DNA from: Dehalococcoidia bacterium | GTDB lineage: Bacteria > Chloroflexota > Dehalococcoidia > SpSt-223 | Assembly: GCA_025054935.1 (NCBI GenBank) | Contig: JANWZD010000018.1 | Span: forward strand, 1 to 52,882 | Length of the DNA: 52,882 nucleotides | Reading direction: 5' to 3' | In this document: piece after piece, positions 1 through 52,882 of the stretch | How the letters are laid out: the number at the start of each line of letters is the position of its first letter | Position numbering within the stretch: position 1 is the stretch's first letter | Position numbers and translations under genes: made by a program | Notes under the pieces: generated by a model | Database searches by the model: none | What the model was told of the DNA's origin: nothing | The model's input: the letters and a program-made list of their open reading frames with translations, nothing else

Positions 1-330
1 AGCACACCCGGTTGCACCTATCTTCGTGAAAGGTGAGGATTGAAACGGCGGCCAAATCCGTCGCTCGTCGGCACACTCCAGTTGCACCTATCTTCGTGAT
101 AGGTGAGGATTGAAACCCCCACCCAGCGCCAACAACGCTGCCAGCCACAACGTTGCACCTATCTTCGTGATAGGTGAGGATTGAAACGTCCAGGAACAGC
201 ACTCCCGTGCCGTTCCTGAACAGTTGCACCTATCTTCGTGATAGGTGAGGATTGAAACTCCGCCGGGTTCCCCGCCAGGACGATCGATACACGCGTTGCA
301 CCTATCTTCGTGATAGGTAAGTGTTGAGGC
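1..330 (+). CRISPR. CRISPR array, leader-distal end (5 full repeats plus one degenerate terminal repeat)
   Basis: Six 36-base repeats start at 11, 81, 152, 223, 295 (the last degenerate) with 34, 35, 35 and 36-base spacers; that is five copies in total here, four regular and one terminal, and bases 1-10 are the end of a further spacer. The repeat begins GTTGCACC, has a central stem CCTATC/GATAGG and ends in ATTGAAAC, the 5-prime handle typical of type I and type III crRNAs. The copy at 11-46 has A for T at position 30, which breaks a stem pair. The copy at 295-330 diverges in its last 14 bases, so it is the terminal repeat and transcription should run left to right from a leader outside the window. 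No cas genes are present in the window. Confidence 0.97.
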
Positions 331-403
331 ACGATGAGAGACGACTCAGATCGCGGAGAGAGGGGGGGCACCTGTCTGGGGGAGAGGGATGAGGAGGAAC
401 GGC

Positions 404-1036
404 TCAGCGAATTGGCTCGCGAAAGTGAAGCGCAACTCGGCGATAGCGTGCAGGCGTATCCTCGATGCCGAGCGCGGCAAGCACATCATCAGGGCGACCA
501 GCCCGTCCCTGCTCTGCCACAAGGCGCATCCTGATCTCCGCTTCTCCCTCCTGCCAGTTGCTCAGCTCCAGCGATAGGATCAGCGGGCGGAGATCGAAAG
601 AGCGCCTCTTTCCGCCCCGATCCCGTTCGATCGGGATCGCCTCACGCGCGAGCAGCGCTCCGATCTGCTCCTCCAGTTCGGCTCGAGAACGCGTCGTCTC
701 GAAGCAGACGACATAGTCAGCAGCAACGATCAGTCGCGCCAACGGCTTGCCGCTTGCCGGCCACGCTTCAAGCACTTCCACATCCGGCGGCAGCTGCGGC
801 CGAAGCGCCGCGACCACTTCATCCGCTGACACCGCTTCGCGGAAGCCCAGCTCAACTAGCTCCTGCTCGCCCACAACCCCAACCGCAAGCGGCAGCGCAA
901 ACGAGATCGCCGGGCTCGGTGAAAAGCCTCCTGAATAAGCAAGCGGCAGCCCGGCGCGTCGACAGGCGCGCACAAACAGCCGCATCAGATCAAGATGCGA
1001 GATATATTTCACCGCCTCGCCGCGCCGAAACAGCAA
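404..1036 (-). CDS. DUF2344 (TIGR03936-type) radical SAM-linked protein
   Basis: This 210-residue protein has the N-terminal signature KYISHLDLMRLF followed by GLPLAYSGGFSPSP, characteristic of the DUF2344/TIGR03936 family. Members are encoded beside, or fused to, the TIGR03960 radical SAM protein, exactly as here (the partner ends at 1096). The biochemical role of the pair is not established. The first available start codon is TTG at 1036, but the reading frame stays open upstream to beyond 1099 and encodes RLRL just before, residues that homologues normally include. The true start may therefore be an unusual codon, or the protein may be made by coupling from the upstream gene. No convincing ribosome binding site precedes the TTG. 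The gene ends 73 bases from the CRISPR array. Confidence 0.88.
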   Translation of the reverse strand: MLFRRGEAVKYISHLDLMRLFVRACRRAGLPLAYSGGFSPSPAISFALPLAVGVVGEQELVELGFREAVSADEVVAALRPQLPPDVEVLEAWPASGKPLARLIVAADYVVCFETTRSRAELEEQIGALLAREAIPIERDRGGKRRSFDLRPLILSLELSNWQEGEAEIRMRLVAEQGRAGRPDDVLAALGIEDTPARYRRVALHFREPIR

Positions 1037-1095
1037 GCGCAGCCGGCTCTTCGGCGGGGCACCGGCTGGCCCCTGGGGGGGTGCGCCTTTGTCCG

Positions 1096-3015
1096 TCAGC
1101 CGCGCCCCCGGCCGGCCGCCAGCGCCGCTTTCCGCACCGCTACCCGCTCCTCAAGCGTCGCGTTGAACAGCGTCGTGCATGGCTCAAACGTCTTATGCAG
1201 CCCACACGCCGAGCACACATCATAGTGACAGTCAGGCGTCGTCTCTTCACGGACACTCCGCCGGTAATCCCAGCGCAAAAAGGCCTCGCTCACCCCAGTA
1301 TCAATGTGACTCCACGGCAAGGTCTCATCGAGCGGCCGGCGCCGATAGGCATACCACGACAGATCAAGCCCGCACTCAGCCGCAGCCTCATCCCAGATCG
1401 CCGGCTTGAAATGTTCACCCCAGGCGTCGAACCGTGCCCCTTTCCGATAGGCACGCTCTATAACCTCCCCAAGGCGCCGATCCCCGCGCGAAAGTGCCGC
1501 CTCAAGCCGGCTCTCTCCTGCATCATGCCAAGAGAGCTTCACGCCCGGAATGCGCAGCCCATCCTGCACAATCTTAATCCTTCGCGCGATCTCCTCCGGC
1601 TCAGCTTGGGCTGCCCATTGAAACGGCGTATGCGGCTTGGGAACAAATGTCGAGATCGTCACCCGCACCTCCGCGCGCGCGCCGCGGTATTGCCTGCCCA
1701 GCGCGTGCACCTTGCGGATGAGCGTCACAATCCCCCGCACGTCATCGTCCGTCTCCGTCGGCAGGCCGATCATGAAATACAGCTTGATCCCGTCCCAGCC
1801 GCGCTGAAACGCCAGCTCCACCGAGCGCATCAAGTCCTCTTCCGTCAGCGGCTTGTTGATCACATCGCGCAGCCGCTGCGTCCCCGCCTCAGGAGCAAAC
1901 GTCAGCCCCGCTTTCTTCCCTTTCGCCACCGCATCGGCAAGCTTTACCGAAAAGCTATCCACCCGCAGACTGCTCAGCGAGATCTGGATATGGTCCTCGG
2001 CGTAGCGTTCCGCCAGCCGCGTCGCCACCTCATCAATCGTGCTGTGATCGCTCGTCGAAAGCGAGAGGAGCGTCACTTCGTCATAGCCAGTATTGCGCAG
2101 CAGCTCCTCAACCGTCGCAAGGATCTCCTCAGTCGAGCGCTCTCGCACCGGACGGGTCACCATCCCCGGCTGACAGAACCGGCAGCCTCGCGTGCAGCCG
2201 CGCATCACCTCAACCGCAACGCGATCATGCACCGTCTCCAGATACGGCACGATCGGTTTGGTCGGCAGCGGCGGCAGCTGCCGAACAATCGCTCGCCGCA
2301 CCTTCGGCGGTGCTGCCGGGTCGGTCGGCACAATCGCCGCCACCGTCCCGTCCGGGTGATATGTCACCGCATAAAACTGCGGCACATAGACACCGCGCAG
2401 CCGTGCCGCCCGCCGCAGGAATTCCACCTTCTCTCGCCCGCCCGCAGCGCGCCACTCCTGATAGAGCGCAAGAAGCTCGGGCAGCGCTTCCTCAGCATCG
2501 CCGATCAGAAAGAGGTCAACAAAGAGCGACATCGGCTCAGGGTTGACGGTAGAAGGACCGCCCGCAAGCACGATCGGCGCAGCATCATCCCGCTCCGCTG
2601 CGCGCAGCGGCAGGCCGGCAAGGTCAAGGATCGTCAGCGCATTCGTGAAGCACTGCTCGTAGGCGAACGAAAAGCAGATCAGGTCGAAGTCCGCAAGCGG
2701 CCGGCGCGACTCAAGCGCATAGAGCGGCAAGCCAACCCGCCGCAGCTCTGCCTCCATATCCGGCCAGGGGGCATACACCCGCTCCGCCAGCCATTCCTCG
2801 CGGGCATTGATCAGGTGATAAATAATGCCGAGGCCGAGATTGCTCATCCCAACCTCGTATACGTCCGGAAAGGCAAGCGCAACCTTAACAGCAGCGCGGC
2901 TCCAGTCCTTAACGATGCTGTTAAACTCGCCGCCGGTATAGCGCGCCGGTTTCTGGACGCGCGGCAGAATGCGATCCAGTTGCTGAAGCATCGTGGGGTC
3001 CCATCTGCGGGGCAT
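1096..3015 (-). CDS. TIGR03960-type radical SAM protein
   Basis: A 639-residue radical SAM enzyme. The [4Fe-4S]/SAM triad is C274, C278 and C281 (RGCTRGCRFCQPG), and the N-terminal half resembles the cobalamin-binding-like domain of B12-type radical SAM enzymes, with segments such as DVYEVGMSNLGL and IVLAGGPSTVNPEP. The family is widespread, is linked to the DUF2344 gene downstream, and has no proven reaction. The start is ATG at 3015: AAGGAGGG lies at 3021-3028 with 5-6 bases of spacing. An internal ATG at 2991 also fits family alignments. A consensus TATAAT -10 lies just upstream, so the leader would be very short. In other bacteria this pair often precedes ribonuclease G/E or rplU-rpmA; none of these is seen here. 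Confidence 0.93.
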   Translation of the reverse strand: MPRRWDPTMLQQLDRILPRVQKPARYTGGEFNSIVKDWSRAAVKVALAFPDVYEVGMSNLGLGIIYHLINAREEWLAERVYAPWPDMEAELRRVGLPLYALESRRPLADFDLICFSFAYEQCFTNALTILDLAGLPLRAAERDDAAPIVLAGGPSTVNPEPMSLFVDLFLIGDAEEALPELLALYQEWRAAGGREKVEFLRRAARLRGVYVPQFYAVTYHPDGTVAAIVPTDPAAPPKVRRAIVRQLPPLPTKPIVPYLETVHDRVAVEVMRGCTRGCRFCQPGMVTRPVRERSTEEILATVEELLRNTGYDEVTLLSLSTSDHSTIDEVATRLAERYAEDHIQISLSSLRVDSFSVKLADAVAKGKKAGLTFAPEAGTQRLRDVINKPLTEEDLMRSVELAFQRGWDGIKLYFMIGLPTETDDDVRGIVTLIRKVHALGRQYRGARAEVRVTISTFVPKPHTPFQWAAQAEPEEIARRIKIVQDGLRIPGVKLSWHDAGESRLEAALSRGDRRLGEVIERAYRKGARFDAWGEHFKPAIWDEAAAECGLDLSWYAYRRRPLDETLPWSHIDTGVSEAFLRWDYRRSVREETTPDCHYDVCSACGLHKTFEPCTTLFNATLEERVAVRKAALAAGRGRG

Positions 3016-3031
3016 GGCCGCCCTCCTTCGG

Positions 3032-3061
3032 ATTATATTGGCGGTGAAACGTGGTCGCCAA
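3032..3061 (-). promoter_or_regulatory. Promoter of the radical SAM/DUF2344 genes
   Basis: On the minus strand TTGGCG (3061-3056) is followed after 18 bases by a perfect TATAAT (3037-3032). The expected transcript start, near 3025, falls at the edge of the AAGGAGG ribosome binding site (3028-3022), so the leader is about 10 to 13 bases. The same 58-base gap must also carry the promoter of the divergent methyltransferase gene at 3074; TATATT at 3033-3038 on the plus strand is a candidate -10 for it. Confidence 0.6.
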
Positions 3062-3073
3062 AAGGGGGCTCTC

Positions 3074-4150
3074 ATGTCGTTACCCCTCCTTGCCACCCAA
3101 CTCGTCGGAAGCTACACCAAGCCCCGCTGGCTCTACCGTCGCGAGGCGCTCCTCGGCGGCGAGCCGCACAAAATCTGGGTTCCCCCGCCTGACGTCCTGA
3201 CCGAAGCGAAACAGGATGCGATCCGTCTCGCCATTCTCGACCAAGAGCGCGCCGGCTTGGATGTGATCACCGACGGCGAACAAGGGCGCGAGAGCTTTGC
3301 CAGCTATTTCTACCGACTGGACGGCATCGACCATGAAACTCTCGGCCCGCCCCAACGGGACGGGATCGACCTCTCCTTCGTTTCCGTCAGCACAGAATCA
3401 CAAATCCAGCGGCCGAACGTTCTCGTGCCGCGCATTGTCGGGCCGCTGCGGTGGCGCGAGCCGATGGCACTGGAGGACCTGCGCTTTCTCAAACAGCACA
3501 CCGCCAAGCCCGTCAAAATGACCGTGATCGGCCCGATCACGGCGGCCGCCCGCCTTTCCGACGCCTACTACGGCGACCTGCGCTCCGCAGCCCTCGGCAT
3601 GGCCGAGGCGCTCAATCACGAACTGCGCGCGCTCGACGAAGAGGGGGTCGACCTCCTGCAGATCGACGAGCCGGACGTCCATTTCCTCAGCCGCGTCACC
3701 AACCCGTTCGTCGCAGAAGTAATCGACCGCGTGCTGGAGGGCGTCCGCGCCCGCACCATCATCCATATCTGCTACGGCTACTCAATCGCGATGAAGAACA
3801 AGCGCGTCGACGCGCGGTTTGGCGAGGTGCTGGAAGCGGTCTCACGCTCGCGGGTCGACTACATCAACATCGAGTACGAAGAACCGGGCCATCAACCCGA
3901 CCTCCTGACTCACGCCGGAGACCGCGGGATCGTCCTCGGCGTACTCAATCTCGGCGACGAGCGTGTCGCCTCTCCCGAGTATCTCGCGCAGCGGATACGC
4001 GCCGCCCTTGCCGTCGTCCCGGCCGAACGGCTGATGCTGTCGCCGGACTGCGGCATGTGGTTCCTGCCGCGGTCTGTCGCCTATGCCAAGATCCGCGCGA
4101 TGGCGCTTGCCGCCGCAATCGTCCGGGCCGAACTGCAGCCGATGCGCTGA
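3074..4150 (+). CDS. Cobalamin-independent methionine synthase-like (MetE C-terminal domain) methyltransferase
   Basis: This 358-residue protein corresponds only to the C-terminal catalytic barrel of MetE (UROD/MetE-like superfamily), lacking the N-terminal half of full-length MetE (about 750 residues). The zinc-site residues are visible: H and C in IIHICYG (about 231 and 233), an E in YINIEYEEPG (about 267) and the distal C in LSPDCGMWFLP (about 325). The N terminus LATQLVGSYTKPRWL matches short archaeal and bacterial core-MetE proteins, some of which use methylcobalamin or protein-bound methyl groups as donor; the substrate here is not determined. The start is ATG at 3074, preceded by AAAAGGGGG. 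It stands alone, divergent from the radical SAM genes. Confidence 0.85.
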   Translation: MSLPLLATQLVGSYTKPRWLYRREALLGGEPHKIWVPPPDVLTEAKQDAIRLAILDQERAGLDVITDGEQGRESFASYFYRLDGIDHETLGPPQRDGIDLSFVSVSTESQIQRPNVLVPRIVGPLRWREPMALEDLRFLKQHTAKPVKMTVIGPITAAARLSDAYYGDLRSAALGMAEALNHELRALDEEGVDLLQIDEPDVHFLSRVTNPFVAEVIDRVLEGVRARTIIHICYGYSIAMKNKRVDARFGEVLEAVSRSRVDYINIEYEEPGHQPDLLTHAGDRGIVLGVLNLGDERVASPEYLAQRIRAALAVVPAERLMLSPDCGMWFLPRSVAYAKIRAMALAAAIVRAELQPMR

Positions 4151-4222
4151 GCCGAGCGCGCTGCCTCCGCCCGCGCGCACCGCTCCCCAGCAGGGACGCG
4201 CCGCCTCCCGGGCCGGCAGAAG

Positions 4223-4774
4223 TCACTCTGCGTCACCGGCCTGACGCTCCCGCCACGCGTCGAGCGAGAGCACGCTGCGCTCCCGCACTGCCACCGGCAG
4301 CGCAATGAGGGCGTAGATCAGGTCGCGGACAACATCATGCCAGCCGACAGAACGGCCCCCGAGGATGAGGCTGAGCGCCGGTACCGCCTCAGTGATGCCG
4401 CCAAAGCAGCCGCAGTCCTCAAGCGACAACCCCCGCAGCAGCGCCTGGGCGATCAGCGCGCTGAACAGCAGCAAAAGGCCGATCGCTGTCCACGCCGCGG
4501 CGCGGGTGAAGGTCCCGCTCAGCAGCAGCAGCCCAAGCAGCACCTCGCCCCACGGGAAGAGGAGCGAGACCCAGTAGACCATCCCGACCGGCAGGATCGC
4601 GTAGGCGACGAGCGCCGCTGAGAAAGAACCGGGCTCGGCAAGTTTTGCTCCGCCCGCCAGCAGGAACAGGGCGCCTATTGCCAGCCGACAGGCGACAGTC
4701 AGCCAGTCAGACAGGCCGATCGCCGCTGCCGCCTCCCGCTCGCGAAAAACATTTGCCATCAAGGAAACCATCAC
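4223..4774 (-). CDS. MauE/DoxX-family membrane protein
   Basis: A 183-residue membrane protein with four hydrophobic segments and the cytoplasm- or membrane-edge motif DCGCFGG (C121, C123), the hallmark of MauE-type proteins within the DoxX-like superfamily. MauE relatives are thought to act in thiol-disulfide electron transfer, like DsbD/VKOR-type partners, with periplasmic thioredoxins. That role is supported by the divergent TlpA-like gene 70 bases away. The start is taken at ATG 4774; an internal ATG at 4759 is an alternative, and neither has a good ribosome binding site. Confidence 0.85.
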   Translation of the reverse strand: MMVSLMANVFREREAAAAIGLSDWLTVACRLAIGALFLLAGGAKLAEPGSFSAALVAYAILPVGMVYWVSLLFPWGEVLLGLLLLSGTFTRAAAWTAIGLLLLFSALIAQALLRGLSLEDCGCFGGITEAVPALSLILGGRSVGWHDVVRDLIYALIALPVAVRERSVLSLDAWRERQAGDAE

Positions 4775-4844
4775 CGTAGAGTTCGACGTACCGAATCGTA
4801 GCGCGCATCATCATGGTGTTCATCACCCACTCTGGAGGACCGCT

Positions 4845-5594
4845 TTGGCGAAGTCGAAAACCCGGTCGGCAGCGCGCTCCCAAGCGCCAGCGGCCGCACT
4901 CTCATCCGTCGCTCCCGCACCGAATACGCCGAAGGTAAGCTCTGCCAAGAGCGCTCCTCGCCGCCCCCGCACCGCGCGCCGGCCAGTCGGGCGTCGCCTC
5001 GATTGGCGCTGGATCGCGGTCGGCGCCGTCGCCCTGCTCTTTGCCGCGATCATCACCGCGAATATCGTTGGCAACCGCGGAAGCGGCAGCACCACCGTCG
5101 GCGAAATTACCGGGCCGAGCATCGGACCGCTCCAGCGCGCGGCGTCCCCCCTTCCCATTGGAACGCCCGCTCCAAACCTGACCTGGACAATCAACGGACA
5201 GGCGGGCTCCCTCGAAGCTTTGCGCGGGCAGCCGGTCCTCCTCGAGTTTTTCGCGACGTGGTGTCCCCACTGCCAGTCCGAGACAGCCGTGCTCCGCTCC
5301 CTCCAGAATCGGTACGGCGACCGCGTCCACATCCTCGCTGTCAGCGCCAGCCCAAACGGCATGGATCAGCGTTCTCCCTCCTCCATCGCCGACATCGAGC
5401 GCTTCCAGAGCCGGTTTAACACCAACTACCCTCACTATTTCGACCGCGATCTCATCGGTGCCCGGCTCTACGGCGTGACGAGCTTCCCGACGCTCTATCT
5501 CATCGATCGCAACGGCGTCATCCGCTATGTCGCCGAAGGCGCGGCGCCAGAGTCGATCCTTGCGGCGGAGATCGACAAGGTGCTCACCAGCTAA
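4845..5594 (+). CDS. Membrane-anchored TlpA/ResA-like thioredoxin
   Basis: This 249-residue protein has a basic, low-complexity N-terminal region (about 1-52), one transmembrane anchor (about 55-74) and an extracytoplasmic thioredoxin fold with the active site W-C140-P-H-C143. The cis-proline segment is GVTSFPTLYLID. TlpA/ResA proteins reduce disulfides in extracytoplasmic proteins such as apocytochromes. The start is TTG at 4845, fixed by GGAGG at 4834-4838 with six bases of spacing. The divergent MauE-like gene could supply electrons. The 50-residue Arg/Ala/Ser-rich cytoplasmic N terminus is longer than in classic TlpA. Confidence 0.9.
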   Translation: MAKSKTRSAARSQAPAAALSSVAPAPNTPKVSSAKSAPRRPRTARRPVGRRLDWRWIAVGAVALLFAAIITANIVGNRGSGSTTVGEITGPSIGPLQRAASPLPIGTPAPNLTWTINGQAGSLEALRGQPVLLEFFATWCPHCQSETAVLRSLQNRYGDRVHILAVSASPNGMDQRSPSSIADIERFQSRFNTNYPHYFDRDLIGARLYGVTSFPTLYLIDRNGVIRYVAEGAAPESILAAEIDKVLTS

Positions 5595-5657
5595 GGCGTC
5601 AGGAGGGCCTTCCGGCGACCGACCCCCGCGCGGCGTCCCAGAACGGCTGCCGCGCTC

Positions 5658-6827
5658 CTAGGGCTTCGGCGCCGGCAACACCGTGATGGCGTCCTCGAAG
5701 GTTGCGGGACGGTTCGGGAGCGGACGGAGGTGGTCCGGAGGCGGCAGCGTGAACGTGCCGGTGATGAGATAGCGCACGATGTGTGGCCAGAGGCGGGGGT
5801 TGGCATAGACATTTTTCTGCTGGAAGCAGGAATGGACGCACCAGCACTCCCCTCGCCTGATGCTCGCCCGGATCTGCTCGGCCTTCTCCGATCGCCACAG
5901 CTGCGCGAACGATGCGTCGCGGAGATTGCCGATCGGCTCGCGAATCTCGCAGAAATAGAGATTGGCGCTCGCGTCCACGACCGCGCTCATTGTTCCCGCA
6001 TAGCACGGAATCAGCTGCTTCTGCTGGCGCATTATCTCGATGTACAGCGTAAAGATGTACCGCTTCAATCCGAGCGCAAGCCACGACTGGAAAGGAGCGT
6101 TCTTCCCGTAGAACGCGTAGCGATCCCAGGCCCGGAAGATATGAGGCTTGACCGCTTCGAGTTGCGCGACCGATGGCGCGCCCAGCTGATCGTCAGGGCC
6201 GCTGCCGCGCATGATTTCGAAGTTGTGGAAGTCGATCTCAGGAAGCTCGGCCTGCACCCACTCGATCAGCGCCGGGACCTGCTCGATATTCCAGTTGCAG
6301 AGAACAGTGCCGACCTTCAGGATTGGCGGCCGGTCAGGGTAGGCGCGCTTGAGGGCGACGAGCGCCTCATAGGTCTCCTTGACCTTCTGGAAATTGCCCG
6401 GCACGCCCCGAATCCGGTCATGCAGTTCCCCCAGCCCATCGAGCGAGAGCAGGATCGCAACGCGCGTCTCGCGATGCTGTTCAATCATGGCGCGGACGAG
6501 GTCGCGGACCCGCTTCGGCATCAGCCCATTTGTCGGCACCGTGAAATCGGTCAGCCCGCGTTCGGCGAAGAGACCAAAGACCTGCGCTAGATCCTTACGG
6601 AGGAACGGCTCCCCGCCGGAGATGCCAACCGAGAGGAGCGCGCCGAGCTCGGCGGCGAGCCGCTCAATCTCCTCAAGTGTCAGCCCCTCTTCGCCTTGGT
6701 TGAGCGCTCGCCAGTTGAAGCAGTGCCCGCAGCGAGCGTTGCAGGCATCAGTGATGAAGAGGTTCAACTGGACCGGTCGGTCGAGCGTTTCCTTGCGGGA
6801 AAGCGCGAACTTCAGTTGCTCGAGCAT
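5658..6827 (-). CDS. Radical SAM protein with C-terminal SPASM-like cysteine cluster
   Basis: A 389-residue radical SAM enzyme. The cluster triad is C29, C33 and C36 (TDACNARCGHCFNW), followed by the SGGEPFLRKDL SAM-binding segment. The C-terminal region has further cysteines (IPCYAGTMS, LYFCEIRE, CWCVHSC) as in SPASM or twitch domains that hold auxiliary Fe-S clusters in enzymes modifying peptides, proteins or carbohydrates. The start at 6827 has AGGAGG immediately upstream and lies inside the end of the glycosyltransferase gene (16-base overlap), so the two are translationally coupled. An upstream in-frame start at 6866 is possible but would extend the overlap. The substrate is unknown; no peptide precursor gene is evident nearby. 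Confidence 0.88.
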   Translation of the reverse strand: MLEQLKFALSRKETLDRPVQLNLFITDACNARCGHCFNWRALNQGEEGLTLEEIERLAAELGALLSVGISGGEPFLRKDLAQVFGLFAERGLTDFTVPTNGLMPKRVRDLVRAMIEQHRETRVAILLSLDGLGELHDRIRGVPGNFQKVKETYEALVALKRAYPDRPPILKVGTVLCNWNIEQVPALIEWVQAELPEIDFHNFEIMRGSGPDDQLGAPSVAQLEAVKPHIFRAWDRYAFYGKNAPFQSWLALGLKRYIFTLYIEIMRQQKQLIPCYAGTMSAVVDASANLYFCEIREPIGNLRDASFAQLWRSEKAEQIRASIRRGECWCVHSCFQQKNVYANPRLWPHIVRYLITGTFTLPPPDHLRPLPNRPATFEDAITVLPAPKP

Positions 6828-7711
6828 GCGCCTCCTGCCAGCCGGCGAGCTGCGCCGACACACCACGCCAGCTTCGCCAGCCAGACGATCGGTGCGGCCT
6901 TAATGTAGCGGATCGCGCCCGGGTTGCGGAGGTAGATGGCGGCAGTCGTCGCGGTTGCGATCAGCGGCGCTGCCGCCGCGGTCGCCCACCAGTGGCGCAG
7001 CACCCACGGCGTGCCGAGCTCAAGCGCATAGCGTGTCCGGTTGCGGGCCGCATGATAGCCCCACTCGTAGCCGTGGGCGATCACGGCAGCCGGGCTGCGG
7101 CGCATCGTGTTGTGCCAGACCACGGCCCGGGGCTCGAAAAGGAGGCGGACGCCGGCGCGGCGGGCGCGCATCGTCCAATCGGTATCCTCGCCGATCCGCA
7201 GCCGCTCGTCGAAGGGGCCGATTTCCTCAAACAGCGCGCGGCGCGCCGACAGGTTCGCTGCCGGGACCTGGACCACCGGCCCCGCCGGACGCGACGGCAG
7301 GTAGCGGTTGAAGCTGGCAAGATTGTCGGCCAGCGCCCACAGGTTCGCACTCTCGACGCAGATCCCGCCCCCGACCACAACCCGCTCGCCGTGCGTTTCG
7401 TGGGCGGCAACTAGGGCAGCAATCCAGTGCGGGCTGGGGACGCAATCGGCATCGAGTGAAGCGATAAGTTCGCCAGAGGCCTCGCGGATCCCGCGGTTGC
7501 GCGCTGCTGCCGGCCAGAGCGGGCGGTCGGTTTCGATAAAACGAACCCAGGGGAAGCGCTGCAGGCAGTTGGGGGCATCGCGTCCTACCACGATCGTCTC
7601 CACGGCGATCTCTGCCGGCAGCTGCTGCCGGCAGAGCGCTGCCAGCCCCTGGTCGAGAACCGGGCAGTTCAGGTTCGCGATGACGACAGAAACCGAGCGA
7701 ATGGCCGCCAT
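6812..7711 (-). CDS. Family 2 glycosyltransferase, membrane-associated
   Basis: A 299-residue GT-A fold glycosyltransferase. It starts with SVSVVIANLNCP, carries the metal-binding SLDADCVPS motif, and has the acceptor-side GEDTDWTMRARRAG typical of inverting GT2 enzymes. Two hydrophobic segments near the C terminus (about residues 235-260 and 270-290) suggest membrane attachment. The start is ATG at 7711. Its 3-prime end overlaps the radical SAM gene. A polysaccharide or glycolipid acceptor is likely, but donor and acceptor cannot be read from sequence. Confidence 0.92.
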   Translation of the reverse strand: MAAIRSVSVVIANLNCPVLDQGLAALCRQQLPAEIAVETIVVGRDAPNCLQRFPWVRFIETDRPLWPAAARNRGIREASGELIASLDADCVPSPHWIAALVAAHETHGERVVVGGGICVESANLWALADNLASFNRYLPSRPAGPVVQVPAANLSARRALFEEIGPFDERLRIGEDTDWTMRARRAGVRLLFEPRAVVWHNTMRRSPAAVIAHGYEWGYHAARNRTRYALELGTPWVLRHWWATAAAAPLIATATTAAIYLRNPGAIRYIKAAPIVWLAKLAWCVGAARRLAGGACSSN

Positions 7712-7788
7712 GCTGCGCCGTCCCCCGGTGCAAGGATAGCAGTCCCGGTTGTGGAACGGGGGGGCAGGCTGTCGCGTATCCTTTCAGC

Positions 7789-8766
7789 ATGACACCACTC
7801 CCGCCCGGCCGGACCGGCCGACACCGCATCGGCGCCGTCATCCGCTCCACCCTTCGCGGCGATCGCGACGATCCGACCACCCTCTACTCCTACCTCGGCG
7901 GCGGCGCGCTGCTCGCCGCAGATACGGATTATCTCAACCTCGGCTATTGGCAAGAGCAGCCGCGCAGCTACCGCGAGGCGGGCGATGCCCTCGCAGCCGA
8001 GCTCGCCCGGTTCGCCGGCTTTGCCGAGCGCCGAGAGGGCCGCCGGCGCGCGCCGAAGATGATCGTCGATGTCGGATTTGGCTTCGGGGAACAGGATGTC
8101 CTCTGGGCGCGCCGCTTCGGCCTGACGATCCTCGGGCTCAACCTGACGCCCGCCCAGATTGCGCGTGCCTCAGCGCGCCGCTTGGCCGAGCGCCTCGCCG
8201 ACCGCATTCACTACGCCCGCGCTACCGCAACCGCGCTCCCCGTTGCCGCAGGCTCCGTCGACGGCGTGCTCGCTCTCGAGAGCGCGTTTCACTTTCGGCT
8301 GCGTGACGACTTCTTCCGAGAGGCGTTTCGCGTCTTGAAGCCGGGCGGCGTCCTTGCCGCCGCAGATATCGTAGCGCTGCGGCCGCTCGCGGGATGGTCG
8401 CCGGACGACCTGGCGCGGCGGCTGATGATTGGGCTCGGCCGACGCTTCTGGCACATTCCCGCCGAGAACCTCTACGGCCCTGAGGAATATCGCGCGCGGC
8501 TCGCCGCGGCGGGCTTCCAGCAGGTGGCGATCCGCTCGATTGGCGCGGCAGTCTTCCCTGGGATCCGCGCGCTGATGCGCCAGCCAGCGACGCTCGCGCG
8601 CTTCCCGTGGCGGGAACGGCCGCTCGTCTGGCTAGCTGGCGATGCCTTCTGGCTTCCGTATCGCGCAGGATGGATCGACTACGTGCTCGTGCGGGGAGTT
8701 AAGCCGAAGCCGGCCCGAGCGGGGAGAAATCGCACGGCTCAAGCACGCGCGCCCGTGCTCCCGTGA
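7789..8766 (+). CDS. Class I SAM-dependent methyltransferase
   Basis: A 325-residue protein with a Rossmann methyltransferase core: motif I VDVGFGFGEQD, the acidic loop ILGLNLTPAQI, ARATATALPVAAGSVDGVLALES (motif II region) and FRVLKPGGVLAAADIVAL. The general plan resembles small-molecule or lipid methyltransferases of the UbiE/tocopherol type, with an N-terminal extension containing YLNLGYW. It is divergent from the glycosyltransferase gene across 77 bases. Its last 68 bases overlap, in the opposite strand, the end of the NIPSNAP gene. The substrate is unknown. Confidence 0.88.
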   Translation: MTPLPPGRTGRHRIGAVIRSTLRGDRDDPTTLYSYLGGGALLAADTDYLNLGYWQEQPRSYREAGDALAAELARFAGFAERREGRRRAPKMIVDVGFGFGEQDVLWARRFGLTILGLNLTPAQIARASARRLAERLADRIHYARATATALPVAAGSVDGVLALESAFHFRLRDDFFREAFRVLKPGGVLAAADIVALRPLAGWSPDDLARRLMIGLGRRFWHIPAENLYGPEEYRARLAAAGFQQVAIRSIGAAVFPGIRALMRQPATLARFPWRERPLVWLAGDAFWLPYRAGWIDYVLVRGVKPKPARAGRNRTAQARAPVLP

Positions 8767-9352
8767 GCACGCCGTCCAGCCGGCGCCTAATCTCGGCATA
8801 GCGCGGGTTGGCCAGCAAGCGCGCCAGCTTCTCCTTCCGCTCTTGGTCATTGCGAAAGCCGAGCAGCCAGAGCAAACTCTCTTGTCCGTTCGAGCGGCTG
8901 TGCCAGACGCCGACGAGGTCCATGCCGAGCTCCCGCAGCAGCGGCACGGTGTGGTCGCGGCCGATTGCCTCGGCGGCAGGCGCCCCGCCCGGCTGCAGGA
9001 TCTGCTCGTCAACGACGTAGACGCGATACGGGAGCGGCTGGACGCGTCCTCCCTGAAGACGGGCGCCGAGCGGCGAGAAGTCGAGTTCGGTCAGAATGTG
9101 GGAGGCATCCATCGTCCCGAGGCCGCGGTGGCGACCGAGCAGCGCCGGCCAGTCTTCTGCCAAGGCGTCGTCGGTTGGGCGCAGGGCACAGCTGGTCAGC
9201 CAGAGGAACCGGTCGTGCCCTTCCGTCCAGCAGCCTGCGATGCAGGGACCATGGCGCTCGGCGAGAGGGAGAAGCCGCGTTCGCCAGAGGTCGAGAAACT
9301 GGTCGCGCTGCCCCGGCGCGATCCGAAATTCATGCAGTTGCCACGGGATCAT
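8699..9352 (-). CDS. NIPSNAP family protein
   Basis: A 217-residue protein made of two NIPSNAP-type ferredoxin-like (dimeric alpha-beta barrel) halves. The first begins LHEFRIAPGQRDQFLDLW, the second YRVYVVDEQI...LLRELGMDLVGVWHS. These domains are structural, and bacterial members have no agreed enzymatic function. The start ATG 9352 follows GGGGAGG at a good distance, and a TTGACA -35 lies upstream. The stop is 68 bases inside the convergent methyltransferase gene. Confidence 0.85.
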   Translation of the reverse strand: MIPWQLHEFRIAPGQRDQFLDLWRTRLLPLAERHGPCIAGCWTEGHDRFLWLTSCALRPTDDALAEDWPALLGRHRGLGTMDASHILTELDFSPLGARLQGGRVQPLPYRVYVVDEQILQPGGAPAAEAIGRDHTVPLLRELGMDLVGVWHSRSNGQESLLWLLGFRNDQERKEKLARLLANPRYAEIRRRLDGVLTGARARVLEPCDFSPLGPASA

Positions 9353-9381
9353 CGTTGACCTCCCCGGTCGCCTCCCCGTCG

Positions 9382-9410
9382 TTAGTACACTGCAGGCGGG
9401 GCACTGTCAA
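9382..9410 (-). promoter_or_regulatory. Promoter of the NIPSNAP gene
   Basis: A perfect TTGACA (9410-9405 on the minus strand) is followed after 17 bases by TACTAA (9387-9382), a weak -10. TGTACT, two bases upstream of it, is an alternative with 15-base spacing. The promoter starts only a few bases after the U-tract of the preceding terminator, a compact terminator-promoter junction. Confidence 0.55.
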
Positions 9411-9414
9411 GCGT

Positions 9415-9445
9415 GAAAATGACAAACGCCGTGGAGCCCCACGGC
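9415..9445 (-). terminator. Intrinsic terminator after the small zinc-protein gene
   Basis: On the minus strand a 7-bp GC-rich stem, GCCGTGG/CCACGGC (9428-9445, four-base loop), is followed by GTTTGTCATTTTC, a U-rich tract when transcribed. It lies 23 bases after the stop codon of the 58-residue gene at 9469-9645, which it would terminate. There is no T-run on the plus-strand side. Confidence 0.75.
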
Positions 9446-9468
9446 GTCTCGGCGCTGTGCAGGGAGGC

Positions 9469-9645
9469 TCAGTTTGTTGCGGAAGGAGTGGCGCGGCGTG
9501 ACCAGCGGCGAATAATCTCGGGATGCGGCTCGTTCTTAAACTCGTGGCACTTCTGACACTCGTGATGCAGGAGTTTCTCCCCGTCGATGACAATAGGGGT
9601 GATAACCCAATGGTGTGGCGGACAGGCACTCACCGAGTTGCTCAC
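9469..9645 (-). CDS. Small putative zinc-binding protein (58 residues)
   Basis: This reading frame encodes a 58-residue protein starting at GTG 9645. It contains CPPHHWVITP, then HHECQKCHEFKNEPH, so two groups of Cys/His residues (C-x2-H-H and H-H-x-C-x2-C-H) that could form a zinc ribbon. The middle, PIVIDGEKLLHH, is compatible with two beta strands. I do not recognise the family. Reality is supported by a preceding extended -10 promoter (9736-9744), a following intrinsic terminator, and the absence of an alternative gene on either strand. The ribosome binding site (GAGCGAAGA) is weak. No function is claimed. Confidence 0.65.
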   Translation of the reverse strand: MSNSVSACPPHHWVITPIVIDGEKLLHHECQKCHEFKNEPHPEIIRRWSRRATPSATN

Positions 9646-9735
9646 TCTTCGCTCGCTTTCTGGCCGGGTGGCCCCGGGATTAAGAATTTCCCTGCGAGTA
9701 ACTGCAGAAGCCGCGGCCCTCGTTGGAATACCTAT

Positions 9736-9744
9736 AGTATACCA
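9736..9744 (-). promoter_or_regulatory. Extended -10 promoter of the small zinc-protein gene
   Basis: The minus strand reads TGGTATACT at 9744-9736, a TGN extended -10 with TATACT hexamer. No good -35 is seen, as is usual for extended -10 promoters. The start of transcription would be near 9729, giving a leader of about 84 bases before the GTG at 9645. Confidence 0.5.
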
Positions 9745-9745
9745 C

Positions 9746-10105
9746 ATGCAGCACCACACGGCTACTCCTGCCACCATCCATGGCCGTTCCTGCAGCCGCG
9801 ATGCGGCGGCGCGCTCCGGTCGCCTGCGGTGGCAGAGCGCTGGTGCGGCGGCGGTACCATGAGAAGGGGGCGACGGGAAAGACCCAGGAAGCCGCGCGCC
9901 GGCGGAGGGCGCAGAGGTCGAGAGAGGAGCGGCGCGCCTCCCCCATCCTGCCGCTGCCGCAGAAGGCGTTACGCTGGAAGCGCTGCGCCTGATCGAGGAG
10001 CAGGGCGCTTCCCTGCTCTCTTGACGGGCTGCCGAGCAGAGCGCAGCGGCGCAATGGGACGGGAAAGAAGCAAGGCGGCTGTTGGTTGATGGAGGAGGGG
10101 CGGTG
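9746..10105. other. Gene-free stretch before the TPR gene
   Basis: About 360 bases with no convincing gene on either strand. One plus-strand frame (about 9857-10024) has codon-like composition and ends ALRLIEEQGASLLS before a TGA, but it has no start codon after the upstream stop. It could be a decayed gene fragment. No repeat or RNA gene was recognised. The ribosome binding site of the TPR gene (GGAGGAGGGG) is at 10091-10100. Confidence 0.4.
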
Positions 10106-10903
10106 ATGCTGCATGGAACTGCGGAACCGGCGGGCATCCGCTTCTGCGAGCTCGAACCGGACGTGGCGGCGCACTGGCGACTGCCGCGTCGCGTTCCCCT
10201 CCTCGCGGCCGAGGCCGACGGCGTGACAGAGGCGAGCCCGGAAGCGATTGTGCGCGGCATCCGGGCGCTGCTGCTCGCTCAACCCGACCATCCCGATGCC
10301 GCCGCGTATCTTCGGTTCGCTCAAAAGACGGAGCGCGGGCTGTGGGATGCGGTCGCCGAAGCACGCGCGCGCGGCGACTGGCGGGCGCTGATCCGGGCGT
10401 GCGAACTGCTGACTGCCATCGACCCCGACGATGCGCGCGCGCTGTGTGACCTCGCCTTCGCCTATCGCCGGAGCGCTCCCGCGCGGGGGCGCCGGGCCGA
10501 GGAATTTTTCCGCCTCGCCGAGGCAACCTATCGGCGGGCGATTGCGCTCGCCCCCGAACTCCCCCAAGCCCAGACCGGGCTCGGCGGGCTCCTCGTCGAG
10601 CGCGGACGCCCTGAAGAAGCGGTCCCCTTCCTCGAGCACAGCTTGAAGGTCCGCGCCGACCAGCCGAGCGCCCATCTCTACCTCGGCCGAGCGTATGGCG
10701 CGCTTGGCGATGACCGCCGGGCGCGCGACCATCTGCAAGCCGCGATTGCCGCCGCGCCGGATGACCCGCGTCCGCATTTCTACCTCTCGGTGGCGCTGGC
10801 TCGTCTCGGAGACCGTGCTGGTGCGGCGGCCGCGCTCGAACGAGCGATGGCGCTCAACCCCGACGTCGTCCAAGCGCTGCTGGCAGCGCACCGCGGGGAA
10901 TGA
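10106..10903 (+). CDS. Tetratricopeptide repeat protein
   Basis: A 265-residue soluble protein whose C-terminal two thirds consists of TPR helices, for example ATYRRAIALAPELPQAQTGLG, then ERGRPEEAVPFLEHSLKVR, AHLYLGRAYGALGDDRRARDH and FYLSVALARLGDRAGAAAAL. TPR domains mediate protein-protein contacts; the partner is unknown. The start ATG 10106 is preceded by GGAGGAGGGG with five bases of spacing. No signal peptide is visible. It is followed 46 bases later by the prolyl oligopeptidase gene in the same direction, probably as one transcript. Confidence 0.85.
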   Translation: MLHGTAEPAGIRFCELEPDVAAHWRLPRRVPLLAAEADGVTEASPEAIVRGIRALLLAQPDHPDAAAYLRFAQKTERGLWDAVAEARARGDWRALIRACELLTAIDPDDARALCDLAFAYRRSAPARGRRAEEFFRLAEATYRRAIALAPELPQAQTGLGGLLVERGRPEEAVPFLEHSLKVRADQPSAHLYLGRAYGALGDDRRARDHLQAAIAAAPDDPRPHFYLSVALARLGDRAGAAAALERAMALNPDVVQALLAAHRGE

Positions 10904-10949
10904 CGCGTCCTCTCTTCGCTATCCTTTCGGCAGGCGTTCGGAGTTTTCG

Positions 10950-13001
10950 ATGATCCCTACCCGAACCGTCCCAGTGGTTGACCGCTATTACGGCGTCGAG
11001 GTCGCCGACCCGTACCGGTGGCTGGAGGAGACGGAGAGCGAGGAAGTCAGCGCCTGGGTCGAGGCGCAGAACCGCGAGACGGAGAGGTGGCTCGCCGGCC
11101 CTACCCGCGACGCGCTGCGCGACGAACTGAGGCAGACTTGGAACTATCCGCGCTGGTCGGTCCCGTGGCGCGATGGCGGCCGGACCTTCTTTTTTAAGAA
11201 CGACGGCCTGCAGAACCACGCCGTTCTCTACGTCCAAGACCGCCCCGATGCTGCGCCCCGGGTCCTTCTCGACCCGAACCTGCTGAGCGACGACGGCACG
11301 GTCGCCGTGGTCAATGTCGCCACGAGCCGGGACGGCACGCTCCTCGCCTATGGGCTCTCCCGCAGCGGCAGTGACTGGCAGGAGATCCGGGTCCGGCGCG
11401 TCGACAGCGGCGAGGACCTGCCTGAGACGATCCAGTGGGTGCGCTTCAGCAGCATCGCTTGGCGTCCCGATGGCGCGGGCTTCTTCTACAGCCGCTATCC
11501 CGAGCCGGGAAGCGTCTCTCCCGAGGATGCATCCCACTACAACCGCGTCTACTGGCACGCTGTCGGCACGCCCCAAGCCCAGGATGTCCTCATCTACGAG
11601 CGGCCGGACGACAAGGAGCTCGGTTTCGACCCAGCGGTGACCGACGACGGGCGCTATCTCGTACTGCACGTCTGGCGCGGCACAGACCCGAAGAACCGGG
11701 TCGCCTACCAGGACCTCGCGGCGGGTGGGCCGGTCGTTCCGCTGCTCGACGAGGAAGACGCGCGCTACACCGTTATCGATTCTGTCGGCCGGACGTTCTA
11801 TGTCCACACTGACCGCGGCGCGCCTCGCGGCCGGATTGTCGCTATCGACCTCGACCGGCCGGAGCCGGCACACTGGCGCGAGATTGTCGCCGAGGCTGCC
11901 GACGTCATTGAAGCAGCGGCCATCATCGCCGACCGCCTCGTCGTCGTCTATCTCCACGATGCTCACCACGTCGTGCGTCTCTTCTCGCTCGAGGGTGCGC
12001 CGGCGGGCGAGATCCCCTTGCCGACGATCGGCTCAGTCGGCGGCGTCTCGGGCCGACGGGAGGATCGCGACGCTTTCCTCGCCTTCACCTCGTTCCTCTT
12101 TCCGACCACGATCTTCCGGTACGATTTTCCGAGCGGGGAGCTGACCCCTCTCTTCTCTGCCGCGATCCCGTTCGACCCCGACCAGTTTGAGACGCGCCAA
12201 ATCGTCACCACCTCAAAGGACGGGACGCGCATTCCGGTGTTTGTCACGCATCGCCGCGGGCTGCCGCTTGACGGCTCGGCGCCGCTCCTGCTCTCCGGCT
12301 ACGGCGGCTTCAACGTCAGCCTGACGCCGGCCTTCTCGGTGTCGGCGCTCACCTGGCTGCGTCACGGCGGGGTGTACGCCGTCGCAACGCTGCGCGGCGG
12401 CGGTGAGTATGGCGAGGAGTGGCACCAGGCGGGCGTCCGGATGCGCAAGCAGAACGTCTTCGACGACTTCATCGCCGCGGCCGAAGGGCTGATCGCCCTC
12501 GGCTACACCCGGCCGGAGCGGCTGGCGATCCGGGGGGGCTCGAACGGCGGCTTGCTGGTCGCGGCCTGCGTCGTCCAGCGTCCTGACCTCTTCGGCGCAG
12601 TCGTCGCTCAGGTGCCGGTCGCCGACATGCTGCGCTACCACCGCGCCGACATCGCCCGGGAGCCGCACGCCGGCCAGTTCTGGACGCCGGAATACGGCAC
12701 CCCCGAGGAGAGCGAGGAGATGTTTCGCGCCTTGCTCGCCTATTCGCCCTACCACAACGTCCGGCCAGGGACGCGCTATCCCCCTATTTTGATCACTACC
12801 GCCGATCACGACGACCGGGTCGTCCCCGCGCATGCGCTGAAGCTCGCCGCCGCCCTTCAAGCCGCAAACGCGGGCGACACGCCCATCTTGCTGCGCGTCG
12901 AGACCAAGGCGGGCCACGGCATGGGCAAGCCGATCTGGAAGACGATTGAGGAAGAGGCGGATGTGCTCGCCTTTCTCTTCCGCGCCGTTCGGATGGGGTG
13001 A
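10950..13001 (+). CDS. Prolyl oligopeptidase family serine peptidase (S9A)
   Basis: A 683-residue protein of normal length for cytosolic prolyl oligopeptidase. An N-terminal part ([20 protein letters not shown]) leads into a seven-bladed propeller and a C-terminal alpha/beta-hydrolase domain. The catalytic triad is visible: Ser in RGGSNGGLL (about residue 531), Asp in [13 protein letters not shown] (about 622) and His in KAGHGMGKP (about 655). The enzyme cleaves short peptides after proline. The start is ATG 10950; upstream in-frame codons run into the TPR gene and look like shadow. There is no signal peptide, so it is likely cytoplasmic. Confidence 0.95.
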
Positions 13002-13291
13002 GGGGATGGCGGCGCTCCGGGCAGGCGTTCAGGAAGCGCGAGCTGCGCGCTGCCCCGCGGCGCAGCACGGTGGAGGGGATGTCTGCGCCCTCGGCGCAGT
13101 CGCGCGCGGTGAGGGGGGAGGCGTGACGACCTCGGCCGCCTCGTCGCGCGCCGCGGCAGCGAGATCCTGCGCGCGCTCGCCGCGCTCCCGCACAAACAAC
13201 TTTGAAGATCTGCGCGGCAAGCAGGGGGCGGCGCTGGCAGGAGCGCTCAGTCCTTGCTCGCCGCGCGCCTCTCGGAGGAGGCGATACCGCG
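13002..13291. other. Intergenic stretch, no gene seen
   Basis: Some 290 GC-rich bases separate the peptidase and dehydrogenase genes. Open frames on both strands are low-complexity Arg/Ala/Ser/Pro strings without ribosome binding sites or recognisable motifs. A possible ribosome binding site, GGAGGAGG at 13274-13281, belongs to the downstream gene. No terminator with a T-run was found. Confidence 0.4.
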
Positions 13292-14365
13292 ATGAAAATC
13301 GCTGTGTTCAGCACCAAGCCCTATGACCGGGCGAGTTTCGAGCGGCACAACGCCGCCTTTGGGCATGAACTGCATTTCTTCGAGGCGCGGCTGCGGCCGG
13401 ATACGGCGGCGCTCGCCGATGGGTTTCCGGGGGTCTGCGTCTTCGTCAACGACCGCGTCGACTGTGAGGTGATCGCCCGCCTCGCGGCGGGGGGCGTCCG
13501 CATCATTGCGACGCGCAGCGCCGGCTACAACCAGATCGATCTCGAAGCAGCCGATCGCCACGGCATCGTGGTCGCTCGCGTCCCTGCCTATTCGCCGAAT
13601 GCCGTCTCCGAGTTCACGGTTGGCCTTATCCTCACCCTCGGCCGCCAGATCCACCGCGCCTACAACCGCGTCCGCGAGCACAACTTCGAGCTGACTGGCC
13701 TCGTCGGCTTTGAGCTGCGCGACAAAACAATCGGGATCATCGGCACCGGCCGGATCGGCACAGCGACCCTGCGCAACCTGAGCGGCTTCGGGGCGCGGCT
13801 CCTTGCCTACGACGTGGTCCGCAACGCCGAGGCGGCAGCGTTGGCGGAATACGTCGATGATGTGCTCGACCTCGCCCGTCAGAGCGACATCATCTCCTTG
13901 CACGTGCCGCTGACGCCCCAGACCTATCACCTCGTCGATGAGCACTTCCTGCGTCATGTCAAACCGGGCGTCTTTCTTGTCAATACCAGCCGGGGCGCTC
14001 TCCTCGAGACGCGCGCCGTCATCGAGGCGCTCAAAGCGGGCACAATCGGCTTCTTGGCGATCGATGTGTACGAAGAGGAGGAAGACCTCTTCTACCAGGA
14101 TCTTTCAAACCACGTCATCGCCGACGACGTCTTTGCCCGCCTGCTCACGTTCCCGAATGTTCTCGTGACCGGCCATCAAGCCTTTCTCACCGATCACGCA
14201 CTCCGCGCGATCGCCGAGACGACGCTCGAGAACTTTCGCGAGTTCGAGCAGACCGGCCGCTGCACCAACGCGGTGACGGTTGACGTCATGCGAGGAGGCG
14301 AGCCGCCGGTGCAGCGTGTCCTCGAAATCGACGAACTCCTCGAAATCCTCGGCGACGACAGTTGA
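13292..14365 (+). CDS. D-2-hydroxyacid dehydrogenase (D-lactate dehydrogenase-like)
   Basis: A 357-residue NAD-dependent D-isomer-specific 2-hydroxyacid dehydrogenase. The N terminus MKIAVFSTKPYDRASFE and length match the bacterial LdhA D-lactate dehydrogenase subgroup. The nucleotide-binding motif is GIIGTGRIGTATLRN; catalytic residues sit in TRSAGYNQID, NTSRGALLET and the His in VTGHQAFLT. It would interconvert pyruvate and D-lactate, though related 2-oxoacids cannot be excluded. The start is ATG 13292 with GGAGGAGG about ten bases upstream. It is monocistronic and convergent with sufR. Confidence 0.9.
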   Translation: MKIAVFSTKPYDRASFERHNAAFGHELHFFEARLRPDTAALADGFPGVCVFVNDRVDCEVIARLAAGGVRIIATRSAGYNQIDLEAADRHGIVVARVPAYSPNAVSEFTVGLILTLGRQIHRAYNRVREHNFELTGLVGFELRDKTIGIIGTGRIGTATLRNLSGFGARLLAYDVVRNAEAAALAEYVDDVLDLARQSDIISLHVPLTPQTYHLVDEHFLRHVKPGVFLVNTSRGALLETRAVIEALKAGTIGFLAIDVYEEEEDLFYQDLSNHVIADDVFARLLTFPNVLVTGHQAFLTDHALRAIAETTLENFREFEQTGRCTNAVTVDVMRGGEPPVQRVLEIDELLEILGDDS

Positions 14366-14557
14366 CCTCGTGCGAGGAGACGGGTCGCCGGTCGGAGGGC
14401 AGTCATCGTCGGAGCAGCAGACCCCCGACCGCGACCGAGCGGGCCGAAGCTGACGGCGGCTTTCTTAGGCTGCTCTCTTGATCCGTCGAGCAGGGCCGGC
14501 GGAGGATGGGCTCCCCGCGCGCCGGCGAAGCGGGAGAACCGTCCCTTCGGGCGCGCG

Positions 14558-15175
14558 CTACTTCGGAACGCGGTAGGTGCAGCTTTCGTCGCCTTCGACG
14601 ATCGAGCCTTCCCGGACGACAGGCTTGTTGACGACGGCGGTAAAGAGGTCGGCTTCGCACTGGCAGGCGACGGGGAAGCGCGAGGCGACCTCGTAGATCG
14701 GGCAGTTATGTTCGCGGATCACGTAGCTGTCCGGCTGCTCCTCCACGCTCGCCATGTAGCCGTCTTCATTGCGGAGACGGACCAACTCCTGAACGCGCTG
14801 AGCGGGGTCGTCGAGCGGCGCGACACGCTCCTGCAGGACGCGGGCGTTGCGGGCGCGCAGGAGCTGTTCCAGCTTCTCTTCGCCATCGAGCGCGACGAGG
14901 TCGGCAATGAGGTCGAGCGAGAGCTGGCGATAGCCTTGCGGAAATAGGGCATCAGCGGCGGGGGTGAGCTGGTAGAGGAGCGCCGGCCGTCCCCGCGGCT
15001 GCTTCACGGTCGAGACGCGGACGAGCCCCTCCGCTTCCAGCGCTTCAAGATGCTTCCGGACAGCCACCGGCGTGATGCCGAGTGCGTCGGCAAGCGCTTG
15101 GGCTGTCTGCCGGCCTCGCAGCTTCAAGGTGCGCAGGATCGCCTCTCGGCCTCGCGGACGATCAGTCGGGTGCAT
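14558..15175 (-). CDS. sufR: SufR-type Fe-S sensing transcriptional repressor
   Basis: A 205-residue DeoR/ArsR-like regulator. It has an N-terminal winged helix (TAQALADALGITPVAVRKHLEALEAEGLVR, wing QPRGRPALLYQLT) and a C-terminal domain with four cysteines, C-x12-C-x-C then C after 25 residues (EHNCPIYE, ACQCEAD, ESCTYRV), the arrangement that binds a 4Fe-4S cluster in SufR. SufR with cluster represses the suf genes and is released when clusters are lacking. It is divergent from sufC across 150 bases that contain both promoters and a 30-base palindrome. The start is ATG 15175, with GAGGG ahead. Confidence 0.92.
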   Translation of the reverse strand: MHPTDRPRGREAILRTLKLRGRQTAQALADALGITPVAVRKHLEALEAEGLVRVSTVKQPRGRPALLYQLTPAADALFPQGYRQLSLDLIADLVALDGEEKLEQLLRARNARVLQERVAPLDDPAQRVQELVRLRNEDGYMASVEEQPDSYVIREHNCPIYEVASRFPVACQCEADLFTAVVNKPVVREGSIVEGDESCTYRVPK

Positions 15176-15192
15176 CGGTCGCCCTCGCTCCG

Positions 15193-15221
15193 AGTATATC
15201 GAGGCGTCGTTCCTCCGTCAA
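15193..15221 (-). promoter_or_regulatory. sufR promoter
   Basis: On the minus strand TTGACG (15221-15216) is separated by exactly 17 bases from TATACT (15198-15193). Transcription should start near 15186, leaving a leader of about 11 bases that includes the GAGGG ribosome binding site. The palindrome at 15230-15259 lies just upstream of the -35 element. Confidence 0.75.
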
Positions 15222-15229
15222 CATTCTCT

Positions 15230-15259
15230 AACTCTCTGGTTTTTCAAAACCACTGAGTT
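15230..15259. promoter_or_regulatory. 30-base palindrome, candidate SufR operator
   Basis: Inner arms TGGTTTT (15237-15243) and AAAACCA (15246-15252) are perfect inverted repeats around a 2-base centre. Outer arms AACTC (15230-15234) and GAGTT (15255-15259) extend the symmetry, with two unpaired bases between inner and outer arm on each side. The right outer arm overlaps the first two bases of the suf -35. It is the only strong dyad in the sufR-sufC gap, so it is the best operator candidate. Its sequence differs from the CAAC-N6-GTTG site I recall for cyanobacterial SufR. Confidence 0.65.
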
Positions 15260-15286
15260 GCGAAAAGCGCGCAGATGTGCTAGGGT
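15258..15286 (+). promoter_or_regulatory. suf operon promoter
   Basis: TTGCGA (15258-15263) and TAGGGT (15281-15286) are 17 bases apart, and TGC directly precedes the -10, giving an extended -10. Transcription should start near 15293, about 33 bases before the sufC ATG. GAGGGAG upstream of the ATG is the likely ribosome binding site. The candidate operator covers the -35 and the bases upstream of it. Confidence 0.65.
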
Positions 15287-15325
15287 ACAGGGCGAAAAGG
15301 AACGAGAAAACGCGAGGGAGCGCGC

Positions 15326-16102
15326 ATGACCGAGGAGAGCGGTCTTGTCATCAACGACCTCCACGTGGCCGTTGATGGCAAGGAGATTGTCAAGGGGCTG
15401 TCGCTCACGATCCGGAAGGGCGAAATCCACGCGCTGATGGGCCCGAACGGCTCGGGGAAGAGCACGCTGGCGAACACCCTGATGGGCCATCCCGGCTACG
15501 AGGTGACGCAGGGCGAGATTGTGCTCGACGGAGCGAACATTGTCGATGAGCCGCCGGACGAGCGGGCGCGGCGCGGGCTGTTTCTCGCTTTCCAGTATCC
15601 GACGTCGGTTCCGGGCGTCAGCATGGGCAACTTCCTCCGCTTAGCGATGAAGGCGGTCCAAGGGCGCGATATCCCCCCGATGGAGTTTCGCCGCACCGTC
15701 CAAGAGAAGATGAAGCTGCTCAAGATGGATAGCTCGTTCCTTTCGCGCTACCTGAATGAGGGGTTCTCCGGGGGCGAGAAGAAACGAGCGGAGATCTTGC
15801 AGATGGCGCTCTTGCGGCCGAAATACGCAATCCTCGACGAGACCGACTCCGGACTCGACATCGACGCGCTCCGCATCGTCTCGGAAGGGGTGAACGCCCT
15901 CGCCGGCCCGGACCTAGGCATCTTGGTGATTACGCACTATCAGCGCTTGCTGCAGTACATCCAGCCGCACTTTGTCCATGTGCTGGTTGATGGGCGCATC
16001 GTCCGGTCGGGCGGACAGGAGCTTGCCCATGAACTCGAAGCGCGGGGCTACGACTGGGTGATCCAAGAGGCAGCGGCAATGAGCGGGGAGGCACGACCAT
16101 GA
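15326..16102 (+). CDS. sufC: Fe-S cluster assembly ATPase SufC
   Basis: A 258-residue ABC-type ATPase. Walker A is GPNGSGKST, the signature is [11 protein letters not shown], Walker B is [16 protein letters not shown], and the switch His is in [12 protein letters not shown]. SufC lacks a membrane partner and powers the cytosolic SufBCD scaffold that builds Fe-S clusters. It is first in the operon, and its stop codon overlaps the sufB ATG (ATGA, 16099-16102). Confidence 0.97.
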
Positions 16103-17523
16103 CGCAGGATCTGCAGGCGCGCGAAGCAGCGATCCTTGAGGAGATCAAGCGCGAATACAAGTACGGCTTTCATGACGAGGCCGAGTATGTGTTCAAATCG
16201 GAGCGCGGCCTGAACGAGCGGGTCGTCGCGCAGATTTCGGAGATGAAAAACGAGCCGGCGTGGATGCGCCGCTTCCGGCTCCGCGCGCTCGAGATCTTCC
16301 GCCAGAAGCCGATGCCGACCTGGGGCGGCGATCTCTCTGAGATCGACTTTGACTCCATCCACTACTATGTCCGGCCGAGCGAGCGCGCCGCGCGCTCGTG
16401 GGATGAAGTGCCGGAATACATCAAGAACACCTTTGATCGCCTCGGCATCCCGGAGGCGGAGCGGAAGTTCCTTGCCGGCGTCGGCGCGCAGTATGAGTCG
16501 GAGGTCGTCTATCACAACCTCCGCGAAGACCTTGAGAAGCAGGGCGTTATCTTCCTCGATACGGACAGCGCGCTGCGCGAGCACGAAGCTCTGTTCCGGG
16601 AATACTTCGGGACGGTGGTGCCGCCAGCGGACAACAAGTTTGCGGCGCTCAACTCGGCGGTCTGGAGCGGCGGCTCGTTTATCTATGTGCCGAAGGGCGT
16701 GAAGGTCGAGATCCCGCTGCAGGCCTATTTCCGGATCAACACTGAGAACATGGGCCAGTTCGAGCGCACGCTCATCATCGCTGACGAAGACAGCTACGTC
16801 CACTATGTCGAGGGCTGCACCGCTCCGGTCTATTCGACCGACTCGCTCCACAGCGCCGTCGTCGAGATCATTGTCAAGCGGGGCGCTCGGGTGCGCTATA
16901 CGACCATCCAGAACTGGTCGGTCAATGTCTACAACCTCGTCACCAAGCGCGCCGCCGTCTATGCCGATGGCGTGATGGAATGGGTCGACTGCAATCTCGG
17001 CTCGAAGCTGACGATGAAGTATCCGGCGGTCTATCTGATGGAGCCGGGCGCCCGCGGCGACATTCTCTCCGTGGCCTACGCCGGGCGCGGCCAGCATCAG
17101 GATGCGGGCGGGAAGATTATTCACGTCGCGCCGCGCACCAGCTCGACCGTCATCTCCAAGTCGATCTCCAAAGATGGCGGGCGGACAAGCTATCGCGGCT
17201 TGCTCAAGGTCTATCCTGGCGCCGTCGATGTGAAGTCCAACGTCCGCTGCGACGCGCTGCTGCTCGATGACCAGTCGCGCTCCGACACCTACCCGTATAT
17301 CGAGGTGGAAGAGAACCGCGTGACGCTCGGTCATGAGGCGACGGTCAGCAAGGTCGGCGAGGAGCAGCTGTTCTACCTGATGAGCCGCGGCCTCTCGGAG
17401 CAGGAGGCGACGACCCTAATCGTCAACGGCTTTATCGAGCCGATTACCAAGGAACTGCCGCTCGAATACGCCGTTGAGATGAACCGGCTGATCCAGCTTG
17501 AAATGGAAGGGTCGGTCGGGTAA
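16099..17523 (+). CDS. sufB: Fe-S cluster assembly scaffold SufB
   Basis: A 474-residue SufB with the family segments [38 protein letters not shown] and [10 protein letters not shown], and the C-terminal beta-helix parts [13 protein letters not shown] and [10 protein letters not shown]. SufB is the main scaffold of the SufBC2D complex, on which clusters are assembled from sulfur delivered by SufS-SufU. It overlaps sufC by four bases. Downstream, 76 bases including a strong hairpin and a parS site separate it from sufD, the only sizeable gap inside the early operon. Confidence 0.97.
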
Positions 17524-17528
17524 GAACT

Positions 17529-17558
17529 CGCTCGCCAGCTGCCCCGCCCTGGCGAGCG
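17529..17558 (+). other. 10-bp perfect stem-loop between sufB and sufD
   Basis: Arms CGCTCGCCAG (17529-17538) and CTGGCGAGCG (17549-17558) are exact inverted repeats around a 10-base loop. The stem starts six bases after the sufB stop codon. There is no U-tract of intrinsic-terminator type immediately after it. It could protect the sufCB part of the message from 3-prime decay or reduce read-through into sufD; this is inference. Confidence 0.6.
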
Positions 17559-17565
17559 CAGCGCC

Positions 17566-17581
17566 TGTTTCACGTGAAACT
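17566..17581. promoter_or_regulatory. parS, ParB-binding centromere site
   Basis: TGTTTCACGTGAAACT matches the conserved bacterial parS sequence TGTTTCACGTGAAACA at 15 of 16 positions; the 14-base core GTTTCACGTGAAAC is a perfect palindrome. It lies between sufB and sufD, about 13 to 15 kb from the parB-parA genes in this window. ParB would load here and spread over the suf and rpmH regions. I see no other copy in the window. Confidence 0.92.
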
Positions 17582-17599
17582 TCTGAGAGGAGAATGGGC

Positions 17600-18934
17600 A
17601 TGAGTGGCGCCCGTGGGCCGGCGCCGGGCCTCCCTTTGACAGGAACGGGGCGGCTGGCCGGCGGCTTCAGCCGGGCCGGTGTCGACGAGCTTTCGCAGCG
17701 CAAAGGCGAGCCGGAATGGCTGCGCCAGCGGCGGCTGGCGGCGTGGGAGGTCTTTTCGGCAACCCCGTGGCCAACCGGGAAGGAAGAGGCTTGGCGCCGG
17801 ATCGATATACACAGCGTCACCCTCGACGGCATCGTGCCGGTCGTTGGGCCGGACGACGGCGCTGTCCCGCCGCCGCTTGAGGAGGGCGATGCGTCAGAAG
17901 CGGGAATGATCGCGCTCCACAACGGCGCAGCGGTCGCGTCGCGCGCGGCGCTGCCGCCCGGCGTGATCTTCACGTCGCTCGACGCGGCGGTGCGCGACTA
18001 CCCCGACCTCGTCGAGCCGTTCCTCGGTACGATCGTTCGGCCTGAAGATGGGATCTTCGCCGCCCTCAACACGGCGTTCTGGTCTGGCGGGGTCTTTCTC
18101 TATGTTCCCGCCGGTGTTGAGGTGGCGCTGCCGCTGCGCGCGCTCCATTGGGCGGACGGCGCCGGCGTTGGGGTCGGCGGCCGGTCGCTCGTTGTGGTCG
18201 ACGCGGGCGGTGCGGCGACGTTCATCGACGACTGCCTGTCCGCCCCCGGGGCCGCAGGGCTCGTTACTGACGTGGTCGAACTGCGCGTGGGCGCGGGCGC
18301 CCGCCTGCGCTACATTGCGCTCCACGACCGCGGCCGCGGCGTCGCGAGCTTCTCCTGGCTCCGCGGGATCACCGCCCGGGACGCGACCCTACACTGGTTG
18401 CTCGTCGTTCTCGGCAGCCGCCTCGCGCGCGTCGACCTCGCCGCGGTGATGGACGAACCGGGCAGTACTCACGAACTGCTCGGTCTCTGCTTCGGCGATG
18501 ACGCGCAGCAATTCGACCTGCACACCCTGCAGCTTCACGCTGCGCCGCACGCCACGAGCGACTTGCTCTTCAAGAGCGTTCTCAAAGAGAGCGCGCGCTC
18601 GGCGTTCGCCGGGCTGATCCAGGTCGCCAAAGGCGCCCAGCGGACCGACGCCTATCTTGCCAACCGAAATCTGCTCCTTTCTGACAAGGCGCGGGCGGAT
18701 TCGATCCCGACGCTGGAGATCGAGGCGAATGATGTCCGCTGCACCCATGGAGCGACGGTGGGGCCGATCGACGAAGAGCAGGTCTTCTACCTGATGACAC
18801 GCGGCATCCCGCGGATCGAGGCCGAGCGGATGATTGTGGAAGGGTTTCTGGAGCCTCTTCTCTCCCGGGTGCCAATCGAGCGCGTTCGCGCGCGCCTCGA
18901 TCAGTCCATTGCGCGGAAGATGGAGGGACGATGA
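17600..18934 (+). CDS. sufD: Fe-S cluster assembly protein SufD
   Basis: A 444-residue SufB/D-family protein, placed as SufD by position and by an N-terminal segment EWLRQRRLAAWEVFSATPWPTG typical of SufD. The core includes FAALNTAFWSGGVFLYVPAGVE, and the C terminus DEEQVFYLMTRGIPRIEAE. It forms the SufBC2D scaffold with SufB and SufC. ATG 17600 is the start because GAGAGGAG (17585-17592) is seven bases upstream; the ATG at 17594 would be too close. The stop overlaps the Rieske gene (ATGA). Confidence 0.95.
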   Translation: MSGARGPAPGLPLTGTGRLAGGFSRAGVDELSQRKGEPEWLRQRRLAAWEVFSATPWPTGKEEAWRRIDIHSVTLDGIVPVVGPDDGAVPPPLEEGDASEAGMIALHNGAAVASRAALPPGVIFTSLDAAVRDYPDLVEPFLGTIVRPEDGIFAALNTAFWSGGVFLYVPAGVEVALPLRALHWADGAGVGVGGRSLVVVDAGGAATFIDDCLSAPGAAGLVTDVVELRVGAGARLRYIALHDRGRGVASFSWLRGITARDATLHWLLVVLGSRLARVDLAAVMDEPGSTHELLGLCFGDDAQQFDLHTLQLHAAPHATSDLLFKSVLKESARSAFAGLIQVAKGAQRTDAYLANRNLLLSDKARADSIPTLEIEANDVRCTHGATVGPIDEEQVFYLMTRGIPRIEAERMIVEGFLEPLLSRVPIERVRARLDQSIARKMEGR

Positions 18935-19239
18935 GCGAGTTCCGTCCGGTCGCCAAACTGAGCCAGCTCCCGGATAATTCCGTCATCCGGGTCGAGCTTG
19001 ATGGGGAGGCGATCGCTGTGGCGCGCTCGAACGGCGAGGTGTTTGCCTGCCAAGATGCATGCACGCACGAAGAAGCGTCGCTCTCCGACGGCGATGTCTT
19101 CGACGGGGTGATCGAGTGTCCGCTCCACGGCGCGCGCTTTGACCTGCGCACCGGCGCAGTCAAGTCGCTGCCAGCAGTCACCCCGATCGCGGTCTTCGAG
19201 GTCAAAATCGAGGGAGATGATATCCTTGTGAAGCGGTAG
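18931..19239 (+). CDS. Rieske-type [2Fe-2S] ferredoxin in the suf operon
   Basis: A 102-residue Rieske ferredoxin of the non-heme dioxygenase/NirD type. Its cluster ligands are visible as C-T-H in DACTHEEAS and C-P-L-H in IECPLHGARFD. The spacing is as in soluble Rieske ferredoxins. Such genes recur in suf operons of Actinobacteria, Chloroflexota and others, where they may carry electrons for cluster assembly or repair; the precise role is not settled. It is coupled to sufD by a four-base overlap. Confidence 0.93.
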   Translation: MSEFRPVAKLSQLPDNSVIRVELDGEAIAVARSNGEVFACQDACTHEEASLSDGDVFDGVIECPLHGARFDLRTGAVKSLPAVTPIAVFEVKIEGDDILVKR

Positions 19240-19256
19240 CAGGATCGAGGGCGACG

Positions 19257-20483
19257 ATGCTCAACGAACAGCAGATCCGCGCCGACTTTCCTATCCTGGC
19301 GCGAACGGTGCACGGCAAGCCGCTTGTCTATCTCGACAGCGCGGCGACGGCGCAGAAGCCGCGCCAAGTCATTGACGCGCTCGTCGAGTATTACTCGCGG
19401 CACAACGCCAACGTCCATCGCGGTCTCCATGCGCTCGGCGATGAAGCGACGGAGCTGTTCGAGCAGGCACGCGCCACCGTCGCCCGCTTCCTCAACGCGC
19501 GCGACCCACGGGAGATTATCTTCGTTCGGAATACAACCGAAGCGATCAATCTGGTCGCCCGCGCCTACGGCGGACGCGTGCTCGGGCCAGGCGACGAAGT
19601 CTGGACGAGCGCCATCGAGCACCATAGCAATTTGGTCCCGTGGCAGCGCATTGCCGCCGAGCGCGGCGCGACGACACGCTATTTCCCAATGGACGAGGAG
19701 CAGTCGCTGCCGCTCGCGTCGCTCGACCTCCTCACCCGGCGCGCCAAGATCGTTGCTCTCGTCCATGTTTCAAACGCGTTCGGCACGATCCATCCGGTTG
19801 AGCAGGTGGTCGCTGCGGCACATGCCGCCGGTGCGGTCGTCCTAGTCGACGCCGCGCAGAGCGTCCCGCATATGCCAGTTGATGTCCAGGCCCTTGGCTG
19901 CGACTTTCTCGCGTTCTCCGGGCATAAGATGTGCGGCCCGATGGGGATCGGCGTGCTCTGGGGACGGCTCGAGCTGCTCGAAGCGATGGACCCCTTTCTC
20001 AGCGGCGGCAGCATGATCCAGGAAGTCTTCTATGACCACGCGCTGTGGGCCGAGCCGCCGCGCAAATTCGAAGCTGGCACGCCCAATGTCGCCGATGCCG
20101 TCGGGCTTGCTGCCGCGATCCGCTATCTCGACGGGATCGGGATGGCGAACATCCGCGCTCACGAGCGCGAGCTGGTCGCCTACGGGATGGCGGCGCTGCG
20201 TGCTCTGCCCGGCGTGCGCGTCTACGGTCCCGCCGACCCTGACCGGCATGGCGGCGTCCTCTCGTTCACGGTGGACGGGATCCATCCGCACGACCTCGGC
20301 ACGATCCTCGACCAAGAGGGGATCGCAATCCGGGCCGGCCAGCACTGCTGTCATCCAGCCATGCGCGCCCTCGGTATCAGCGGGACAGCGCGGGCGAGCG
20401 TCTACCTCTACACGCTGCGCGACGAACTCGACGCGCTGGTTGCCGGGATCGCGCGCGCGCGCGAGGTGTTTGCTCTTGCTTAA
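19257..20483 (+). CDS. sufS: Cysteine desulfurase SufS
   Basis: A 408-residue PLP-dependent group II cysteine desulfurase. The PLP lysine is in AFSGHKMCGPMG (about residue 223), the PLP-binding Asp/Gln in VLVDAAQSVPH, and the catalytic cysteine in RAGQHCCHPAM (about 363). It abstracts sulfur from cysteine for transfer to SufU and then SufB. GAGGGCG precedes the ATG at 19257. The end overlaps the TTG start of sufU by eight bases. Confidence 0.97.
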   Translation: MLNEQQIRADFPILARTVHGKPLVYLDSAATAQKPRQVIDALVEYYSRHNANVHRGLHALGDEATELFEQARATVARFLNARDPREIIFVRNTTEAINLVARAYGGRVLGPGDEVWTSAIEHHSNLVPWQRIAAERGATTRYFPMDEEQSLPLASLDLLTRRAKIVALVHVSNAFGTIHPVEQVVAAAHAAGAVVLVDAAQSVPHMPVDVQALGCDFLAFSGHKMCGPMGIGVLWGRLELLEAMDPFLSGGSMIQEVFYDHALWAEPPRKFEAGTPNVADAVGLAAAIRYLDGIGMANIRAHERELVAYGMAALRALPGVRVYGPADPDRHGGVLSFTVDGIHPHDLGTILDQEGIAIRAGQHCCHPAMRALGISGTARASVYLYTLRDELDALVAGIARAREVFALA

Positions 20484-20904
20484 TGAACTTTATCGGGAAA
20501 TCATCCTCGACCACTATCGCAGCCCGCGCAATCGCGGAGAGCTGCCCGACGCCGATACCAAGGTGCGCGGCAGCAACCCAATCTGCGGCGACGAAGTGAC
20601 GCTCTACCTGAAGATCGGCGACGGCGCAATCGCGGCTGCCCGCTCGACCGGCAATGGGTGCTCAATCAGCCAAGCGTCGACCTCGATCATGACCCAGGCG
20701 ATCGTTGGCCGTTCGCTTGAGGAGGCGCTCGCTCTTGTCGAGCAGGTCGAGGGGATGATGCGGGGAGGCGGCGTGCCCGAAGGCCCGAACCTCGAGGACC
20801 TCGCCGCCCTCGAGGGCGTCCGCAAGTTCCCGGCGCGGGTCAAGTGCGCGCTGCTGCCGTGGGAGACCCTCAAGCAGTCGATCCACGAATACCGCGCACG
20901 CTGA
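20476..20904 (+). CDS. sufU: Zinc-dependent sulfurtransferase SufU
   Basis: A 142-residue protein starting LNELYREIILDHYRSPRNRG, the standard SufU/IscU-like N terminus. The zinc ligands are Asp and Cys in NPICGDEV, Cys in GNGCSISQAS and Cys in ARVKCALLPW; the insertion GMMRGGGVP between the last two marks SufU rather than IscU. SufU accepts sulfur from SufS. The start is TTG 20476, which overlaps the sufS stop codon, so translation is coupled. It is the last gene of the suf operon. Confidence 0.93.
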   Translation: MLNELYREIILDHYRSPRNRGELPDADTKVRGSNPICGDEVTLYLKIGDGAIAAARSTGNGCSISQASTSIMTQAIVGRSLEEALALVEQVEGMMRGGGVPEGPNLEDLAALEGVRKFPARVKCALLPWETLKQSIHEYRAR

Positions 20905-21014
20905 GGGCACTGAAGGCCGCCGCGACTGCAGCGCGAACGGTCCGCTGACGAGGAGGATCCAGCGAGGCCGACCTCGCGATCGCGCCGGCGCACGCGACCA
21001 TTTTAGGGATCGGC

Positions 21015-21020
21015 TATACT
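21015..21020 (+). promoter_or_regulatory. Candidate -10 of the rpmH operon
   Basis: TATACT at 21015-21020 in the 188-base gap between sufU and rpmH is the best -10 hexamer. No matching TTGACA-like -35 is seen at 16-18 bases, so the call is tentative. The leader would be about 66 bases. I found no DnaA-box-like sequence (TTATCCACA or one mismatch) in this gap, although rpmH is often next to the origin. Confidence 0.4.
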
Positions 21021-21092
21021 CAAGCGACGTTCGAGCTGATCCCGGCGCTGTTGAAATGCGCTCCGCTCTGAGACCTGAGGACTGAACCCACG

Positions 21093-21233
21093 ATGCCGAA
21101 GCGAACGTACCAACCGAAGCGGATCCCCCGCAAGCGCGAACATGGCTTCCTCGCCCGCATGCGGACACGCGGCGGACGCCTTGTCCTGAAGCGTCGGCGG
21201 CTGCGTGGCCGCCGAAGGCTGACCGTCGTCTGA
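21093..21233 (+). CDS. rpmH: 50S ribosomal protein L34
   Basis: A 46-residue, very basic protein: [19 protein letters not shown] at the N terminus and [17 protein letters not shown] at the C terminus, the full L34 pattern. ATG is at 21093 and TGA at 21231-21233. It is followed nine bases later by rnpA, the near-universal bacterial order. Confidence 0.97.
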
Positions 21234-21242
21234 CGCGCGGCG

Positions 21243-21611
21243 GTGCGCCGTGAGCACCGGCTTCGCCGAAAGGCAGAGATCGACCGTGTGTATCGAGAAG
21301 GTCGACTGGTCTCCGGGCCGCTGGTGACGCTTCGCGTTCGGCCGAATGGGTTGGACACGTTCCGTTTTGCGGTGGTGGCAGGAAAGCGGGTAGGAAGCGC
21401 AGTCGTGCGGAACCGGGTGCGACGGCGCCTCCGGGAGATTGGCCGGCAGCTGCCGATCCGACCGGGGCTTGATCTGGTCTTTGGGGCGCGGCCGGAGGCA
21501 GCGACAGCGACGTTCAGCGAACTGACGGCGGCGGTGATCGACCTGCTCCGTCGGGCCAAGGCGCTCGGCGGAACGCCGGCCGACCGCCCGATGGCGACTT
21601 TTCCTCGATGA
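21243..21611 (+). CDS. rnpA: Ribonuclease P protein component
   Basis: A 122-residue basic protein with the RnpA core: RLRRKAEIDRVYREGR, LRVRPNGLDTFRFAVVAGKRVG and the RNR motif VVRNRVRRRLREI. It binds the RNase P RNA for tRNA 5-prime maturation. The start is GTG 21243. The stop overlaps the yidD ATG (ATGA, 21608-21611). Confidence 0.96.
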   Translation: MRREHRLRRKAEIDRVYREGRLVSGPLVTLRVRPNGLDTFRFAVVAGKRVGSAVVRNRVRRRLREIGRQLPIRPGLDLVFGARPEAATATFSELTAAVIDLLRRAKALGGTPADRPMATFPR

Positions 21612-21814
21612 AAGCACTGATGATTGGCGCGATCCGGCTCTATCAGAACACGTTCTCGCGGGCGCTGCCGCCCTCGTGCCGCTTTGTGCCCTCCTGTTCC
21701 CAGTACGGGATCGAAGCGATCGAAAAGTACGGCGTCGTTCGCGGCATACTCAAAACAGCGTGGCGCATCGCCCGCTGCAATCCGTTTTCGGCGGGCGGCT
21801 ATGACCCCGCTTAA
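21608..21814 (+). CDS. yidD: Membrane protein insertion efficiency factor YidD
   Basis: A 68-residue protein with the family pattern IRLYQNTFSRALPPSCRF, then PSCSQYGIEAIEKYG and CNPFSAGGYDP. YidD aids YidC-dependent insertion. It overlaps rnpA by four bases and the following lipoprotein gene by 14 bases. Confidence 0.96.
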   Translation: MKALMIGAIRLYQNTFSRALPPSCRFVPSCSQYGIEAIEKYGVVRGILKTAWRIARCNPFSAGGYDPA

Positions 21815-22949
21815 TCATGCCGCTGCCGTGCTGTCACTCTCGGTGGGACGCTTCCGCACTGCCAGAAGGCTGAGGAAGAGAGGAGGCCCCCTGCTTACTC
21901 TTGCGGCCGCCGCGCTCCTCACCTCCGCCTGCTTCGGCGCGGTGCCCACGGGGTGGTCGGCAGCGCAGCCGGACCGAACGATGGTTTATGTCTCGCTCGC
22001 GAGCGGCCGCGTCGTCGCGGCAGTCGCGGCGACAGGCGAACGGCGGTGGGAGTATCCTCCGGAGAACACGCTCGGCATGCCCTACTATCCGCCCGCCGTG
22101 GGGAACGACATCGTCGTCGTGCCCAACACCCACAACAACAGCGCGAAGGCGGTGGCGCTGCGCGCCAGCGATGGCCAGCGGCTATGGGAGCAGGATCTCC
22201 GCAATGCCGAGAACCTGCCGATGCCGCCGAAAAGCGCGCCTCTCGTCACGCGGGAGAGTGTCTATTTCGGCCTAGCGGACGGGACGGTCGTTGCGCTCGA
22301 CCTGACCAACGGAACGCGGCGCACGGCCTTTTCCTTCAAGGCGCGCGATGCGGTCTGGGGCCAGCCGGTGCTCCGCGATGGCGTACTCTACGTCACCTCG
22401 ATGGATCACACGGTGTATGCGCTCGACCCGGAGACCGGCCAAGTGCGCCGCACCTTTCGGGCCAATGGCGCCATCCCGGGCTCGGTGTCGTTCGGACGCT
22501 ATCTCTACGTTAGTTCGCTGGACGAGACCGTGTATGCGCTCGACCCGGTGACCCTCGACCTGCGCTGGACGGCGCGCACTGGGGGGTGGGTGTGGAGCGA
22601 GCCGCTTGTTGAGGGGGAGACGCTTTATGTCGGCAGCTTCGACCGGAAGCTGTACGCCATCGACGCCCTGAGCGGCGAGATCCGCTGGACGAGCACCGTC
22701 GGCGGGCGGATCCGCCCGAAGCCGGTGCGGGCCGGCGAGTGGATTGTCGTCGGGGCGGACGATGGTAAGATTTATGCCATAACACGAAGCGGTCAACAGG
22801 AGTGGACGTTCAACGCCGGCGGTCCGGTCGTCAGTCCGCTGGCTGCCGACGGCGACCTCGTCTACGCGAGTGACAACAACAGTCATCGCCTGTTCGCGCT
22901 CGATGTGCGGACGCGAACCGTGCGATGGGAACTTCCGTCAAACCGGTAA
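21801..22949 (+). CDS. PQQ-repeat (BamB-like) beta-propeller lipoprotein
   Basis: A 382-residue protein with a lipoprotein signal (hydrophobic run ending LLTSACFG, lipobox Cys at about residue 44). PQQ/WD-like propeller repeats follow: VYALDPETGQVRRTF, VYALDPVTLDLRWTA, LYAIDALSGEIRWTS, IYAITRSGQQEWTF and LFALDVRTRTVRWEL. About seven blades fit. It has the fold of BamB, but no catalytic PQQ enzyme residues are evident. The ATG at 21801 lies inside yidD, and the stop TAA overlaps the yidC ribosome binding site, so it is locked into the yidD-yidC operon. A role as a surface-side partner of membrane protein insertion is plausible but inferred. Confidence 0.85.
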   Translation: MTPLNHAAAVLSLSVGRFRTARRLRKRGGPLLTLAAAALLTSACFGAVPTGWSAAQPDRTMVYVSLASGRVVAAVAATGERRWEYPPENTLGMPYYPPAVGNDIVVVPNTHNNSAKAVALRASDGQRLWEQDLRNAENLPMPPKSAPLVTRESVYFGLADGTVVALDLTNGTRRTAFSFKARDAVWGQPVLRDGVLYVTSMDHTVYALDPETGQVRRTFRANGAIPGSVSFGRYLYVSSLDETVYALDPVTLDLRWTARTGGWVWSEPLVEGETLYVGSFDRKLYAIDALSGEIRWTSTVGGRIRPKPVRAGEWIVVGADDGKIYAITRSGQQEWTFNAGGPVVSPLAADGDLVYASDNNSHRLFALDVRTRTVRWELPSNR

Positions 22950-22960
22950 GGAGAGCAGTC

Positions 22961-23893
22961 GTGGCGATCGGCGATCTTTGGACCATTCTTCTCCTGCAGC
23001 CGATGCTGAACGGGCTGCTCCTCCTCTACGGCCTGCTGTGGAACAGCTTCGGCCTGGCCATTGTCGCCTTTACGATCATCGTCCGCACGCTCATGCTGCC
23101 GCTCACCCTTAAGCAGCTTCGTGCTGCCAAGGCGATGTCGGCGCTCCAGCCAAAAATCCAAGAGCTCCAGAAAAAGTACGGGAAGAATCGTGAAGAGCTG
23201 TCAAAGGCGACGATGGCGCTCTACCGGGAGCATGGCGTCAACCCGATCGGCTGCGCCGTCCCAACATTGCTCCAGCTTCCTATCTGGATCGGGCTGTATC
23301 AATCGATCCATCTCGCGATGGCAGACCGGCCAGACGCCTTGTACGAGCTGGGCAAATACGTCTATTCCGGTTTCAGCAATATCGCCAGCCTGATCCCGAT
23401 CAACAATCACTTCTTGTGGATGAACCTCGCCTATCCGGATCAGATCTATCTTCTCGCCATCCTCGTTGCGGGCAGCACCTGGGTGCAGCAGAAGATGATG
23501 ACGATGCCCACCACTGATCCGCAGCAGCAGCAGATCAATCAGATGATGGGCATCATGATGCCGCTGATGATGGGATTTTTCACCATTAGCTTTCCGAGCG
23601 GGCTGGCACTCTATTGGTTCGTCTCGAATATCTACAGCATTGTCGTGCAGTACTTTATCACCGGCTGGGGCTCGCTCCGTCTTCCCTTCGTCGAGCTCGC
23701 TCCCGCGCCGGCGGCAGCCACCCTCACCGCGAAGCCCGTGAAGGCCACGCGGAGCGACGAGGCGGGGACAGCAGAAGGCGCGGCGTCGACGCGCCTGACG
23801 CCTCCTCCAGTCAACAGTGCCCCAAGCGGCCGGCCCACGCGGAAGACCCACGTGCGCAATCGGAGCGCAAAGCGACCGACGCCACGACGCTAG
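22961..23893 (+). CDS. yidC: Membrane protein insertase YidC
   Basis: A 310-residue YidC of the short type without the large periplasmic domain. The conserved groove arginine is in FTIIVRTLMLPL, the cytoplasmic hairpin is QPKIQELQKKYGKNREELSKATMALYREHGVNPIGC split by charged residues, and the last TM region is FFTISFPSGLALYWFVSN. A basic, Pro/Thr-rich tail of about 80 residues ends RNRSAKRPTPRR, probably ribosome-contacting. The start is GTG 22961: AAGGAG at 22948-22953 is seven bases upstream. The ATG at 22925 would overlap the previous gene. Confidence 0.95.
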   Translation: MAIGDLWTILLLQPMLNGLLLLYGLLWNSFGLAIVAFTIIVRTLMLPLTLKQLRAAKAMSALQPKIQELQKKYGKNREELSKATMALYREHGVNPIGCAVPTLLQLPIWIGLYQSIHLAMADRPDALYELGKYVYSGFSNIASLIPINNHFLWMNLAYPDQIYLLAILVAGSTWVQQKMMTMPTTDPQQQQINQMMGIMMPLMMGFFTISFPSGLALYWFVSNIYSIVVQYFITGWGSLRLPFVELAPAPAAATLTAKPVKATRSDEAGTAEGAASTRLTPPPVNSAPSGRPTRKTHVRNRSAKRPTPRR

Positions 23894-23947
23894 GAGACAA
23901 CGCGGCCGCGAGCGCTGCGGCCGCATTCTCCGAGGGAAAACAAGACG

Positions 23948-24613
23948 ATGGAAACCCAGGAGTTCACCGGGAAGACAGTCCGCGACGCCCTTGATGCAGC
24001 AGCTGCCGCCTTTGGCGTTCCACGCGACGATCTCGAGTACGAAGTCATCTCGGAAGGACGAGCGGGCATCCTCGGCTTCGGCGCCGAAGACGCCCGGATT
24101 CGGGTCGTGGTGCCGAGCGAGGAAGAATACGAAGAGGTCTCAGACGAAGAGGTAATCGAGACGCTGCGCGAGATCGTGTCGCGTCTCCTCGCCTTGATGC
24201 AGATTGAGGCCACAATCGCCATCGTCCCGACGCCGCCGAGCGTGTACGACTCCTCGGAGTTCACCGTCAACATCTCGGGCGGCGACCTCGGCGTGCTGAT
24301 CGGCCGGCGGGGCGAGACGCTCGCAGCCCTGCAGTTCATTGTCAATCTCATGCTGGCGAAACGGCTCGGCGTTCCGGTGCGCGTGGCGGTCGATGTCGAG
24401 CAGTATCGCGAGCGGCGGATGCGGTCGATCCAAACGCTCGCCCTCCGGGCCGCCGAGCGGGTCGCTGAGACCAACCGCCCGATCACGCTCGAGGCGATGC
24501 CGCCCAACGAGCGGCGCATTGTCCATCTTGCGCTGCGGGAGCACCCAACGGTAACCAGCCAGAGCATCGGCGAAGGAGACAGCCGCAAGGTAATGGTGCT
24601 CCCCCGCCGCTAG
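23948..24613 (+). CDS. jag: RNA-binding protein KhpB (Jag/SpoIIIJ-associated)
   Basis: A 221-residue three-domain protein. The Jag-N domain spans about 1-55 (GKTVRDALDAAAAAFGV...GILGFGAEDARI), the KH domain about 80-150 (GDLGVLIGRRGETLAALQ with the GxxG loop) and R3H about 155-221 (MPPNERRIVHLALREHP). It is a conserved partner of YidC operons and binds RNA. It ends the rpmH-jag operon; a 12-bp stem-loop follows. Confidence 0.95.
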   Translation: METQEFTGKTVRDALDAAAAAFGVPRDDLEYEVISEGRAGILGFGAEDARIRVVVPSEEEYEEVSDEEVIETLREIVSRLLALMQIEATIAIVPTPPSVYDSSEFTVNISGGDLGVLIGRRGETLAALQFIVNLMLAKRLGVPVRVAVDVEQYRERRMRSIQTLALRAAERVAETNRPITLEAMPPNERRIVHLALREHPTVTSQSIGEGDSRKVMVLPRR

Positions 24614-24620
24614 CGGGGTG

Positions 24621-24656
24621 CGGAGCCGCGCCCTGCGCTGTCAAGGCGCGGCTCCG
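24621..24656 (+). terminator. 12-bp stem-loop after jag
   Basis: Perfect arms CGGAGCCGCGCC (24621-24632) and GGCGCGGCTCCG (24645-24656) flank a 12-base loop, seven bases after the jag stop. The stem is strong but is not followed by a T-run, so it may be a Rho-assisted end or an mRNA-stabilising hairpin rather than a classical terminator. Confidence 0.6.
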
Positions 24657-24779
24657 GTAGGCCGCTGCCGGCTCGGGTGGAGAGCGGGGGCTCCTCCGTC
24701 GGGCGGAAGCGCCTCCCGACGTCGCCCCCTCTCTCTTCTCTTCGCGATGCCGCGTGCTAGGGAGTGGAGAAGCCGTGTC

Positions 24780-26420
24780 ATGACGCCGAACCCTCGTCGC
24801 CGGCCGAGAGGAGCGGCTCCTGCCGCGCCGACGGCGAGCCTGAAGGACGACCGGCGCCGGGTTGCGGCCTTGATCGGCGGCGTGATTGTGCTCGGCATCG
24901 TGCTCTGGGCGCTGACCTATCGGGCGCAAGAAGTGCCGCTTGCCGGGATCGATGCCGAAGACTATGCCCAAATCGGCCGCCAAATCGCGCAAGGGCAGGG
25001 GTTCACCACCCTCTTTCTGCCGCTTAACGGGCTTGCCTGGCTGCTGGAAACCGGCCGGTCGGTGATCCCGCCGTGGCCGAACATCAGCCGCTTTCCGCTC
25101 CCGCCCCTGTTCATGGCGGGGGTGTTCAAGGTGGTTGGACCAAGTGACCTTGCTGCCTCGAGCTTCTCGCTGTTCGGCTATCTTCTCGGCATCCCCTTTG
25201 CCGTGCTGCTCGGGCGACAGCTCGGTGGAGTGACGCTCGCGGCGCTCGCTGGTTTCCTCTACGCCGTTCATCCCGACGCGCTGCAGCTCAGCATCTCCGC
25301 CCTCACCGAGCCGCTCAGTGCCAGTCTCCTCCTCGCTGCGGCTTGGCTGGTGCTCCGCCGCGATGCGCGCTCGCATGCGCTCGCCGGCGCGGTTTTCGGC
25401 ATCGCCTATTGGAACCGAACGACCCTGCTGCTGCTTGCGCTGCCGGCGCTCATTGTTGTGTGGCGACGAGCAGCTGCGCCGGCCCGCAGCGCCGCGCTCT
25501 TCTGCGGACTGGCCGCCGCCTTCGCTGCGCCGTGGATGGCGTTCATGTGGGGGATGACCGGCGACCCCCTCTTCAACCTGCAGAACGCGACTGTCATTCC
25601 GTTCGGGACGGAGGGCGGCCCGACTGACTTCCCGTGGTATACCTTCGCGTATGCGCCGAGTGTCGCCCTCGGCCCGCTGCTGGCGAAATGGGCCGGGCAA
25701 GTGGCGACGGTCTGGGAGTTATGGCCCGACTCGCTCGGCCCGGTCTATCTGCTCGCGCTGGCGGTGGTCGGCTGGGCCGTCTGCCCCCCGGCCGCCCATG
25801 CGCTCCGCTGGCTGGCGCTCGCTTGGCTTGTCCTCCAGGTCGTGGTCTACAGCTTCGCAGGCAACATCACCCGCTTCTACACCATCTTTCTGCCGTTTGT
25901 CGAACTGTTTGCGTGCCTCGGTGTGATCTGGATTGCCGGCAAGACCGTCGGCGCCCGCTGGGGAGGAGCGCTCGGTGGCGCGCTCATCCTGCTAGTTGCG
26001 CTGCCGAGCATTGGCGCCGTGACGGGACTTCGGCCGTTTGAGGGCAGTCCCAGCCGCAGCGACGCGCTCTCCGCAATTGTCGACGTATCGCTTGACGCTG
26101 GCCCCGCGATCGCCGCGGCGACCCGCCCGACGGATCTTGTCCTCTCTAACGTGCCTTGGAGCGTAGCCTGGCGGGCACAACGCCCTGCGGCACCGCTGCC
26201 GGCAGACCCGAGCGGGCTCGAAGAGTTCGAGCGGCGCACGGGGCTGCGCGTCGCGGCGCTCTATCTCACGCCGCAGGTCTACATCGTCGGAATGCCGGCG
26301 AGCTGGCGCGAGTGGACGCTGCTGCGCGATCGCCTCGAGCCGCCGCCCGGCTTCCGCGTCGAGCGGCGGCTCCTCCACGGCGGCGTGCTCTACCTTCGTA
26401 ACCCTTCGGGGGAGGGATAG
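24780..26420 (+). CDS. Polytopic GT39/GT83-like membrane glycosyltransferase
   Basis: A 546-residue integral membrane protein. A basic N-terminal tail precedes the first TM helix (ALIGGVIVLGIVLWALTY), and the first extracytoplasmic loop holds the acidic motif GIDAEDYAQIGRQIAQGQGF typical of the protein-mannosyltransferase/ArnT-type GT-C superfamily. About ten TM helices follow, then a soluble C-terminal part. Such enzymes transfer sugars from polyprenyl-phosphate donors outside the membrane. The start is ATG 24780 with GGAGAAG upstream. It follows the jag hairpin in the same direction but looks like a separate unit. Confidence 0.85.
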   Translation: MTPNPRRRPRGAAPAAPTASLKDDRRRVAALIGGVIVLGIVLWALTYRAQEVPLAGIDAEDYAQIGRQIAQGQGFTTLFLPLNGLAWLLETGRSVIPPWPNISRFPLPPLFMAGVFKVVGPSDLAASSFSLFGYLLGIPFAVLLGRQLGGVTLAALAGFLYAVHPDALQLSISALTEPLSASLLLAAAWLVLRRDARSHALAGAVFGIAYWNRTTLLLLALPALIVVWRRAAAPARSAALFCGLAAAFAAPWMAFMWGMTGDPLFNLQNATVIPFGTEGGPTDFPWYTFAYAPSVALGPLLAKWAGQVATVWELWPDSLGPVYLLALAVVGWAVCPPAAHALRWLALAWLVLQVVVYSFAGNITRFYTIFLPFVELFACLGVIWIAGKTVGARWGGALGGALILLVALPSIGAVTGLRPFEGSPSRSDALSAIVDVSLDAGPAIAAATRPTDLVLSNVPWSVAWRAQRPAAPLPADPSGLEEFERRTGLRVAALYLTPQVYIVGMPASWREWTLLRDRLEPPPGFRVERRLLHGGVLYLRNPSGEG

Positions 26421-26525
26421 CCTGAAAGTCCTAGTCGGAATGGCGCAGTTCGCCGAGACTGCTTGCTCGTTTACACGCCTGCTTGCCACCCATATACTGC
26501 CCGTCACCACTGGCGGGGGCGAGGC

Positions 26526-27479
26526 ATGGCGGATCCCAATTTGCACCAGCTTCGAATCTTCGAGACGGTTGCCAGACTGGGAAACTTCTCGCGCGCGGCT
26601 CGCGAGCTGTCGATCACTCAGCCGGCGGTGTCGGTGCAAGTGCAGGAGCTCGAGCGCGCCTTTGGTACCCCCTTGCTCCAGCGGCTTGGACGCAAAATCG
26701 TCCCAACCGAAGCGGGCGACCTCGTGCTCCGCTACGCCCGCGAAATTTTCGCGCTTGTTGAGGCGCTCAATGTCGGCATTGCAGAACTGCGCGGCTTGCA
26801 GCGCGGGACCGTTCGGCTCGGCGCGTCGCCTTCGTTCGTCGACTATTTCCTCCCGCCTCTCGTGGCGCGGTTTCGAGAAGAATTTCCCGGCATCTCGGTG
26901 CGGCTGACGATCGCGGACCCCGACGAGGTGGTGAAGCACGTTCTGAACGGCGAGGTGAGCCTCGGTCTCGCTGCCGAGCCGCGTCCGGACCCCCAAATCG
27001 TCGCCTATCCGATCGGTCAGGATGAATTTGTCGTCATCGCGCCCCCGGGGCATCGCTATGAGCGGCGGCGTGCCATCCCCGTTCAGGCGCTGCGGAGCGA
27101 ACCGTGGATCTTTCGCGAAGCCGGCTCCGAGGCGCGCCTCATTATCGAGCGTGTTGCCAGTCAGCGCGGTCTTGTGCCGACACCGACCTTCGAGCTCTCG
27201 AGCACCGAAGCGATCAAGCGCGCAGTGATCGCCGGTCTCGGCATCGCGATTGTGCCCGCCGTCAGCATTGCGTATGAGCTGGCGGCCGGCGCACTCTGCG
27301 TCCTTGATGTTCCCGAACTGACGATCAAGCGCCAGCTTGCCATTCTTCACCATCGCATGCACCGCCTGAACAAAGCGGAAGCGACCCTCCTCCAGCTCGC
27401 TCGACAGTCGGGGCTGAGCGCTGAGCGCACTGAAAGCGATACGTCTCGTCGGAGGGTTGGAGCGGAAGAGCCCCGCTAA
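26526..27479 (+). CDS. LysR-family transcriptional regulator
   Basis: A 317-residue LysR protein. The N-terminal winged helix is LHQLRIFETVARLGNFSRAARELSITQPAVSVQVQELE split across the usual HTH positions, with the wing GTPLLQRLGRKIVPTEAG. The effector domain begins GTVRLGASPSFVDYFLPPL, with the CbbR/CysB-like fold. The ligand and target genes are unknown; no divergent partner gene is present (the neighbour on the left runs in the same direction). The start is ATG 26526. Confidence 0.93.
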   Translation: MADPNLHQLRIFETVARLGNFSRAARELSITQPAVSVQVQELERAFGTPLLQRLGRKIVPTEAGDLVLRYAREIFALVEALNVGIAELRGLQRGTVRLGASPSFVDYFLPPLVARFREEFPGISVRLTIADPDEVVKHVLNGEVSLGLAAEPRPDPQIVAYPIGQDEFVVIAPPGHRYERRRAIPVQALRSEPWIFREAGSEARLIIERVASQRGLVPTPTFELSSTEAIKRAVIAGLGIAIVPAVSIAYELAAGALCVLDVPELTIKRQLAILHHRMHRLNKAEATLLQLARQSGLSAERTESDTSRRRVGAEEPR

Positions 27480-27898
27480 CAGCAGCGCTGCGGTGATCAC
27501 GCTCCTCCCCCTTCTGCCTCCGAGCGGGGAGGGGGACCTTCGACGCGATGGCGGGCCGGTGAGAGCGCAGGAAGGCGTTCGCCGAGCCCTTCGGTCAATT
27601 GCGGAGGCACGCGCAGCTCTTCAACTGCCCGGCGCTCTTCCTCTCCTGCCGTCCCGAGCGGCGGTATGCGCTCGCAGAAGCGGCACATTGCGGCAAGAGG
27701 CTAAGAAGACGACGAAGAGCGCGCGACGGCTTGAGCAGCTGCGGCGAGGCGCCTCTTCCTCAGCGCTGCCGACCATCGCTCTTGTGTCGCCGCCTGCTGA
27801 CGCGTGCTGTTCTCCTCGTCTTGCGCCGGCTGGAAAGGCGCTCCGTGAGCGCAGCGCGAAGGTTCTCCCACGCTGCGCCGCCTCGGGTGCGCCATCTT
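27480..27898. other. Gene-free stretch after the LysR gene
   Basis: About 420 bases with only low-complexity open frames on both strands and no supported start sites. A 7-bp inverted repeat, CGCAGCG (27850-27856) and CGCTGCG (27871-27877), lies 22 bases beyond the end of the minus-strand gene at 27899 and may be its transcription end, without a T-run. No repeats, RNA genes or recognisable protein fragments were found. Confidence 0.4.
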
Positions 27899-28090
27899 TC
27901 AGCGGTGGGCGATGGGAACGAAGGTGCGGCGCCCTGTCGGCTCGGGAGCGGGGATCGGCGCGGGGGTCGGAGTCGGCGGCGACACGCTGCCCCAAAATCC
28001 CGCGAGCATGCTGGATGGCCCGCCGCTCGAGAGTCCCGCTACGCTCTGGCCGACCGTTCCAGGCACGGGAAAGGAGCCGCCGCTGCTCAA
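27899..28090 (-). CDS. Small protein with Pro-rich tail and C-terminal FVPIAHR
   Basis: A 63-residue frame starting TTG 28090 and ending PTPTPAPIPAPEPTGRR then TFVPIAHR. A Pro/Thr linker followed by a short tail of the form aromatic-[LV]-P-[LI]-x-x-R is common at the C termini of secreted Chloroflexota proteins as I recall them. The N-terminal half is Gly/Ser-rich. The start overlaps the stop of the upstream 51-residue ORF as TTGA, so it is either a coupled partner or the second half of a single secreted protein split by a frameshift. Confidence 0.5.
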   Translation of the reverse strand: MSSGGSFPVPGTVGQSVAGLSSGGPSSMLAGFWGSVSPPTPTPAPIPAPEPTGRRTFVPIAHR

Positions 28091-28242
28091 GCCGCCCCCG
28101 GAGCGACGACCTCATCGCCCCGGCTGATCGCCCCCGGCGTCAGTACCCCGCGCGGCGCGGCACCCGTTCCGCCGAACAGGACGTGCGCCGCCGTGAGGGC
28201 GGCAAGCCCAAGAGCGAAGATGCGCCCGGCAGTGGCCACCAT
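28087..28242 (-). CDS. Small secreted or membrane-anchored protein (51 residues)
   Basis: ATG 28242 is preceded by TTAGGAG with eight bases of spacing, a good ribosome binding site. The product starts with a signal-like segment (MVATAGRIFALGLAALTAAH, then VLFGGTGAAP) and continues with about 25 polar/hydrophobic residues to a TGA at 28087. No family is recognised. With the overlapping downstream frame it would form a secreted protein of about 114 residues with a Pro-rich C-terminal tail. Confidence 0.5.
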   Translation of the reverse strand: MVATAGRIFALGLAALTAAHVLFGGTGAAPRGVLTPGAISRGDEVVAPGAA

Positions 28243-28543
28243 AACTGGTCTCCTAATAGATGAGGACGGTGATTTGACCGTTCTCACGCGTGCCGTCGTG
28301 CCTGAACCGCTTGCAGGCTCCGGCGGGAGGTGCTGTTCCTGCGGTGCACTGGCGCTCCGCTCCAGCCGCGGCCTTACGCCAGCTGCCTCGCTTGACGCTT
28401 GCTTGTTCCCTTGGTAGGATGGGGGTGACCTAGCGGCGCGGTCGCGCTGCAGCAGTTGGTCGAGTGATGATCTCGCGCGTGCCTTTCGTCGGCTCAACCG
28501 TAGCGGTCAGCGTTCCTCGCGAGGACGCCGAGCGGGTTCGCCG
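28243..28543. other. Divergent regulatory gap between the small secreted gene and the SH3b gene
   Basis: This 300-base stretch separates two divergent genes. It holds the plus-strand promoter at 28392-28420 for the SH3b gene. On the minus strand no strong promoter for the small gene is obvious. No gene, repeat or RNA structure was recognised in the rest. Confidence 0.45.
28392..28420 (+). promoter_or_regulatory. Promoter of the SH3b-domain gene
   Basis: TTGACG (28392-28397) and TAGGAT (28415-28420) are exactly 17 bases apart, and TGG directly precedes the -10 (extended -10). The leader to the ATG at 28544 would be about 117 bases. Confidence 0.7.
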
Positions 28544-28975
28544 ATGACCTCATCGTCCTCCCCGTGGCATGTCTGGCTCGGCGCGTCGCTACGGCGGTTT
28601 CTCTTGCTGGCGAGCACGCTCGTCAGCATCATCCTCGCAAGCTGCTGGCTGGTGACGGCGCTCACGCTTTCCCCGCGGCCGGCACCCGCCGCGCCGATCC
28701 AGCGCTCGCCGAGCGGCACCGATGAGCCCCCAGCCGAACCGGTCCGCTTTCAGGTCGCCAACACCGGCGGGATTGGCGTCTACATCCGACGGACGCCCGT
28801 GCTGAGCGATCACATCCGCGCTTGGCCCGAGGGCGCAGTGATGGAGCAGGTCGGCCCCGACGCCTTTGGTGAAGGCATCCGCTTCATCAACGTGCGCGAC
28901 CCGGATGGCAATGTCGGATGGGTGCCCGCTGCCTACCTCGTTCCGCTCCCTCCGGAGACCGCACACCGGCCCTAA
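28544..28975 (+). CDS. Membrane-anchored bacterial SH3-domain protein
   Basis: A 143-residue protein with one N-terminal membrane segment (RRFLLLASTLVSIILASCW region) and an extracytoplasmic Pro-rich linker. The C-terminal SH3b domain (about 68-137) reads VANTGGIGVYIRRTPVL, IRAWPEGAVMEQVG and NVGWVPAAYLV. SH3b domains usually bind cell-wall or surface peptides. The membrane segment includes a cysteine after LAS, but the overall context favours a TM anchor over a lipoprotein signal. Confidence 0.82.
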   Translation: MTSSSSPWHVWLGASLRRFLLLASTLVSIILASCWLVTALTLSPRPAPAAPIQRSPSGTDEPPAEPVRFQVANTGGIGVYIRRTPVLSDHIRAWPEGAVMEQVGPDAFGEGIRFINVRDPDGNVGWVPAAYLVPLPPETAHRP

Positions 28976-29084
28976 GCCCTCTTCCGGGGGGCGGAGTGGT
29001 GCTCTTCTCTGTTGCTCACCCTCCCTAGGAGCCGTATGCTGCGCGAGCGTGCCCGAGGATCGCCGCGACGAGAGGAGAAGAACG

Positions 29085-29873
29085 ATGACGATCGAGCGGG
29101 GTTATGTCGGCCGGCCGGGGTGCCAGACGCACTATCGCGCCGCCGGTGCGGGAGCGCCTGTCCTCATTCTCCACATGACGCCAAGTTCGTCCCTCAGTTG
29201 GGAGCCGATGCTGCGCGCCCTCGCCCGCCGCGGCTATCGCGCGGTTGCCCTCGACACGCCGGGATATGGCCTGAGCGACCCATCTTCTGCTGCGCCGACG
29301 ATCGGGGAGTGGGCGGAGCGGCTGGCTGAGGCGGCAGCCCAGCTGGGGATGCGAGAGTACTTTCTCTTCGGCCACCATACTGGGGCGACCATCGCCGCGA
29401 CTATCGCCGCTGAGTGGCCGGACCGCGTGCGCAAGCTGGCGCTCTGGGGATACACCGCCTGGCCGCCCGAGGTGATGGCGCGCAACCGCGCCGCGCCCCT
29501 CAGCAGCTTTTCCGAGAGCGGACAGGAGCTGCTCGACCGCTGGAACGCCTGGAAGCGTATGGTCGGCGACCGGTTCACCCCTGAGATGGGCATCCGCTAT
29601 GTCCTAGAGGTGCTCCAAGCCGGTCCCCATTGGAACATCGGTCATCGCGCTGTCGCAATGGTCGATCACGAAGCGCTTGCGCGCCGGGTTGCAGCGCGGA
29701 CACTGGTGCTCTGCGGTGAGCGCGATGTGCTCTGGCCGTATTGCGGCGACTGCGTCTCTTGGTTCCCAAACGCGGAGGGACGCGTCATCGCGGGCGGCGG
29801 AGTCGATGTCTTCGACCAGTTCCCCGAGGAGCTTGCCGCTGCGCTCGACCAGTTTTTCCGTCCCGTCGCGTAG
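29085..29873 (+). CDS. Alpha/beta-hydrolase-fold protein with atypical active site
   Basis: A 262-residue alpha/beta-hydrolase. Landmarks are the oxyanion-side LILHMTPSSSLSW, the strand GYRAVALDTPGYGLSD and the nucleophile elbow LFGHHTGATIA. The elbow reads G96-H-H98-T-G100, with His instead of the usual Ser, Asp or Cys at the nucleophile position. The acid may be the Asp of CGERDVLWP. At the position of the catalytic His the sequence is AGGGVDVFDQF, without His. It may therefore not be a standard hydrolase. The start is ATG 29085, with AGAGGAG upstream. Confidence 0.85.
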   Translation: MTIERGYVGRPGCQTHYRAAGAGAPVLILHMTPSSSLSWEPMLRALARRGYRAVALDTPGYGLSDPSSAAPTIGEWAERLAEAAAQLGMREYFLFGHHTGATIAATIAAEWPDRVRKLALWGYTAWPPEVMARNRAAPLSSFSESGQELLDRWNAWKRMVGDRFTPEMGIRYVLEVLQAGPHWNIGHRAVAMVDHEALARRVAARTLVLCGERDVLWPYCGDCVSWFPNAEGRVIAGGGVDVFDQFPEELAAALDQFFRPVA

Positions 29874-29897
29874 CCGTTCCTCACCGTCCGGCAGCTG

Positions 29898-29938
29898 CTT
29901 CTCACTGCCGACGCCGGCCTGGTCCGGGCAGCGAGAAG
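29898..29938. terminator. Hairpin between convergent hydrolase and glycosyltransferase genes
   Basis: Arms CTTCTC-A-CTGCC (29898-29909) and GGCAG-C-GAGAAG (29927-29938) pair over 11 bases with one mismatch, around a 17-base loop. Weak outer pairing extends to 29884 and 29943. It sits in the 78-base gap between two converging genes and could end both transcripts. No T-run follows on either side. Confidence 0.5.
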
Positions 29939-29951
29939 GACGGACTGGCCG

Positions 29952-30791
29952 TCAGGCGGGGCGATGGGGAGCAGAGGGACGCGTCGCGCCTGCCGGCAGC
30001 GGCTGAGGCAGCGGCGATGGTGTGCCGGGCGCTTTCCGGACACGCAGCCACCACCAGAGACGCGCCAGCCCGACGAGCACCTTCAGGAGATTGGGAAGGT
30101 TGAAGAACTGAGAGACGCCGTAGGCGCGGTGGTAGTGGTTCACCGGCACTTCGACGGTACGAAATCCCGCGTATTGGATCTTCGCCATCATCTCGAGGGC
30201 GATCACGCCGCTGTTCTGGGTCAGTTTCACCCGATCGAAAATCGAGCGCCGCATCAGCCGAAAATCGCAGTCGACGTCGTGGATCTTCAGCTGGAAGACG
30301 AAGGCCATGGTGTGATGATAGGCCCAGCTGATGAAGCGACGATGGAGCGGGTCGCGCCGCGTCAGTTTGTTGCCCATGACGACATCGACACGCCGACCGG
30401 CTGCCTCTTCGCGCTCGAACGCTTCAACGAGAGCGCGCAGCTCGCGCACGTCATACTGCCCGTCGCCATCGGTGTAGAAGATCAATTCGTAGCGGCAGGC
30501 GGCAAAGCCGGCGCGGAGCGCACCGCCGTAGCCCAGCGGCTCCCCGAAGCGGATGATGCGCACGCGGCCGCGATCGCGGGGGTCCACCCCATTTTCGCCG
30601 TAGAGCCGCTCCAGCTCGTCCAAGACATCCCAGGCATAGTCAACGCTGCCGTTTTCAATGACGATCACCTCATACTCGTCTGCCAGTTCACGGAGCACGA
30701 CGAGCGCTTCAATCACCATCGAGGCGATCGTCCCGGCGTCATTGAAGCAGGGAAAGAAGGCGGAGATCCGGCGCGGCTGTCGGTTCGTCAC
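29952..30791 (-). CDS. Dolichyl-phosphate-mannose synthase-like family 2 glycosyltransferase
   Basis: A 279-residue GT2 enzyme. It begins ISAFFPCFNDAGTIASMV, carries the metal/donor motif FYTDGDGQYDVRE and the acceptor-side HDVDCDFRLMRR, with QNSGVIALEMMAK. This matches polyprenyl-phosphate glycosyltransferases (DPM1/DPG-like), which load a sugar onto a lipid carrier. That fits with the GT-C transferase at 24780. The start is GTG 30791 with GGAGG six bases upstream; the ATG at 30878 would overlap parB. A weak hydrophobic patch near the C terminus may bind membrane. Confidence 0.9.
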   Translation of the reverse strand: MTNRQPRRISAFFPCFNDAGTIASMVIEALVVLRELADEYEVIVIENGSVDYAWDVLDELERLYGENGVDPRDRGRVRIIRFGEPLGYGGALRAGFAACRYELIFYTDGDGQYDVRELRALVEAFEREEAAGRRVDVVMGNKLTRRDPLHRRFISWAYHHTMAFVFQLKIHDVDCDFRLMRRSIFDRVKLTQNSGVIALEMMAKIQYAGFRTVEVPVNHYHRAYGVSQFFNLPNLLKVLVGLARLWWWLRVRKAPGTPSPLPQPLPAGATRPSAPHRPA

Positions 30792-30849
30792 ATCATCCTC
30801 CGAGGCCGGCGGAATGATATCGGGTCGCGCGCTTGGCGCGTAGGGGCGC

Positions 30850-31695
30850 TCACGCCTCGATTCCGAGCCGGCGGGCAAGTCCAGTCAGATCTTCGTCAGA
30901 GTAGAAGTGAATGATGAGCCGCCCGCCTTTCTTCCCCCGAGCAAGCTCGACCTTCGTGCCGAGCGCGTCGCGCAGCCGCTCGGCGAGCGTGCTCCAGGCG
31001 AGGTCGGGCTCGGCAGGCGGGGCAGGGGGCGCAGGAGGTCGGCGCGCTTCCTGCTCTGCGCGTCGGACTGTCCATCCTTCTGCGACGGCGCGGCGCGCCA
31101 GCGCAACGAGCCGCTGCTCGTCGTCGACCATGAGCAAGGCGCGCGCATGCCCCTCGCTCAGCGCGCCGCTGGCAACCAGCTCGCGCGCCTCGGCGGGCAG
31201 CCGCAGCAGCCGGAGCGTATTTGCAACGGCGGAGCGCGAGCGGCCGACGCGAGCCGCGACTTGCTCTTGGGTCAAGCCGAACTCCTCGACCAGCTGACGA
31301 AACGCGGCAGCTTCTTCAAGCGGGCTGAGGTCGGCGCGCTGGATGTTCTCAACTAGCGCCCACTCAAGCACCTGCTGCTCGCTTGCTTCTTTGATAACGA
31401 CCGGCACGCGCTCGAGCCCCGCCAGCTTCGCGGCGTGCCAGCGCCGCTCGCCGGCGATGATCTGATAGGTGGCAGGGCGGCCGGGCTCGCGAGCGACTTC
31501 GGTGACAATGAGTGGCTGGAGCACCCCATGCTGGCGAATGCTTTCGGCGAGGTCAGCGAGCGCCTCGGGGTCGAGATGAGCGCGCGGCTGGCGCGGGTTG
31601 GGCACGATCAGATCGATATCGACGTCGCGGAGCTGGCTCTCCCCGGGCGGCAGGAGAGCGGCCAACCCGCGCCCAAGCCCCCCTTTCGGCTTCAC
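30850..31695 (-). CDS. parB: Chromosome partitioning protein ParB
   Basis: A 281-residue ParB/Spo0J. It starts [13 protein letters not shown], has the CTP-binding ParB/Srx domain with [18 protein letters not shown] and the arginine motif [13 protein letters not shown], the parS-reading [25 protein letters not shown], and a C-terminal dimerisation domain. It binds parS and slides on DNA as a CTP clamp; a matching parS is at 17566-17581. The start is GTG 31695, overlapping the parA stop (GTGA). Confidence 0.97.
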
Positions 31696-32471
31696 CGCAC
31701 TCCCCCTGCTGTCCCTTCAAGCCGGGCAACCAGTTCTTCGGCGAGCGCATTGTACGCAGCGGCGCCTCGGCTCGCCGGATCGTATTCGAGGATGGTCTGG
31801 CCGAAGCTCGGCGCTTCGCCCAGCCGGATGGTGCGGGGGATGGCGACATGGAAGGTGTTTGGGAAGTGGCTCCGCACTTCGTCCGCCACTTGCTGCGAGA
31901 GGTTTGTCCGGCTGTCGTACATTGTCAGCACTAGCCCCGCAACCTGCAGCGCGGGGTTGGCGCGCCGACGGACAAGCTCGATCGTCCGCATCAGCTGGGC
32001 GAGCCCTTCGAGGGCAAGGTATTCACACTGGACAGGAATGAGCACGGCGTCAGCGGCGACAAGCGCGTTTGCGGTCAGCACGCCGAGCGACGGGGGGCAG
32101 TCGAGGAGTGTGTAGTCCCAGCGCAGCGCGGTCGGCCGGATCAGCTCGCGAAAGCGGGTCTCGAAGGCGCCGGCTTCCACGAGTTCCACCTCAGCGCCGG
32201 CAAGGGTGGGCGAAGAGGGCGCAAGGTCGAGCCCCTCGATTGCGGTGCGCAGGATGATCTCCTCAAACGCAAACTCGCCGGTCAGCACTTCATACAGCGA
32301 GCGCCCTTCGACCCGCCGCCGGTCGACCCCAAGCGAGGTGGTCGCATTGGCCTGCGGGTCACAGTCGACAACAAGCACCGACCGGCCGAGGCGCGTGAGA
32401 TAGGCGCCGAGGTTGACCGAGGTCGTCGTCTTGCCGACGCCCCCCTTCTGATTGGCGACTGCAAGGATCAT
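31692..32471 (-). CDS. parA: Chromosome partitioning ATPase ParA
   Basis: A 259-residue ParA/Soj. The deviant Walker A is KGGVGKTTTSVNL near the N terminus, Walker A-prime is LLDCPPSLGVLT, and Walker B-like VDCDPQANATTSLG follows the first strand. The short N terminus marks a chromosomal (type Ib-like) ParA without a DNA-binding extension. It drives segregation of ParB-parS complexes. The ATG at 32471 overlaps the stop of the pfkB gene (ATGA), and its own stop overlaps parB. Confidence 0.97.
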   Translation of the reverse strand: MILAVANQKGGVGKTTTSVNLGAYLTRLGRSVLVVDCDPQANATTSLGVDRRRVEGRSLYEVLTGEFAFEEIILRTAIEGLDLAPSSPTLAGAEVELVEAGAFETRFRELIRPTALRWDYTLLDCPPSLGVLTANALVAADAVLIPVQCEYLALEGLAQLMRTIELVRRRANPALQVAGLVLTMYDSRTNLSQQVADEVRSHFPNTFHVAIPRTIRLGEAPSFGQTILEYDPASRGAAAYNALAEELVARLEGTAGGVR

Positions 32472-33280
32472 GCCGCCTCCGCTACTCGTGCCGCGATCGC
32501 GGCGCGGCGTGGTAAGCCCTCCCCCGCCACCCAGATCGCTGCCGCTGCGTTGCCGAACTGCGCCGCCTCGCGGGGATCGCCGGTCTCCGCGAGCCGGATG
32601 GCGAACGCTGCCGCGAAGACATCGCCCGCGCCAGTCGGATGCCGCTCGGCGATGGGAAGAGCGGGCAGCGAGATCGAGACGCCATCGTGAAAGAGGGTGA
32701 CGCCGCCCCGCCCGCGCGTTACCGCAACGACCCGGCAGCGGCGGGCCACCTCGCGCGCAGCCGCCTCGTCGCCGCCGAGGTCTTCGATCGACAGGGTCGC
32801 TGCCGCCGCTTGCTCGAGCGCCACGCTCGCAGGAAGCGGACGGGGAGAGACGTGCCCCTGTTCGTCCCAGGCGCGGAGCCACCCTTGAAGACAGGCGACG
32901 ACCAAACTGTCGGGGAAGGCGTTTACAAGGGAAGGGGGAAGCTCATCGCACAGTGGCGTCAGCACCACGATCGGCGCCGCGCGCCACGCGAGCGGTACGT
33001 CGTCAAGCGTGAGGGGAGCGGCGCGGGCAAGCAGGGTCTGCCGACGGCCCTCCGGCGTGTAGACATTCGCAAAGACGGTGGTCCGGCTCGGCTTGACGGT
33101 CATTCGCCCAGGGACTTGGCCGAGGAGGTCGCGCACGTCGCCGCTGGTCACGATGGCCGGTCGTTTTCCAAGGGCATAGGCAGTCTGCGCGGCAAACACC
33201 ACGCCTCCACCGAGTGTCCATCCCCCGGGCGCGAGGTCGCGCGTAGCGTGGCCGAGAGCAAGGAAGTCCGGCACGTACAT
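32468..33280 (-). CDS. PfkB-family (ribokinase-like) carbohydrate or nucleoside kinase
   Basis: A 270-residue PfkB-family protein, slightly shorter than typical (about 300). The C-terminal signature with catalytic Asp is [18 protein letters not shown]; the N-terminal Gly-rich region is [20 protein letters not shown]. The substrate cannot be told from sequence. The start ATG 33280 has no ribosome binding site but lies only about seven bases after the predicted transcript start, so it may be nearly leaderless. It is the first gene of a coupled pfkB-parA-parB operon, an unusual association. Confidence 0.88.
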
Positions 33281-33293
33281 CGGGCAGCGGAGG

Positions 33294-33323
33294 ATTATCG
33301 CCGCTCGCCGGCAGCAGCCGCAA
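33294..33323 (-). promoter_or_regulatory. Promoter of the pfkB-parA-parB operon
   Basis: On the minus strand TTGCGG (33323-33318) is followed after 18 bases by GATAAT (33299-33294). The transcript start would be near 33287, leaving about seven bases before the ATG at 33280, consistent with the absence of a ribosome binding site there. Confidence 0.5.
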
Positions 33324-33398
33324 TCCCGCCTTGCCGCCTCAGCGCGCAGTTCAGTACCCTCTTCAGCGCCGACGGTAGATCTTTCAGCTGAGGACGCG

Positions 33399-33995
33399 AT
33401 GTTCGACTTTACGCCGATCCACAGGCGCGAGAAGACGGTCGTCGATCTCGCTGCCACGCTAACAAAAGAGGACCTGCGAGTCATCACCAACGAGATGATC
33501 GACGACTATCTCGCGGCGATTGCCGATGCCGAGGATGAGGATGTTGTCTTTGTGCCGGAGGATCCAGAAGCGTACGACCCCGGGGCGAAGACGCCGGAGG
33601 AGCAGCGGATGCCGTGGACGCTCGGGCATGTGATCGTCCACACGACCGCCGGCTCGGAGGAGGCGGCGTTCCTTGCTGCTGAGCTGGCCCGCGGCGTCGA
33701 GCTGCACGGCCGGTCGCGCTACGAAGTGCCTTGGACGACAATGAAAACCGTCGCCCAGCTCCGTCACCGGCTAGAAGAGAGTCGGCGGATGCGCCTCGCC
33801 AGTCTCGACATGTGGCCTGATGAGCCGCACCTTGACGTCTACTACGTGGCGCAGCCGCCTTCGCCGAACGCCGGACTGAAGGTGAACGCGGTCGCGCGCT
33901 TTCTTCAAGGACTAGTGCACGAAGACTCCCATCGCGCTCAAGTGCGGGAGATTCTCCGCCAAGCCCGGGAAGCGCGCGCTTCCTCGCGGCGCTGA
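33399..33995 (+). CDS. DinB-like superfamily protein (first copy)
   Basis: A 198-residue DinB/DUF664-type four-helix-bundle protein. The metal-site histidines are seen in [12 protein letters not shown] and in [15 protein letters not shown] (the H-x3-H pair near the C terminus). The family includes bacillithiol or mycothiol-dependent transferases and many proteins of unknown function. It is divergent from pfkB; the start is ATG 33399. It converges with the ridA gene. Confidence 0.82.
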
Positions 33996-34013
33996 GCCTC
34001 CCACAGAGGCAGC

Positions 34014-34472
34014 TCAGGGGGCATGGACGATTGCCTCGATCTCGACGCACGCGCCGCCGGGCAGAGAAGCAACCCCGACCGCGGCGCGGGCATGGCGCCC
34101 TGACTCGCCGAAGAGGGCGATCAGCAAGTCTGATGCCCCGTTGGCAACGCGCGGGTGATCGACCAGGTCGTCGGTGCAGTTCACGAGGCAGAGCAGGCGG
34201 ACAATGCGCTGGATGCGGCGGAGTTCGCCCAGCTCGGCTTTCAAGCTTGCGAGGATGGCGAGCGCGGCGCGGCGGGCAGCGTCATACCCCTCCTCGACCG
34301 TGAGATCGCGCCCTACTTTGCCGGCGACGATGCTGCCGTCGTCGCGGATCGCGACATGGCCGGCGACAAAGAGCAGCTCCCCAAGGCGGACTACGGGGAG
34401 ATAGCTGGCGCGTGGAGCGCGCATTGGAGGCAGGCTGAGGCCGAGGGCGGCGAGCCGCTCTTCTGGGGTCAT
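34014..34472 (-). CDS. RidA/YjgF family protein
   Basis: A 152-residue member of the RidA family. Segments: GELLFVAGHVAIRDDGSIVAGKVG, TVEEGYDAARRAALAILASL and RAAVGVASLPGGACVEIEAIV. RidA proteins hydrolyse reactive enamine/imine intermediates of amino acid metabolism; the subgroup with this longer N terminus (MTPEERLAALGLSLP) is less well defined. The start is ATG 34472 with GGAGG upstream. It follows livF by 31 bases and is probably the last gene of the transporter operon. Confidence 0.88.
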   Translation of the reverse strand: MTPEERLAALGLSLPPMRAPRASYLPVVRLGELLFVAGHVAIRDDGSIVAGKVGRDLTVEEGYDAARRAALAILASLKAELGELRRIQRIVRLLCLVNCTDDLVDHPRVANGASDLLIALFGESGRHARAAVGVASLPGGACVEIEAIVHAP

Positions 34473-34503
34473 CGATTGCCTCCGAGGGCAGAACTCGCTG
34501 AGG

Positions 34504-35223
34504 TCAGGCCACCACGCCGAGATAGCTCTGCACCAGGTCGGGGCTCGCAAGCAGCTCCTGGCCGGTGCCGGAGAGCACAACCCGGCCGCGCTGCAGGACG
34601 TAGGCGCGATGCGCCACCTCGAGCGCGGCGGTTGCGAGCTGCTCCACGAGGAGAACCGTGACCCCGCTGGCGTTCAGGCGGCGGATCGCGTCCATCACTT
34701 CGCGGACGAGCAGCGGCGCCAAGCCGAGCGACGGTTCATCGAGCGCGATGCAGCGCGGCTCGCTCATCAGCCCCCGCGAGATGGCGAGCATCTGCTGCTC
34801 ACCGCCGGAGAGGGTGCCGGCGAGCTGGCGGCGGCGCTCGGCGAGGCGGGGAAAGCGGCGAAACTCGCGCTCAAGCAGCGCGGGCAGCTTCGAGCGGTCG
34901 CGCAGAGACCAGGCGCCGAGCAGCAGGTTTTCCTCAACCGTCTGGTCGGCGAAGATGCCGCGCCCTTGCGGGACGTGAACAAAGCCTGCGCGAGCGATCC
35001 GGCTAGGCCGCCAGCCGGTGATCTCCTGCCCCGCGAAGAAGACCCGCCCCTTCGTTACGGGCGCAAGACCGGTCGCGGCGCGCAAAGTGGTCGTCTTGCC
35101 TGCCCCATTCGCTCCGATGAGCGCGACAGTCTCCCCTTCGTTGACCTCGAGGGAGACGTCTTGCAGCGCGGCAATCGGGCCGTAGTGCACGCTGATGCCG
35201 TCGAGGGACAGCAGGGTGCTCAT
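34504..35223 (-). CDS. livF: Branched-chain amino acid-type ABC transporter ATPase LivF
   Basis: A 239-residue ABC ATPase. Walker A is GANGAGKTTTLR, the signature LSGGEQQMLAISRGLM, Walker B CIALDEPSLGLAP, and the LivF-typical VHVPQGRGIFADQTVEENLLLG is present. The start is ATG 35223, overlapping the stop of the fused livM-livG gene (ATGA). Substrates of the HAAT family include amino acids, amides and urea. Confidence 0.93.
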   Translation of the reverse strand: MSTLLSLDGISVHYGPIAALQDVSLEVNEGETVALIGANGAGKTTTLRAATGLAPVTKGRVFFAGQEITGWRPSRIARAGFVHVPQGRGIFADQTVEENLLLGAWSLRDRSKLPALLEREFRRFPRLAERRRQLAGTLSGGEQQMLAISRGLMSEPRCIALDEPSLGLAPLLVREVMDAIRRLNASGVTVLLVEQLATAALEVAHRAYVLQRGRVVLSGTGQELLASPDLVQSYLGVVA

Positions 35224-37067
35224 CGTGCTGCCGCCTCGCCGACGCCGCCGGTCGGCGCGCCAAGATACGCTTCGATCACTTTCGGGTCGGTAAGCACCTC
35301 GGTTGGCGTGCCTTCGGCGATCTTTTTGCCGAAATCGAGCACCGAGACACGGTGGCACAGCGATTCAATAACGTCCATATGATGCTCGATAACGAGTACC
35401 GTCACCCCTGCGTCTCGCAGCCGCAGGAGGATATCGATGACGCGGTCGATCTCAGCGGGATTCATGCCGCCCGCCGGCTCGTCGAGGATGAGGAGCACCG
35501 GGCCGACAGCAAGGCAGCGCGCGATTTCGAGCAACTTTTGGAGGCCATAGGGCAGACTGCCGGCTGGGGCGAGCGCTCGGTCGGCGAGACCGAAATATTC
35601 GAGAATGCCTAGGGCACGCGCTGCTGCTCGCCGCTCTTCCTCGACTGCCCAGCCGGTGCGGAAGAGATGATGGAGAAAGCCCCGCCGCAAGGAGGTGTGG
35701 AAGCCGACCATCACGTTTTCGATAACGGTCAAGTCACGGAAAAGCTGAGGCGCTTGGAAGGTGCGGACAACGCCCAGTTTGGCGATCGTATGCGCCGGCA
35801 GCCGCTCGATCGACCGGCCGAGCAGGACGACCTTCCCGCCGCTCGGCTGGTAGAAGCCCGTCATGACATTGACGAGTGTGCTCTTGCCGGAGCCATTAGG
35901 CCCGATCAGTCCGTGGATCGCGCGCGGCGCGATCGCGAGGTCGACCTCATCGACCGCGCGTAGTCCGCCGAACAGTCGGCTGAGGCGCTTCGCTTCGAGG
36001 ATCGGTCCGCTCCCATGGCCGTCGGGCTGCCGGACCGCAGGGCTCCACGGCGTCGCGCTTGGGAGATGAAAGCGGCCCGTGAGACGGCTGCCGAGGTCGC
36101 GGAAGGCGCCGATGCTGCCGGCGATCCCGCGCGGCAACAGCAGCATCACAAGCACAAGCAGCACCCCCCGGATGCCCTGCTGATACTCATGGATCGGCGC
36201 GAGCACCTGGGGGAGCGCGGAGAGAACAATGGTCCCGACGATCGGGCCGTAGACTGTGCCGAGGCCGCCGAGCACCGCTGCCAGCAGATAGTTCAGCGAT
36301 TCGGCGACGACAAAGCTATCGCTATTCAGGAAGGGATTGCGATAGCCGGTGAACACCCCAGCGAGCCCGGCGAGATATGCCGAGAGGACGAAGGCGCCCA
36401 CCTTCCAGCGCGCGACGTTGATCCCGAGCGACTCCGCAGCGGCCGGCGATTCGCGGATGGCGATCAGAGTGCGCCCCCAACGCGAGCTGATCACGTTGCT
36501 GACGAGGGCGTGGGCGATTAGGGCAGTAAAGGCGACGAGGTAATAGAAGGCGCGCGTGTCGAAACGGAAGTCGCCGATTGTCGGGCGAGGAATGGCCGAG
36601 ATACCCATGGGTCCGCCCGTGACAGGAACCCACGTGCTCGCGACTTGCCAGACAACAAGGCCGAAGGCAGCCGTGATCATGACAAGGAAGGGGCCGCGCG
36701 AGCGGATCGCCGGGATCGCGATCAAGGCGCCGGCGAGCGCCGCTGCCAAGGGGCCAACCAGCAGCCCGACCCAGAAGCTTTGGCCGAAGTTCTTGCCGAG
36801 CAGCACCGCAACATACGCCCCGATCGCGACGAAGCCGGCTTGGCCGAAGGAGGCGATCCCGGCATAGCCCATCAGCACGTTGAGACCGAGGACGACGAGA
36901 TAGGTGATCGCGATGCCCTGAAAAACGGTGAGGTAGTAGTTGTTGTTGAAGATAACGGGCAGCAGGGCGATGATGACCGCCGCGATCACGAAGCGCAGCA
37001 GGGCAGCCCGGTCGACGCTGAAGATCGGCAGGAGGGGCGTTTGCTCCGCCCACGCAGGTTTAGCCAC
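35220..37067 (-). CDS. Fused LivM permease-LivG ATPase of a HAAT-family ABC transporter
   Basis: A 615-residue fusion. Residues 1 to about 325 form a LivM permease with about ten TM helices and the motif GYAGIASFGQAGFVAIGAYV. After a Pro/Ser-rich linker, residues about 355-615 form a LivG ATPase: Walker [13 protein letters not shown] (about 389), the signature region LPYGLQKLLEIARCLA, Walker B LILDEPAGGMNPAE and the LivG-type VVRTFQAPQLFRDLTV. Such fusions are known in HAAT transporters. The start is GTG 37067 with GAGG upstream. It is 12 bases after livH. Confidence 0.94.
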   Translation of the reverse strand: MAKPAWAEQTPLLPIFSVDRAALLRFVIAAVIIALLPVIFNNNYYLTVFQGIAITYLVVLGLNVLMGYAGIASFGQAGFVAIGAYVAVLLGKNFGQSFWVGLLVGPLAAALAGALIAIPAIRSRGPFLVMITAAFGLVVWQVASTWVPVTGGPMGISAIPRPTIGDFRFDTRAFYYLVAFTALIAHALVSNVISSRWGRTLIAIRESPAAAESLGINVARWKVGAFVLSAYLAGLAGVFTGYRNPFLNSDSFVVAESLNYLLAAVLGGLGTVYGPIVGTIVLSALPQVLAPIHEYQQGIRGVLLVLVMLLLPRGIAGSIGAFRDLGSRLTGRFHLPSATPWSPAVRQPDGHGSGPILEAKRLSRLFGGLRAVDEVDLAIAPRAIHGLIGPNGSGKSTLVNVMTGFYQPSGGKVVLLGRSIERLPAHTIAKLGVVRTFQAPQLFRDLTVIENVMVGFHTSLRRGFLHHLFRTGWAVEEERRAAARALGILEYFGLADRALAPAGSLPYGLQKLLEIARCLAVGPVLLILDEPAGGMNPAEIDRVIDILLRLRDAGVTVLVIEHHMDVIESLCHRVSVLDFGKKIAEGTPTEVLTDPKVIEAYLGAPTGGVGEAAAR

Positions 37068-37079
37068 ACTGGCCTCGCA

Positions 37080-37967
37080 TCAGACTTTCTCTACTGCGGC
37101 GCGGCCGAACAGCCCAGCAGGCCGGACGCCGAGGAAGATGATGATCAGCGCCAGCAGCGCGGCCTCGCGCCAAGGACCGATCGCGTAGGAGAGGCCGGCT
37201 TCGGTGATGCCAAGCAGGACGGCGGCGACGACGATCCCCCAGGGGTTGCCGATACCGCCGATAATCGCGGCGATAAACGCCTTAATCAGCAAGTTCAAGC
37301 CCATGTAGGCGTTGACGTTAGTGATCGGACCGACAAGGCTGCCGGCAAGGCCGGCAAGGGCCCCCGAGAGCGCGTAGGCGCCGACCGCCATCCACCGCGA
37401 GTCGATGCCCATCAGCTCGGCAGCCTCGCGGTTGAAAGCGACAGCGCGAAAGGCGCGGCCGAGCTGCGTCCGCTCCAGGACGAGAAGGAGCAGGCCGACC
37501 ACCATCACGGCGGCGATGATGACGAACACCTCTTGGGCGAGCAGTCCGGCAGGGCCAAGTTGGACTACTCCCTCGCCGAACGGCTTCGGAAAGCGCACGG
37601 TCTCGCGCGTCCAAATGACCGACATCGCATTCAGAAAAATGAAGGCGACGCCGGCAGTGCTGACCAGCCACTCGTGGCGCTCGGGGCCGCCGCTCACCGG
37701 GGCGACAGCGACGCGCTCGATGATGATGGCTAGCACAGCGCAGCCGACGATCCCGACGAACACGCCGATTGGAAACCCGATCGCCAATGGAGCGGCGAGC
37801 GCTCCAATGACCGAGAGCGCTAGAAACGCGCCGAACACGGTCAACTCGCCCTGAGCGAAGTTGAAGGTGCGGGTCGCCGCGAAGGTGATGTAAATCCCTT
37901 GGGCGACGACGGCGTAAATCGCCCCGAGCGCCAAACCCGAAAGGATGAACTGAAGGACAATCTCCAT
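37080..37967 (-). CDS. livH: Branched-chain amino acid-type ABC transporter permease LivH
   Basis: A 295-residue permease with eight to nine TM helices and the family segments GLALGAIYAVVAQGIYITFAATRTFNFAQGE (split at TM1), LLVLERTQLGRAFRAVAFNREAAELMGID and the GGIGNPWGIVVAAVLLG loop. It pairs with the LivM half of the next gene. The start is ATG 37967 with GGAAGGA upstream. A gap of 105 bases with a GC-only 7-bp stem separates it from the binding protein gene. Confidence 0.94.
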   Translation of the reverse strand: MEIVLQFILSGLALGAIYAVVAQGIYITFAATRTFNFAQGELTVFGAFLALSVIGALAAPLAIGFPIGVFVGIVGCAVLAIIIERVAVAPVSGGPERHEWLVSTAGVAFIFLNAMSVIWTRETVRFPKPFGEGVVQLGPAGLLAQEVFVIIAAVMVVGLLLLVLERTQLGRAFRAVAFNREAAELMGIDSRWMAVGAYALSGALAGLAGSLVGPITNVNAYMGLNLLIKAFIAAIIGGIGNPWGIVVAAVLLGITEAGLSYAIGPWREAALLALIIIFLGVRPAGLFGRAAVEKV

Positions 37968-38012
37968 GCAGGTCCTTCCCGCGAGCGTCGTTTTCGGCCG
38001 GCGGCCCGCTTT

Positions 38013-38032
38013 CGCGCGCGTCTCAGCGCGCG
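38013..38032 (-). other. GC stem-loop between binding-protein and permease genes
   Basis: A 7-bp perfect stem of alternating C and G (38013-38019 with 38026-38032) has a six-base loop. There is no T-run on either side. Hairpins here often raise binding-protein over permease expression by stabilising the upstream message; this is inference. Confidence 0.4.
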
Positions 38033-38072
38033 TTGACGGCGCGTCGTCTCGCGCTGGCGCTAGCGAGGCGCC

Positions 38073-39326
38073 CTACTGGGCGGTCACGATCACGCCGTTG
38101 CGCCACTCGCCCATAAAGTACATCTCCTCCCGGTCGAGCGCCTCGTGGTCGGTCTTCGAGAAGGGCGCGTCATTGACGCGGGTCACCCCCTTGTACCCGG
38201 TGAGCGACTCGAGCGCCGCGACGATCTTTGCCCCCTCCGTCGACTGGGCCTTGGCGATCGCTTTCAGCAGCAGCATCGTGCCGTCGTAGCCTTGGGCGCT
38301 GTTCAGGGGGAAGAGCGATTCCTTGTACTTCTCGAGCAGCCGCTCGTTCAGCGCGCGCGCTTCGGGGCTGTGGTCGACGGTGAACGACTGGACGAAGGGG
38401 ATGCCGCGCAGCAGGTCTTCGCCGGCAAGCCGGTAGAGCGCAGGCTGGCTCCAGCCCCAGTTGCCGAAGAACTTGAGCGGGCTGTTGATCTTGCGGGCGC
38501 TGTTCAAGATCGCGGTCGTCTCCGGGGCGAAGGTGTAGAGAATGACCGCTTCGCAGCCTGCCGCTTGGATGCGCTGCAGCTGCGCGGTCGCATCGGTATC
38601 GCCGGGGGTGATCGTCTCGGTGGCGCAGGGGCGGGCGCCGAGGTCGCTCAAGGAGGCAGTGGCATCGGCGGTGCCCTGCTGGCCGTAGCCGGTCGTGTCG
38701 CCGATGATAGCGATGCGGTTCAACTGGACATTGCGCCGGTCGCGCATGAATTTGAAGGCAACGAGCGCTTGCACGCGGTCGAGCATCCGAACGCCGAAGA
38801 TGTAGTTGATCGGTTCCCTCGCGTAGCGGTTGGTGATCTCGAGAACGCCCCCGCCCGTTGCCATTACGGGCACGCCTGCAGCCTGAGCGACGTCGATCGC
38901 GGCGAGTGCCGAGCCGGAGAAGTTGTAGCCGACAATGCCGGCCACACGGTCGACGTTGATCAGCCGCTGCGTCAGTTCGACGGCGCGCTGCGGGCGCATC
39001 TCGTCGTCGTAGATGACAGGGATCACCTTCCTGCCGCCGAAGCCGCCGGCGTTATTCCAGTCTTCGATCGCCAGTTCGAAGCCGCGCATGTTGGCGGTGG
39101 AGGAGTCGTTGAGGGCGCCGGTCATCGAACTGATGAAGCCGATCTTCACCTCGCCGGGCATCGGCGGGCCAGGCTGGACAGGAACGATCGTCCGGACATT
39201 TGGATTGACTGTCGGCACGGTCGCGCCGCCGGTGGTGGTCGTCGGGCCGCCGGGCTGACAAGCGGCGAGCACCACGCCCGCCGCGACAACGCCGCCAAGA
39301 AATTGACGCCAACCCCAAGGAACCAT
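38073..39326 (-). CDS. ABC transporter substrate-binding lipoprotein (LivJ/AmiC type)
   Basis: A 417-residue periplasmic-binding-protein-I-fold lipoprotein. The signal peptide ends VVLAACQPGG (lipobox Cys about residue 23), followed by a Thr/Gly/Pro linker. The mature domain begins EVKIGFISSMTGALNDSS, with GGRKVIPVIYDDEMRP and a C-terminal FSKTDHEALDREEMYFMGEWRNG. It captures the substrate for the LivH/LivM system; the ligand cannot be told. It is the first gene of the transporter operon, with GAGGGGAGAAGAG ahead of the ATG and TATACAAT on the minus strand near 39372-39379 as a candidate -10. Confidence 0.94.
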   Translation of the reverse strand: MVPWGWRQFLGGVVAAGVVLAACQPGGPTTTTGGATVPTVNPNVRTIVPVQPGPPMPGEVKIGFISSMTGALNDSSTANMRGFELAIEDWNNAGGFGGRKVIPVIYDDEMRPQRAVELTQRLINVDRVAGIVGYNFSGSALAAIDVAQAAGVPVMATGGGVLEITNRYAREPINYIFGVRMLDRVQALVAFKFMRDRRNVQLNRIAIIGDTTGYGQQGTADATASLSDLGARPCATETITPGDTDATAQLQRIQAAGCEAVILYTFAPETTAILNSARKINSPLKFFGNWGWSQPALYRLAGEDLLRGIPFVQSFTVDHSPEARALNERLLEKYKESLFPLNSAQGYDGTMLLLKAIAKAQSTEGAKIVAALESLTGYKGVTRVNDAPFSKTDHEALDREEMYFMGEWRNGVIVTAQ

Positions 39327-39433
39327 CTCTCTTCTCCCCTCATGGAGCCGGGCTCCGTCTCGCTGGTGGCTATTGTATATCGCAGAAACTTCATACAGCA
39401 GCTATTTTCGCCGAGAAGGAACGACGACCTAGC

Positions 39434-39461
39434 TTGACGCGCTCTCTGTATCCGATACACT
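39434..39461 (+). promoter_or_regulatory. Promoter with overlapping 13-base palindrome upstream of the broken methyltransferase
   Basis: TTGACG (39434-39439) is followed after 16 bases by TACACT (39456-39461). A perfect dyad, TGTATC-C-GATACA (39447-39459), covers the spacer and the start of the -10, a position typical for a repressor operator. No regulator gene is adjacent. Confidence 0.5.
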
Positions 39462-39489
39462 CGCCTCATCAGCCAGCAAGGAGGGCGAG

Positions 39490-40559
39490 ATGGCGGACCG
39501 TGGCAGGATCGGCTCGATGCCGGCGGCGACCGAGCGCGACGACGAAAGCTACCTCGACTTCGTTCAAGGGCTGCGCAGCTACACCATCGGCCCGCTTACG
39601 CATGCCGCGGAGCGCCGGGCGACCGACGCGATGGCGCGCTTTGAGGCTGCGACCGGCCGTCCCGCCGGGTCGATGGAGGAGGTCCGCCGCGTCATCGACC
39701 GCGTACCGATCATCGCCGCTCTCAACCGTTTGATGCGCACCAGCCAAGAGATGATGTGGCAGGGGGTCATCGCAACCTATCGTAAGCGGCAGGATGCCCT
39801 CATCGCCGAGCTCGACCGCGCCGACCGCAGTGGTCCCGGCGCGGTCTGGTGGGACCCCCACTTTCAGCTGCCGGCATACTTCACGGCGCAGGAGTATCAC
39901 ATTCAGCCGGGCAGCTATCACAACGACCCCTTGGCGGGCTACATCTACCATTACGGCACCAAGGTCTTCTTCACCGGCCGCAACGACCACGATGAGATGC
40001 ACCAGGCGATGGTCGACAGCCTCCCGCTGCCTGCCGACGGCATCGTGCGCCGCATCCTCGACATCGCCTGCTCGGTTGGCCAGGCGACGACGGCGCTGAA
40101 AAACGTTTTCCCGAGGCGGAGGTATGGGGGATCGAGGCGGCGGCGCCGATGGTGCGCTACGCCCACAAGCGCGCTGTCGATCTCGGGCTCGAGGTCTATT
40201 GCAAGCAGGCGCTCGCCGAAGCGACCGGCTTTCCTGACAATGCGTTCGATCTCGCCCACAGCTTTCTCCTCTTCCACGAGGTGCCGCTCGCGATCGGTGA
40301 GCAGATCGCCCGCGAGCTGTGCCGCGTGCTGCGGCCCGGCGGCCTCTTCGCCATTCACGACCTCCCGAACCGGCAGCTGAACGTCCGCGCCCCGCTGCGC
40401 GACGCTCTGACCTAGTTCAATCACGATGACAACGGCGAGCCGTATCTCGTCGACTTCACCTTCTCGGACTTTGCGGCGACCCTGCGTCGCGCTGGCTTCA
40501 GCGAGGTGAGGGTCGAGCAGCGCCCCGGCGGGCTCCCGCGCTGGATCGCGATCGCGTAA
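39490..40559 (+). pseudogene. Disrupted class I SAM methyltransferase (frameshift plus nonsense)
   Basis: The first frame gives a helical N-terminal region and then the motif I segment ILDIACSVGQATTALKNVFP. It leaves frame at about 40110, and the remaining fold continues one frame over as EAEVWGIEAAAPMVRYAHKR, FDLAHSFLLFHEVPLAIGE and CRVLRPGGLFAIHD. One missing base at the TTTTCCCGAGG run explains it. In the restored frame a TAG at 40413-40415 interrupts LRDALT/FNHDDNGEP, and coding resumes to a TAA at 40557-40559. Two lesions suggest a true pseudogene, unless both are sequence errors. Original length was about 356 residues. Confidence 0.8.
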
Positions 40560-40595
40560 GCTCTCATCGAGCACGAGCGATTGCGGAGGTGCGCG

Positions 40596-41744
40596 CTGCC
40601 GATCCGGTTCACCATGCTGATCAACCGGCCGCCCCAAGCAGCAGGCCGACTGACGCCCGAGCAGGTGGTGGCGGAAGCTCGACGCGGCGAGGCTGCCGGC
40701 TTCGACATCCTTTCCTTCGCCGATTGGGCGGTCGGCGACCCTTTCCCGCCGCTGATGCTCGTGGCCCAAGCGACAGAGCGCGCTGCCCTGATGACGCGCG
40801 TCGTCGGCAGCGCGACGCGCAGCCCGGTGCTCCTCGCCTCCGGCGCGGGCTGGGTCGACCGGGCCTCGGGCGGACGCTTCATCCTAGGGCTTGGCGCGAG
40901 CATTGCCGACGTCGTGAGCGGTCGTCATGGCCTCCCCTGGGGCAAGCCTGCCACCCGGATGGAAGAGACGCTGAAACTGATCCGGGCGCTCTGGGGTGAG
41001 GACATCCCCGGCGTGGAGCGCAACCCGGACGGCTCGCTCCGCTTCCCCGGTCGGGAGATCCGCGCCGAGCGTGCCTTCGTCGATATCCTCCCGGCGCGCC
41101 GGCCCCCGCTCCTAGTGGCGGCGAGCGGACCGCGGATGCTCCAAATCGCCGGCGCTTGGGCGGATGGCGTTATCCTCGAGCTGACAACGCCGGCGTATGT
41201 GCGCTGGGCGGTAGAGCGGGTGCGCGAGGGAGCGGCACAGACCGGGCGCTCCCTCGCCGGCTTTGAGGTGTGCGTTCAGTCGTCGATCACTGTCGAGTCG
41301 GACGACCCGGCGACAGCGCGCCAGCGCCAGTGGGCGCTCGACTTTTATATCAACCACTGCGTCTACCCGGAGTTCAAGCATCTTTGGCCGGCAGCGGGGC
41401 TCGAGGCAGAGGCAGCGGCAGTCAAGGCGGCCGTTGAAGCGGGCGACCGCGAGCGGGCTGGCCGTCTCGTCCGGGAGACGATCCTGCCGCAGATGGTCGT
41501 CTGGGGCGCCAAAGAAGATACGCCGGCGCTGCTCCTTGAGTGGATCGGCGCGCGCATCGATGCCGGCGCGACGATGTTCTCCCTGCCGACGAACGTCGCG
41601 GAGGTGGCCGGCATCGACCTCGCCGCGATCCGCCGGGCGGCAGACGCGCGTCAGGCGGCGCTCCTCGCTAAGGGGGCTGCGCGCTACCAGTCGACAGTGT
41701 CAGGATCGAAAACCGGCACCGAGCCGTCTTCCGTGGGACGGTAA
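40596..41744 (+). CDS. Luciferase-like (LLM class) flavin-dependent oxidoreductase
   Basis: A protein of about 382 residues with the bacterial-luciferase TIM-barrel pattern: IRFTMLINRPP at the first strand, LTPEQVVAEARRGEAAGFDILSFAD (second helix), SGGRFILGLGAS, LPARRPPLLVAASGPRMLQIAGAWADGVIL. Members use FMN or F420; which one cannot be decided here. The start is uncertain: GGAGG (40585-40589) is correctly placed for CTG at 40596, which also includes the first beta strand. TTG 40581 has no ribosome binding site, and ATG 40617 would cut the strand. The last 61 bases overlap the convergent acetyltransferase gene. Confidence 0.85.
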   Translation: MPIRFTMLINRPPQAAGRLTPEQVVAEARRGEAAGFDILSFADWAVGDPFPPLMLVAQATERAALMTRVVGSATRSPVLLASGAGWVDRASGGRFILGLGASIADVVSGRHGLPWGKPATRMEETLKLIRALWGEDIPGVERNPDGSLRFPGREIRAERAFVDILPARRPPLLVAASGPRMLQIAGAWADGVILELTTPAYVRWAVERVREGAAQTGRSLAGFEVCVQSSITVESDDPATARQRQWALDFYINHCVYPEFKHLWPAAGLEAEAAAVKAAVEAGDRERAGRLVRETILPQMVVWGAKEDTPALLLEWIGARIDAGATMFSLPTNVAEVAGIDLAAIRRAADARQAALLAKGAARYQSTVSGSKTGTEPSSVGR

Positions 41745-42253
41745 ATCTCCATGACGACGAAGCGGTTGCGGTCGTCGGAGACGCGTGTCACTTCCTTAAA
41801 GCCGGCCTTCGCGAAGCTCCGCTGCGCGCGCACGTTCCAGTCCAAGGTGTAGAGATACACCTTATCAATCGGCAGCGTCTTGAAGGCGTAGGCGACAAGC
41901 GTCCGGACCGTGTCCGCCCCGTAGCCCTTCGACCAGTAGTTGCGATCTCCGATCATGATGCCGAGCTCTGCTTGCCGCCGCTTGTCGTCAATGTTGAAGA
42001 GACTGCAATTGCCGATGTGCTTGCCGTCGAGCGTCTCGATGGCGAAGCGCTTGCGGCGCGGCCCGAGGCTGGCAAGGTCATAGCGGAACTCGCGCAGAAA
42101 CTCCTCGTAGGTGGCAGTCGTCGGCGCGATGGCGTCGAAACTGGACAGCTCAGGGTCGCGCCGCCAGACGTAGTCTTGCGGCGCGTCGTCGAGGCGCTTT
42201 GGCCGCAGCCGGACAAGCTGCCCCTGAATGATCTCCGACTCGATGGTCGTCAT
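41684..42253 (-). CDS. GNAT-family N-acetyltransferase (RimJ/RimL type)
   Basis: A 189-residue GNAT protein of the RimJ/RimL-like subgroup. It begins GQLVRLRPKRLDDAPQDYVW, carries IGNCSLFNIDDKRRQAELGIMIGDRNYWSKGYGADTV (the GxGxA-like acetyl-CoA loop is SKGYGADT), and ends LDWNVRAQRSFAKAGFKEV. The acceptor is unknown. The start is ATG 42253 with GAGGAG upstream. It follows gcvT by 69 bases in the same direction, and its end overlaps the oxidoreductase gene on the other strand. Confidence 0.9.
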   Translation of the reverse strand: MTTIESEIIQGQLVRLRPKRLDDAPQDYVWRRDPELSSFDAIAPTTATYEEFLREFRYDLASLGPRRKRFAIETLDGKHIGNCSLFNIDDKRRQAELGIMIGDRNYWSKGYGADTVRTLVAYAFKTLPIDKVYLYTLDWNVRAQRSFAKAGFKEVTRVSDDRNRFVVMEIYRPTEDGSVPVFDPDTVDW

Positions 42254-42322
42254 AGGCTCCTCGTCAGGGTGACGGCCGGGCTGACGTCGCCGTCGCCAGC
42301 CAAATAGGCGGTCCATCTGGCG

Positions 42323-43399
42323 CTACCGGTCACGTCGGTAGAATGGGCGGGGGACGATGCGCGCCGCCAGCGCCTTATCGCGCACGAGGATCGTCAGCGG
42401 GGCGCCGAGAACGGCGTTCGGCGGCGGCACATAGGCCATACCGATCGCGGCATCGATGGTGGGCGCGTAGCTGCCGCTGGTGACAACTCCCACCGGCTGC
42501 CCCGCGATCACTACCGGATGCCCATGCCGGGCAATCCCCCGGTCCTCAACCCGGAAGCCGATGAGGGATCGGCGTGGTCCAGCCGCCTTGATAGCGAGCA
42601 GCGCCGCTTTGCCGAGAAAAGACGGCTTGGCAAGATTCACCGTCCAGCCTAGGCCCGCTTCATAGGGGGTTGTCGTCCGGTCCAGCTCGTGGCCGTAGAG
42701 CGGCAGCCCCGCCTCGAGCCGCAAGGTGTCGCGCGCGCCAAGTCCGCAGGGCGGCACCCCGGCAGCGAGGAGCGCCTCCCAGACAGCGGGCGCATCCTCA
42801 TTGGCCAAGAACAGCTCAAGCCCATCTTCCCCAGTGTAGCCCGTCCGCGCGGCGAGGGCAGGCCGACCGGCAATACGGGCGGTGCTGATCCCAAAGCGCG
42901 GGAGGTCGGGCAGGGAGGTGTCTGCCAAGCCGGCGGCGATCGTGACCGCGTCCGGTCCTTGGAGCGCGATCATTGCCCGGTCGGCGTAGCGCGGCGTGAT
43001 GGTCACCTCGCCTCGGCGGTGCTCCTCCAGCCATTCGAGGTCGCAGGCGCGGCCGGCAGCGTTAACCACGAGGAGATACTCCTCCTCCGCGAGGCGATAG
43101 ACCATCAGGTCATCGATCGTGCCGCCATCCTCGGCGAGGAGCAGCGAATAGCGGGCGCGGCCGATGCCGAGGCCGACGATGTCGTTGGGCAGCAGCCAGT
43201 CGAGCCAGGGGCCGGCATCGTTCCCGCGCACCTCGATCTGGCCCATGTGGCTAGTGTCGAACATGCCGGCACGGGCGCGCACGGCGCGATGTTCGGCGAC
43301 GATACTGGTGTAGTGCACCGGCATCTCCCAGCCGGCGAACTCGATGAACCGCGCTCCCGCGGCTTGGTGGCAGGAAAAGAGCGCAGTCCGCTCAGCCAC
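42323..43399 (-). CDS. gcvT: Glycine cleavage system T protein (aminomethyltransferase)
   Basis: A 358-residue GcvT: GARFIEFAGWEMPVHYTSIVAEHRAVR at the N terminus region, FDTSHMGQIEVRG, TGYTGEDGLELF and DTLRLEAGLPLYGHEL, all family hallmarks; the Asp of GARDTLRLE is in the folate pocket region. It transfers the aminomethyl-derived carbon to tetrahydrofolate. gcvH and gcvP are not in the window. The start is GTG 43399, overlapping the nudix stop by eight bases. Confidence 0.95.
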   Translation of the reverse strand: MAERTALFSCHQAAGARFIEFAGWEMPVHYTSIVAEHRAVRARAGMFDTSHMGQIEVRGNDAGPWLDWLLPNDIVGLGIGRARYSLLLAEDGGTIDDLMVYRLAEEEYLLVVNAAGRACDLEWLEEHRRGEVTITPRYADRAMIALQGPDAVTIAAGLADTSLPDLPRFGISTARIAGRPALAARTGYTGEDGLELFLANEDAPAVWEALLAAGVPPCGLGARDTLRLEAGLPLYGHELDRTTTPYEAGLGWTVNLAKPSFLGKAALLAIKAAGPRRSLIGFRVEDRGIARHGHPVVIAGQPVGVVTSGSYAPTIDAAIGMAYVPPPNAVLGAPLTILVRDKALAARIVPRPFYRRDR

Positions 43400-43862
43400 G
43401 CTGCACCGCCAAGGTCGCTAACACCTCCTCCGCCCGCCGGACAATCGCCGCCTCGTTCTCGTAGGTCATCTGCTCGGGAGCGAGCCCAATCGGCACCCAC
43501 TCAACTCGGTCATACTCGTGGTCGTGCTCGGCGGTTGAGCCGCCGACGGCGCGGAAGAGGAAGTGCCGAACGCGCTTGTGGTACCGCACTGCCTCTCCGC
43601 GCGAGACGAACCAGTAGTCAATTTCGCCGAGGTCAGCGACCGGCTCGACTTGCAGGCCGGTCTCCTCTGCGACCTCGCGCGCTGCGGCCTGCTCAAGAGT
43701 CTCTCCTTCGTGCGGCGCTCCCTTCGGCAGCGCCCAAATTCCCGGCCCGTCGCGGACGACGAGCGCGATCTCGGCGCCTTCCGGCCCCTCTCGAAAGACA
43801 ACGCCCCCCGCCGAGATCGTCTCTTTCACGGGAAGCGCGGAGCGCCGCCGCGCGCGCTTCAC
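43392..43862 (-). CDS. NUDIX hydrolase
   Basis: A 156-residue NUDIX protein. The NUDIX box G-x5-E-x7-REVAEETGL is complete (from GAPHEGETL), in a fold starting ISAGGVVFRE. The C-terminal VEWVPIGLAPEQMTYENEAAIVRRAEEVL is typical of MutT/Ap4A-like members. The substrate is unknown. The start is GTG 43862, overlapping the ald stop (GTGA). Confidence 0.92.
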   Translation of the reverse strand: MKRARRRSALPVKETISAGGVVFREGPEGAEIALVVRDGPGIWALPKGAPHEGETLEQAAAREVAEETGLQVEPVADLGEIDYWFVSRGEAVRYHKRVRHFLFRAVGGSTAEHDHEYDRVEWVPIGLAPEQMTYENEAAIVRRAEEVLATLAVQRG

Positions 43863-44980
43863 GGAAGCGCCTCCGCGAGCGGGGTCACTGGGAGGCCAAA
43901 CGCCTCGCCGACAGCCGGGCAGGTCAAGCGGCCGCCGACGATATTGACGCCGGAGGCGAGGGCTGGCATGCGCGCGATCGCCTCGGCGAGCGGAAAAGAG
44001 GCGAGAGTGAGGGCGTAGGGGAGCGTGACATTCGACAGCGCATAAGTCGAGGTGCGGGGCACTGCGCCCGGCATGTTCGCGACGCAGTAGTGGATCACCC
44101 CATCGACAGTGTAGACCGGGTCGGAATGCGTGGTTGGACGGGCGGTTTCGACGCAGCCTCCTTGGTCAACGGCGACATCGATAATGACGGTTCCCGGCTT
44201 CATCGTCGCAACCATCTCGCGGGTGACAACGCGAGGCGCCTTCGCTCCCGGCACAAGCACCGCGCCGATCAGCACGTCGGCGTAGCGCACCGCCTCGGCG
44301 ACCGACCGTCGGTTCGACGCGATCGTCTCGAATGACCCGATCAAGCGCTCATCGAGCGCGCGCAGCCGGTCGACGTTGATATCAAGCAGGGTGACGTGCG
44401 CGCCCATCCCAAGCGCGATTTGAGCGGCATTCGACCCGACAACCCCCGCACCAATGATCACCACGTCTGCCGGCCGGACGCCCGGCACGCCGCCAAGCAG
44501 CTTGCCGCGCCCGCCGTTCATCCGCTCAAGGTAGTGCGCGCCCACTTGGACGCTCATGCGGCCAGCGATCTCGCTCATCGGCGTCAGCAGCGGGAGGCGG
44601 CCGTCGCCTGTCTGGACGGTCTCGTACGCGATGGCGGTGATGCCGCTCTCAAGCAGGGCACGGGTGAGCTGCTCGTTGGCGGCGAGATGCAGATAGGTGA
44701 AGAGAATGAGGCCAGGCCGGAGATACGGATACTCCGCGGGCAGCGGCTCCTTAACTTTGAGAATCAGGGCGGCGTTCTGCCAGACCTCAGCGGCGCTGCA
44801 AAGACGCGCGCCGGCGCGTTCGTATTCGGCGTCCGAGAAGCCGCTGCCCTCGCCTGCTTGGCGCTCCACGAGCACCTGATGACCCGCCGCGACGAGCGAC
44901 TCAACGCCCGCCGGCGTCGCCGCGACGCGGAATTCATTGTCCTTGATCTCACGCGGAACGCCGACAATCACGGCAGCCAT
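43859..44980 (-). CDS. ald: Alanine dehydrogenase
   Basis: A 373-residue NAD-dependent L-alanine dehydrogenase. Motifs: VGVPREIKDNEFRVAATPAGV, the catalytic Lys in LILKVKEPLPAEY, the catalytic His in LFTYLHLAAN, the Rossmann loop IIGAGVVGSNAAQIALGMGA and VDQGGCVETARPTTHSDP. It interconverts L-alanine and pyruvate with ammonium. Length matches the family. It leads an ald-nudix-gcvT operon in which every junction overlaps. The start is ATG 44980; the leader is only about 14 bases and contains two CCTGCAGG boxes. Confidence 0.96.
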   Translation of the reverse strand: MAAVIVGVPREIKDNEFRVAATPAGVESLVAAGHQVLVERQAGEGSGFSDAEYERAGARLCSAAEVWQNAALILKVKEPLPAEYPYLRPGLILFTYLHLAANEQLTRALLESGITAIAYETVQTGDGRLPLLTPMSEIAGRMSVQVGAHYLERMNGGRGKLLGGVPGVRPADVVIIGAGVVGSNAAQIALGMGAHVTLLDINVDRLRALDERLIGSFETIASNRRSVAEAVRYADVLIGAVLVPGAKAPRVVTREMVATMKPGTVIIDVAVDQGGCVETARPTTHSDPVYTVDGVIHYCVANMPGAVPRTSTYALSNVTLPYALTLASFPLAEAIARMPALASGVNIVGGRLTCPAVGEAFGLPVTPLAEALP

Positions 44981-44998
44981 CCTGCAGGAGCCTGCAGG
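44981..44998. repeat. Two CCTGCAGG boxes at the ald transcript start
   Basis: CCTGCAGG, itself a perfect 8-base palindrome, occurs at 44981-44988 and 44991-44998, ten bases apart centre to centre, that is about one helical turn. They cover the predicted start of transcription and the ribosome binding region of ald, so they could form an operator. This is inference from position only. Confidence 0.4.
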
Positions 44999-45000
44999 CG

Positions 45001-45009
45001 ATTGTAGCA
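45001..45009 (-). promoter_or_regulatory. Extended -10 promoter of the ald operon
   Basis: The minus strand reads TGCTACAAT at 45009-45001, a TGN extended -10 with TACAAT. No good -35 is seen. Transcription would start near 44994, 14 bases before the ald ATG. Confidence 0.55.
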
Positions 45010-45098
45010 TGGTCTCCTGCTTCTTCAGGGCGCCGCCCGCGACCATTGTCGGCCGGAACGCCGCTCTGCTAGGCTGCGCCGCGGCGCAGGAGGCGCAG

Positions 45099-47459
45099 GT
45101 GCTCGGTTTTGTCGCGGCAGGCACCGCCGTTGTCGGTGCGCTGCTCGCCCTCTCGTTGTGGCAACAGCGTCACGCCCGGGCGTGGTGGCGCGATGGCCTC
45201 GCCGTTGGCGTCATCGCGCTCGCAGTGGTGGGCTGCTTCTGGCGCGTCTTCTTCGTCCCGAACTACTGGCTGCCGGAAGGGGGCGGCGATAACGCCTCCA
45301 CCCTGCTGCCGTTCTATCGCTTCGCCGCCGAGGAATTCCGCGCCGGCCGGCTTCCCCTCTGGAACCCCTATCTCTACGGCGGGGCTCCCTTTGCGGCCGA
45401 TATCCAAGCGGCCGTTTTCTACCCCCCCTACTGGGTCCTCTATGCGCTGACCGGCGAGATCACGTTCGAACTGATAACAGCGCTGGTGCTCGGCCACCTT
45501 GCTGTCGCCGGTGTCGGCATGTATGCCCTTGGCGTCTTCGGCCGCTGGGAAGGCGTTGGGCCGCTCTCGCGGCCGGCGGCGCTGGTGGCGGCGCTGGCAT
45601 ACATGCTGTGCGACTATTTCATCGTCCACCTCGGCAACCTGAACCTAGTCGCGGGGGCGGCGTGGCTGCCGTGGGCGACGCTCGGCCTCGTTCGCGGCCT
45701 CACCGAGCGGCGGCTGCTTCCGTTCGCGCTCGGTGGGGCGGCGCTGGCGTTCGGGCTCCTTGCCGGCCATATTCAGCCGTTCCTCTACGGTCTTCTCCTC
45801 GCTGGAGCGCTTGCGGGGGTCAGCATCGTTCGCGCACTCGCCAGAGCGGGATGGCGGAGCGCGCTCGGCCTTGCGCTGCGGGCGCTTGCTTTCCCAATCG
45901 CTGCGGCAGGTCTCGCGGCGGTCCAGATCCTGCTGACCCTCGAGCTGCGGGGGCTGACGGCCCGAGCGGTGCTCCCCTACGACACCGCTATCGAATACTC
46001 GCTGCCCCCAGCAATGCTGCTCAGCTTCCTCGTGCCCGATCTCTGGGGCCGGGGACCCGGCAGCTACTGGGGGCCGTGGCCGCGCGTGGAGATGGGCTAC
46101 TTCGGCGTCCTGCCGCTCGTCGCAGTGGCGGTCGCGCTCGCCACGCGACGCGCTGCCGGTGTGTGGGCGCTCGCCGCGGTCGGGGTGGCTGCCCTCGTGC
46201 TCGCCCTCGGCGGCTACACCGTCGTCTACGGCTGGTTCTATCAGTTCGTCCCCGGTTTCGGGGGGATCCGTGCGCCGGCGCGGGCGATCGTCCTCTTCAA
46301 TCTCGTCGCGGCGTGGCTGGCGGGGGTGGGAATAGAAGCTGCCCGCCAAGCGGCCGACGAAGCGACGCGGCGCGCGCTCCGCCGGGTGGTCCGCTGGACC
46401 GGCTTCGTGCTGCTTGGAGTGCTCTTTGGGGCGCTGCCGCCGTTCGTCTTCTTTCTCGCGGTGGGCCAAGGGCAGCGCGGCGCAATGATCCCGCGGCTAA
46501 CGGCGATTGTCGATGGACTGCTGCTGGCGGCGCTGCTCCTTGGCGGGACGATCCTGCTGTTTGGGCTGCGCGCTTTCGGCCGTCTCGACAGACGCTGGTT
46601 TGCGCTCCTTGCCGTGCTCTGGGCAGCGTTCGACCTCTTAACGATCGGCTTCGATGTTGAGGGCGGCGGCAGCGACCCCGTGGCGAACTACCGGCGCGAG
46701 GGAGTGGTGGCGATGCTGCGTGCCGACCCCGACCCCTTCTTCCGGATCGACAGTGAGACCGGCGTCTGGGAGGTGTGGCAGCCGGCAGCAGGACTGTATC
46801 ACCGCATAGCAGAGGTGCGCGGCGTTGACAACCCGCTGATGATCGCCGCGGTTCAGCGCTACTGGGCGGAACTGGGCGGCCGCAACGGGACGCCCTACGA
46901 CCTCCTCAATGTCCGCTATGTCTTGGGCAAGCCCGATGTCCGTCTCGAGCCGGCGAAGTTCGAGCGGGTCTATGCTGACGAACTGATAGCCGTCTACCGC
47001 AACCGGAGCGCACTGCCCCGCGTATGGATTGTCCCCTCCGCCGAGATCGTTCCAAGTCACGAGGCTGCATTTCGGGCGGTCCATCGTCCGGGGTTTGACC
47101 CTCGCCGGACGGTCATTCTCGAGGAGGGAGCAGCGAGAGCGGGGGGAATGGGGACAGCGGCGATCGTTGCGTCAAGCAACGCTGCCCTGACCATCGAGGC
47201 CCGCGCGCCGGAGGGCGGCTATCTTGTGCTGAGCGAAACGTTCTACCCCGGCTGGGAAGCGACCATCGCGGGCCAGCCGGCGGCAGTGCTGCGCGCAAAC
47301 TACCTCTTTCGGGCGGTGTGGCTGCCCCCCGGCGATCACCGGGTCGAGCTGCGCTACCGGCCGGCGCCGCTGGCGTGGGGGGCGCTCCTCAGCGGCGGCA
47401 CCGCGCTCATGCTCCTCGCGCTCTGGATCGCAGCGCTGGCGCGCCGGCGCGCGGTCTAA
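45099..47459 (+). CDS. YfhO-like polytopic membrane protein, putative GT-C glycosyltransferase
   Basis: A 786-residue membrane protein with about 12-14 TM helices. It has the YfhO-family early loop WLPEGGGDNASTLLPFYRFAAEEFRAGRLPLWNPYLYGGAP split over the first extracytoplasmic segment, and LPSFLVPDLWG-like turns. A C-terminal extracytoplasmic domain includes LVLSETFYPGWEATIAG and LFRAVWLPPGDHRVELRYRP, a diagnostic YfhO end. YfhO proteins glycosylate lipoteichoic acids in Firmicutes; here the acceptor is unknown. The start is GTG 45099: GGAGG lies six bases upstream. It is divergent from ald. Confidence 0.88.
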   Translation: MLGFVAAGTAVVGALLALSLWQQRHARAWWRDGLAVGVIALAVVGCFWRVFFVPNYWLPEGGGDNASTLLPFYRFAAEEFRAGRLPLWNPYLYGGAPFAADIQAAVFYPPYWVLYALTGEITFELITALVLGHLAVAGVGMYALGVFGRWEGVGPLSRPAALVAALAYMLCDYFIVHLGNLNLVAGAAWLPWATLGLVRGLTERRLLPFALGGAALAFGLLAGHIQPFLYGLLLAGALAGVSIVRALARAGWRSALGLALRALAFPIAAAGLAAVQILLTLELRGLTARAVLPYDTAIEYSLPPAMLLSFLVPDLWGRGPGSYWGPWPRVEMGYFGVLPLVAVAVALATRRAAGVWALAAVGVAALVLALGGYTVVYGWFYQFVPGFGGIRAPARAIVLFNLVAAWLAGVGIEAARQAADEATRRALRRVVRWTGFVLLGVLFGALPPFVFFLAVGQGQRGAMIPRLTAIVDGLLLAALLLGGTILLFGLRAFGRLDRRWFALLAVLWAAFDLLTIGFDVEGGGSDPVANYRREGVVAMLRADPDPFFRIDSETGVWEVWQPAAGLYHRIAEVRGVDNPLMIAAVQRYWAELGGRNGTPYDLLNVRYVLGKPDVRLEPAKFERVYADELIAVYRNRSALPRVWIVPSAEIVPSHEAAFRAVHRPGFDPRRTVILEEGAARAGGMGTAAIVASSNAALTIEARAPEGGYLVLSETFYPGWEATIAGQPAAVLRANYLFRAVWLPPGDHRVELRYRPAPLAWGALLSGGTALMLLALWIAALARRRAV

Positions 47460-47578
47460 TGGAACTCTAACCCTCCTCTAACAGCGGTCAAATCTGTCAG
47501 TAGCACACAATACCCTCGGTCTCGACGAACTACAGCGGCCAGGTTGCGGCCGCGACGTTGATGAGGAGGATTGTAGCC

Positions 47579-49207
47579 GTGCCGGCGAAGCAGCTTATTT
47601 TCGACGAAAGCGCGCGTCGGGCGCTCAAGAACGGGATCGATATCGTCGCAGAAGCGGTGAAGGCCACGCTTGGGCCGCGGGGCCGAAACGTCGCCCTCGA
47701 CAAGAAGTGGGGCGCTCCGACAGTGACGCATGACGGTGTCACTGTGGCGAAGGAGATTGAACTCGAAGACCCCTTCGAGAACATGGGCGCGCAGCTGATC
47801 AAGCAAGCGGCGTCGAAGACCCAAGACGTCGCCGGTGATGGGACGACGACCGCGACGGTGATCGCCCAAGCGATCGTCCACGAAGGGCTGAAGAACGTTG
47901 CTGCCGGCGCCAACCCCATGCTGCTGAAGCGTGGGCTGGAAAAGGCGGTTGAGGCGGTCGTCGAGGAGATTAAGCGTCAGGCCACGCCGCTGAAGGGGCG
48001 AGAGGATATCGCTCATGTGGCGACTATCTCCGCGGCCGACCCCACGATCGGCGAGCTGATCGCTGAGGTGATGGACAAGGTCGGCAAGGATGGCGTGGTC
48101 ACCGTTGAGGAAGGGAAGAGCCTCAATCTCGAGGTGGAATACACCGAAGGGATGGAGTTTGACCGAGGCTACATCAGCCCCTATTTCATCACCAACCCCG
48201 ACCGGCAGGAAGCTGTTCTCGAGGACCCCTACATTCTGATCACCGATAAGAAGGTGTCCTCGGTCCAAGACCTGCTTCCCATCCTTGAGAAGGTGATCCA
48301 AAGCGGCAACAAGAACATCGTTGTTATCGCCGAGGATGTCGACGGGGAGGCGCTTGCGACGCTTGTCGTCAACAAGCTGCGCGGGACGCTCAACGCGCTG
48401 GCGGTCAAAGCGCCGGCCTATGGCGATCGCCGCAAGGAGATGCTGAAGGACATCGCGATCCTAACCGGCGGGCAGGTGATAAGCGAGGAGACCGGGCGCA
48501 AGCTGGAGAACGCCACCCTGGCAGATCTTGGCCGCGCGCGCCGCGTGATCGCGGATAAGGACAACACCACGATCGTTGAGGGCGCGGGGAAGCAGAGCGA
48601 CATCGACGCCCGTATCAAGGCGATCAAGGCCCAGATCGAAGAGACGACGTCGGATTTCGACCGCGAGAAGCTGCAGGAGCGACTGGCGAAGCTGTCTGGC
48701 GGCGTTGCGGTTATCAAGGTCGGCGCAGCCTCTGAGGTGGAGGCGAAGAACCGCAAGAGCCGCGTCGAGGATGCGCTGGCGGCAACCCGCGCGGCGATCG
48801 AAGAAGGAATCGTGCCGGGCGGCGGCGTTGCACTGCTGAATGCCGCGAAGGCGCTTGACAATCTGAAGCTCGAAGGCGACGAGCAGGTTGGCGTTTCGAT
48901 CCTGCGCCGTGCCCTTGAAGAGCCGCTGCGCCAGATCGTCGCCAACGCTGGGCTGGAAGGCTCGGTGGTTGTCGAGGCGATCCGCCGTGAGCACGCTGCC
49001 GGGAAGTCGCTGAACTGGGGCTTCGATGTTCAGCGCGAGCAGTACTGCGACCTCGTCGAGGCGGGGATTATCGACCCGGCGAAGGTGACGCGCTCGGCAC
49101 TGGAGAATGGCGCCAGCATCGCGGGGATGATCCTGACTACCGAGGCGCTCGTCACGGAGGTCAAGGAGAAGGAGCGCCAGCCGGCGCCGTCGGTGCCCGA
49201 GTACTAA
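47579..49207 (+). CDS. groL: Chaperonin GroEL
   Basis: A 542-residue 60-kDa chaperonin. Recognisable parts: [34 protein letters not shown], the ATP site [14 protein letters not shown] and [15 protein letters not shown]. The C-terminal tail is PAPSVPEY, without the GGM repeats of canonical GroEL. GTG 47579 is the start, with AGGAGG nine bases upstream. groES is not adjacent, and no CIRCE operator (TTAGCACTC-N9-GAGTGCTAA) is present in the 119-base upstream gap. The substitution of a non-GGM tail and lack of groES suggest this may be a second groEL copy. Confidence 0.96.
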
Positions 49208-49214
49208 TCCTGCC

Positions 49215-49231
49215 GGGCGGCGATGCCGCCC
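49215..49231 (+). terminator. Hairpin after groEL
   Basis: GGGCGGC (49215-49221) and GCCGCCC (49225-49231) form a perfect 7-bp stem with a three-base loop, eight bases after the stop codon. The following TCTCCC is only weakly pyrimidine-rich, so the terminator is not classical. Confidence 0.55.
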
Positions 49232-49353
49232 TCTCCCGGGTGGAGGCCGCGAGCCGTGGCGGGAACGCCCGCCGCCAGCGCGGCCTTTTCGATTCTGGGA
49301 GGGATCCCTCCGTCATCAGCGGATGGCTGTTCGGCGCGGCCATGTCACCGGCC

Positions 49354-49390
49354 GAGATTGCCGCGCTCGCTCCACTCGCTCGCAATGACG
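49354..49390. repeat. Dispersed GAGATTGCC...GCAATGACG repeat, copy 1
   Basis: The element begins GAGATTGCCGCGCTCGC and ends CTCGCTCGCAATGACG. ATTGC (49357-49361) and GCAAT (49382-49386) form inverted ends, with GC-rich internal arms. Repeats of this kind are scattered between genes in many bacteria. It is non-coding here. Confidence 0.6.
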
Positions 49391-49485
49391 GCGAGGAGAG
49401 GGCGCGCCCTTGCTCCTGCTGCATGGCAGCACGGTAAACCCGCAGGTGGCTGCCCGCGGCACCTCGCTGGCGAAGGCGAGGGGCT

Positions 49486-49541
49486 CTCATGGCGTCGTTC
49501 GGATGACGGCGAGGCGGTCGTTCGTGGCGTCGTTGCGAGGC
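49486..49541. repeat. Repeat shared with the right-edge tandem array
   Basis: The segment contains CATGGCGTCGTTCGG, then GGCGAGGCGGTCGTTC and TGGCGTCGTT. The same blocks, in the same order and with few differences, make up the 35-base tandem repeat at 52806-52882, about 3.3 kb away. Confidence 0.65.
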
Positions 49542-49564
49542 GGCCGCAGGCCGCCGCGGCAACC
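49529..49564. repeat. Dispersed repeat, copy 2 (reverse orientation)
   Basis: It begins GTCGTTGCGAG and ends GCGGCAACC, the mirror of copy 1. Inside is a perfect 7-bp stem, GGCGGCC (49539-49545) and GGCCGCC (49549-49555), with loop GCA. It abuts the shared repeat block at 49486-49541. Confidence 0.55.
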
Positions 49565-49617
49565 CCGGCCGCTGCACCCTCCGCGTGGAGCCGGCAGCGG
49601 CCGGCTTAGGTTCGGCC

Positions 49618-49646
49618 GGGATTGCCGCCCTCGCTCGCAGTGGCGG
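49618..49646. repeat. Dispersed repeat, copy 3 (truncated)
   Basis: It reads GGGATTGCCGCCCTCGCTCG followed by CAGTGGCGG, matching copy 1 in orientation but with a shorter centre and two differences in the right end. Confidence 0.5.
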
Positions 49647-49736
49647 GGAGGAACGTGAAGAAGAGAGAGCATGCTTCTCGCCTGAGCCTGCTCTCCTCTG
49701 CCGGCTCCCTGAGGCTGCTCAGCGCAGTAGCCGACG

Positions 49737-50216
49737 TCACCCCGCTCGGCGCGCCAGCCAGTCCGCAATCTGGGCGAGATGCTCCTCCGTATGGCTGATG
49801 ACCGCCTGCACGTTCTCAGCGGTCGAGAGCTCCAGCTGGCGTCCGCTCGGCATCGTCACGGTATACCGCGCTGTCAGCGCCTCATCCGAAAGGCTGCGGA
49901 TGAATGCCTGGTAGTCTCGGAAGTCGGCGGCGGTCTCCGCGAGGATCGCCGCCGCTGACTTGCCGGCGCAGGCCTGCATGGCGGCGGTGTACTCGCCGAA
50001 GCGAGTAGGGGGAAACTGGCCGCTCTCGCGAGCGCGCTCCAGATCAAGGCGAAAGCGGGCGCCCGTTCCGATGTGGCGCAAGATCCAGTCGATCGGCCAC
50101 TCGTCGCCGCCGGGGGCGTAACGCAGCGCCTCTGGTGGGATCGCCCGTGCTGCCTCTTCAACTCGCTGGAGGGTGTCTTCCAGCGCTTGTGCTGCCTCTT
50201 CTGCCCGGCTTCCCAT
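49737..50216 (-). CDS. DinB-like superfamily protein (second copy)
   Basis: A 159-residue DinB-type four-helix bundle. Metal-site histidines are in DWILRHIGTGARF and in AVISHTEEHLAQIADWL (H-x3-H). The first helix carries LEDTLQRVEEAARAIPPEAL. It differs from the copy at 33399 in length and detail, so it is a separate subfamily. The start is ATG 50216, with AAGGAG eight bases upstream. It is divergent from the metallo-beta-lactamase-fold gene. Confidence 0.85.
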   Translation of the reverse strand: MGSRAEEAAQALEDTLQRVEEAARAIPPEALRYAPGGDEWPIDWILRHIGTGARFRLDLERARESGQFPPTRFGEYTAAMQACAGKSAAAILAETAADFRDYQAFIRSLSDEALTARYTVTMPSGRQLELSTAENVQAVISHTEEHLAQIADWLARRAG

Positions 50217-50349
50217 TATTCGTGCTCCTTGCGCTCGAAGTCGGCGCCTAGGATATCTCACGCAGTCGCCGCATGAGGAGGCGAGCGGCTACGATTCGGC
50301 AGGCGCGATCTCCGAAGAACTGCCCGTCGCCTCGGGTGAGGAAGCGACG

Positions 50350-50988
50350 ATGGAACTGACGTGGTTTGGGCACTCGTGCTTTCGGCTGCGTGCCCGGGAA
50401 GCGACGGTTGTTACCGATCCGTACGAGACGACTTCCGGCTATCCGCCGCTCAAGCTGACAGCCACGATTGTTTCGGTCAGCCATGATGATCCGTGGCACA
50501 ATGCGGCCCATCTCATTGGGGGCTCGCCTCGCGTGGTCAACCGGCCGGGGGAGTATGAGATCGCCGGCGTGCCGATCATCGGCATCCGTACCTACCGCGA
50601 CCGCGAGAGAGGGGCAACGCTCGGCAAGAATGTCTCCTTTGTCTTCACGCTCGAGGAGATGCAGATAGGCCACCTTGGCAATCTGGGCCATGTGCCGAAC
50701 GCCGAGCAGGCCGAAGCGCTCACGGGATTGGATATCCTGCTGATCCCCGTTGGCGGCAGGCAGACCATCGATGCCAAGCTTGCTGCCGAGACGATCAGCC
50801 TGCTTCAGCCGCGGCTGGTCATCCCGATGCATTTCGCGACACCGCGCGAACAGGAAGAGCTCGACGGGGTTGAACGTTTTCTGCGCGAGATGGGGGCGCC
50901 GGCGGCAGCGCCGCAGCCGCGGCTTACGGTAACGAAATCGTCTTTGCCTGAGTCGGTGCAGGTGGTTGTCCTCGCGCCGCCGCCCTAA
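50350..50988 (+). CDS. UlaG-like metallo-beta-lactamase-fold hydrolase
   Basis: A 212-residue protein of the UlaG/UPF0173 branch of the metallo-beta-lactamase superfamily. Motifs: ELTWFGHSCFRLR, VTDPYE, VSVSHDDPWHN (the H-x-D-like metal motif), IGHLGNLGHV and the late VIPMHF. UPF0173 members bind two metals; natural substrates are mostly unknown. GAGGAAG precedes the ATG at 50350. The stop overlaps the convergent gene by four bases. Confidence 0.9.
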   Translation: MELTWFGHSCFRLRAREATVVTDPYETTSGYPPLKLTATIVSVSHDDPWHNAAHLIGGSPRVVNRPGEYEIAGVPIIGIRTYRDRERGATLGKNVSFVFTLEEMQIGHLGNLGHVPNAEQAEALTGLDILLIPVGGRQTIDAKLAAETISLLQPRLVIPMHFATPREQEELDGVERFLREMGAPAAAPQPRLTVTKSSLPESVQVVVLAPPP

Positions 50989-52730
50989 CGGTGGAGAACG
51001 GGCTGATCAAAGGCATAGCGCGGGTCACGAGGGGCGAGCGCGAGGGTCTCAATGATGCGCCGCGCGGTCGGCATTGTCGGCTCGTCTGCGAGGCCTGCCT
51101 GCCATGCCGCAACATGTTCAACGCCAATCGCCCAGCGCTCGGCATCCCACACCGGCTCCGGAGCCGAGCGAGCTGAGAAGTCTTGCCAGAGCCGGATTGC
51201 CAGCACCTGGACGAGGATCGGGCGCGCGGCAAGGTAAAGCCGTTTGAGTGCGACGCCGAGCACGGGGTCACTGCCGGCGGGGCCGATTGGCGCCCACTGC
51301 CAATCGCCGTGCCAGAGGGCGGCCAGTTCAGGAGTGGTGAGGGCATCCGCTGGCTGCTCGCCGAGCCGGCCGGGACGGATCGCTTCGAGCATCCAGCCAG
51401 TCGGGGTCTCGCGCAGCCGCGCTTGGGCGTAGCGGGTCGGCACGCCGGGCTGCTCATACCGGAGCTCAACGCCAGCGAGGTCGCCGGTGAGGAGAACATC
51501 GTTCAGACCGATCTGGCCGGGATGGTGCAGCCCAGCAAGAAGCCCGAACGGCTCGCGGTCGAACTGTTCAAGGAGCACGGCTGCCTCGCTGCCAGGGAGC
51601 GCATGCTGGAGCGCATCGAGACGGCGGTTGGCGGCAAGTGCTTGGAGGATGCCGCCGACGATCAAGCCGGCCGCGCGCGCCCGTGCGACCGCGTCAGGGT
51701 TCTGAACAGGCGCGCCGATCGTCTCCTCGAGGACGCGCGCCTCACCGAGGAGCGGCAGCACGCGCGCGCGGGCGCGGTCGAGCCGCTGCGGGGTGAGAGT
51801 CTCGATGGTCACTTCGTCGTCGCGGAGACGGATAACCGCGAGATCGACTTTGCCGACGCGATCGCGGGTTGACAACCCGGGCGGAATGCCCTGCCAGACC
51901 AGCCACTGTTCGCCGGGCGGCGCGTCAGGAAGAACCTGCAGGAACGGTTGTGCCCGGAGTGCTGCAGCGGCGCGGGCCGGGTCGGCGAGCTGATAGCGGA
52001 CGCGGCTAGGGCGGACGGGGTCGCCCTCTTCGGTCATCGGCACGGCGGGCTGTTCGGCGGCGATCCGGCGGACGGCGCGCCACAGTTCGATCGCGCGGGC
52101 GCGTCGGTCGGCAGCGGGCGGCTCTCGCCCGATGAAATCGGCGGGCAGACGGTCGGCCAGCGGCGGCAAGAGGTGACGCGGCGGCGCAGCAAAGCCCCAC
52201 ACCTCTCCGACCGGCACGAGACGGCCGATCAGGTAGTCCCACCGAAGTCCATGGCGCGACAGCGGCACATTCGGCACGGTTAGCTGGGCTCCGTCTTTCA
52301 GGTCGCGCAGCACCGCGCCCCCGCCGTGCCCGACGGACTCGACCGCAAACACCCCGAGCCGGTCGTTCTGCCACGTCTCGGCGAGCGCCCGCTGCTCCGG
52401 CGGCAGTGTCCTTGCCGGTCCAGCAAGGAAGAGCTCGAAGGGCGTCTTGCCGTTCTCGACGAGCCGATAGTCGAAGAGAAACCAATCATCGTAGGCGTCC
52501 CAATCAGGGTGGTCGTCGGGCAGTTGGCCGATCGGGATGAGCGGGCCGAAGAACTGCTGCCAAGCGAGCGCCCGTGCCGATTGGAAGCGTCCTTCCTCGT
52601 CGTCAACGCCGTATTCGTAGAGCGCTTCGCGCAGCGCGTCTGCTGCTGCCAGCGCACGACGCAGATCATCCATAGCCACAAGGGAATGATCGGCCCTGAG
52701 CGGGGCTTCGGCAAGCGCTCGCACGGTCAT
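50985..52730 (-). CDS. Protein of unknown function (about 581 residues)
   Basis: A large soluble protein. The N-terminal part DWDAYDDWFLFDYRLVENGKTPFELFL resembles the domain seen at the N terminus of some SEC-C-motif proteins, but no C-x-C-x8-H-C zinc motif is present. The middle holds VGKVDLAVIRLRDDEVTIETLTPQRL, followed by helical segments. No catalytic motif, signal peptide or TM helix is apparent. The start is not settled: GTG 52751, ATG 52730 and ATG 52673 all lack a clear ribosome binding site. It converges with the UlaG-like gene, and its 5-prime side faces the tandem repeat at the window edge. Confidence 0.75.
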   Translation of the reverse strand: MTVRALAEAPLRADHSLVAMDDLRRALAAADALREALYEYGVDDEEGRFQSARALAWQQFFGPLIPIGQLPDDHPDWDAYDDWFLFDYRLVENGKTPFELFLAGPARTLPPEQRALAETWQNDRLGVFAVESVGHGGGAVLRDLKDGAQLTVPNVPLSRHGLRWDYLIGRLVPVGEVWGFAAPPRHLLPPLADRLPADFIGREPPAADRRARAIELWRAVRRIAAEQPAVPMTEEGDPVRPSRVRYQLADPARAAAALRAQPFLQVLPDAPPGEQWLVWQGIPPGLSTRDRVGKVDLAVIRLRDDEVTIETLTPQRLDRARARVLPLLGEARVLEETIGAPVQNPDAVARARAAGLIVGGILQALAANRRLDALQHALPGSEAAVLLEQFDREPFGLLAGLHHPGQIGLNDVLLTGDLAGVELRYEQPGVPTRYAQARLRETPTGWMLEAIRPGRLGEQPADALTTPELAALWHGDWQWAPIGPAGSDPVLGVALKRLYLAARPILVQVLAIRLWQDFSARSAPEPVWDAERWAIGVEHVAAWQAGLADEPTMPTARRIIETLALAPRDPRYAFDQPVLHR

Positions 52731-52805
52731 CCGTCGCCGTGCCGCTTGCACTGGAATTGTCTCTCATAAGGCCCGGGCGATGCGACTGGCCGGGCGAGAG
52801 GAACA

Positions 52806-52882
52806 GCGAGGCGGTCGTTCATGGCGTCGTTCGGGCGATGGCGAGGCGGTCGTTCATGGCGTCGTTCGGGCGATGGCGAGGC
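52806..52882. repeat. 35-base tandem repeat reaching the window edge
   Basis: The unit starts GCGAGGCGGTCGTTCATGGC and ends GTCGTTCGGGCGATG. Two complete identical copies (52806-52840, 52841-52875) and the start of a third are visible; the array runs out of the window. A diverged copy is at 49486-49541. No open frame with a start site covers it convincingly. Confidence 0.85.

Follow-up and report, generated by a model that had tools for sequence, protein, structure and literature searches.

A predicted SufR control region of a known operator class, doubled in one genus of Chloroflexota

In the accessible text of the reports cited here, the cyanobacterial SufR operator is given as CAAC-N6-GTTG (PMC13421787, PMC8593673), and the same motif is given for Synechocystis (PMC4755962), where the SufR site preceding sufBCDS is of high affinity and that preceding sufR of low affinity (PMC6034842). 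The SufR site of Streptomyces avermitilis is likewise described there as CAAC-N6-GTTG, with GAAC-N6-GTTG in Corynebacterium glutamicum (PMC11995493). Among the literature matches listed, a set in which subscription papers lie mostly outside coverage, we recognised no description of SufR sites in Chloroflexota or of tandem SufR operators.

The window, i.e., the whole stretch of DNA analysed here, comprises 52,882 nucleotides from a Dehalococcoidia bacterium and carries a sufR gene that is divergent from a sufC-sufB-sufD-ferredoxin-sufS-sufU cluster, with 150 bases between the two start codons (Table 1). It shares with Synechocystis PCC 6803, as far as the available text on that system goes, the divergent sufR/suf arrangement, the operator motif, an Fe-S repressor with conserved cysteines and the presence of two sites in the gap. 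Unlike Synechocystis, the sites of the window abut as a tandem of 18-bp pitch within a single 30-bp dyad, the operon starts with sufC, and sufU and a Rieske-type ferredoxin gene are found in the cluster. The sufRBDCSU system of S. avermitilis has the CAAC-N6-GTTG motif in common with the window, and Streptomyces-type SufR and window SufR fall in one supported group; however, according to the accessible part of its description, sufR is there the first gene of the operon and a single site lies over the -10 (PMC11995493). Judged from its sequence, the window holds a SufR control region of a known operator class that is doubled in one Chloroflexota genus, and the new part is modest, namely predicted SufR control in Chloroflexota and a genus-specific doubling of the putative operator with constant promoter geometry.

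Table 1. Coordinates of the suf genes, predicted promoters and predicted operators in the window
Feature	Position	Strand	Description
sufR	14558..15175	-	205-aa winged-helix Fe-S repressor of SufR type; cluster presumably bound by C158-X12-C171-X27-C199
sufR promoter	15193..15221	-	TTGACG-17-TATACT; -35 15221-15216, -10 15198-15193; recovered by consensus scan
sufR-side predicted SufR operator	15229..15242	.	TAAC-TCTCTG-GTTT; AAC-N6-GTT core 15230-15241; 6/8 of CAAC..GTTG; 8 bp upstream of sufR -35
Composite dyad	15230..15259	.	AACTCTCTGGTTTTTCAAAACCACTGAGTT; 12/15 pairs; tandem AAC-N6-GTT-N6-AAC-N6-GTT, centres 18 bp apart
sufC-side predicted SufR operator	15247..15260	.	AAAC-CACTGA-GTTG; core 15248-15259; 7/8 of CAAC..GTTG; GTTG overlaps sufC -35
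sufC promoter	15258..15286	+	TTGCGA-17-TAGGGT; -35 15258-15263, -10 15281-15286; TGC precedes -10
sufC	15326..16102	+	TIGR01978, above cut-off
sufB	16099..17523	+	TIGR01980, above cut-off
sufD	17498..18934	+	TIGR01981, above cut-off; 5' end approximate
Rieske-type 2Fe-2S ferredoxin	18931..19239	+	
sufS	19257..20483	+	TIGR01979, above cut-off
sufU	20479..20904	+	Start approximate; TIGR01994 on residues 150-284 of ORF 20032-20904

The window SufR was matched over its full length by TIGR02702, a model named SufR_cyano, with an E value of 5.9e-35 and a score of 120.9 bits, the curated cut-off being 178.8. Its N terminus forms a winged helix-turn-helix, for which Pfam HTH_24, HTH_11 and HTH_20 were all above the gathering score, and a PDB sequence search with the protein returned distant winged-helix proteins only. 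The cysteines C158, C171 and C199 have the same X12 and X27 spacing as C203, C216 and C244 of Rv1460 in the available text of PMC6034842, and all three were invariant (5/5, and 39/39 rows of the SufR tree); we infer that the window SufR binds an Fe-S cluster. The tree was built from 39 proteins, 28 of them Chloroflexota proteins linked to sufC/sufB and 11 taken from the 78 others of a scan of named genomes. In this tree the nine closest SufR proteins form one clade (96/92), which falls together with two f116 proteins and the clade of actinobacterial SufR at 99/96 support.

A preliminary description of this DNA had read the gap as a region of SufR control in which the two promoters diverge, each with an exact 17-base spacer, and a dyad between them as the likely SufR target. 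The spacers were borne out by the sequence and the dyad was present, with 12 of its 15 positions paired over 15230-15259, and the overall reading remains the likely one on sequence grounds. This dyad is the best 30-bp dyad of the 150-base gap, and only 4 of 5000 mononucleotide shuffles reached 12/15. As had also been said, the dyad lies upstream of the sufR -35, and the two bases with which it ends (15258-15259) also open the sufC -35. It starts 8 bp from the sufR -35 and overlaps the suf promoter more closely than the sufR promoter.

When spelled by unit, the dyad reads AAC-TCTCTG-GTT-TTTCAA-AAC-CACTGA-GTT, and the gap thus contains two copies of an AAC-N6-GTT core with the exact N6 spacing. 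The inner arms TGGTTTT/AAAACCA of the preliminary description are present, but they are better read as the facing halves of two predicted operators; its outer arms AACTC/GAGTT correspond to the outer operator halves, with conservation limited to AAC and GTT. Since two adjacent inverted repeats always form a larger inverted repeat, the 30-base palindrome would be a by-product of this arrangement. The exact tandem AAC-N6-GTT-N6-AAC-N6-GTT occurs a single time in the whole genome of the window, at the sufR-sufC gap. The perfect eight bases CAAC...GTTG are absent from both window sites (7/8 on the sufC side and 6/8 on the sufR side, where the unit is without the flanking C and G of the full motif), and the two are, by their sequence, core-motif sites and not perfect ones; perfect bases are not required in C. 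glutamicum, because GAAC-N6-GTTG is accepted there as a site in the accessible part of PMC11995493.

Two other genomes of the genus keep the gene order, G002 with a SufR 88% identical and G001 with one 67% identical to that of the window, and both (2/2) keep the palindrome. Their gaps read CAAC-CTGAGG-GTT-TTTGAA-AAC-CTTCCA-GTTG and CAAC-CACCAG-GTT-TTTGAA-AAC-CAATCG-GTTG. All four half-sites (AAC and GTT, twice each) are invariant in 3/3 genomes of the genus and the N6 stretches within the units have diverged, with the tandem pattern found once per genome in all three, each time at the sufR-sufC gap. The loci L004 and L005 match CAAC..GTTG at 7/8 positions at both operators.

The next-closest SufR proteins, 48-51% identical, come from six Chloroflexota of other families, one of the same class (G005) and five elsewhere in the phylum (G507, G577, G605, G528 and G486). 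Their loci (L006 and L152-L156) resemble the window in having divergent sufR and sufC and an AAC-N6-GTT that overlaps the sufC -35, and differ from it in having one such putative operator and not two; in L006 the SufC match (658-1336) is split in two pieces, perhaps by a frameshift in the draft genome or a sequencing error. Given these single-site relatives, the conserved unit is AAC-N6-GTT and not the 30-base palindrome on which the preliminary description had centred. In the nine loci with the closest SufR proteins, all of them with divergent genes, every sufR-sufC gap (9/9) contains the unit, and spacings of N0-N5 and N7-N15 gave 0 or 1 of 9. Dinucleotide shuffles of the gaps yielded a single site in 2.6-7.2% (0.026-0.072 per gap, chances that are not simply multipliable because the nine gaps are related) and the tandem in no more than 0.005%. 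The GTTG of the sufC-side site in the window (15257-15260) overlaps the predicted -35 of the suf promoter (15258-15263), and the same overlap was seen in all nine gaps, the outer CAA/TTG of this site forming the start of the sufC -35 (e.g., CAAC-CATTTG-GTTT in L153).

The promoters were compared across the same gaps. The sufR -35 is TTGAC(A/G) in 9/9 divergent relatives, with a spacer of 17 in 8/9. The sufC promoter of the window is weak, with 7/12 consensus positions, and falls under the threshold of the consensus scan, which missed it; its call is supported by its position and by conservation in relatives, among which the position of the sufC -35 is kept in the nine gaps compared. This -35 reads TTGACA in 6/6 single-operator relatives and TTGCGA or TTGCTT where the operator is doubled (window, L004-L006 and L152-L156 compared), and is, as predicted from these hexamers, weaker in the tandem-operator genus. 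Between the sufR-side GTT and the sufR -35 lie 8 bp in five of the nine gaps, namely those of the three tandem loci, of L006 and of L152; the remaining four have 10-11 bp. With this fixed 8 bp and the -35 contacts, a single additional 18-bp operator unit between constant promoter contacts therefore sets the tandem genus apart from L006 and L152.

On this evidence the palindrome very probably consists of two neighbouring SufR operators, both of the known CAAC-N6-GTTG class and spaced 18 bp from centre to centre, between the divergent promoters. The preliminary description had suggested that the operator might be of a different class, which would amount to one SufR dimer or another protein reading the central dyad GGTTTTT-S-AAAACC (GTT-N6-AAC), with the outer AAC and GTT incidental. 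The central 14 bases are indeed the longest nearly unbroken conserved stretch in 3/3 genomes of the genus, and since the linker GTTTTTSAAAAC is likewise conserved there, the central dyad might matter in itself. However, the central dyad is absent from the six divergent relatives outside the genus, each of which has one AAC-N6-GTT, the outer AAC and GTT do not vary among the three genomes of the genus, and the sites published in the accessible text of PMC13421787, PMC8593673 and PMC11995493 are CAAC-N6-GTTG, all of which makes the central-dyad reading improbable. A new operator class was rejected, given that the conserved AAC-N6-GTT matches the published SufR operator and the dyad resolves into two sites of this published type, and the two-operator reading corrects that idea. 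Control of the region by a different Fe-S or iron regulator of the IscR or Fur type, with the nearness of sufR incidental, finds a precedent in suf operons elsewhere that are under IscR, Fur or OxyR (available text of PMC6034842), but it is a very remote prospect here, as the motif agrees with the published SufR site and accompanies the SufR clade in both Chloroflexota and Actinomycetota.

A variant of the two-operator explanation holds that only the sufC-side operator works and that the sufR-side one has been inherited as a duplicate with no separate function. The sufC-side site is equivalent to the single operator of the relatives and is, in the window, the better match to the full motif, which would favor such a division; against it, the AAC and GTT of the sufR side are kept in 3/3 genomes despite the changed N6, and L004 and L005 match equally well at both sites, and we consider it unlikely that one operator alone is at work.

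Under the preferred reading of two SufR operators, the following mechanism is proposed. With Fe-S clusters in ample supply, each AAC-N6-GTT unit would be occupied by a [4Fe-4S]-SufR dimer. The sufC-side dimer, centred at about -39 from the predicted sufC start near 15293, would cover the sufC -35 and block RNA polymerase, and the sufR-side dimer, centred at about -49 from the predicted sufR start near 15186, would strengthen the complex and lower sufR transcription, i.e., act in autoregulation. When clusters are lost or reduced, SufR would leave and both transcripts would rise. The earlier proposal that suf is repressed tightly and sufR only partly fits the two-operator model and the high- and low-affinity sites of Synechocystis, and the better motif match of the sufC-side site (7/8 vs. 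6/8) lends weak support to tighter repression of sufC.

From the sequences compared, the doubling seems to have arisen at the level of the genus, when one 18-bp unit was inserted into an ancestral layout with a single operator; the operator-promoter distances on either side would have stayed unchanged. More tentatively, two SufR dimers lying side by side at an 18-bp pitch may act jointly and give this genus a sharper or two-step response to cluster status, in which the SufR level that releases suf differs from the one that releases sufR, the doubling having come about by insertion of a unit at fixed distances together with a weaker sufC -35; we hold this to be possible, with the odds somewhat against it. 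Single and doubled operators at the same geometry offer a natural pair for the effect of operator number in Fe-S homeostasis.

In the scan of named genomes 80 SufR loci were kept, and one of these (L072) agrees with the G001 locus throughout the part of the gap that was compared and was counted once, leaving 79 others. These are mostly from Actinomycetota and include an Anaerolineae MAG (L103) and a record titled Spirochaetaceae (L080). AAC-N6-GTT was found within 250 bases upstream of sufR in 53 of the 79, a count in which many loci are from Streptomyces and thus not independent, most often as CAACAATGGCGTTG; other spacings were found in 0-7 of the 79. The tandem was present in the G001 record only among the 80 loci.

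Among more distant Chloroflexota SufR homologues linked to sufC/sufB (L016, L020, L022, L024, L029, L030, L031, L103, L179, L213, L217, L223, L227, L232, L239 and L243-L246; sufC is about 2 kb away in L243 and L246), only 3 of 19 had AAC-N6-GTT, namely L016 (GAAC-N6-GTTG), L239 (CAAC-N6-GTTG) and, doubtfully, L246. This denominator is partial, as it covers 40 of more than 100 further phylum-wide matches and is restricted to homologues for which the retrieved DNA also contained a match to sufC or sufB. With the motif in so few of the distant homologues, the link between protein and site therefore holds for the SufR clade of the window and not for all SufR proteins, and distant Chloroflexota clades may use other operators. 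Ten of the 19 (L020, L022, L024, L029, L030, L031, L103, L217, L223 and L243) are suf-linked and have the conserved cysteines, with no AAC-N6-GTT upstream of sufR; several of these upstream regions have A/T-rich stretches near the -35.

The tandem pattern was found in 35 of 393 genomes of the class, with a reversed control at a similar rate, and with a leading C in 28 of 400 genomes of the phylum, where reversed-control matches were of the same order; as a class- or phylum-wide signature it was rejected, given these control rates. Thirty loci were given for the phylum pattern; that of the window alone is at sufR, and the other 29 are without a SufR match. The pattern alone is not rare, and the evidence lies in its position and conservation. 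A whole-genome regulon search with AACC-N4-GGTT gave no signal, with 16 places vs. 26 for the reversed control. In L042-L047, which belong to one genus (g20), the tandem-pattern matches around position 1500 are a shared, different dyad, e.g., AACAGATATGTTGACATCAACAGTTGTGTT in L042; it precedes a small gene that is HicA-like by eye, and this dyad is probably a site of toxin-antitoxin autoregulation with no relation to SufR.
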